Shown here one piece after another: positions 1 to 34,063 of a DNA stretch of 34,063 nt. The notes under the pieces were generated by a model, which was not told where the DNA came from, ran no database searches, and saw only the letters and a list, made by a program, of their open reading frames with translations. How positions within the stretch are numbered: position 1 is the first letter of the stretch; every line of letters begins with the position of its first letter. Origin of the DNA: Candidatus Anoxymicrobium japonicum (GTDB lineage: Bacteria; Actinomycetota; Geothermincolia; Fen-727; Anoxymicrobiaceae); contig PHEX01000010.1 in NCBI GenBank assembly GCA_002843005.1, positions 1-34,063 of the forward strand, written 5' to 3'. The translations under genes and the position numbers were made by a program.

Positions 1-38
1 TTTGCGTCTGCTATCATTTCCTTTTGGAGGTGAAGGCG

Positions 39-1841
39 TTGGATCCGTCGAGGATAAGGAACTTTTGCATAATCGCGCACATAGACCACGGGAAGTCAAC
101 GCTGGCCGACCGTTTTCTAGAGCTTACGGGCGCGATAGAGCCCGGGCGTGAGCGGTCTCAGTTCCTCGATAGCATGGACCTCGAAAGAGAGCGCGGCATT
201 ACGATAAAGGCCCAGGCCGTGCGCCTGGCGTACGAGCGCGATGGCGATTCTTACGAGCTCAACCTCATAGACACTCCCGGTCACGTCGATTTCAACTACG
301 AGGTATCGCGGAGTCTGGCCGCGTGTGAGGGCGCCGTGCTGCTCGTTGACGCGGCGCAAGGCGTGGAGGCCCAGACAATCGGGAACCTTCACCTCGCTGA
401 AGCGAGCGGCCTCGTGATCATCCCGGTGATCAACAAGATTGATCTGCCGTCGGCGGAGCCGGAGCGAGTTCGCGACGAGGTGGTTGACATTCTCGGCGTG
501 AACCCGTCAGAAGTGTTTTTCTGCTCGTCGAAAACAGGCGCTGGGGTTCCCGAAATCCTCGAAGCGGTGATCCGCCTCGTGCCGCCGCCTTCTCCCGGAT
601 CCGACGAGCGCTTGAGAGCGCTGGTGTTCGATTCGTCGTACGATCAGTACAGGGGAGTGGTGACGTTAGTGCGGGTCGTATCCGGCAGGCTCGAGACTGG
701 CATGGAAATAAGCATGATGGCCGCTGGAAGCAGGGCGTACGCTGAGTCGGTTGGCTATCTTGATCCCGGTATGATGCCCGCCGATTCACTGACCGCCGGT
801 GAGGTCGGTTTTGTGGCGACAGGAATGAAGGACATCTCGAAGCTCCCGGTCGGAGACACGCTGACAACCTGCCTGGACGGCGCCTCCGACCGGTTGCCCG
901 GGTACAGGGAACCCAAGCCCGTGGTGTTTGCGGGACTGTTTCCGATAGACAACAGCGATTACCAATCGTTGCGTGACGCGCTCGCGAAGTTGAGATTGAA
1001 TGATTCCTCTTTTACATATGATCCCGAGACGTCGCAGGCGTTGGGGTTCGGCTTTCGATGTGGATTTCTCGGCTTGCTCCACATGGAGGTTGTGCGTGAA
1101 CGGCTGGAGCGCGAGTATGGCCTTGACCTGATAATTACACCCCCGAACGTGGTGTACCGCGTCACTGACAAGGCCGGGAACGTTACTGTCGTGAAAAACC
1201 CTTCACAGATGCCACTCGCCAGTACGGTCGCTCTTGTGGAGGAGCCTTACGTATCGCTTCTCTTGATCATGCCCGGGGAAGTGGTCGGGCCTGTCATGGA
1301 GTTATGTCAGAAAAGAAGGGTATCCTACAAGGACATGGTTTATCTGTCCAGCAATAGGGTCGAGCTCAGTTACAGCATGCCGCTGGCTGAGATGGTGTCC
1401 GGGTTCTACGACCAGCTCAAATCGAAATCCCGGGGTTACGCGTCACTGGACTACGAGCTCGAAGAGTATCGCGCCGGGCCACTCGTCAAGCTGGAGATAA
1501 TGGTTCATGGCGAGGTCGTCGACGCGTTTTCCACAGTTGTCTCACGGGACAGGGCTCAGGCGCGCGGCCGTGAGCTGGCGGCAAAACTTAAATCGGTGAT
1601 ACCGCGCCAGCTTTTTGAACTTGCCATACAAGCTTCTGTCGGAGGCAGGGTAATAGCGAGGGAGACGCTTCCCGCTCACAGGAAAGACGTAACCGCCAAA
1701 TGTTATGGTGGTGATATCACGCGCAAGCGCAAGCTCCGCGAGAAGCAGAAGGCCGGCAAGAAGCGCATGAAGATGGTCGGGCAGGTGGAGATTCCGCAGG
1801 AGGCTTTTATCGCGATAATTAAAGCGGAAGACGGTGCCTGA
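39..1841 (+). CDS. lepA: Elongation factor 4 (LepA), ribosome back-translocating GTPase
   Basis: LepA is a cytoplasmic translational GTPase that acts on stalled or mistranslocated ribosomes. Visible motifs are G1 AHIDHGKS at residues 13-20, DTPGH (G3) and NKID (G4), followed by EF-G-like domains and the LepA C-terminal domain with the basic KRKLREKQKAGKKRMK stretch. I chose the TTG at 39 because GGAGG at 26-30 lies eight bases upstream. The in-frame TTG at 24 and GTG at 30 overlap that ribosome binding site. The result is 600 aa, the usual family length. The last codons, GAC GGT GCC TGA, coincide with the core of the dispersed repeat family A, so the C-terminus appears to be supplied by a repeat. 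The window starts only 38 bases upstream, so the promoter is not visible. Confidence 0.96.
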   Translation: MDPSRIRNFCIIAHIDHGKSTLADRFLELTGAIEPGRERSQFLDSMDLERERGITIKAQAVRLAYERDGDSYELNLIDTPGHVDFNYEVSRSLAACEGAVLLVDAAQGVEAQTIGNLHLAEASGLVIIPVINKIDLPSAEPERVRDEVVDILGVNPSEVFFCSSKTGAGVPEILEAVIRLVPPPSPGSDERLRALVFDSSYDQYRGVVTLVRVVSGRLETGMEISMMAAGSRAYAESVGYLDPGMMPADSLTAGEVGFVATGMKDISKLPVGDTLTTCLDGASDRLPGYREPKPVVFAGLFPIDNSDYQSLRDALAKLRLNDSSFTYDPETSQALGFGFRCGFLGLLHMEVVRERLEREYGLDLIITPPNVVYRVTDKAGNVTVVKNPSQMPLASTVALVEEPYVSLLLIMPGEVVGPVMELCQKRRVSYKDMVYLSSNRVELSYSMPLAEMVSGFYDQLKSKSRGYASLDYELEEYRAGPLVKLEIMVHGEVVDAFSTVVSRDRAQARGRELAAKLKSVIPRQLFELAIQASVGGRVIARETLPAHRKDVTAKCYGGDITRKRKLREKQKAGKKRMKMVGQVEIPQEAFIAIIKAEDGA

Positions 1842-1860
1842 CCTGACCTCAAAAGTTAAG
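1830..1860. repeat. Family A repeat fragment (right-end type)
   Basis: GACGGTGCCTGAC is followed directly by CTGACCTCAAAAGTTAAG. The first part matches the inner palindrome and the second matches the outer terminal repeat of the complete element at 27453-27596. It looks like a deletion derivative that overlaps the last codons and stop of lepA. Confidence 0.7.
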
Positions 1861-1898
1861 TGATAGTATCAACGTTGAAATTAGATTGGCGGAGTTGA

Positions 1899-2936
1899 AT
1901 GTCTATAGAGAAAGGGTCGAGAAAAGAAAAGATACTGCTCGCGGTGATTCAGGATTTTATCCTGACCGGAAAGCCGGTAGGGTCTGGCGCGATCGCATGT
2001 GTTCGGGGACTCAACGTCAGCACCGCTACGATACGCAATGAGCTTGCCGCGCTCGAGGACATGGGTTTTCTGGGGCATCCACACACTTCCGCCGGACGTG
2101 TCCCGACAGACATCGCTTACAGGTACTACGTTGACGTGCTGATGAGAGAGTCGAGGCCGTCAGGCCGAGATGCCGAGGCTATCGAGAGGTTGTTTACGGC
2201 GCAGACCATGGAGATGGAGAGCCTTTTTCAGGAGGCATCCGTACTGCTGTCCAGATTGACGCATAGTACCGCTATTGTTTTCGCGCCTTTCAGCGCCGCG
2301 AACCCTCTCCGGCATCTGGATCTGGTGCGCTTGAGCAGTCGGCGTGTCATGCTGATAGTGATCACGTCTAAAGGACAGGTAGGACGGCAGTTCTTGAGGC
2401 TCGCGGCGCCGGTGACCACGGATACCGTGAACCGGGTGGAGACGTTCTTGAACAAATCACTTGCCGGGCGCGCTCTCGATCAGATCAATAGTGATTCATT
2501 ATTGAAGAGCGCAAGGTTCGCCGCGGCAGGCGCTATCCTTCTCAAGGACGCGCTCGAAGCGATCCGCGACTATCTCGGCGCCATCGAGGAACGCGTGTTC
2601 ATCGGTGGCGCCGCGAACCTCATCAGCGAGAGGGGCAGCGCCAGGCAGGAGTGGGCACAAGTTTTGATGGAAGCGATGGAGAAGCAATATTTCATACTCG
2701 ATCTTCTCAAAGATCTTTTGGGCGAGAGACAGCTCACGGTGCGGATTGGCGAGGAGAACAGACTGCGAGAGCTTCAGCGTTACTCGCTGGTCGGCGCCAG
2801 TTATGAGATCGGCCAGGGAATGCTTGGTTCGCTTGGCGTGGTAGGCCCGACGTCCATGGATTACGCTCGCACAATTTGCATGGTCCAGTCTATGGCTAAG
2901 AACCTGGGCCGAACACTGAACACGTCAGAGAAGTAG
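1899..2936 (+). CDS. hrcA: Heat-inducible transcription repressor HrcA
   Basis: HrcA represses class I heat-shock genes by binding CIRCE operators. The 345-aa protein has the N-terminal winged-helix region (KEKILLAVIQDFILTGKPVG, then TATIRNELAALEDMGFLGHPHTSAGRVPT) and the long GAF-like effector and dimerisation region behind it. CGGAG precedes the ATG at a normal distance. It lies directly before dnaJ, the usual hrcA-dnaJ pairing. I see no CIRCE palindrome (TTAGCACTC-N9-GAGTGCTAA) in the 57-base gap in front of it, so autoregulation through that operator is not evident here. No grpE or dnaK is in the window, so the regulated chaperone genes must be elsewhere. Confidence 0.95.
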   Translation: MSIEKGSRKEKILLAVIQDFILTGKPVGSGAIACVRGLNVSTATIRNELAALEDMGFLGHPHTSAGRVPTDIAYRYYVDVLMRESRPSGRDAEAIERLFTAQTMEMESLFQEASVLLSRLTHSTAIVFAPFSAANPLRHLDLVRLSSRRVMLIVITSKGQVGRQFLRLAAPVTTDTVNRVETFLNKSLAGRALDQINSDSLLKSARFAAAGAILLKDALEAIRDYLGAIEERVFIGGAANLISERGSARQEWAQVLMEAMEKQYFILDLLKDLLGERQLTVRIGEENRLRELQRYSLVGASYEIGQGMLGSLGVVGPTSMDYARTICMVQSMAKNLGRTLNTSEK

Positions 2937-2973
2937 CAGTCTCGCCTGCTTGAAGCAAACGGAGTGACCAACT

Positions 2974-4062
2974 ATGCACAACGACATTGACAGAGACCTC
3001 TACGAGATACTTGGCGTGGCGCAGGGCGTCTCCTCAGATGAGATAAAGAGCGCCTATCGCGGCAAGGCCAGGGAGTGCCACCCGGACGTCGCGCAACATG
3101 ACCTGGAAAGCGAAGAGAAGTTCAAGGAGTTGACGTTCGCCTACGAGGTTCTCTCCGACCCCGAGAAACGCAGGACATATGACGCGTTTGGGCTGGATGG
3201 ACTGCGCCGGGGCGCCGGCATCGACGCCAGTGGCTTCGGCTCGATATCGGATCTGTTCGATATGTTTTTCGGAAACGGATACGGTTTCTCCAGGCAACGC
3301 CCCGCGCGCGGAGGCAAAGAGCGCGGACGTGACATGGAGATGTTGATGACGGTGTCTCTCGATGATGTGCTTTCAGGCCTGGAGAAGGATATCGAACACA
3401 CGCGGATGGCCACCTGCTCGTTGTGCGATGGCTCGGGAATGAAGCCGGGCGCGCGGATGAACAGGTGCGCCGTGTGTCAGGGAACCGGAGATATCCGAAA
3501 AACGCAACGCAACGTTTTTGGCACATTCATACGTTCGCAACCTTGCCCGACGTGCGCGGGACAGGGAGAGGTTGTCACAGATCCGTGCCAGAACTGCGAA
3601 GGCGCCGGCAGGGAGAGGATTACTGAAAAGTTGCGCGTGTCTATGCCTCCCGGAGTCGAGCGACAGGATCGCATACGGATAAAGGAAAAGGGTGAAGGCG
3701 GCGCGCGCGGAGGGCCGTCGGGAGACCTGTATGTGGTGATCGACGTCGCGTCGGACGACAGGTTCGAGAGAAATGGGAAGCATCTTTACACATGCGTCGA
3801 GGTAGGAATGATTGACGCCGCCCTTGGCGCCGAGATCGACATGAAAGTTCTTGATGGAACACACAAACTGAAGGTGCCGGCCGGCGTCCAGCCTGACGAC
3901 GTCCTCAAGATAAAAGGCAAAGGACTTCCTCCTCGTTACGGTGGAAGGCGTGGCGATATATTTGTGCGTGTCCGGATTTCAGTGCCAAAGCAGCTTACCG
4001 GAAAACAAAGGAATCTACTCGAGTCCTACCGTGAATCGGAGAAAGCGAAAGCGAGCAAGTGA
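2974..4062 (+). CDS. dnaJ: Chaperone DnaJ (type I Hsp40)
   Basis: DnaJ is a cytoplasmic co-chaperone that stimulates the DnaK ATPase and holds unfolded substrates. The J domain covers about residues 8-72 with HPD at 36-38. A Gly/Phe-rich linker follows (GFGSISDLFDMFFGNGYGF). The zinc-binding region carries four CxxCxGxG-type repeats (CSLCDGSG, CAVCQGTG, CPTCAGQG, CQNCEGAG), then the C-terminal substrate domain. At 362 aa it is a full-length type I protein. The start has a CGGAG site nearby. It follows hrcA by 37 bases and probably shares its transcript. Confidence 0.96.
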   Translation: MHNDIDRDLYEILGVAQGVSSDEIKSAYRGKARECHPDVAQHDLESEEKFKELTFAYEVLSDPEKRRTYDAFGLDGLRRGAGIDASGFGSISDLFDMFFGNGYGFSRQRPARGGKERGRDMEMLMTVSLDDVLSGLEKDIEHTRMATCSLCDGSGMKPGARMNRCAVCQGTGDIRKTQRNVFGTFIRSQPCPTCAGQGEVVTDPCQNCEGAGRERITEKLRVSMPPGVERQDRIRIKEKGEGGARGGPSGDLYVVIDVASDDRFERNGKHLYTCVEVGMIDAALGAEIDMKVLDGTHKLKVPAGVQPDDVLKIKGKGLPPRYGGRRGDIFVRVRISVPKQLTGKQRNLLESYRESEKAKASK

Positions 4063-4101
4063 ACGGTGAACGCTACTCTATTTTCGGGCTCGACGTGAAA
4101 A

Positions 4102-5367
4102 ATGGATGAGCGCACCTATCGGGTAACGACGCTGGGATGCAGGGTCAACAGGGCGGATTCTATCGCGATAGAAAAAGAACTCACGCGCCGTGGCTACAGG
4201 AGGGCTGCCGAACATTCCGTGCCGGACATCTGGATCGTGAATACCTGCGCGGTCACAGGCGAGGGAATGAAGAAATCGCGCAAGGTCGCAAGAAGGTGCG
4301 CCGCTTCGGGCGCAAAGGTCATAGTTACAGGCTGCGGAGTTGACTTTCAGCCGTCCTCTTTCCAGGTCGACGGGGTCGATTCACTTGTTCCAAACAGGGA
4401 GAAACACGCCCTGGTTTCGTCCTGCTGCGACGTCACGACCGAGGATGCGCCAGATGTCGTCTGGTCGCCCGAGGAGCTCGTCAGGGCGCCTGTGAAAGTG
4501 CAGGACGGTTGCAGCCGTTTCTGCGCATACTGCGTGGTGCCGTTCCTGAGGCCAGAACCCTCCAGTAGAACTATTGGCGAAGTCGTCGAAGACGTGCGCG
4601 TCCTCGAAGCGTCGGGGGCGGGGGAGGTCATTCTTTGTGGAATAGACCTTGGGAGTTACAGCGACCCGAGCACGGGCGCGCGGCTTGACGCACTGGTTGA
4701 GGCGGTCTCGTCCGCCGCGGGCAAGATGTGGGTGCGGCTCAGCTCTATCGAGCTTTCAGATGTTAGTGACGGGCTGGTCAGGTTGATGCGCGAGGGCGCC
4801 GTATGCGGGCACCTTCACGTTCCTCTTCAAAGCGGAGACGCGGGCGTGCTCGAGGCCATGGGGCGAGGCTACACGCCGGGTGAGTTCGCGCGGCGCGTCC
4901 GCGAGATCGTGAGCGCGTTCCCGGAGATTAGCATAACAAGCGATGTGATGGTCGGTTTCCCCGGTGAAGACGACAAAGCGTTTGAGAATTCCCTGGCGCT
5001 GGTCGAAGACCTCGCCTTTTGGCGCCTTCACGTGTTCAAATATTCCAGGCGTCGCGGAACCAGGGCGTTTGAGTTCGGGGATCCCGTACTCTCCGCTGAG
5101 AAGGCGCGAAGAGCGATTGCGATGCGTGATCTCGCGCGCGCGGCGGCGGAGAGGTTCCACGCGAGTCAGGTTGGCCGTATAATTCCAGTACTGGTAGAAG
5201 GCGTCATTGAAAGCGAGCCCGGAAAGCTTTTTGGACGGGCTAAAAGTTTCGCCGGTGCGGTGTTCGATGGTGACCCGGCGCTCATTGGAAGCGTGACTGG
5301 AGTGCGCGTGACTTCATCCGGGCCGGAAGGGGTGCGCGGCGTAATGGAGAAAGTGCGCGGGCAATAA
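4102..5367 (+). CDS. mtaB: tRNA t6A37 methylthiotransferase MtaB
   Basis: MtaB is a radical-SAM enzyme that converts t6A37 to ms2t6A37 in ANN-decoding tRNAs, using two 4Fe-4S clusters. The N-terminal methylthiotransferase domain has the three expected cysteines at 13, 49 and 78. The radical-SAM motif CSRFCAYC places the cluster ligands at 137, 141 and 144. A C-terminal TRAM-like segment follows (VGRIIPVLVEG ...). The 421-aa length and the CRVN / NTCAVT signature fit MtaB better than MiaB or RimO. No strong ribosome binding site precedes the ATG. It sits downstream of dnaJ, a common arrangement. Confidence 0.93.
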   Translation: MDERTYRVTTLGCRVNRADSIAIEKELTRRGYRRAAEHSVPDIWIVNTCAVTGEGMKKSRKVARRCAASGAKVIVTGCGVDFQPSSFQVDGVDSLVPNREKHALVSSCCDVTTEDAPDVVWSPEELVRAPVKVQDGCSRFCAYCVVPFLRPEPSSRTIGEVVEDVRVLEASGAGEVILCGIDLGSYSDPSTGARLDALVEAVSSAAGKMWVRLSSIELSDVSDGLVRLMREGAVCGHLHVPLQSGDAGVLEAMGRGYTPGEFARRVREIVSAFPEISITSDVMVGFPGEDDKAFENSLALVEDLAFWRLHVFKYSRRRGTRAFEFGDPVLSAEKARRAIAMRDLARAAAERFHASQVGRIIPVLVEGVIESEPGKLFGRAKSFAGAVFDGDPALIGSVTGVRVTSSGPEGVRGVMEKVRGQ

Positions 5368-5383
5368 GGAGATGGTAAGAGTG

Positions 5384-5737
5384 ATGGCGGAAGATTGTCT
5401 GTTTTGCCGGATAGTAAGCAAGGAAGTCGGTAGCGATATCATTGACGAGAGGCCGTCGGCCATTGCGTTTCGGGACGTGAATCCGCAGGCGCCCGTGCAC
5501 GTGCTCGTTGTTCCACGTGAACATGTATCCACAGTAGCGGATATCGTGTCTGGCCCAGATTCCCGAGAGATACTCTCAGATGTGTTCTTTCTAATAGGCG
5601 ATATCGTTGTGAGCGAAGGGATCGCGCAAAGTGGATATAGGATCGTCATCAACGTCGGCGAGGATGCCGGGCAAGCGATCGATCACCTGCACTTCCATCT
5701 CTTTGGCGGAAGGTTCATGGGCTGGCCACCTGGCTAA
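5384..5737 (+). CDS. HIT family nucleotide hydrolase/transferase (HinT-like)
   Basis: This is a small histidine-triad protein, probably a purine nucleoside phosphoramidase of the HinT branch. The start MAEDCLFCRI has the CxxC typical of bacterial HIT proteins. The C-terminal HLHFHLFGG holds the catalytic histidine triad. AAGGAG at 5366-5371 lies too close to the ATG at 5372 but fits the GTG at 5381 or the ATG at 5384. I chose 5384 because family members commonly begin just before the DCxFC motif, giving 117 aa. It is preceded by mtaB with almost no gap and followed immediately by a terminator hairpin. Confidence 0.88.
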   Translation: MAEDCLFCRIVSKEVGSDIIDERPSAIAFRDVNPQAPVHVLVVPREHVSTVADIVSGPDSREILSDVFFLIGDIVVSEGIAQSGYRIVINVGEDAGQAIDHLHFHLFGGRFMGWPPG

Positions 5738-5738
5738 C

Positions 5739-5766
5739 GCAAAAAGGGGTCTGACCCCTTTTTTGC
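5739..5766. terminator. Intrinsic terminator, possibly bidirectional
   Basis: GCAAAAAGGGGTC and GACCCCTTTTTTGC form a nearly perfect hairpin two bases after the HIT stop codon, with a T-run on the top strand and an A-run on the other side. The GGGGTCTGACCCC core is also the core of repeat family A, so the terminator may derive from a repeat. Confidence 0.75.
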
Positions 5767-5786
5767 ACGGGAAAGGGAAGAATATT

Positions 5787-6233
5787 GTGGATTTCAAAGA
5801 AACGTTGAAGCGTGACCTCGGAAGCGCTCTCAAAAGCGGTGACAAACTCAGGCTCTCCACCATCAGGATGATGCTCTCGGAGATTCACAACGCCGAGATC
5901 GCCAGGAGTGGCGAACTCACAGATGAAGAGTATGCGGCCATTGTGGCGCGCGAAGCGCGAAAGCGCGCCGAATCGATAGAGGAGTTCACGAAAGCCGCCC
6001 GGCAAGACCTTGTTGACAGGGAGACGTATGAGCTCTCTGTAATTCGGGCCTATATGCCCGAGCAGTTATCTGACGACGAAATAATGAAGATCGTCTCTGA
6101 GACAATCGATGAAGTGGGCGCTTCTTCTCCATCAGACTTTGGAAAGGTAATGGGTAAGCTGATGCCAAAGCTCAAAGGCAAGGCTGACGGCAAGAAAGTC
6201 AACGTGCTGGTTCGCGAGATGCTTGCGCGATGA
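5787..6233 (+). CDS. yqeY: GatB/YqeY domain protein
   Basis: YqeY is a conserved 148-aa protein resembling the tRNA-binding tail of GatB/GatE amidotransferase subunits; its exact role is not established. Recognisable features are the start VDFKETLKRDLGSALKSGD, RLSTIRMMLSEIHNAEI and the C-terminal GKVMGKLMPKLKGKADGKKV. The GTG at 5787 was chosen because GGGAAG ends six bases upstream and the length then matches the family. The frame stays open further upstream to 5631, but that part overlaps the HIT gene and the terminator. The stop overlaps the phoH ATG (ATGA), indicating translational coupling. Confidence 0.92.
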   Translation: MDFKETLKRDLGSALKSGDKLRLSTIRMMLSEIHNAEIARSGELTDEEYAAIVAREARKRAESIEEFTKAARQDLVDRETYELSVIRAYMPEQLSDDEIMKIVSETIDEVGASSPSDFGKVMGKLMPKLKGKADGKKVNVLVREMLAR

Positions 6234-7222
6234 GTGAACACAAACAGAAATTGAGTGACGTTACCGAAGTGAAAATAGTGATTCCGCACAAGCAGGCAAT
6301 GGTGTCGCTTCTTGGCCAGGGAGACAGGTTCCTGAAGATAATCGAGGAATCGTTTGATTGTCGAATCGTTGCGCGTGGTAATGAAATAGATCTCAATGGA
6401 AGCGCCAGCGAGACAAAATCGTGCACCAGGCTTTTTGAGGAGTTGGTCGAGCTTCTCGAGGAAGGCCTTGTGATAACAGATGAGAATCTCGCTATCACAA
6501 TTGACATGGTCAGGCGTGGTGAGATTCTTAAATCCACTCAAGTTTTCAAAGATGTAGTTCTGACCACACGCGGCAAGATAATCAGGCCCAGGACGCCCGG
6601 ACAGAAGCGATACGTTGAGATGATGCGGAAATCGACGATAGTCTTCAGCATCGGGCCGGCCGGAACGGGCAAGACGTACCTGGCTCTGGCTTACGCTGTG
6701 CAGTGCTTGCTCGACAAAAAGGTGAATCGCCTCGTTCTCACCAGGCCGGCGATCGAGGCGGGAGAGAAGCTGGGCTTCCTTCCCGGAGACATCTGCCAGA
6801 AGGTTGACCCTTACCTGCGGCCTCTGTACGACGCTCTTTACGAGATGTTGGGCGCCGAGAAGTTTCACCGGATGCTGGATCGGGGATCGATAGAGGTGGC
6901 CCCGCTTGCTTTCATGAGAGGACGCACACTCAACGATTCCTTCGTAATTCTGGACGAGGCGCAAAACACGAGCCCGGAGCAAATGAAGATGTTTCTTACC
7001 AGGCTCGGGTTTGCCAGTCGCGCGGTCATCACCGGTGACGTAACACAGGTGGACTTGCCCAGGGAGATCAAATCAGGACTCTTGCTCGTGAGCGACATCC
7101 TGCAAAAAATAGAAGGCGTATCATTTGTGAGTCTCGACGCGTGCGACGTGGTGAGGCACAAGATAGTCCAGCAGATAGTGGAAGCGTACAAGGAGTATGA
7201 GTTGCGGAACGGCCAGGATTGA
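6230..7222 (+). CDS. phoH: PhoH-family P-loop ATPase/RNA helicase-like protein
   Basis: PhoH-like proteins are cytoplasmic ATPases tied to RNA metabolism and usually encoded just before ybeY, as here. The P-loop GPAGTGKT is at residues 142-149 and the Walker B FVILDEAQN at 238-246. TRPAIEAGEKLGFLPGD and ITGDVTQVDLP are other conserved family motifs. The first 110 residues form the KH-like N-terminal part of the PhoH/PhoL family. Its ATG overlaps the yqeY stop, so the two are probably co-translated. At 330 aa it has the usual family length. Confidence 0.94.
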   Translation: MSEHKQKLSDVTEVKIVIPHKQAMVSLLGQGDRFLKIIEESFDCRIVARGNEIDLNGSASETKSCTRLFEELVELLEEGLVITDENLAITIDMVRRGEILKSTQVFKDVVLTTRGKIIRPRTPGQKRYVEMMRKSTIVFSIGPAGTGKTYLALAYAVQCLLDKKVNRLVLTRPAIEAGEKLGFLPGDICQKVDPYLRPLYDALYEMLGAEKFHRMLDRGSIEVAPLAFMRGRTLNDSFVILDEAQNTSPEQMKMFLTRLGFASRAVITGDVTQVDLPREIKSGLLLVSDILQKIEGVSFVSLDACDVVRHKIVQQIVEAYKEYELRNGQD

Positions 7223-7703
7223 TGTGCTTGTAAGAATAACGGGGCGGCTTGATATCCGCGGACGCGAGGCTCGAAGACTGAAGCGTTCGTTGTCAAAGAT
7301 GATGAGGAAGCTTGCGCCTGGAAAGAATTTCGAACTGAGCATAGCGTTTCTTGGAGAAGAAGAGATCAGGCGCCTCAACCGCGAGTACCGCAGTGTCGAC
7401 GAAGACACCGATGTCATCTCGTTTCCACAGATGTCACATGATGAAATAGCGAATTCTTGTGGCGGCGGGATGGGACAGCCGGCGCCGCTGGGAGACATAG
7501 GCATCGGCGTTGACGTGGCGCGGCGGCAGGCCGCCGAGCGTGGGCATCCCGCATTCGAGGAGATAGAGCTTCTGGCGGCGCACGGCCTGCTCCATCTGTT
7601 CGGTTACGATCATGGGAACCTCGAGGGATCGCGTGCTATGGCCGCGGCCGAGAGAATGTTGGTGGGAAAGAGCATGATTGAGCATTTTGAACGGGAGAAT
7701 TGA
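7197..7703 (+). CDS. ybeY: Endoribonuclease YbeY (rRNA maturation/quality control)
   Basis: YbeY is a zinc-dependent endoribonuclease needed for 16S rRNA 3' processing and ribosome quality control. The signature HGLLHLFGYDH supplies the metal ligands at H129, H133 and H139, and DVISFP is the other family motif. The start is uncertain. The ATG at 7197 overlaps phoH by 26 bases and has AAGGAG only one base upstream. The GTG at 7224, just after the phoH stop, has AGGA at a workable distance and would give 159 aa. I kept 7197 because ARIDVLV aligns better with the start of the fold. It is followed with no gap by the CNNM gene. Confidence 0.93.
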   Translation: MSCGTARIDVLVRITGRLDIRGREARRLKRSLSKMMRKLAPGKNFELSIAFLGEEEIRRLNREYRSVDEDTDVISFPQMSHDEIANSCGGGMGQPAPLGDIGIGVDVARRQAAERGHPAFEEIELLAAHGLLHLFGYDHGNLEGSRAMAAAERMLVGKSMIEHFEREN

Positions 7704-8975
7704 ATGCCTAACGTCACAGGGATTATCGCGCTGGTTATATTGATCGGCGTGGCGGCGTTTCTTGCCGCCGCCGAGACGGCGCTGATGAGGGTTGGCCGTA
7801 TCAGGGTAAGATATCTGGTCGACAAAAAGGTGAAAGGCGCCGATGGGCTGGAAAAGCTGATAGAGAACACAGACTACTTTATGCCTCCACTTCTCTTGTT
7901 GATACTGCTCGTTCAGCTTACATCCGCGTCGCTTGCGACATGGGTTGCGATACGGCTCACACACAATCCGGGGCTTGGGGTTGCCGCGGGCACCGCGGTT
8001 ATCACTATCATGATGTTTGTTTTTGGGGAACTCGTGCCCAAAGCGGCCGCGAGCCACCAGCCCGAGCGCTTTGCTCTTGGCGTCACGAGACCGATTACCG
8101 CCCTGAGCTGGATATTGCACCCGATAGCCGTTGTGTTTGAGTTTATAGCGCGCGTTACTCTGAAGATGTTGCGGCGCGAAACGCTGTCAATCGATCTTAT
8201 GGTTCGCGACGAGGGCGAGATCAAAGCTATGGTCAGCGCCGCCGAGGAGCACGACGTTATCGAGGAGGAGGAGAAGGAGATGATTCACTCCGTCTTCGAG
8301 TTCTCCGACACGCTCGTGCGAGAAGTCATGGTTCCACGCCCGGACATGATCACGTTACCGGCCAGGGCGACTATCCAGGACGCGCTCGCGCTGATTATCG
8401 ATCATGGATACTCGCGCATACCGGTGTACGGCGAAAACGTTGATGACGTCAAAGGGGTGCTTTATGCCAAGGATCTAATAAAGTACCTGCGGCAGGGGAG
8501 GCTCGACGTGGCTGTGGCAGGGCTCGCGCGCGATGCGTTTATGGTTCCCGAGACGAAACTGCTCAGTGCCATGCTGCACGACTTCAAGAAGCGCAAGGTG
8601 CACATGGCGGTGGTGGTTGACGAGTATGGCACCGTTGCCGGCCTTGTTACGATAGAGGACCTGCTGGAAGAGATCGTGGGCGAGATCGTTGATGAGTTCG
8701 ACCGCGAGATCGAACTTGTAGAGAAAATAGAGAAAGGTTGCTACAGGGTGGACGCGCGCGTTCATTTAGACGATCTGAACGAGATGCTTCAGATAGAGCT
8801 GCCGAAGGAAGAGGACATTGACACGGTCGGTGGATTGGTCTTGAAGGCGCTCGGGCACGTTCCAGCCATCGGCGAGTCGTTTGACTATGAGGGCGTGTCT
8901 ATAACCGTCGAGAGAATACGCAACAACAGGATATCCAGGGTTGTCGTGAGAGTTCTTTCCACGACGGCGGACTGA
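7704..8975 (+). CDS. CNNM/CorC-type membrane protein with paired CBS domains
   Basis: The protein belongs to the hemolysin-C/CNNM family implicated in magnesium and divalent cation efflux. About residues 1-190 form the DUF21 membrane domain: a helix at IIALVILIGVAAFLAAAETA, another near PPLLLLILLVQL, and further segments. Next come two CBS motifs (EVMVPRPDMITLPARAT and AMLHDFKKRKVHMAVVVDEYG) and a CorC/HlyC C-terminal domain (CYRVDARVHLDDLNEML). The length, 423 aa, is typical. The ATG abuts the ybeY stop, so it belongs to the yqeY-phoH-ybeY unit, an association common in Gram-positive genomes. Substrate specificity cannot be read from the sequence. Confidence 0.9.
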   Translation: MPNVTGIIALVILIGVAAFLAAAETALMRVGRIRVRYLVDKKVKGADGLEKLIENTDYFMPPLLLLILLVQLTSASLATWVAIRLTHNPGLGVAAGTAVITIMMFVFGELVPKAAASHQPERFALGVTRPITALSWILHPIAVVFEFIARVTLKMLRRETLSIDLMVRDEGEIKAMVSAAEEHDVIEEEEKEMIHSVFEFSDTLVREVMVPRPDMITLPARATIQDALALIIDHGYSRIPVYGENVDDVKGVLYAKDLIKYLRQGRLDVAVAGLARDAFMVPETKLLSAMLHDFKKRKVHMAVVVDEYGTVAGLVTIEDLLEEIVGEIVDEFDREIELVEKIEKGCYRVDARVHLDDLNEMLQIELPKEEDIDTVGGLVLKALGHVPAIGESFDYEGVSITVERIRNNRISRVVVRVLSTTAD

Positions 8976-8979
8976 GGCG

Positions 8980-9000
8980 CAGCGGTGGACGGCGCCTGAC
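8980..9000. repeat. Family A repeat fragment
   Basis: GCGGTGGACGGCGCCTGACC matches the right half of the inner palindrome of repeat family A. It begins a few bases after the CNNM stop codon; the rest of the element is missing. Confidence 0.6.
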
Positions 9001-9022
9001 CCGAAAATAGCTCCGTGCAGTG

Positions 9023-9158
9023 ATCTCCTCCCGGGCGAGGGAGTTCTGATCTCCTCCCCCGCAGACGGGGAGGATTAAGGTGGGGGGCGAGGTACCCCCC
9101 TGACAAGGGGGACTAGGGGGGGTTCTGCCCCAACCCTCTCCCAGGGGGCGAGGGAGTA
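9023..9158. repeat. C-rich palindromic repeat cluster (family C)
   Basis: Most of the 209-base gap between the CNNM gene and pgeF is C/G-run sequence. TGATCTCCTCCC occurs twice (9021 and 9048). CCTCCCC and GGGGAGG flank a short loop near 9054-9073. CCCCCTGACAAGGGGG forms a hairpin near 9096-9112, and CCCTCTCCCAGGGGGCGAGGG follows. Similar C-rich blocks occur at 13449-13481 and 31218-31280. No gene is visible in this gap. Confidence 0.7.
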
Positions 9159-9184
9159 CAAACTGCAATAAGGAAGTTCCGACT

Positions 9185-9967
9185 ATGTTTGAGCAAGTTG
9201 AGCGCAATGGGGTTCGCGTGCTGACCTCCACCGCGCTGGAGGCGGAGGTCGGTGTGCGCGTCGCTTTCACCGGTCGCGCGTCGGGTGCCGCTGAGAGCCT
9301 CAACGTGTCTTATAACGTCGGAGACGATCCATCATTAGTCGCCAGGAACAGAGGTCTCGTTTCCGAAGCGCTGGAGCTGCCGCTGGACAGGTGGGTTCTT
9401 GGCCAGCAGGTTCACGGGCGCGTGGTGACCGAGGTCGGGCCGCTCGAAGTGGGGCGAGGCGCGCGCGAGGGCCACTCCGCTCTTCCCGGTGCCGATGGGT
9501 TGGTGACGTCTCTCGAGGATGTGTCACTGGCTGTGCTTACTGCGGATTGTGTTCCATTGATATTTGTCGCGCCGCTCGGGAATACAATAGGAGTCGTACA
9601 TGCCGGATGGAGAGGCGTTCTCGCAGGGATTGTCTCCGTTGGCTTGCGTAACGTGATGTGGCCCGCCGCCGGCATGAAATGTCTTGTCGGCCCGCACATT
9701 GGGCCATGTTGTATGGATGTAAGCGAAGATGTCGCTGACGCTTTTGAGCGTGAGTTCCACGGCAAGGACGTAGTTCAAGGATCGAAGCGCCGGTCACTCG
9801 ACCTTTTTCGCGCCTGCTCATCGCAATTGCTGGCCGCGGGAGTTCGCGAAAAAGACATTTTCAATAGCGGATTTTGCACGATGTGTTCGGGCGAATACTT
9901 TTCTTACCGCGCCGACGCGTCCTGCGGCAGACAGATGTCGATTGCCTGCATTGTGGGCGCGCGATGA
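9185..9967 (+). CDS. pgeF: Multicopper-oxidase-like purine nucleoside phosphorylase (PgeF/YfiH)
   Basis: The DUF152/laccase-domain family (YfiH, YlmD) acts on purine nucleosides and has been called polyphenol oxidase. Metal and active-site motifs are intact: TADCVPL, HAGWRG and GPHIGPCC, with the late motif FCTMCSGEYFSYRADASCGRQM. At 260 aa it is full length. AAGGAAG precedes the ATG. It is the first gene of a unit running pgeF-acyP-yggS-sepF-proC-divIVA; in many Gram-positive genomes pgeF sits between ftsZ and yggS, and here ftsZ is not in the window. Confidence 0.92.
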   Translation: MFEQVERNGVRVLTSTALEAEVGVRVAFTGRASGAAESLNVSYNVGDDPSLVARNRGLVSEALELPLDRWVLGQQVHGRVVTEVGPLEVGRGAREGHSALPGADGLVTSLEDVSLAVLTADCVPLIFVAPLGNTIGVVHAGWRGVLAGIVSVGLRNVMWPAAGMKCLVGPHIGPCCMDVSEDVADAFEREFHGKDVVQGSKRRSLDLFRACSSQLLAAGVREKDIFNSGFCTMCSGEYFSYRADASCGRQMSIACIVGAR

Positions 9968-10266
9968 ACGCTGATGTCGTGCGCGCGAGAGTTGTTGTGA
10001 GCGGAAGAGTGCAAGGTGTGTTTTTTCGCGCTGAAACAAGAGAGATGGCCCGCGGGCTCGATATCGCTGGATGGGCAGCCAATAGAATTGACGGCACGGT
10101 CGAGATTGTCCTCGAGGGAAACGAGAAATTCGTGCGTCAGGCAATCGAATGGTGTGGCCGTGGGCCCGCCACCGCGCGCGTCGATAATGTCGATATTCGG
10201 TGGGAGGCGCCGGAGGGAGAAAGGGGCTTTAAGATTCTCGCCACTGGAGATGAGCGATTTACATGA
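9964..10266 (+). CDS. acyP: Acylphosphatase
   Basis: This 100-aa enzyme hydrolyses acyl-phosphate bonds. The conserved VQGVFFR gives the phosphate-binding arginine at 22 and GWAANRIDG gives the catalytic asparagine at 40, both as in known acylphosphatases. The ATG at 9964 overlaps the pgeF stop (ATGA). The frame is open further upstream, but that stretch lies inside pgeF. Insertion of acyP between pgeF and yggS is not the common order and may reflect a lineage-specific arrangement. Confidence 0.94.
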   Translation: MNADVVRARVVVSGRVQGVFFRAETREMARGLDIAGWAANRIDGTVEIVLEGNEKFVRQAIEWCGRGPATARVDNVDIRWEAPEGERGFKILATGDERFT

Positions 10267-11030
10267 TGATGTTTTCAAAGGAATCAAACCACACTCAAAC
10301 GAAGTCCATTGAGAGTTCTTTGCGCGAAAATGTGCGCAATGTAATGGCGCGCATAGAAGCAAGCGCTATGCGGGCGGGGAGGGATCCCGGTCAGGTCAGA
10401 TTGCTTGCGGCGACAAAGAACAGAAGCGTGGCTCAGATAGAAGCTTCAATTGCCGCGGGCGTAAGATTGATAGGCGAGAACAAAGTCCAGGAGTTCGCGG
10501 GCAAGGCAAGCGCTATTGAAGGGGCGGTGGAGATACACTTTATCGGCCATCTGCAGCGCAACAAGGTGAGGCAGGTGGTGGGGATGGTGGAGTTGATACA
10601 TTCGCTGGACAGTGTGAGGCTCGCGCGGGAGATAAACGACATATCCGCGAAAAAGGGGATCGTACAGAAGGCGCTGATACAGGTGAACGTCGCGGAGGAG
10701 GAGAGCAAGTCCGGCATTGCCCCTCGTGAGCTGGAATGGTTCTTAAAAGAGATAAAAGATCTCAGAAATCTGGACGTCAGGGGGCTTTCGACGATTGCGC
10801 CGTACGCCAGGCGAGGAGAAGAGGTTCGCTGGGTGTTTAAGAGATTACGCGAGCTGTCGTCCGGCTTTGAGACAGAGCGGACAGGTTTCAGATTGAAGGA
10901 ATTGTCGATGGGAATGACGAACGATTTTGAGATAGCAGTAGAGGAGGGTTCGACGATTGTTCGCATAGGCGCCGCGATTTTCGGCTTGGGGCCGCGGGTT
11001 GACGGTGAGCCAGACAAGGAGGTTGTGTAG
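10263..11030 (+). CDS. Pyridoxal phosphate homeostasis protein (YggS/PLPBP)
   Basis: YggS-family proteins bind pyridoxal 5'-phosphate and buffer vitamin B6 without a known catalytic activity. The PLP lysine is K52 in LLAATKNRS. HFIGHLQRNK and LSMGMTNDFEIAVEEGSTIVRIGAAIFG are strong family signatures. At 255 aa it is slightly longer than usual because of the N-terminal extension. Three consecutive ATGs (10263, 10266, 10269) overlap the acyP stop, so the exact start is ambiguous by two residues. The sepF start follows its stop directly, a neighbourhood conserved in Gram-positive division clusters. Confidence 0.94.
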   Translation: MMMFSKESNHTQTKSIESSLRENVRNVMARIEASAMRAGRDPGQVRLLAATKNRSVAQIEASIAAGVRLIGENKVQEFAGKASAIEGAVEIHFIGHLQRNKVRQVVGMVELIHSLDSVRLAREINDISAKKGIVQKALIQVNVAEEESKSGIAPRELEWFLKEIKDLRNLDVRGLSTIAPYARRGEEVRWVFKRLRELSSGFETERTGFRLKELSMGMTNDFEIAVEEGSTIVRIGAAIFGLGPRVDGEPDKEVV

Positions 11031-11468
11031 ATGCCTGGTTTTTGGGGAGGGGTCGTTGAGTGGCTTGGACTCAAGGAGCCTGATGAATTTGGGGAGATGA
11101 GAGCCAGGGAGGAAGCGGTAGAGGAGATATCGGATCGAGTGCCTCGCAGGAGAGGTTCCGAGAGGATACTTCAGTCCGTGCCCGAAGCTACATCGAAGGT
11201 TCACGTAATAGAGCCCAAAGGCTTTAACGACGCCGAGCAAATAGGGGCGAAGTTCAAGAACGACACACCTGTGATCGTGAACCTTCAGAGCATTGACAGA
11301 GAGCTCTCGAGACGCCTCATTGATTTTGTGAGCGGTCTTGCATACGGTCTGGACGGCGGCATCCAGAGGGTCGCGGAGATGGTGTTCCTGTTGACACCGG
11401 CAAGCATCGAAGTTTCCGCCGAAGACCGCAAGTGGATGCGTGAAAAAGGGTTTTTCAATCAGTTTTGA
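11031..11468 (+). CDS. sepF: Cell division protein SepF
   Basis: SepF anchors and bundles FtsZ filaments at the division site of Gram-positive bacteria and some archaea. The N-terminal MPGFWGGVVEWLGL can form the membrane-binding amphipathic helix. After an acidic/basic linker comes the DUF552 core (SKVHVIEPKGFNDAEQIGAKF ... VIVNLQSIDRELSRRLIDFVSGLAYGLDGGIQRVAEMVFLLTP). Length is 145 aa, close to other SepF proteins. The ATG directly follows the yggS stop. Confidence 0.95.
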   Translation: MPGFWGGVVEWLGLKEPDEFGEMRAREEAVEEISDRVPRRRGSERILQSVPEATSKVHVIEPKGFNDAEQIGAKFKNDTPVIVNLQSIDRELSRRLIDFVSGLAYGLDGGIQRVAEMVFLLTPASIEVSAEDRKWMREKGFFNQF

Positions 11469-11519
11469 CAATCGTCAAGACGGCCGATTGGATGTTGACC
11501 AGGACAGGCGGCTGATTTT

Positions 11520-12323
11520 TTGTACCGGGCCGGTTTGATAGGAACAGGCAGCATGGGCACGTCCATGCTGGGCGCCTGGATTGAGTCGGGCACGTTGCGT
11601 CCGGAAGATATTCTTGTTGCCGAGCGGGATGCCGGGAAGGCTGAAGCGGCGCGTGATTTATTTGGTGTGGCGATAGGTGGCGTATCCGAAATCGGGGCAG
11701 AGTGTGAAATAGTGATACTGGCTGTCAAACCACAGGACAGCCAGCCGGTTCTTTCCGAGTTGACCGGCGTTTTGAAAAGTTCGCAGACGCTCATGTCTAT
11801 AGTGGCTGGGCTGACAGTTGGCGCCATCAGAAGACAGTTGGGCGAAGGTTTGTCCGTTGTGAGGATCATGCCCAATATGGCCGCTCGCGTACGGGCGGCG
11901 GTTTCAGTTTTTACAGTAGATGCCGGAGCGGAAGAGCCGGATACGATTGGAATTAAGAACTTGCTGGCGGCTATGGGAGAATTGGAGGAAGTCGAGGAGA
12001 AGTGGATGGATCTCGCCACGGCGATGAGTGGAAGTGGTCCAGCTTACTATTTCTATCTGACAGAAGCCCTGGAAAACGCGTGCGTGGCGCAGGGCATGCC
12101 AAAAGAGATGGCGCGAAAACTGGCAAGAGAAACTCTGTGGGGCGCCGCCAGGATGATCAAGGAAACAGGGATCGACCCCAAAGAGTTGCGGCGCGCCGTC
12201 TCGTCGCCGGGCGGCACTACGCTTGCCGCCTTGAGCGAGATGGAAAAGGCGGGCTTCGCGGAGATCGTAGTGAAGGCTGTTGAAGCGGCCAGGCGCCGGG
12301 CGGGGGAGTTGGCGCAGGAATAA
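11520..12323 (+). CDS. proC: Pyrroline-5-carboxylate reductase
   Basis: ProC catalyses the last step of proline synthesis using NAD(P)H. The Rossmann motif GLIGTGSMG opens the protein. The substrate/dimer region has AMSGSGPAYYFYLTEAL and SSPGGTTLAALSEMEKAGF. The start is the TTG at 11520, the first start codon after an in-frame stop at 11496. It lacks a good ribosome binding site; AGGCGG lies about 11 bases upstream. Length is 267 aa. A proC gene between sepF and divIVA is a recurrent Gram-positive arrangement. Confidence 0.93.
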   Translation: MYRAGLIGTGSMGTSMLGAWIESGTLRPEDILVAERDAGKAEAARDLFGVAIGGVSEIGAECEIVILAVKPQDSQPVLSELTGVLKSSQTLMSIVAGLTVGAIRRQLGEGLSVVRIMPNMAARVRAAVSVFTVDAGAEEPDTIGIKNLLAAMGELEEVEEKWMDLATAMSGSGPAYYFYLTEALENACVAQGMPKEMARKLARETLWGAARMIKETGIDPKELRRAVSSPGGTTLAALSEMEKAGFAEIVVKAVEAARRRAGELAQE

Positions 12324-12344
12324 CTAACATGGAGGTAGGTTCTG

Positions 12345-13361
12345 ATGTCATTGACTCCAATGGACATCCATCACAAGGAGTTCAAGTCGGCTCGTTTTGG
12401 CGGTTATAACGAGGAGGACGTCGATCTGTTTCTCGACGTAGTGGCGGAAGAGTTCGAGAAGTTGATCCAGGAGAACAACGACAATAATATCCAGGCGGAG
12501 CACCTGAAGAAAAGGCTCTCTGAGTTCGAAGAGATGCAGATGTCGCTGCAAACAGCGCTTCTGGCCGCAAGCAAATCCGCGGAGGCTGTGAAGGAGCAGG
12601 CAGGGCAGGAGTCAGAGGCTCTCATAAGCAAGACCCGGCAGGAGTCTGAATCACTGATTCGCGGCGCCCAGGAGCAGGCGAGACATATGTTGATCGCGGC
12701 TCAAAACGACTGCCGGAAAATTGAGCGCGCCACAATGGAACTCCAGGAAGTAAAGAAGCGGTACCTGGAATCGATAAAAAAGAGAGCAAACGCCCAATTA
12801 GAGCAGATTTCCGAGTGGGAGTCGCGCGATGACGCGGAAGGGGTTGTCGTGGAGGAAGCCGTGCTCGAGGTTGCGCCTCCGGCGGCAGTGGAACCGCCGC
12901 CCCTAGTTGAACCACCGGCGCGCGAGGTGACCGCGCAACCTCCAGCCAATGCCCAACCCGCGCCAGTGGCCGATAAACCGTCTGAAACCGCGGCGCTGAC
13001 GCCACCTACCCTGGAGGAAGCGCCTCTTCCTGAGGCAAAACCGCAAGTCGAGCAGCGCGTCATTGATAGGACGCCCGAAGCGCCCGTAGCGCGTGAAGCG
13101 ATAGCTTCGCCGAATGCGCCGCCGCCCGCCAGGGGAAACGAACGGCCAGCGCCCGGTACGCCCGAGCTCGCCAGGGAAACCAATATGCCTGAAGAGAAAG
13201 CCGCGCCTCCGAGCTCGAGGCTTGTTGATGAAGTGCTGGCTATTGACTCGGCAGATGAGTCCGTGTTTGGTGAATTAGATAACGCGGCGCCGTTCGATGA
13301 TCCTGAAAAGGGCCATAGGATTCGCAAAGACAAGCGAGACAAGCATTTTTTCTGGGAGTAA
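12345..13361 (+). CDS. divIVA: DivIVA/Wag31-type polar scaffold protein
   Basis: DivIVA proteins bind curved membrane and organise septum placement or polar growth. The N-terminal domain is clear: LTPMDIHHKEFKSARFGGYNEEDVDLFLDVV. A coiled coil runs to about residue 165, including repeated QESE/AQEQ heptads. After it comes an unusual Pro/Ala/Glu-rich tail of about 130 residues (positions 170-300) and a charged C-terminus ending KDKRDKHFFWE. A strong GGAGG site precedes the ATG. Tail length and composition resemble actinobacterial Wag31 variants more than the short Bacillus protein, but the tail is low complexity and poor evidence of descent. Confidence 0.92.
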   Translation: MSLTPMDIHHKEFKSARFGGYNEEDVDLFLDVVAEEFEKLIQENNDNNIQAEHLKKRLSEFEEMQMSLQTALLAASKSAEAVKEQAGQESEALISKTRQESESLIRGAQEQARHMLIAAQNDCRKIERATMELQEVKKRYLESIKKRANAQLEQISEWESRDDAEGVVVEEAVLEVAPPAAVEPPPLVEPPAREVTAQPPANAQPAPVADKPSETAALTPPTLEEAPLPEAKPQVEQRVIDRTPEAPVAREAIASPNAPPPARGNERPAPGTPELARETNMPEEKAAPPSSRLVDEVLAIDSADESVFGELDNAAPFDDPEKGHRIRKDKRDKHFFWE

Positions 13362-13385
13362 AGAAAGAGCGCGTTATTGTTGAAC

Positions 13386-13410
13386 AGGGCGCCCGAGTGG
13401 GTGCCCTTTG
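13386..13410 (+). terminator. Probable terminator hairpin after divIVA
   Basis: AGGGCGCCC and GGGTGCCCT pair over nine positions (one G-T) around a GAGT loop, 24 bases after the divIVA stop. Only a short interrupted T-tract follows, so efficiency is uncertain. Confidence 0.55.
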
Positions 13411-13435
13411 CGGTTTCCACTCCAGGAGAAAAGAC

Positions 13436-13735
13436 ATGGATACAGGTGGTAAACCCCCCTCGCCCCCCTTATCAGGGGGAAAAATGCCTTCCGCTCGCTC
13501 GCACGCGAGTGGGAAAGTAATAACGGTAAGGGTTTGCCCGAGATCACAAAAGCCGAGGGTTGTAGAGGATGCAGGTGGTTGCTATAAGGTCTACGTTTCA
13601 GCGGCACCTGAAAAAGGCAAAGCTAACAAACAGGTTGTCAAAATCCTCGCTCGACACCTGGGGCTGAGAAAGACATCGTTAGAGATCATCAGAGGACAGT
13701 CGTCGAGGGAGAAGTTGATAAAAATCCACGAGTGA
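13436..13735 (+). CDS. DUF167 (YggU) family protein with repeat-derived N-terminus
   Basis: The core ITVRVCPRSQKPRVV ... YKVYVSAAPEKGKANKQVVKILARHLGL ... LEIIRGQSSREKLIKI is a complete DUF167/YggU domain, a small conserved protein of unknown function. AGGAG at 13424-13428 is seven bases before the ATG at 13436, giving 99 aa. The first 16 codons (MDTGGKPPSPPLSGGK) translate a C-rich dispersed repeat of family C, so they look like an acquired extension. A second ATG at 13484 has AGGGGG in front of it and may be the ancestral or an alternative start. It follows divIVA, where DUF167 genes are often found. Confidence 0.85.
   Translation: MDTGGKPPSPPLSGGKMPSARSHASGKVITVRVCPRSQKPRVVEDAGGCYKVYVSAAPEKGKANKQVVKILARHLGLRKTSLEIIRGQSSREKLIKIHE
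13449..13481. repeat. C-rich repeat (family C) inside a 5' coding region
   Basis: Runs of C and G around CGCC...TTATCAGGGGG form a short palindrome like the blocks at 9096-9112 and 31218-31280. Here it lies in frame within the start of the DUF167 gene. Confidence 0.6.
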
Positions 13736-13749
13736 GGCAATGCGTATGC

Positions 13750-13778
13750 TTGTAATGCTTCGTGATGAATGGTAGAAT
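13750..13778 (+). promoter_or_regulatory. Predicted promoter for thpR-recA, possibly leaderless
   Basis: TTGTAA (13750-13755) and TAGAAT (13773-13778) are separated by exactly 17 bases. The GTG start of thpR begins seven bases after the -10 box, where transcription would be expected to start, so the mRNA could lack a 5' leader. No ribosome binding site is present, which agrees with leaderless initiation. Confidence 0.5.
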
Positions 13779-13784
13779 GCGGAC

Positions 13785-14372
13785 GTGACGAGCGAGCAAC
13801 AACATTCAAACATGAGACTTTTTACAGCCTTCCCCCTTTCCGTGGAGGTGCGCGAGTATGTGGTTGGGGTCATTGACGAGCTTGCGGAAAGTATTGAGGG
13901 AGTCAGGTGGACGCCTTCTGAGAACTTGCATGTGACATTGTGCTTCATAGGTGATTGCTCCTGGGAAAAGGCGCTTGAGATGATCCCGTGGATGGAGAAG
14001 GCCGCGCGGCGTCTCCCACTGACGTTAACTGTCGGAGGAGTGAGTAATTTTCTGTCACGGGGGTCTGCTAGAGTAATATGGGTAGGAGTTCACGATACGA
14101 TTGGCGCAATCGAGGAAGTGTACAACGTGCTCGAAAAAGGCGTTAAAAAGTGTGGCTTACCACGCGAGAAACGAAAGTACCGACCACATATTACTATCGG
14201 CAGGGCAAAAGGACGTTTTGCGCCAATAACTTCAGAGCTCGCAAATCGAATTAAAAAAAACGATATTCTGTTAAAGGCGGAGCAGATCGTCCTGTACAAG
14301 AGTGAGCTTGGTGGCATGAACGCCGTGCACACAGAGATAGCAAGAGTCGGCTCACGGGTCATTGGTGTATAA
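13785..14372 (+). CDS. thpR: RNA 2',3'-cyclic phosphodiesterase (ThpR/LigT)
   Basis: ThpR belongs to the 2H phosphoesterase superfamily and opens 2',3'-cyclic phosphates on RNA. Both HxT motifs are present: LHVTLCFIG with H49/T51, and [10 protein letters not shown] in the second half. Length is 195 aa. The GTG at 13785 sits just behind a promoter-like sequence and has no Shine-Dalgarno site; the ATG at 13812 is an alternative and also lacks one. The gene ends 16 bases before my recA start, a neighbourhood seen in many Gram-positive genomes (cinA/thpR-recA). Confidence 0.92.
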
Positions 14373-14388
14373 CGAAAGGGTGAGAGTA

Positions 14389-15483
14389 TTGGAGAAAGAA
14401 AAATCACTGGAAATGGCGCTCATGCAGATCGAGCGGCAGTTCGGTCGAGGGTCCATCATGAAGCTGGGCGCCGAGGCCGATCGCATGGCGGTCGAGGTGG
14501 TTCCAACCGGTTCGCTGGCTATTGATATCGCGCTTGGCGTCGGTGGCATGCCCCGCGGAAGGGTCATCGAGGTGTTCGGGCCCGAGTCGAGCGGCAAGAC
14601 CACGATCGCGCTCTCGGTCGTAGCGGCGGCACAGAGGATGGGAGGGGTGTGCGCTTATGTAGACGCGGAAAACGCGCTGGATCCGCAGTACTGCGCGGCG
14701 CTCGGCGTCAACATTGACGAGTTGTTGATAAGCCAGCCCGATACCGGCGAGCAAGCGCTAGAGATCACAGAGCTTCTGGTCAGGAGCGCGGCGGTAGACG
14801 TGGTAGTCATCGATTCAGTCGCGGCGCTCGTGCCACGCGCGGAGATCGAAGGCGATATCGGCGACTCGCACGTCGGGCTTCAGGCGCGACTCATGTCGCA
14901 GGCTCTCCGGAAACTGTCCAATGCGATCAATCGGTCGAATACGATAGTGCTATTCATTAACCAGCTTCGCGAGAAGATCGGAGTGATGTTCGGCAATCCT
15001 GAGGTCACGCCGGGGGGTAGAGCCCTCAAGTTCTACTCTTCCGTGCGGCTTGACCTTCGGAAGATAGACACCATCAAGAACGGGACGGACATCGTTGGAA
15101 ACCGCGTCAGGGCGCGTGTGGTGAAAAACAAGGTGGCGCCACCATTCCGCAACGCGGAGTTCGACATTATGTACGGTGAGGGCATATCAAAAGAAGGCGA
15201 CATTCTTGATCTCGGCGTGTTTTACGAGGTCGTCAAGAAGAGCGGCGCATGGTACATGTACAAAGAAGACCAACTCGGACAGGGTCGGGAGAACGGCAAG
15301 GCGTTCCTGAAAGAGCATGTCGATATCTCAAAAACTATCGAAGGTGTCATTCGAGAAAAAGCGGGTCTTTCTCCAGCGCCCGAGAAAAAAACCGGGGATC
15401 TGGCGGACGCGACGCCCGTGCAGGTGACCCCCATCGACAAGGCATCCAAAACAAGTGGAAAAAGCGCCACCAGACGCAAGTAG
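14389..15483 (+). CDS. recA: Recombinase RecA
   Basis: RecA forms ATP-dependent filaments on single-stranded DNA for recombination and SOS induction. The P-loop GPESSGKT is at residues 64-71. Other signatures are [44 protein letters not shown] and [16 protein letters not shown]. The TTG at 14389 was chosen because AAAGGGTGAG lies just upstream and the protein then begins [11 protein letters not shown], as in other RecA proteins. Earlier TTG/GTG codons at 14362, 14365 and 14380 are less likely. I see no SOS box in the short gap to thpR. Length is 364 aa. Confidence 0.97.
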
Positions 15484-15991
15484 CGATGACTGCCGGCGCG
15501 GCGAGGGAGGGCCGGATACCAGAGCTCTCGAGCGCGCGCTGCGATTCATTGAGTACAGGCCCAGAAGCGCGGAGGAGATACGGGAGCGCTTGCGAAGATG
15601 GGGATACGACGCTGATATCGCCAATCAGGTCATCTTGTTCCTCGAGGCGGCGGGCATCGTCGATGACAGCGAGTTTGCCCGCCTGTTCATGAATGAGCTT
15701 TTGCGCAAAGAGTTGGGATACTATCGAATTCGCTCGGAACTGCAAAAAAAGAGGCTGAACCGGGATCTGGTGGAGGAGCAGATGGCGTCTTATCCGATAG
15801 AAAAGGAGACGGAAAGGGCCTGCGCGGTTGCTGAGCGTCGGCTTGAGAGAGTAAGCGGCGAGGATTCTCTTGCCGCACAAAAGAAGATATCGAAATATCT
15901 GGTTCGCCGTGGTTACTCGTCACACGTGGCGCGCGCGGCAATCCGGCTTGCCGCGCGAGTTGACACTCAAACAGGTCGGGAATTAGAATGA
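15455..15991 (+). CDS. recX: Regulatory protein RecX
   Basis: RecX binds RecA filaments and limits their activity. The protein has three-helix RecX repeats: [64 protein letters not shown], and a third near [23 protein letters not shown]. The GTG at 15455 overlaps recA by 29 bases, giving 178 aa; a later start is possible because the first 20 residues are not conserved-looking. The recA-recX order is typical. Confidence 0.92.
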
Positions 15992-16032
15992 CAACAGCGA
16001 AAGTGGGCGCTGAAATATTATGGAATTATTTA

Positions 16033-16156
16033 ATATACAAGGGTCTGTTACTTTAGATAAGAGTGAGGATTGTTTTCGAGCGGGCGTGAACTGTCAGCAA
16101 TAGTGCCTGTTTCGAGATACTTGTATATAGCGCCGAGCATTGCTCGGCGTTTTTTT
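16033..16156 (+). promoter_or_regulatory. Structured leader/attenuator candidate upstream of rny
   Basis: In the 185-base AT-rich gap between recX and rny, ATATACAAG (16033-16041) is the exact complement of CTTGTATAT (16120-16128), closing a 78-base interior. The interior holds smaller hairpins, for example ACTTT/AGAGT near 16050-16064. The terminator at 16131-16156 follows two bases later. A closed aptamer-like domain directly ahead of a terminator and then a coding start is the layout of a transcription-attenuation leader. I do not recognise a known riboswitch class. Confidence 0.45.
16131..16156 (+). terminator. Strong intrinsic terminator between recX and rny
   Basis: CGCCGAGC and GCTCGGCG form an 8-bp GC-rich stem around ATT, followed by seven Ts. 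The T-run ends only five bases before the rny ribosome binding site, so it lies inside the rny leader. Confidence 0.85.
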
Positions 16157-16176
16157 ATAGAGAGGAGGTCATTGAA

Positions 16177-17709
16177 ATTATATACACGATAATTGCCGTT
16201 ATTGCTGTTCTGACTGGAATTCTCGTGGGATTTTTGGGGCGCAAGCACCTTGCCGAAGGCCGGATCGCCAAATCCGAATCCCACGCCAGGAAGCTTGTCG
16301 ACGAGGCAAAGCGAGAAGTCGACAATTTGAGGCGTGAGGCGCTGGTAGAAGCCAAGAATGAAGTATTTTCCATGAAGGAGGACGCTGATCGGGAGATCAA
16401 GAGCCGACGAAGCGACTTGCAGAGGTTGGAGCGTCGTTTGGGCCAGCGTGAAGAGGCGCTCGAGGACAAGGAGGCGGAGGTCGAGAAGAGGAAAAAGGGA
16501 ATCGTTAGCGCGGAGGCGCAACTGGAGTCCCGGAAGTCCAAGCTCGTCAAGGTGGCCGCCGAGCAGAAGAAGCTCCTTGAAAGGGTTGCCAGGATGACCG
16601 TGCCGGAGGCGAAAGAGTACCTGATGCAAACGATAACCGAGGAGGTAAAGCGCGAGAGCGCTATTTTTATCAAGGAGGAGGAGTCGCGGGCGCGGGAAGA
16701 GGCCGAGAAGCGGGCCCGCAAGATCATGTCGATCGCAATTCAGAGATGTGCGTCTGATCATGTCGCGGAGACCACAGTGTCGGTGGTGCCGCTCCCCGGC
16801 GATGAGATAAAAGGTCGAATTATCGGTCGTGAGGGCAGGAATATACGGACGTTCGAGAACGTTACAGGCATCAACCTCATTATCGATGACACGCCTGAAG
16901 CGGTAGTGCTTTCCAGCTTCGACCCGGTACGCAGGGAGATCGCAAGACTCACGCTGGAAAAATTGATAGCCGACGGCAGAATTCAACCGGCGCGTATCGA
17001 GGAAATGTACGAAAAGTCCAAGGCCGAGGTGGAAAATCAGATCCGGGAGGCGGGGGAAGAAGCGGCTTTCGATGTAGGAATCAGCAACCTCAACAAGGAG
17101 TTGGTCAGGGCTATGGGGCGTCTCAAATACAGGACGTCGTACGGCCAGAATGTGCTGGTGCACTCGCTGGAGGTCGCGCATCTTTCGGGAATAATGGCTT
17201 CAGAGTTGGGGATTGACCCGAAGTTGCCCAAGCGCGCCGGATTTCTGCACGACCTTGGCAAAGCAATAAGCCACGAGGTAGAAGGATCTCACGCGCTAAC
17301 AGGAGCTACACTCGCAAAGCGGCTGGGAGAAAGCAATTCTGTCATACACGCGATAGAGGCGCACCACGGTGAGGTCGACGTGAAGACCATTGAAGCGGTT
17401 CTCGTCCAGGCGGCGGACGCCATCTCCGCGGCGCGGCCGGGCGCGAGGCGCGAGACGCTTCAGAGTTACATCAAGCGGCTGGAGAAGCTGGAGACGCTTG
17501 CGGACTCGTTCCCTGGCGTGGAGAGAACATTCGCTATGCAGGCGGGCAGAGAGATAAGAATCGTCGTCCAGTCGGATTTAGTCGATGACCTGCAGAGCGT
17601 GACTCTGGCGAGGGACATTGCCAGAGAGGTTGAGGATCAACTTGATTATCCGGGCCAGATAAAGATCACCGTAATCCGTGAGACCAGGGCCGTCGAATAC
17701 GCCAAGTAA
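16177..17709 (+). CDS. rny: Ribonuclease Y
   Basis: RNase Y is a membrane-anchored endoribonuclease that starts mRNA decay. The order of parts is a transmembrane helix ([20 protein letters not shown], about 2-21), a long charged coiled coil (about 30-190), a KH domain ([28 protein letters not shown]) and an HD domain ([13 protein letters not shown] ... [10 protein letters not shown]). The first canonical start is GTG 16225, but it removes most of the membrane helix and has no ribosome binding site. GAGGAGGT at 16162-16169 is placed for an ATT at 16177 (AUU start), giving 510 aa, the normal length. I therefore annotate an AUU start; a sequencing error is the alternative. Confidence 0.92.
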
Positions 17710-17770
17710 AGTAAACGCGTGGTTCTCGCGATGTGCTTTGGGTCGCTACTGTCACGTGACTCCCGGCTTT

Positions 17771-17829
17771 GCGGTAGACGCAGCGGTAGACGGTGCCTGA
17801 CTCCTGACCTGACCTGACTTATAAGTAAA
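17771..17829. repeat. Family A repeat fragment, internally rearranged
   Basis: GCGGTAGACGCAGCGGTAGACGGTGCCTGAC carries a duplicated GCGGTAGACG. It is followed by TCCTGACCTGACCTGACTTATAAG, a degenerate outer end with tandem CTGAC units. It occupies most of the 149-base gap after rny; the remainder (17710-17770) shows nothing recognisable. Confidence 0.65.
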
Positions 17830-17858
17830 GCAAGTGAGTGGCTCCTGCGGGTGGACGT

Positions 17859-18968
17859 ATGATTTACGCTGAAGGCTCGCGTCCTTCCGGGGAACGCGAA
17901 GTAATTGATTTTGTCTCAAAAATAACGGAGGCCTCGAGGCGCCGTATCGAAGAGAAACTTCCCCACGGATTCGTTCGTCTCAAGGTTGCGGAGGCGGAGC
18001 GAAGACAGGCGCAGCAGGATATCCGTTCCGTGGAAGACATCGTGTGCGAACTCGCGCGAAACTCGAGGGACGCGGGCGCTCGCCACGTTCTGGTGGCTTT
18101 TCAAAAAGAGAAGGGGCGCTTCCGCAGTATCTCTGTGCTGGACGATGGTTGCGGTATCCCCACAGACATGCACCAGATGGTTTTTGAGCCGCGCGTTACA
18201 TCAAAGCGAGAGGATTTTGAGGAGGATAGATACGGGGTGCACGGGCGGGGCATGGCGCTTTTTTCGATACGATCCCGATCGATCAGCGCCCGGATTGTTT
18301 CCTCGAGTCCGAATGGCGGAACGGTAATCAGCGTCTTGGTCGACACGTTGATGGTGCCGGAGCGTTCGGATCAGGCTACGCTTCCGATTATAGAGGAAAA
18401 AGAGGTTGGCCTTGAGATCGGCGCCGGCTCGCACAATGTGGCAAGGGTTCTATCGGAGATGTCGACCGATTCCCGGAATGTGGATTATTACCTCGGCTCG
18501 GTTGCTGAGATACTGGCAACGGCAAGAATGTTATCGACCGATCATGACACGCGCAATTCGCCCTGGGCAAACCTCGCGAGAATCGATGACATCAGGCTAC
18601 TGGCTGAAGTTTCAAAAACCAGGTTGGGTTTGTCGGTATCCGAGAGGAACGCGTACCGCGTTGTGAACGGTGAGATTGTTCCACTTGAAACCATGTTGAA
18701 GCGGGCGAAAGACGCTACAGGGATTAGCAGGAAGGCCTGTAAGGCATCGCCGGGAGCGGACGGCATCAGGAGCGGACGGCTCCGAAGCCCGTTACGAAAG
18801 CTTTCAAAAGATGATCTCTCCGAGATAGGTGAACGGTGCGGGCAGATTGTCGAGGGTGTGTTAGGGCGTTACTACATGAAGCCCGCGGGCACTATCAGGA
18901 TCCGGCGAGGCAAGGGAAAGATAGTAATGTCGTTTTTCATCATCGGAGAAGATGGAGATGGGGAATGA
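17859..18968 (+). CDS. Uncharacterised GHKL-fold ATPase
   Basis: About residues 55-165 form a GHKL (gyrase/Hsp90/histidine kinase/MutL) ATP-binding domain: N box ELARNSRDAGA at 64-74, G1 box DDGCGIP at 95-101, FEPRVTSK near 109-116, and G2 box GVHGRGMALFSI at 126-137. The remaining 200 residues are mostly helical and unfamiliar; the last 25 are basic and beta-like (TIRIRRGKGKIVMSFFIIG). There is no histidine phosphorylation site, transducer domain or membrane helix, so it is not a classical sensor kinase. The ATG at 17859 follows GGGTGGA; an upstream GTG at 17838 is less likely. Its stop overlaps the next start (ATGA), which strongly suggests a functional pair. ATP binding is predictable; the function is not. 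Confidence 0.8.
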   Translation: MIYAEGSRPSGEREVIDFVSKITEASRRRIEEKLPHGFVRLKVAEAERRQAQQDIRSVEDIVCELARNSRDAGARHVLVAFQKEKGRFRSISVLDDGCGIPTDMHQMVFEPRVTSKREDFEEDRYGVHGRGMALFSIRSRSISARIVSSSPNGGTVISVLVDTLMVPERSDQATLPIIEEKEVGLEIGAGSHNVARVLSEMSTDSRNVDYYLGSVAEILATARMLSTDHDTRNSPWANLARIDDIRLLAEVSKTRLGLSVSERNAYRVVNGEIVPLETMLKRAKDATGISRKACKASPGADGIRSGRLRSPLRKLSKDDLSEIGERCGQIVEGVLGRYYMKPAGTIRIRRGKGKIVMSFFIIGEDGDGE

Positions 18969-19888
18969 GACTTGCCCGACACCGATGGTTCATCGCGATT
19001 GCCGTACTGGTCGCTCTCGTTCTGGCGGCGTCTATCGCGGGGTTCTTGTGGTGGCGTGAGAGCGCGCGCTCAAACAGCGAGAAGAGGTACGAGAACATTG
19101 CGTCGAGGGATTGGCGAAGAATATTCGATCGGGCAAATCTTGTTACGGTAGCGTTGCTGAAGGTTGAATCCCTGACCGACCTCACGGGTGTCGCGACCGA
19201 GGCGTCGGATATGACAAAAGAGATCGCGAAGATTGCCTCTGAGCGCAAGAAAAGTGAAATGCCCCGTGGACAGAAAGCAACGGTAGCCAGGGAATCTGTG
19301 GCGCTCGAATCACTCGGTAAATATCTGGAGATGCTGGACGAACTCGCGCTAAAGGTCAATGCCGAAGAACTCTTGAAAACGAGAAGCCTGATCGAAGATC
19401 GCGCGAGAGTCGCGCAGGCCAACGTAGACGATTTTCTGGCGTCCGCCAGATGGCTCAACGGGAACATAACGGGAGATTTCTATTCAGCCGGTTCAATGCT
19501 TCAGGCCGTAATCCAGCCCGTGGACAGGGCGCAGGAAGAAATGAAAAGCGCGGTTTTCGAGGCCGTCAACGCATTCATGGATGCCGACATATCGCGCCAT
19601 GATTTCGATTTGATATGGGCGATGCTGTCGAGCAAGCTTCATATGGTGCTGGGGTACTACAAGATAAACAAGGAGAATCTCAACGTGGGGTGGAAGAAGG
19701 CATGGGGCGATAAGAAGCCGGTAAGTTTTTATGTCAACAAATCGCAGATATCATTCCCCGGCGCCGGAAGCGCCGCCGTAAATGTGATCGTTTACACGGA
19801 AAAGAGCGGCATCAGAAGAGGAAAGGTGCGACTCCTTTACGAGAACGGCTGGAAACTCGACAGCTACCCATTCGCCGGTTTTGGATAG
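18965..19888 (+). CDS. Membrane-anchored protein of unknown function
   Basis: This 307-aa protein has one N-terminal transmembrane helix (about residues 9-30, FIAIAVLVALVLAASIAGFLWW) after a basic start (MRLARHR), so the rest is predicted to be outside the cytoplasm. The middle (about 40-190) is helical and charged and may form a coiled coil. The C-terminal 90 residues (DFDLIWAMLSSKLHMVLGYYKI ... VNVIVYTEKSGIRRGKVRLLYENGWKLDSYPF) resemble small NTF2/SnoaL-like secretory domains in pattern only. GGAGATGGGGA precedes the ATG, which overlaps the stop of the GHKL gene. I do not recognise the family. Confidence 0.75.
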   Translation: MRLARHRWFIAIAVLVALVLAASIAGFLWWRESARSNSEKRYENIASRDWRRIFDRANLVTVALLKVESLTDLTGVATEASDMTKEIAKIASERKKSEMPRGQKATVARESVALESLGKYLEMLDELALKVNAEELLKTRSLIEDRARVAQANVDDFLASARWLNGNITGDFYSAGSMLQAVIQPVDRAQEEMKSAVFEAVNAFMDADISRHDFDLIWAMLSSKLHMVLGYYKINKENLNVGWKKAWGDKKPVSFYVNKSQISFPGAGSAAVNVIVYTEKSGIRRGKVRLLYENGWKLDSYPFAGFG

Positions 19889-19895
19889 GGATCCG

Positions 19896-19952
19896 CTTAA
19901 CTTTGGGGTCAGTCCCACATGGCGCGTCCGTGCGCCATGTGGGACTGACCCC
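19896..19952. repeat. Family B palindromic repeat (perfect 21-bp hairpin)
   Basis: CTTAACTTT leads into a perfect inverted repeat: arms 19905-19925 and 19932-19952, starting GGGGTCAGTCCCACATGG and separated by GTCCGT. The leading CTTAACTTT(T)GGGGTCAG is shared with the end of family A. A degraded second copy is at 31165-31210. It follows the membrane-anchored gene and may act as a terminator-like barrier, though no T-tract follows. Confidence 0.85.
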
Positions 19953-20047
19953 GGTTGTATTTGATGTTAGTGTACAGGTTCAAGGTTTAATTGACGATAT
20001 AAATTCTGTAGTTTGAAATGAATCAACCGAGGTTGGGGTGGAAGAAA

Positions 20048-20317
20048 ATGCAACTGTCGGACAGAGAGATACAGAATACGCTCGATCTGCTGAAAAAAAA
20101 GGAGAAAATGGGAGAGGGCAAAGAGGCTATCCTGCTTAGCGAGAAAGAGATAAAGGGCATCCAGGAAGTCGTGAAGCAGATAGACTCCGTGCCCGAGGTT
20201 CGCAAGGACAAAGTTCAGAAGATCAAGAAAGCGATAGAGTCTTCCAGTTACGATGTGACAGGGGACGATATCGCCAAGAAGCTCGTTGGCCGCATGATTT
20301 CAGACAAGCTGCACTAG
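20048..20317 (+). CDS. FlgM-like protein (anti-sigma-28 family)
   Basis: The 89-aa product has the FlgM C-terminal pattern VRKDKVQKIKKAIESSSYDVTGDDIAKKLVGRMISDKL, the region that binds the flagellar sigma factor in known members. The N-terminal half is lysine-rich and probably disordered, as in FlgM. The ATG at 20048 was chosen over 20018 because GGTGGAAG lies just upstream of it. No flagellar or sigma-28 gene is nearby, so its partner cannot be inferred. A weak hairpin (AGTGTT/AACACT, 20316-20332) overlaps its stop. Confidence 0.7.
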   Translation: MQLSDREIQNTLDLLKKKEKMGEGKEAILLSEKEIKGIQEVVKQIDSVPEVRKDKVQKIKKAIESSSYDVTGDDIAKKLVGRMISDKLH

Positions 20318-20374
20318 TGTTACGTCAACACTTGGCTTTATCTAGCTTTTGATTCAAGCAAATCGAGCGATATT

Positions 20375-20591
20375 GAGATGGATCCCGGTCTGTGGTTGAA
20401 AGTCGAGGCCAGTCGCAGGCGAAACGACCCACGTAAGACAACTAATGGTTGCCGAGCATGGTGCGGCTTAGGGGTAAGTCCTGCCCACGAATAATCGTGG
20501 AGAAGACGGCGTGGTTCCGGCCGTAGGCCTGAGCCGCAAACTCTCAGCAGGCGAGTGTGGGGGCAAAGACCAGGTCAGCGGGATCCATCTC
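20375..20591 (+). ncRNA. Structured non-coding RNA, candidate raiA-motif RNA
   Basis: The region is closed by a perfect 13-bp helix, GAGATGGATCCCG (20375-20387) with CGGGATCCATCTC (20579-20591). Inside, GCGGCTTAGG (20463-20472) pairs with CCTGAGCCGC (20528-20537) over ten positions with one wobble, enclosing two hairpins: CCACGA/TCGTGG (20485-20500) and ACGGC/GCCGT (20506-20524). CAAC/GTTG around TAAT makes a further hairpin near 20440-20452, and GTGGTTG pairs with CGACCCAC near 20393-20416. There is no convincing ORF. Length (217 nt), a long closing stem and position upstream of hpf/raiA fit the raiA RNA motif of Bacillota and Actinomycetota. The family name is inference; the structure is seen directly. 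The rest of the 400-base gap (20318-20374 and 20592-20717) holds the csp promoter and leader. Confidence 0.72.
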
Positions 20592-20657
20592 ATTTTCTTG
20601 CCCGGTTCTGAAAGAGGCAAGGGAGTCGGATCGAGTTGTATGGACATCGCGGTTTCG

Positions 20658-20686
20658 TGGACACCTATTTCTTCCTGTGATAACCT
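20658..20686 (+). promoter_or_regulatory. Predicted extended -10 promoter of the cold-shock gene
   Basis: TGGACA (20658-20663) and TAACCT (20681-20686) are separated by 17 bases, and TGA directly before the -10 box gives a TGn extended -10. Transcription would start near 20693, downstream of the structured RNA and about 25 bases before the csp start. Confidence 0.5.
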
Positions 20687-20717
20687 ACCAGAAATGATCC
20701 TATGCGGGAGGAAGACG

Positions 20718-20924
20718 TTGGAATCAGGCACTGTCAAGTGGTTCAATCCGGAGAAAGGATTTGGCTTGATAGAACGAGAAAGCGGAAAGTGTGTTTCTGT
20801 GGATTTCTCGGATATCAACGCCGAGGGATACCGGTTGCTCAATGAAGGTGAAGTCGTGCGGTTCAAAGTGGTTGATGGCGACAGGGGACCAAGGGCGACC
20901 GATGTCACCAGGCAAGACATATAA
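20718..20924 (+). CDS. Cold-shock domain protein (divergent)
   Basis: This 68-aa protein has the CSP fold signature SGTVKWFNPEKGFGLIERE, with RNP1-like KGFGLI, and the late GPRATDV. RNP2, normally VFVHFS, reads VSVDFS, so one aromatic and the histidine that stack on nucleic acid are missing. GGGAGGAAG lies just before the TTG at 20718, which decides the start. The frame is open upstream to 20511, but that part overlaps the structured RNA. Likely an RNA-binding chaperone with altered affinity; its place ahead of hpf links it to ribosome or cold-stress physiology. Confidence 0.85.
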   Translation: MESGTVKWFNPEKGFGLIERESGKCVSVDFSDINAEGYRLLNEGEVVRFKVVDGDRGPRATDVTRQDI

Positions 20925-21002
20925 CTGTTTCGCAAAGCCAGAAATCGTGGCCCTGTTTAGCCACAGCATAAGCGCGACGCGCGTAGAAATCCGGAGGTGG
21001 AG

Positions 21003-21554
21003 TTGCAGGTAATTGTAAAGGGAAAAAATATCCAGGTCACGGATGCTCTTCGTGAGTATGCTACAGCAAAAGCGTCTAAGATACAGAAGTTGGGAGTGGA
21101 GATTCGCGGGATAGTGGTAACGCTGTTGGTCGAGAAGAACCCCAGTATCCGGCAAAACCAGATCGCTGATATCGATCTCTACTGCAACGGCGTGGCGTTC
21201 CGGGCGGTAGGTCGTGACAGGGACATGTATGTCGCTGTCGATCAGGCTGTCTCCAGGGCGCAGCGGCAGATAGCCAGGCGACACGGCAAGAAGGTAAATC
21301 GCGCGCAGGTCCAACCTGGCGCGCAGGACGTCCAGATGAATGACAGGGAAGATATGACGCCCTCCATCGTCAAAGTGAAGGCGATATCGCACAAGCCGAT
21401 GACGTCCGAGGAGGCGGTTCTCCAGATGGAAACGGTCGGTCACGATTTTTTCGTTTTTACCGATTCTGAGAGTGAAAATACCAACGTCGTTTACCGGCGT
21501 TTCGATGGGAACTACGGCGTGATAGACTACGGCGTTACTGACCAGGGGAGATGA
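21003..21554 (+). CDS. hpf: Long-form ribosome hibernation promoting factor
   Basis: Long HPF dimerises 70S ribosomes into inactive 100S particles. The N-terminal RaiA/S30AE domain (MQVIVKGKNIQVTDALREYATAKASKI ... DIDLYCNGVAFRAVGRDRDMYVAVDQAVSRAQRQI) is followed by a linker and the C-terminal dimerisation domain (IVKVKAISHKPMTSEEAVLQMETVGHDFFVFTDSES). At 183 aa it is the Gram-positive long form. GGAGG at 20993-20997 is five bases before the TTG at 21003; the GTG at 20997 overlaps that site and is rejected. Confidence 0.94.
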   Translation: MQVIVKGKNIQVTDALREYATAKASKIQKLGVEIRGIVVTLLVEKNPSIRQNQIADIDLYCNGVAFRAVGRDRDMYVAVDQAVSRAQRQIARRHGKKVNRAQVQPGAQDVQMNDREDMTPSIVKVKAISHKPMTSEEAVLQMETVGHDFFVFTDSESENTNVVYRRFDGNYGVIDYGVTDQGR

Positions 21555-21560
21555 CCGGCC

Positions 21561-21647
21561 GTGGCCAGCCTGATTGGTTATTTGAAAAAAATCTTGAAAT
21601 CTATCGCTGAGACGTTTCTGGCTGGCGGCGCGGGGATACGATGGTAA
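21561..21647 (+). CDS. Possible 28-aa amphipathic small protein
   Basis: Between hpf and the HD-GYP gene an open frame starts at GTG 21561 and encodes MASLIGYLKKILKSIAETF followed by LAGGAGIRW. Hydrophobic and lysine residues alternate as in a membrane-surface helix. AGGGGAG lies about 11 bases upstream. Its TGG-TAA end overlaps the ATG of the HD-GYP gene, so it could couple translation of that gene. Too short for composition to prove coding; no family recognised. Confidence 0.35.
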   Translation: MASLIGYLKKILKSIAETFLAGGAGIRW

Positions 21648-23317
21648 GGCGATCCAATCTCGAGCTCGATGACTCGCTCTTCGAGGGTGAGAAAAGAAAG
21701 TCGCGCGGCGGACGTCGACGGACGCCTGACGAACCGAAGGCGCCGGGTTCTTTTGTTCCAACCGGTAGAGCCGATAACGCCCTGGCTGTCTCAGTTGTCC
21801 TTGCCGCCCTCCTTCTGATGCTCCTGGGCTTCATATCTGGCAAGGAGAACTGGTTCGCTGTCGTTTTTATCGGATTGATGTTCCTCGCCTCCGAGCTTTT
21901 TGCTCTGCCCATGAAGTCTGGAGGTCGCCTGTCTGTAGCGTTGTTGCCACTTGCAATGGCGATGATGATATCAGGCCCGTTCGGCACGGCTGTCGTGGCG
22001 TTTTTCGGCGTGCCGATCTTCTTCATGGAGCGAGGGGAGCACGGCGCCAGGCGTGTGGTCTTTAACACGTCCCAGCTAGTTTTTGCGGCTGCCGCCGCGG
22101 GGATGGTGTTCAAATATACGGGAGGTGGCGCGGGTCTGGACGCCACCCTCAAAAATAGCGGCGGGCTGATCTTGCCGTGGATACTCGCGACAATCGTATT
22201 TTTCGTGTTCAATACCTTGCAGGTTACGCCGGTGCTGGCGCCTGATGGGGAGCGGATGTTTCACTTCTGGCAAAGGCGGCTGTTGCCCAGGCTGCCGGGG
22301 TACGCGTTCTACTCCGTCATCGGATTCCTTGCCGCGGTGGTATACATAAAACTCCAGCCCCCCGCTGTCGTGCTGCTGTTCGCGCCGATACTTGCGGTAA
22401 GGGTCGTATACACGCGTTACGGCATGATGCGCGATGTCTGCGACAGTACTACCCTCGCGATCGTAGAGACTATCGAGGACGGAAATATCTTTATGGAGGG
22501 GCATAGTCTTAGTGTAGCGGAGATCGCGGTTGCTATCGCGGACGAGATGGATTTTGAGGAGGAAGACGAGCACTGCCTGCGACAGGCCGCTCTTCTACAT
22601 GACATGGGCAAACTCGCGCTTGATCCGTCGATTGTCGACAAGGCGGACATTCTTTCGCCGGATGAGTACGATGAGATGAAAAAACACCCGCTTATAGCCG
22701 CGAACATAGTATCGAAAGAGCAGTCGTTTGCCGTGGTGGAGTCCATTATCAGGCACCACCACGAGATGAGCGACGGCAGTGGTTACCCCGATGGGCTGGC
22801 GGGCGACATGATACCACCTGGCGCCCGCATCCTCGCGGTCGCGGACGCCTTCGACGCCATGCAGAGGCCCGTGCCTTTCAGAGAGTCTCTTAGCGCGCAT
22901 GACGCTGTCTCTGAGATCGCGCGTGGCAAGGGAATGCAGTTTGATCCGGATGCCGTGGACGCGTTTCTGAAGGTCGCGATCAAGCGTGGCTTCTGGAGTG
23001 GCGCGATCAAGGATCCGGCGCCTATGTCCGCGAGAGAGCCGGAGCAACTTCGGCTTACCGTCGAACCCGGGCAACTGATAGGCGAGGAGGCCGCCCCGCT
23101 GGCAAGGGACACGGACGCGGCGTGGCAGAAACCGGTTGGCGCGACTTCGAGTGGTGACGTCTCCTACGACGACGTCAGGGAAGATATCGAGAAAGACATC
23201 CGCGAATGGAAGAGGATCGAAAGTGGTCACAGAAGAGTCAGGGAGCAGAAGAAAAAGACGCGCTCCCGCAAAAAAAAGAAACAGGAAGTCGAGGGAGAGG
23301 ATCCGGAAACCTCGTAG
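21641..23317 (+). CDS. Membrane HD-GYP domain protein
   Basis: About 40 polar residues precede a membrane region of roughly six to seven helices (residues 48-256), then an HD-GYP domain. Its metal and signature residues are present: H288, HD at 320-321, H349, HHH around 372-374 and DGSGYPDG from 378. HD-GYP proteins usually hydrolyse cyclic di-GMP or related dinucleotides; activity is likely but the substrate is inferred. The C-terminal 120 residues are charged, ending in a lysine/arginine-rich tail. It shares architecture with the next gene, overlaps it, and lies upstream of secA. Confidence 0.85.
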   Translation: MVRRSNLELDDSLFEGEKRKSRGGRRRTPDEPKAPGSFVPTGRADNALAVSVVLAALLLMLLGFISGKENWFAVVFIGLMFLASELFALPMKSGGRLSVALLPLAMAMMISGPFGTAVVAFFGVPIFFMERGEHGARRVVFNTSQLVFAAAAAGMVFKYTGGGAGLDATLKNSGGLILPWILATIVFFVFNTLQVTPVLAPDGERMFHFWQRRLLPRLPGYAFYSVIGFLAAVVYIKLQPPAVVLLFAPILAVRVVYTRYGMMRDVCDSTTLAIVETIEDGNIFMEGHSLSVAEIAVAIADEMDFEEEDEHCLRQAALLHDMGKLALDPSIVDKADILSPDEYDEMKKHPLIAANIVSKEQSFAVVESIIRHHHEMSDGSGYPDGLAGDMIPPGARILAVADAFDAMQRPVPFRESLSAHDAVSEIARGKGMQFDPDAVDAFLKVAIKRGFWSGAIKDPAPMSAREPEQLRLTVEPGQLIGEEAAPLARDTDAAWQKPVGATSSGDVSYDDVREDIEKDIREWKRIESGHRRVREQKKKTRSRKKKKQEVEGEDPETS

Positions 23318-24953
23318 CGCGGTCTTCGACGTAGAGGGCACGGCAGAGGGCTTCGATGACATCGACTTTCAGAACGGGGAGTTCTCAGACGAGAACGTAT
23401 GTCTATCCAGCAGCGCGTCTTCTTCTTTCGAGGAGATAGAGGACGTGGCGTTGCTTGCCGGAAGCGCCGCGGAAAGTCGAGAGGACGGGAGCGGGAGGGA
23501 GGACGCGACGCCGGCAGTGGAAGAAGGTTTTGTAGTTTCAGAACAAGCGCCCGCCAGTCGCAAGTCGCGGGCAGGAGAATCGGTGTCCGAATGTGAGGAG
23601 CACGAGGTCAGGGGTCACGTGCGGAAGCCCCCCACCAGGGAGCGCGCCTCCAGGGGACGCCCGCCGATCAGTGGCGGGTTTCCGATCTTGATGCTGCTCA
23701 TCATAACGGTGGCCGTCGTCACCGTGGTAGTGACTATCATCAAGACCCACCCGGGCGACATAGACTTCAGCAACTTCGTATTCTTCATAGTGGTATTCAC
23801 AGTGGCGGCGCACTTTGATCTGAAGCTCAAGGGTGGAGGCAAGATCAACCTTGGCCTGGCGCCTCTGCTGGCGGCTCTCATAGCGTTGCCGGTGAACCTG
23901 CCTGATGTTCCCTACGCGAAGATAACCGGCTCGGGTTGCGCCCAGGTCGTGTGGGTATTTCTGCTCGGCGTCATCGTGACACTTATTACGCGCGCGATGG
24001 GCAAACTTTCCAAGGAGGATATCCTTGGCCGGCTGCTGGACTTATCGGGCGTGGGCCTGGCCGCCCTGGTCTTTTTTGCGCTCATCAAAATACTTCCAAA
24101 GAAGCCGGAGCTCCATGGGCACTACACGCCTGCCGTACTGGTCGCCGCGACGGTATGCGCATGCCTGATTTATTTGATGTATCTCGCCCGGGAATCATAC
24201 GTCCTTTCGTCTGAAGGGGCGTTTCCGGCCGTGGTGTATTTCCAGAGCACGATGCGCAAGTCGTGGCTCCCATTTTGGATTATCGTATTCACCGGAGTGT
24301 TCATGGGACTGGTGTTCGTGGGCATCGGGATGTGGTCGTTGTTGATATGCCTGCCGTTGTTGCTGATATTTATGTATGCGCACAATCAGGTCGCAGCCAC
24401 TGACCAGTATTTGCTCGAAACTATTCGTGTTCTTTCAGCGATTCCCGAGGAGACGGGGATGCTGACAATCGGACACGCCGATCGCGTGGCCCGGCTGTCG
24501 GTGGATGTCGCGCACGAGCTTGGACTCTCGCCGGAGGATATGCAACAGGTTGAGTTTGCTGCGTACCTGCACGACATCGGGGTCATAACCAGGCAGGGAT
24601 CCCACGACCCGTACCAGAGGCAACTCACCGAAGTCGAAGGGGTTATTACCGGGGGCGTGGACATAGTTGGGAAAGTCGATTATCTGGATGTCGCCGCGGA
24701 GATACTGGGCGGGCGGGAAGATCTGCGCGACAGGGTGACCAACGTGGACAAGAGGCGAGTTGTCAGCATTGGGGCCGGTATCCTTCGCGCGGTGGATGAC
24801 TTTGAGTTTCTGGTTCAGGGGAGCGAGTCCAGGGCGCCGCTTTCAGAAAGCGAGATTCTGACCGAGATGAACCTCGAGCGCGGTGTAAAGTATGACAGTA
24901 AGGTGCTGAGGGCGATATCTCGCGTGCTTTCAAGATCGCCAGCGGAACAGTAA
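23223..24953 (+). CDS. Membrane HD-domain protein with degenerate HD-GYP
   Basis: This paralogue-like neighbour has a long disordered, charged and serine-rich N-terminus (about 1-150), then about seven membrane helices (153-387) and an HD domain (H418, HD at 450-451 in [10 protein letters not shown]). The second half of an HD-GYP domain is not conserved: neither the HH pair nor a GYP motif is present, so catalysis may be lost or altered. AGAGG is seven bases before GTG 23223, which I take as the start, overlapping the previous gene by 95 bases; the frame is open to 23136. Its TAA shares an A with the secA ATG (TAATG). Confidence 0.78.
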
Positions 24954-27460
24954 TGTTGAAGGGAGTCCAGAAAGCTCTCCGTTTTGGGGAAGCCAAAAAG
25001 ACCAAGGAACTCGAGGCGGCTGTCTCCCGGGTCAATGAACTGGAACCTGATGTAAAGAAGCTGTCCGACGAGGAACTGGCGGCGAAGACCCCGGAGTTCA
25101 AGCAAAGGCACGAGCAGGGCGAGGGCCTTGAGGATATGTTGCCCGAGGCGTTCGCTGTTGTGCGCGAGGCCGCGCGCCGCAAGCTTGGTGAACGCCACTT
25201 CGACGTCCAGATCATGGGCGGGGTTGTTCTGCATCACGGCAGGATAGCCGAGATGAAGACAGGGGAAGGCAAGACCCTTGTCGCGACACTTCCTGTTTAC
25301 CTGAACCATCTTGATGGCGAGGGCATCCATGTAGTGACCGTGAACGATTACCTGGCGCGTCGGGATAGCGAGTGGATGGCAGGAATATACCGCTTCCTTG
25401 GCATGGAAGTCGGGCTAATCCAGGCGCAGATGGATCCACCGGAACGTCGCGTAGCTTACGGCGCGGACGTCACTTTTGGAACCAACAACGAGTTTGGCTT
25501 CGACTACCTCCGTGACAACATGGTCATTGACGTCCAGGATCATGTTCAGCGCGGATACCACTACGCTATCGTGGACGAAGTGGACAGCATTCTTGTCGAC
25601 GAGGCGCGCACACCTCTAATCATAAGCGGCGCGGCGACCGAGTCGGTTCAGTATTACAAACAGTTCGCCCAGATCGCGAAGAAGCTCAGGAAGGGCGAGG
25701 ATTATGAGGTCGATGAGAAGTCCCGCACGGTCTCGGTGACGGAGGACGGAGTCGCGCGGGTAGAGCAGTTCCTGGGCGTGGAAAATTTATACGATAACGT
25801 CCAATCCGACTTCGTTCACCACCTGGAAGCGGCGGTCAAGGCCAAGGAGCTTTTCCGGAACGAGGTGGATTACATTATCAAGGACGGCGAGGCGCTGATA
25901 GTTGACGAATTCACCGGGCGATTGATGATCGGCAGGCGTTACTCGGACGGTATCCATCAGGCCATTGAAGCTAAAGAGGCTATTCGCATCAGGGAAGAGA
26001 ACCAGACGCTCGCGACTATCACCTTCCAGAACTATTTCAGGATGTACGACAAGCTCGCCGGCATGACAGGCACCGCCACTACGGAGGCCGACGAGTTTCA
26101 ACACACGTACAAGCTCGAGACGGTTGAGATACCGACCAATAAGACTATGATCCGTAAAGACATGCCCGATTTCATTTACAAGACCGAGAACGCCAAGTTT
26201 AACGCGGTTGTAGAGGATGTAATCGAGTGTTGTGAGAAGGGACAACCGGTGCTGGTCGGCACTGTCTCTATCGAAAAATCTGAACGCCTCTCTAAGATGC
26301 TTGCGCGGCGGGGCGTGGAACACGAGGTGCTGAACGCGAAGCAGCACGAGCGCGAGGCCGAGATCATCGCGCTGGCCGGCGAGAGCGGCGCGGTGACTAT
26401 CGCCACGAACATGGCGGGTCGCGGCACCGACATCAAGCTCGGCCGGGGAGTTGTCGAAGTCGGCGGTTTGAAGATAATCGGCACGGAGCGTCACGAGTCA
26501 CGGCGCATAGACAACCAGTTGCGCGGCCGCTCCGGGCGCCAGGGAGATCCCGGCGTCTCGAGGTTTTATCTGTCGCTCGAGGATGATCTCATGCGCCGGT
26601 TCGCGTCGTCCGCTATCGGGAGCATCATGGAGCGCTTTCACTTCCCGGAGGATGTTCCTATCGAGCACCGGATGATTTCAAAGGCGATTGAATCGGCGCA
26701 AAAGCAGGTCGAATCGCAGAACTTCGAGATGCGCAAGAACCTGCTCAAGTACGATGACGTAATGAACAAGCAGCGAGAAGTTATCTACAAGGAACGCAAG
26801 GAGTTGCTCGAGGGCGCGGATTTCGGGTCTGTGGCGCGACAATGGGTCGAGGAGACTGTTGAGTCGGCTATCGGGGCTTTCACAAACCCGCAGGTCTTTC
26901 CCGAGGAGTGGGATCTCGATGGAATGTTCGCTTATCTTTCCCAGATTTTTCCCACGAGCGTTTCAGCGGAGAGCTTTGAATTCGAATCGCTCACACAGGA
27001 GGAGTTGCGCGAAGAGCTATTTGAGGACGCCGAAAGAGTTTACAATGAGAGAGAAGAGGAGTTCGGTGGTGAGACCATGCGTGCGATCGAGCGCATGATC
27101 ATGCTGGAGGTCGTGGACAATAAGTGGCGTGAACACCTTTACGCGCTTGATTACCTGCAGGAGGGCATCGGCCTGCGTGGGATGGCGGGCCGTGACCCGC
27201 TGATCGAGTACCAGGTGGAAGCTTATGACATGTTTGTGTCGATGCTCCAGTCCATCAAGGAGGAGTTCTCGAAATATATTTTTCATGCGCATGCCGCCGA
27301 AATCGAGCACGAGAGGGCGCCACGGCGGGTCTTTGAGAGCGGCCCCGGAGATCAGCCTGTTGCCGCTGCACAGCCGCTGCACAGCGATAAGGTGGGCCGC
27401 AACGCGCTTTGCCCCTGCGGCAGCGGAAAAAAGTACAAGAGATGTTGTGGCACGACTTAA
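24953..27460 (+). CDS. secA: Preprotein translocase ATPase SecA
   Basis: SecA drives post-translational export through SecYEG. Nucleotide-binding domain 1 has MKTGEGKT at 101-108 and [20 protein letters not shown]. The preprotein cross-linking domain, NBD2 ([31 protein letters not shown]) and helical wing follow. The C-terminus ends in the zinc-binding SecB/ribosome motif [13 protein letters not shown]. At 835 aa it is full length. The ATG overlaps the previous stop. The last codons ACG ACT TAA lie within the left inverted repeat of the family A element, which therefore supplies the stop codon. Confidence 0.97.
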
Positions 27461-27596
27461 CTTTTGGGGTCAGGTCTTTTTTTTAAAGTTTAAGAGGGGT
27501 CTGGCAACGTCTACCGCTTTAGCGGTAGACGGCGCCTGACCCCTCTGGACGGACGATCGACTTTAAAAAAAAGACCTGACCCCAAAAGTTAAGTCG
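27453..27596. repeat. Complete family A element: nested palindrome with 37-bp terminal inverted repeats
   Basis: Outer arms 27453-27489 and 27560-27596 are perfect 37-bp inverted repeats starting CGACTTAACTTTTGGGGTC and containing eight Ts or eight As. Inside, 27493-27517 and 27522-27546 pair at 22 of 25 positions around TTTA (core GTCTACCGC...GCGGTAGAC). No ORF fits. It fills the gap between secA and prfB. An inverted, partly decayed copy is at 31305-31440. The structure resembles a MITE or a REP/BIME pair mobilised by a transposase encoded elsewhere; the U-tracts could also terminate transcription. Confidence 0.9.
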
Positions 27597-27619
27597 AATA
27601 AAAAGAAAGGGGTAGCTGG

Positions 27620-28766
27620 ATGGTGACCGATTACGCAGACCGCATAGAGGCCTACCGGCGCGCGCTTTTGAAAATCAGTGATTATCTTTGAAGTTGTTAA
27701 ATCGCGCGCCGAGCTAGAGAATCTCAAGAAAGAAACGGTTGCCCCGGCGTTCTGGGATAGCCAGGAGAAGGCAAAGAAGATCATGGCGCTGATTTCCCGG
27801 CTGGAGAATCGGGTGTCTATGTTCGACCGCATCATGAGTCACGTGTCCGAGCTGGACGAGATGAACCGTCTCGGGATCGAGGAGCAGGACGCGTCCTTCG
27901 AGACAGAGATTGTCAGTGGACTGGAATTTCTTGACGCGGAAATCGCCTCTATTGAATTAACCACGCTCCTTCAGGGTAAGTTCGACTACAATGACGCGAT
28001 TGTCTCGCTACACCCGGGCGCCGGCGGGCTCGAGTCACAGGATTGGGCCGAGATGCTCATGAGGATGTACCTTCGCTGGGCCGAACGCAGCGGGTTCAAA
28101 GTTGATCTCAATGACGTGCAGCCGGGCGATGGAGCCGGCGTCAAGAGTGTGACTTTCACTGTTCGTGGCGAATACGCTTGCGGTTATATGTTGTGTGAGA
28201 AGGGCGTTCACAGACTGGTGCGCATCTCGCCCTTCGATTCCGCGAAGAGGCGCCACACCTCTTTTGTGTCGCTTGACGTCATACCTGAAGTTGCCGAAGA
28301 GCTGGACATCGAGATCGACACCGGGGATCTGCGCATCGACACGTATCACTCGTCGGGCGCAGGCGGACAGCACGTGAACGTTACCGACTCCGCCGTGCGC
28401 ATCACGCACATTCCGACTGGCGTTACTGTTCAGTGCCAGAACGAGCGTTCGCAGATAAGCAACAAGGCGACCGCGATGAATATTTTGAAATCACGGCTGT
28501 ACGATATCGCGCAACGCGAAAAAATGCGGGAGATCGAGGATATGCGCGGTGAGCAAATGGATATCGCGTGGGGGAGCCAGATACGCTCGTACGTCTTCGC
28601 GCCGTATCAGATGGTGAAGGATCACCGCACGGGCGTGGAGACCGGCAATATTCAGGCGGTTATGGACGGGGAGATAGATTGCTACATTCAAGAGTGCCTC
28701 CGCTGGAGGAAGAAGCAGGAAGCGGAGAGCGCCGGCCATGAGCATGGCGGTGACCGTGGCAAATAA
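27620..28766 (+). CDS. prfB: Peptide chain release factor 2 with programmed +1 frameshift
   Basis: RF2 recognises UAA and UGA stops. Frame one starts at ATG 27620 (AAAGGGG seven bases upstream), reads 23 codons and reaches CTT TGA at 27686-27691 after TAT, the classical Y-L-stop slip site. A +1 shift skips T27689 and continues GAA GTT GTT AAA to 28766, giving 381 aa. The anticodon tripeptide SPF is at 203-205 and the catalytic GGQ at 248-250, matching standard RF2 numbering. The AGGGGG stimulator normally three bases before CTT is not evident. Autoregulation by UGA readthrough is therefore likely, perhaps with a weaker stimulator. Confidence 0.95.
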
Positions 28767-29514
28767 GTCGCCTGATGAGCTCAGGATCAAGACCGACTTT
28801 CACGTTCACACCATTTCCAGCGGGCACGGCTTTTCGACCGTGAGAGAAATTTGCAAAGAGGCGGCGGCCCGCGGACTCGAGATGATCGCGGTGACTGACC
28901 ATGGTCCGGCCATGCCGGGGGGCGCCCACATCTACTACTTCACGAACATGGTCGTGATGCCCCGCGTGCTTTCAGGCGTGAAGGTGCTGCGTGGCGCCGA
29001 GTGCAACATCATAGACACGGATGGAACCCTCGATCTCCACGATCGCGCGCTCGATTCGCTTGATATCGTACACGCCGGCATTCACCCGCTGACAGGCTAT
29101 GAAGGGAACTCCGTTGAGGACAACACACGCGCTGTTCTTGCCGTGGTCGAAAGCGGCAAGGTCGATGTCCTGGCGCATCCGGGCAATCCGCTATATCCGT
29201 TGAACTACGGCGCCGTTGTCCGCGCCGCGGCGTCGAAAGGTGTACTGATAGAGATCAATAATTCTTCATTGACGTATATTCGCAAGGGGAGCCTTGACAA
29301 CTGTCGCGTGATACTTGATGAGGCAAAAAAAGCGGATGCGTGTGTATGCATAGGCAGCGACGCGCACGACGCTTCGCTTGTCGGGATTTTCGACCACGCG
29401 CTCAACCTAGTCGATGAGGTCGGCCTGCCTGATGAGCGGATAGTGAACAGGGACGCATCCTCCCTGCTGGAGTTCTTCTCCCTGCGCGGCAAGAAGGAAA
29501 TACTGTTCCAGTAG
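28738..29514 (+). CDS. PHP-domain phosphoesterase (YcdX-like)
   Basis: The protein has the polymerase and histidinol phosphatase metal-site motifs in order: FHVHT, VTDHGP, GAECN, HAGIHP, LAHPGNP and GSDAHD. At 258 aa it fits the YcdX-type group of trinuclear-metal phosphatases. The substrate is unknown; histidinol phosphatase is possible but no his genes are nearby. The ATG at 28738 lies inside the end of prfB (29-base overlap); another ATG at 28744 is an alternative. Confidence 0.88.
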   Translation: MSMAVTVANKSPDELRIKTDFHVHTISSGHGFSTVREICKEAAARGLEMIAVTDHGPAMPGGAHIYYFTNMVVMPRVLSGVKVLRGAECNIIDTDGTLDLHDRALDSLDIVHAGIHPLTGYEGNSVEDNTRAVLAVVESGKVDVLAHPGNPLYPLNYGAVVRAAASKGVLIEINNSSLTYIRKGSLDNCRVILDEAKKADACVCIGSDAHDASLVGIFDHALNLVDEVGLPDERIVNRDASSLLEFFSLRGKKEILFQ

Positions 29515-29583
29515 GTTAAGTATAAGTAGTCTGAAAAAGAGGGTTGATTTGTCGTAGTCTCAAAGTCGAAAGGGATGTTTTTT

Positions 29584-30270
29584 TTGATCAAGTTCAGACG
29601 GCTGTCGAAGGTGTACCAGGGCAACGTATACGCTCTGGACGACGTGACCGTGGATATAGAGAAAAAGGAGTTTGTGTTCCTGGTGGGGCCGAGCGGCTCC
29701 GGCAAATCCACTTTCATCAAGCTCATGTTGAAGGAAGAAGAGCCGACGAGCGGACAGATATACATCGCCGACACGAATTTGGCGGAAATCAAAAAGTGGA
29801 AGACCCCGTACCTCCGCCGCAAAGTGGGGTGCGTTTTCCAGGATTACAAGCTTCTGCCCAATAAGACTATCTACGAGAACGTCGCTTACGCGCTGGAGGT
29901 CACCGGCAGGCCCCGCAGGATAATCGAGTCGTACGTGCCGGAGGTGCTGCGGCTCGTTGGGTTGAGCCACAAGCTTGAATCCTACCCTGATGAGATGTCA
30001 GGCGGTGAGCAACAGCGTGTTTCGATCGCAAGGGCGTTCGTGAATCGCCCGCCTATTCTGCTCGCGGATGAGCCGACGGGGAACCTGGATCCGTCGATGT
30101 CCATCGGCATTGTCAAACTTCTCGAACGAATCAACAACACGGGCACCACCGTGATCATGGCCACGCACGACCAGGACATCGTCAACACCTTCAAGAAAAG
30201 GGTGGTCGAACTCCGCGACGGGCGGGTTATCCGCGACCAGGCCCGGGGGGTGTACGGTTATGGCAATTAA
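29584..30270 (+). CDS. ftsE: Cell division ATP-binding protein FtsE
   Basis: FtsE is the ATPase of the FtsEX complex that activates peptidoglycan hydrolases at the septum. It has Walker A GPSGSGKS at 35-42, signature motif MSGGEQQRVSIARA, Walker B ILLADEPTGNLD and the switch histidine in MATHDQD. The TTG at 29584 was chosen because AAAGGG ends nine bases before it and MIKFRRLSKVY matches other FtsE starts; the ATG at 29575 is only one base behind that site. Length is 228 aa. It overlaps ftsX by 11 bases. Confidence 0.95.
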   Translation: MIKFRRLSKVYQGNVYALDDVTVDIEKKEFVFLVGPSGSGKSTFIKLMLKEEEPTSGQIYIADTNLAEIKKWKTPYLRRKVGCVFQDYKLLPNKTIYENVAYALEVTGRPRRIIESYVPEVLRLVGLSHKLESYPDEMSGGEQQRVSIARAFVNRPPILLADEPTGNLDPSMSIGIVKLLERINNTGTTVIMATHDQDIVNTFKKRVVELRDGRVIRDQARGVYGYGN

Positions 30271-31162
30271 TTTCATGTACTTCATGAGGGAATCCGGCTC
30301 CTCCATGAAGCACAACATGGCGCTGACGGCCGCCGCCGTTATGGTGACAAGCCTTTCACTGCTGATTCTCGGGATCGTAGGGATGTCCGTGCACGCCGGC
30401 AACGGCCTGGCCGCCAATATGAAGGAGCGCGTTGACGAGATCAGGGTTTTCCTCAAGGACAACGTTACCATGGAGGAGCGCGCCAGCGTGGAGGCGTTCA
30501 TTCGAAAGATGCCTGAGGTCAAAAGCGTTGAGTATATTTCCAAGGAGGCCGCGCTCGAGGAGTTCAGGAAAATGTACAAGGATGAGAAGACGCTCCTTGA
30601 CGAGATAGAGGGCAACCCCCTGCCCGCCGAGTTCAAGGTGCGAATGACGGATCCGAAGTTCAACAGTGTGGTCGCAAAGAATATCGAAAGCCGTCCGGAG
30701 GTTAGTGTTGACGAGGCCGGCAAGAAAGAGATCAAGAACCCGCGGGACGTGGTAAACAAAGTATTGCGGATCACCGGGGCCGTTCAGAAGTTCGGCTTTG
30801 TGATCGTGGTCGCGTTCGGCCTGGTTTCCGTGGCTCTCGTGTCAATTACCATCAGGATGGCGATCTATTCCCGGCGCGCGGAGATCGGCATCATGAAGCT
30901 GGTTGGCGCGACCAACTGGTTCATCCGTTGGCCGTTCATGATGGAGGGGGTGGCCGAAGGGTTTTTCGGCGCGATTGTGGGGATTATCGGGACCCTGCTG
31001 GTCCACTCATGGTTCATCACAAAGCTCGAAGCCGCGTCGGAGAATGTCAACCTGGTGTCCAGTGGTTACCTTGCGCTTCTTTCGTTTGCGCTCGTCATCA
31101 TTGGGATCGTGATGGGCGCCGTGGGCAGCGCACTGGCCCTTAGAAAGTTCATAGAGGTATAA
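30260..31162 (+). CDS. ftsX: Cell division membrane protein FtsX
   Basis: FtsX is the membrane half of FtsEX. There is one helix near residues 20-45 (ALTAAAVMVTSLSLLILGIVGMSV). An extracellular loop follows (KERVDEIRVFLKDNVTMEERASVEAFIRKMPEVKSVEYISKEAALEEF ... NPLPAEFKVRMTD). Three C-terminal helices follow around 170-290, with the RRAEIGIMKLVGATNWFIRWPFMMEG signature. At 300 aa it is a typical FtsX. It starts inside ftsE. Confidence 0.95.
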   Translation: MAINFMYFMRESGSSMKHNMALTAAAVMVTSLSLLILGIVGMSVHAGNGLAANMKERVDEIRVFLKDNVTMEERASVEAFIRKMPEVKSVEYISKEAALEEFRKMYKDEKTLLDEIEGNPLPAEFKVRMTDPKFNSVVAKNIESRPEVSVDEAGKKEIKNPRDVVNKVLRITGAVQKFGFVIVVAFGLVSVALVSITIRMAIYSRRAEIGIMKLVGATNWFIRWPFMMEGVAEGFFGAIVGIIGTLLVHSWFITKLEAASENVNLVSSGYLALLSFALVIIGIVMGAVGSALALRKFIEV

Positions 31163-31164
31163 CA

Positions 31165-31210
31165 CTTAACTTTTGGGGATCAGTCCCCCATGGCGCGCGG
31201 ACGCGCCACC
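31165..31210. repeat. Family B repeat, degraded copy
   Basis: CTTAACTTTTGGGGATCAGTCCCCCATGGCGCG followed by CGGACGCGCCA matches the left arm and centre of the palindrome at 19896-19952, with small insertions. The right arm is lost after GCGCCA. Confidence 0.7.
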
Positions 31211-31217
31211 GCTGTCC

Positions 31218-31280
31218 GTGCCCCCTCGCCCGGGGTCACCGCGCGCAAAGCGCGTGGGGTGGGGAGAGGGTTGGGGTGAG
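31218..31280. repeat. C-rich palindromic repeat (family C)
   Basis: CCCCCTCGCCC ... GGGGAGAGGGTTGGGGTGAGGGG flanks the hairpin CGCGCAAAGCGCG (31239-31251). It matches the type of sequence at 9023-9158. With its neighbours it fills the 290-base gap between ftsX and ctpA, in which I see no gene. Confidence 0.65.
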
Positions 31281-31304
31281 GGGTATAGTGGTAGCCTGAA
31301 CGGG

Positions 31305-31440
31305 GTTTATTTTCGGAGCAGGTCTTTTTTTAAAGTCACTGGCCCGTCCAGAGGGGTCAGGCACCGTCCACCGCTAAAGCGGTTGACGTTGCCAGACCCC
31401 TCTTAAGCTTTAAAAAAAGACCTGACCCCCAAAAGTTAAA
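31305..31440. repeat. Family A element, inverted copy
   Basis: Read on the - strand this matches the element at 27453-27596. The inner palindrome is at 31350-31403 (AGAGGGGTCAGGCACCG ... ACGTTGCCAGACCCCTCT), the T7/A7 tracts at 31325-31331 and 31412-31418, and the intact outer end CCCCCAAAAGTTAA at 31426-31439. The opposite outer end (31305-31318) is decayed. The intact end stops two bases before the ctpA ribosome binding site. Confidence 0.85.
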
Positions 31441-31452
31441 TGAGGAGTCAAC

Positions 31453-32820
31453 TTGGACGAAGAACAAGGAAACACACCACAATACCAGCGGCCGCCGCCG
31501 TTGTTGGCACCGCCTTCTCCGCCCGCTCTAAGAAAACGCCTTTCGCGATCCAGTGTAATAGCAACAGGCATTCTGGTCGTTCTGATTGCGGCTGGAGCGC
31601 TCACAGGCATCGGCCTTGTCATCAATAGAGCTCTAGCCAGGAAAAAAGCTTTCTCGTTTGATCTCCGGGAGCAGTCCGCTTACACGAACGCTATGTTTGA
31701 CATCAAGAGCTACTATCTCAAGCCGTATGACGAAACCAGGATTGAGGCGGCGGCGAGCGTGGCGGTAGAGAAAGAGAAAAAGAAAGGGGTGACCTCGTTC
31801 GCCAGGTTGACCGGCGTGGGGGTGAATGCTCTTATCAAGGCGCTTGGCGATCCACACAGTAATTACATGACCCCAAATGAAAACAAGCGAATGGAGCAGG
31901 ATCTGAGCGGGTCTTTCTTCGGTGTCGGGTTTACCCTTCGAATGTACAAGGGCAGGCCAAAGGTCGTCTCTGTCATCAAGGGGTCGCCGAGCGATAAGGC
32001 GAGCGTGAAGTCCGCTGATATTATCATGTCGGTCGATGGTATGGACACAAAGGGCAAGAGATTGGACAACGTGGTTCTTCACATCAGGGGCAGGCAAGGC
32101 ACAAAGGTGAAGATCGAAATCGAACGTGGCGGCAAGACACTGAACTTCGTGATAACCAGGAAGAAAATACAGATTCCCGACTTTGAGTCAGATTTGGTTG
32201 ACGGCAAGTACGGAGTGATTAGACTTTTCGAGTTCAACAGGGGCGTAGGCCGGAAAGTGCGCGCGGTGGTGAAGGATCTTCAGGCCAGGGGCGCTCAAGG
32301 CTTTATTCTTGACTTGCGAAACAATCCCGGCGGCCTTCTGGACGAGGCTGTTCAGGTTTCCAGCGTGTTTGTCCCCGATGGAGTCATCGTTTCCTACCAG
32401 ACCAAGGGTAATAAAAAGGTAAACGAGAAGGCTTCGGGTGGGGTCGAGACTGCCAGGCCGCTCGTGGTGCTCGTGAACGGGGGCAGCGCCAGCTCCTCCG
32501 AGATTGTGGCAGGGGCGCTCAAGGACAGGGAACGGGCCGTGCTTGTAGGAATCAGGACGTACGGCAAAGGATCGGTGCAGAAAGTGTTCGCGTTAGGCGA
32601 CGGAAGCGCGGTCAAGCTTACTATATCGCTTTACTATTTGCCAAAAGGCGAGTCGATAGATGGCAAGGGGATTCAGCCGCATGTGGTCGTCGAAGACAAG
32701 AGTGATCAGGCTAAAGAGGAAGCAGCCCAGTTCGATAAGGCCAAACAGGCTCTCGAGAACATGATTGAAGGGAAACCGCCGATAAGCCTCCTGCCGGAAA
32801 CGTTGCCGATCGCGGCCTGA
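31453..32820 (+). CDS. C-terminal processing peptidase (CtpA-like, S41A)
   Basis: This is a membrane-anchored serine protease. A Pro-rich cytoplasmic start is followed by one transmembrane helix (about 35-58, VIATGILVVLIAAGALTGIGLVI). A PDZ domain (GVGFTLRMYKGRPKVVSVIKGSPSDKASVKSADIIMSVDG) and the S41 domain follow. The nucleophile lies in GSASSSEIVAGAL and the general-base lysine in YGKGSVQ. GAGGAG at 31442-31447 sits five bases before the TTG start. At 455 aa it is usual for CtpA/CtpB. It follows ftsEX, as in many Gram-positive genomes. Confidence 0.94.
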   Translation: MDEEQGNTPQYQRPPPLLAPPSPPALRKRLSRSSVIATGILVVLIAAGALTGIGLVINRALARKKAFSFDLREQSAYTNAMFDIKSYYLKPYDETRIEAAASVAVEKEKKKGVTSFARLTGVGVNALIKALGDPHSNYMTPNENKRMEQDLSGSFFGVGFTLRMYKGRPKVVSVIKGSPSDKASVKSADIIMSVDGMDTKGKRLDNVVLHIRGRQGTKVKIEIERGGKTLNFVITRKKIQIPDFESDLVDGKYGVIRLFEFNRGVGRKVRAVVKDLQARGAQGFILDLRNNPGGLLDEAVQVSSVFVPDGVIVSYQTKGNKKVNEKASGGVETARPLVVLVNGGSASSSEIVAGALKDRERAVLVGIRTYGKGSVQKVFALGDGSAVKLTISLYYLPKGESIDGKGIQPHVVVEDKSDQAKEEAAQFDKAKQALENMIEGKPPISLLPETLPIAA

Positions 32821-32832
32821 AGGAGGTTCGGG

Positions 32833-32901
32833 ATGTTTCCCCCGCCCTCCGCTCGCGGACTTGAGACGTCGGTCGAGGAAAACACCCCTCGCTTTACTTA
32901 A
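32833..32901 (+). CDS. Doubtful 22-aa ORF behind a strong ribosome binding site
   Basis: AAGGAGG directly after the ctpA stop is six to seven bases before an ATG opening a 22-codon frame, MFPPPSARGLETSVEENTPR plus FT. The start is C-rich like family C repeats. It could be a chance frame or the remnant of a gene whose body was lost. Confidence 0.2.
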   Translation: MFPPPSARGLETSVEENTPRFT

Positions 32902-32957
32902 AAACGCATAATTTGGTTTGACCCCATTATGCCCCATATCCTGTGGTGTCATCGCCC

Positions 32958-32988
32958 GGTGTTATACTCAGGTGTTATACTCATCTTA
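32958..32988 (+). promoter_or_regulatory. Predicted leaderless smpB promoter with a 13-bp tandem duplication
   Basis: GGTGTTATACTCA occurs twice in direct tandem (32958-32970 and 32971-32983). Each copy has an extended -10 box, TGTTATACT. The second -10 (32976-32981) lies six bases before the smpB ATG, so transcription should start at or next to the start codon. No clear -35 box or ribosome binding site is seen. Confidence 0.55.
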
Positions 32989-33491
32989 TGTCCAAAAATG
33001 ATGATCGGATGGCCAACCAGGTCAAGTCCACAAATCGCAAGGCCTTGCGGGATTACCAGGTCGAGGACAAGCTCGAGGCGGGCCTGGTTCTGACGGGTAG
33101 TGAGATCAAGTCTATCCGCAGAGGACGGGCGACGCTGGTCGATTCGTACGCGGCGATCGAGGGCGGGGAGGCTTTTGTTCACGGGATGAACATCTCGCCG
33201 TACGCGCAGGCGTCCTGTTTCGGGCACGATCCGATGAGGACGCGCAAGCTCCTGCTCCACAGGGGGGAGATAGAGCGTTTGACCGGCAAGATCGCCGAGA
33301 AAGGCTATACTCTGATCCCGTTGAGGTTGTATATTAAAGATGGCAAGGCAAAACTGGAACTGGGGCTTGCCCGTGGGCGGCGCCAGTACGACAAGAGGCG
33401 CGAGATAGCCCGGCGTGACGCGGCTCGCGAGATAGACAGGGCGCAGAGAAGGAAAGTCCGCACTGTCAGGACAACATCCAGCGACGGATAA
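32988..33491 (+). CDS. smpB: SsrA-binding protein SmpB
   Basis: SmpB binds tmRNA and brings it to stalled ribosomes. Core motifs are RKALRDYQVEDKLEAGLVLTGSEIKSIRRGRATLVDSY, GEAFVHGMNISPY and KGYTLIPLRLYIKDGKAKLELGLARGR, then the basic tail KRREIARRDAAREIDRAQRR. The ATG at 32988 was chosen over 32943 because the latter adds residues unlike SmpB and lies upstream of the promoter; the result is 167 aa. The tmRNA gene follows 40 bases later. Confidence 0.95.
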   Translation: MSKNDDRMANQVKSTNRKALRDYQVEDKLEAGLVLTGSEIKSIRRGRATLVDSYAAIEGGEAFVHGMNISPYAQASCFGHDPMRTRKLLLHRGEIERLTGKIAEKGYTLIPLRLYIKDGKAKLELGLARGRRQYDKRREIARRDAAREIDRAQRRKVRTVRTTSSDG

Positions 33492-33531
33492 AGCGTGTGG
33501 CCAGGCTGAAGCCTGTTCACTGGAAAGATGT

Positions 33532-33880
33532 GGGGGCGACAAGGTTTCGACAGAACCGAAGGAGGCGATAGTGCGGGCCGAGCTCCAATAACTCGCAAAA
33601 CTGTTGGAAAAAAACTAAACGCCAATTCTGAAATGGCACTGGCTGCTTAAACAGTAGTCACGTCCCCCGGGTGAGGCCTGCGGCCCCGGGTAAGGCGACG
33701 TTAGCAGGACAGCCCTTCGCCGGGGTTCCGACGGCAACGGGGTTAAATTTTCTGGAACTGGCTAAAGGCGAGGCCTCCCGCGGGCCGAGCCTCGAGCGAA
33801 ACTTAAACCGCGGGATACGCTCGTAGACTCTGTCGTTGAAGCGCTTCTGGACGCGGGTTCGACTCCCGCCGCCTCCACCA
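33532..33880 (+). ncRNA. ssrA: Transfer-messenger RNA (tmRNA)
   Basis: tmRNA rescues stalled ribosomes and tags the nascent peptide. The 5' end GGGGGCGACAAGGTTTCGAC and the 3' end CGCCTCCACCA form the acceptor stem (one G-U), with a T-arm GCGGGTTCGACTCCCGC and an encoded CCA. Reading back from GCACTGGCTGCTTAA at 33636-33650, the tag frame runs from a likely resume codon GGA at 33606: (A)GKKLNANSEMALAA. This is close in form to the Bacillus GKTNSFNQNVALAA tag. Pairs of complementary GC-rich blocks after 33660 provide the pseudoknot region. Length is 349 nt. Confidence 0.96.
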
Positions 33881-33894
33881 ACTAAGACCAGACC

Positions 33895-33984
33895 AGGGGT
33901 CAGGCACCGTCTACCTCTCCGTCTACCTTTACTGCGTAGAGGGGTCTGGCAACGTCTACCGCGCAGCGGTAGACGGTGCCTGAA
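33895..33984. repeat. Family A composite repeat after ssrA
   Basis: AGGGGTCAGGCACCGTCTACC is followed by TCTCCGTCTACCTTTACTGC, then a full inner palindrome (33941-33984; GGGGTCTGGCAACGTCTACC ... GGTAGACGGTGCCTGAAC). Outer ends are missing. The rest of the window (33985-34063) shows nothing recognisable. Confidence 0.75.
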
Positions 33985-34063
33985 CATTCTTCCCGAATTT
34001 TCAAGAGGATTTATGTGTTTTCCCGAAGTTCATACTCCCTTCCGTGTTCGATCATTGACCATA

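Follow-up and report, generated by a model that had tools for sequence, protein, structure and literature searches.

A full-length raiA (ModT) RNA gene between flgM and csp-hpf in Candidatus Anoxymicrobium japonicum

The window, by which we mean the whole 34,063-nt stretch of Candidatus Anoxymicrobium japonicum DNA analysed here, carries on its forward strand a gene for an FlgM-type anti-sigma-28 factor (20048..20317; Pfam FlgM, 5.6e-12) and, after a gap of 400 bases, a gene for a cold-shock domain protein, csp, with a TTG start (20718..20924; Pfam CSD, 5.4e-20). This gap runs from the end of flgM at 20317 to the start of csp at 20718; the original prediction held that it has no credible gene, and we likewise find none there. 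The gap is occupied by the subject of this report, a structured RNA at 20375..20591 (forward strand), whose closing helix begins 57 nt beyond the flgM stop codon. Downstream of csp lie the hpf/raiA gene, here called hpf, for a long ribosome hibernation promoting factor (21003..21554; Pfam Ribosomal_S30AE and S30AE_C); a gene for a membrane protein of the HD-GYP type, a putative c-di-GMP phosphodiesterase (21641..23317; Pfam HD_5, 4.3e-33; LHDMG ... HHHEMSDGSGYP); and a gene for a second membrane HD-domain protein that lacks the GYP motif (23136..24953; Pfam HD_5, 2.3e-10) and whose true start is probably downstream of that of the open reading frame. The genes secA and prfB come after the HD genes.

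The usual order in the class is comFC, flgM, raiA, in some genomes csp, and then hpf, HD-GYP and HD, with flgM in the same place in most members. In most relatives comFC is upstream of raiA; in this genome it is gone from the locus and sits on another contig. A gene for a HATPase-domain protein and a 350-aa open reading frame without a Pfam match fill 17838-19888, where relatives carry mtnA and comFC, and the locus has been rearranged. Just upstream of flgM there is also a REP-like palindrome (19905-19952; GGGGTCAGTCCCACATGG ... CCATGTGGGACTGACCCC), which is probably a mobile repeat; with up to 2 mismatches allowed, the genome contains 24 copies of its arm and 0 of the reversed control, and comparable GGGGTCAG...CTGACCCC elements are found in the raiA-csp gap of three relatives (G001, G005 and G007).

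When the whole window was searched with cmscan against Rfam, RF03072 (raiA) matched 20379-20587 on the forward strand at 168 bits (E = 1.1e-42; curated cut-off, 101.3 bits) over the entire model, positions 1-209 of 209; with its complete closing helix the RNA runs from 20375 to 20591. The window yielded one other match, a tmRNA gene (33532-33880, 164.6 bits), and at 20375-20591 the search returned no other Rfam family, OLE, ROOL and GOLLD included. The 217-nt stretch had been described beforehand as highly structured and probably a raiA-motif RNA, with a cmscan search proposed as the check. Both descriptions are borne out, the second by a match far above the cut-off with no rival family at the site and by covariation in 40 relatives, and the first by a predicted folding energy of -91.2 kcal/mol, a value reached by none of 200 dinucleotide shuffles (-75.5 +/- 4.0; z = -3.9). 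We regard it as practically certain that 20375-20591 is a true and intact raiA/ModT RNA gene. It is the single copy in this 1.77-Mb actinobacterial genome; 40 of the 59 actinobacterial genomes in our set of relatives also carry raiA, one copy per genome, as do 134 of 397 in a phylum-wide sample. The raiA (ModT) RNA is an unusually conserved bacterial RNA with a compact three-dimensional shape, present in thousands of bacteria. The family is already known, and the Anoxymicrobium copy adds one member to it and is otherwise ordinary.

The fold was examined in an alignment of 40 raiA RNAs from the phylum, with a structure that combines the Rfam pairs with the helices reported in the cryo-EM study of the RNA (PMC11751092). 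Of all cells, 92% are paired, and 39 of 57 pairs show changes on both sides. The covariation score of 0.341 exceeds that of shuffles (0.144; 0 of 500 reach 0.341) and of slid controls (at most 0.110), although a structure drawn on the raiA family tends to beat its slid versions anyway and it is the compensatory counts that carry the weight. The covariation seen in these 40 aligned sequences bears out the raiA architecture.

The perfect 13-bp closing helix of the original prediction, in which GAGATGGATCCCG (20375-20387) pairs with its exact complement CGGGATCCATCTC (20579-20591), is P1 of raiA, and it covaries: compensatory changes affect 14 of 16 pairs in one count of P1 and 15 of 20 in another, with the outermost pairs often open in relatives. 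The 5′ strand of inner P1 (20390..20397) pairs with 20568-20578 through pairs that are invariant or covarying. Hairpin P3 (20402..20428; 20402-20405/20425-20428 and 20408-20410/20418-20420), which agrees with P3 of the cryo-EM structure, is 99.4-100% paired with changes on both sides in 3 of 7 pairs, and its 7-nt loop (AGUCGCA, 20411..20417) is the 5′ half of pk-1, the 7-bp pseudoknot of the P3 loop with pk-L seen in that structure (PMC11751092). The 3′ half of pk-1 is UGCGGCU (20462..20468); all seven pairs form in this genome, and across the 40 sequences 99.3% of cells are paired, with changes on both sides in 4 of 7 pairs. The second pseudoknot, pk-2, joins pk-L to J4-1c by two pairs, U20459-A20565 and G20460-C20564 (95% paired); two distant relatives have C-G in place of U-A, and in four relatives a single pair is open. 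The P5 hairpin (20437..20453) is 98% paired with compensatory changes in 4 of 5 main pairs and contains one A-C mismatch here (20438/20452), which together with an unusually complete P1 is peculiar to this copy. Finally, a 5-bp helix, CCUGC/GCAGG (20480..20551; strands 20480-20484/20547-20551), which is P4 in the published junction nomenclature, is 100% paired with compensatory changes in three pairs, and it encloses variable hairpins at 20485-20500 and 20504-20544.

The inner 10-bp helix that had been proposed along with P1 fared differently. The complementarity of 20462-20471 with 20529-20538 is present, with one G-U pair, but only 52.3% of cells pair across the 40 relatives, which is the level of shuffles, covariation is absent among them, and the 5′ strand is the one that pk-1 uses. 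We therefore reject it as a conserved structure; it arises when a single sequence is read with pseudoknots left out of account, and of the two helices for which a covariation test had been suggested, the 13-bp helix covaries and the 10-bp helix does not. A CCA/UGG helix (20429-20431/20459-20461), which we had first drawn as 'P4', was dropped because it shows no compensatory change and clashes with the published pk-2. The RNAalifold consensus was set aside as well, since it has no means of representing pseudoknots and places the inner strand of P1 opposite the loop of P3.

A published survey of raiA RNA found comFC upstream in 74% of cases and raiA/hpf downstream in 66%, a neighbourhood that is usual and not obligatory; in this genome hpf is downstream of the RNA. 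In genomes of the phylum that have no raiA, comFC, hpf and secA typically adjoin without a gap, so that the interval from comFC to hpf is the site that the RNA either occupies or is missing from. Two class genomes without raiA (G003 and G019) have no hpf match either, so that the locus is probably missing from their assemblies rather than lost.

How the RNA is transcribed can be approached through its relatives. Outside the order, each of the 17 class relatives has a TATAAT-like box 9-12 nt before P1 (3.4 expected), which would place the transcription start at the closing helix or immediately ahead of it. A second promoter precedes csp and hpf, in this genome TGGACA (20658-20663), a 17-nt spacer and TAACCT (20681-20686). 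Of the 12 genomes of the order, 7 have exactly this pattern, as do most of the 17 other class genomes; further relatives have slight variants, and the chance of the pattern in shuffles is at most 0.02 per genome; this order has TGGACA-N17-TAACCT before csp, other class members TTGGCA-N17-TAGGCT before hpf. The claim that csp, lying between the RNA and hpf, has a promoter of its own (20658-20686) is thus supported by conservation in relatives. Taken together, the box before P1 and the conserved promoter before csp or hpf indicate two transcription units, one for raiA and one for csp-hpf.

In addition, raiA is divergent from csp-hpf-HD-HD in families f24 and f65, where the raiA matches have been confirmed. 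On the strength of these promoters and gene orders in relatives, we suggest that the RNA is very probably an independent gene rather than a cis leader, and a free-standing, trans-acting structured RNA of the raiA/ModT family is, with much the same assurance, the best explanation of the locus. Such a gene would yield a separate transcript of about 217 nt, bounded by P1, with the same compact double-pseudoknot fold as in Clostridium. A short T-rich stretch (ATTTTCTT) directly 3′ of P1 could help termination, and no terminator-like site was scored after the RNA. In C. difficile, a strain deleted for ModT enters stationary phase later, contains more c-di-GMP and sporulates less; the deletion is complemented in trans, and ModT abundance is housekeeping-like (PMC11706538). 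By analogy, the Anoxymicrobium RNA may bind some protein or ligand in trans and adjust how the cell moves from growth into stationary phase, and it is on the same analogy that we infer abundance, trans action and effects on growth transition and c-di-GMP in this lineage. Independence from hpf is likely, while the mechanism is borrowed from Clostridium.

In this genome the -10 box at the expected place is unrecognizable, and such boxes are weak in its order. Directly before raiA we recognize no sigma-70 promoter in this genome, judged by a consensus that may not be this lineage's, and directly before P1 no convincing promoter of the FliA/WhiG type. The RNA might for this reason depend on the flgM transcript or on an unusual promoter, and with flgM ending so close to P1 it might be the tail of the flgM message, subsequently processed, the adjacent promoter having been lost. 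The departure of comFC from the locus, after which the promoters may have been arranged anew, would fit such a history. Against it, the missing box is judged on that same uncertain consensus, and the fact that the RNA is intact points to continued selection on its expression. We consider processing from the flgM transcript a possible but minority explanation, and one that is compatible with trans action.

A free-standing gene is also to be weighed against a riboswitch-like leader of csp-hpf that would respond to a signal by controlling read-through into, or translation of, the hibernation factor. Rfam types RF03072 as 'Cis-reg; riboswitch', and in most genomes raiA does lie upstream of hpf on the same strand. 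However, a conserved promoter separates the RNA from csp and hpf, no terminator-like site was found, raiA is divergent or distant from hpf in families f24, f65, f26 and f48, and in Clostridium complementation in trans excludes a purely cis role (PMC11706538); we think a cis-acting leader very improbable. A structured RNA unrelated to raiA and built on the 13-bp and 10-bp helices deserves hardly any credence, for although the two complementarities are both present, raiA matches at 168 bits and the 10-bp helix, itself free of covariation, would exclude the covarying pk-1.

The original prediction also saw in this arrangement a possible link between the RNA, cold shock and ribosome hibernation. 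The case for such a link is weak, since residues of both RNA-binding motifs of csp are lost in this genome, csp is absent from this place in the other families of the class, and one raiA-less genome (L075) has csp adjoining hpf. The gene at 20718-20924 is the only csp match in the genome, and its RNP motifs are degenerate (KGFGLI and VSVDF versus KGFGFI and VFVHF). Within the class, csp occupies the place between raiA and hpf in 10 of 11 readable loci of this order and in 0 of 17 other members. Nine relatives of the same order with csp in place keep VFVHF or VFVHY.

Given the reported effect of ModT on c-di-GMP, the setting of flgM and HD-GYP genes is our best lead to function. The membrane protein encoded at 21641-23317 has the full HD...GYP signature and is, by its sequence, a likely c-di-GMP phosphodiesterase, and the setting fits a connection between ModT and c-di-GMP. 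The HD-GYP gene adjoins hpf in all 28 readable class members, a count that ignores kinship; HD genes are beside hpf also in families f24, f53, f60, f64 and f65, and in none of the raiA-less genomes examined. We do not accept this adjacency as independent evidence, because it follows the phylum tree and is shared by descent in the class; it stays a lead. That the RNA acts on the growth transition by a c-di-GMP-linked route in this lineage is a tentative proposal, somewhat doubtful as it stands.

The genome encodes a FliA/WhiG-type sigma factor (275 bits; G000:C4:22739-23416), and flagellin was not found in it or in most of its class, from which it follows that flagella are not needed for the role of raiA. 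The co-occurrence of FlgM and a strong FliA/WhiG match in a genome with no detectable flagellin is curious, and the pair may serve a non-flagellar regulon. A more specific reading, in which the raiA RNA of the class belongs to a c-di-GMP/anti-sigma module of FlgM, a FliA/WhiG-type sigma factor and a membrane HD-GYP phosphodiesterase beside hpf, is unlikely; if true, the effect of C. difficile ModT on c-di-GMP would reflect an ancient role tied neither to endospores nor, in the many members that lack flagellin, to flagella.

The raiA RNA is unusually conserved, and work on its phenotypes has been done mostly with clostridia that form spores. Spo0A was found in none of the 59 genomes searched (the B. 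subtilis control was positive), 40 of which carry raiA, and sporulation therefore cannot be its general role. Intact raiA RNAs in actinobacteria that have no Spo0A place the core task of the RNA elsewhere, and the recurring neighbours flgM, hpf and HD-GYP point to the regulation of growth state and c-di-GMP.

With raiA/ModT of Clostridium acetobutylicum and Clostridioides difficile, the Anoxymicrobium RNA shares a full-length model match, P1, P3, pk-1 and pk-2, conserved unpaired nucleotides, a single copy and the neighbourhood of comFC and raiA/hpf. Unlike them, it resides in an actinobacterium without Spo0A; in its relatives flgM separates comFC from the RNA, and csp and two HD-domain genes lie downstream, and in this genome comFC is on another contig. 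OLE, ROOL and GOLLD resemble raiA in having large, ornate and highly conserved folds; they form homo-oligomers, whereas raiA is a monomer (PMC12286853).
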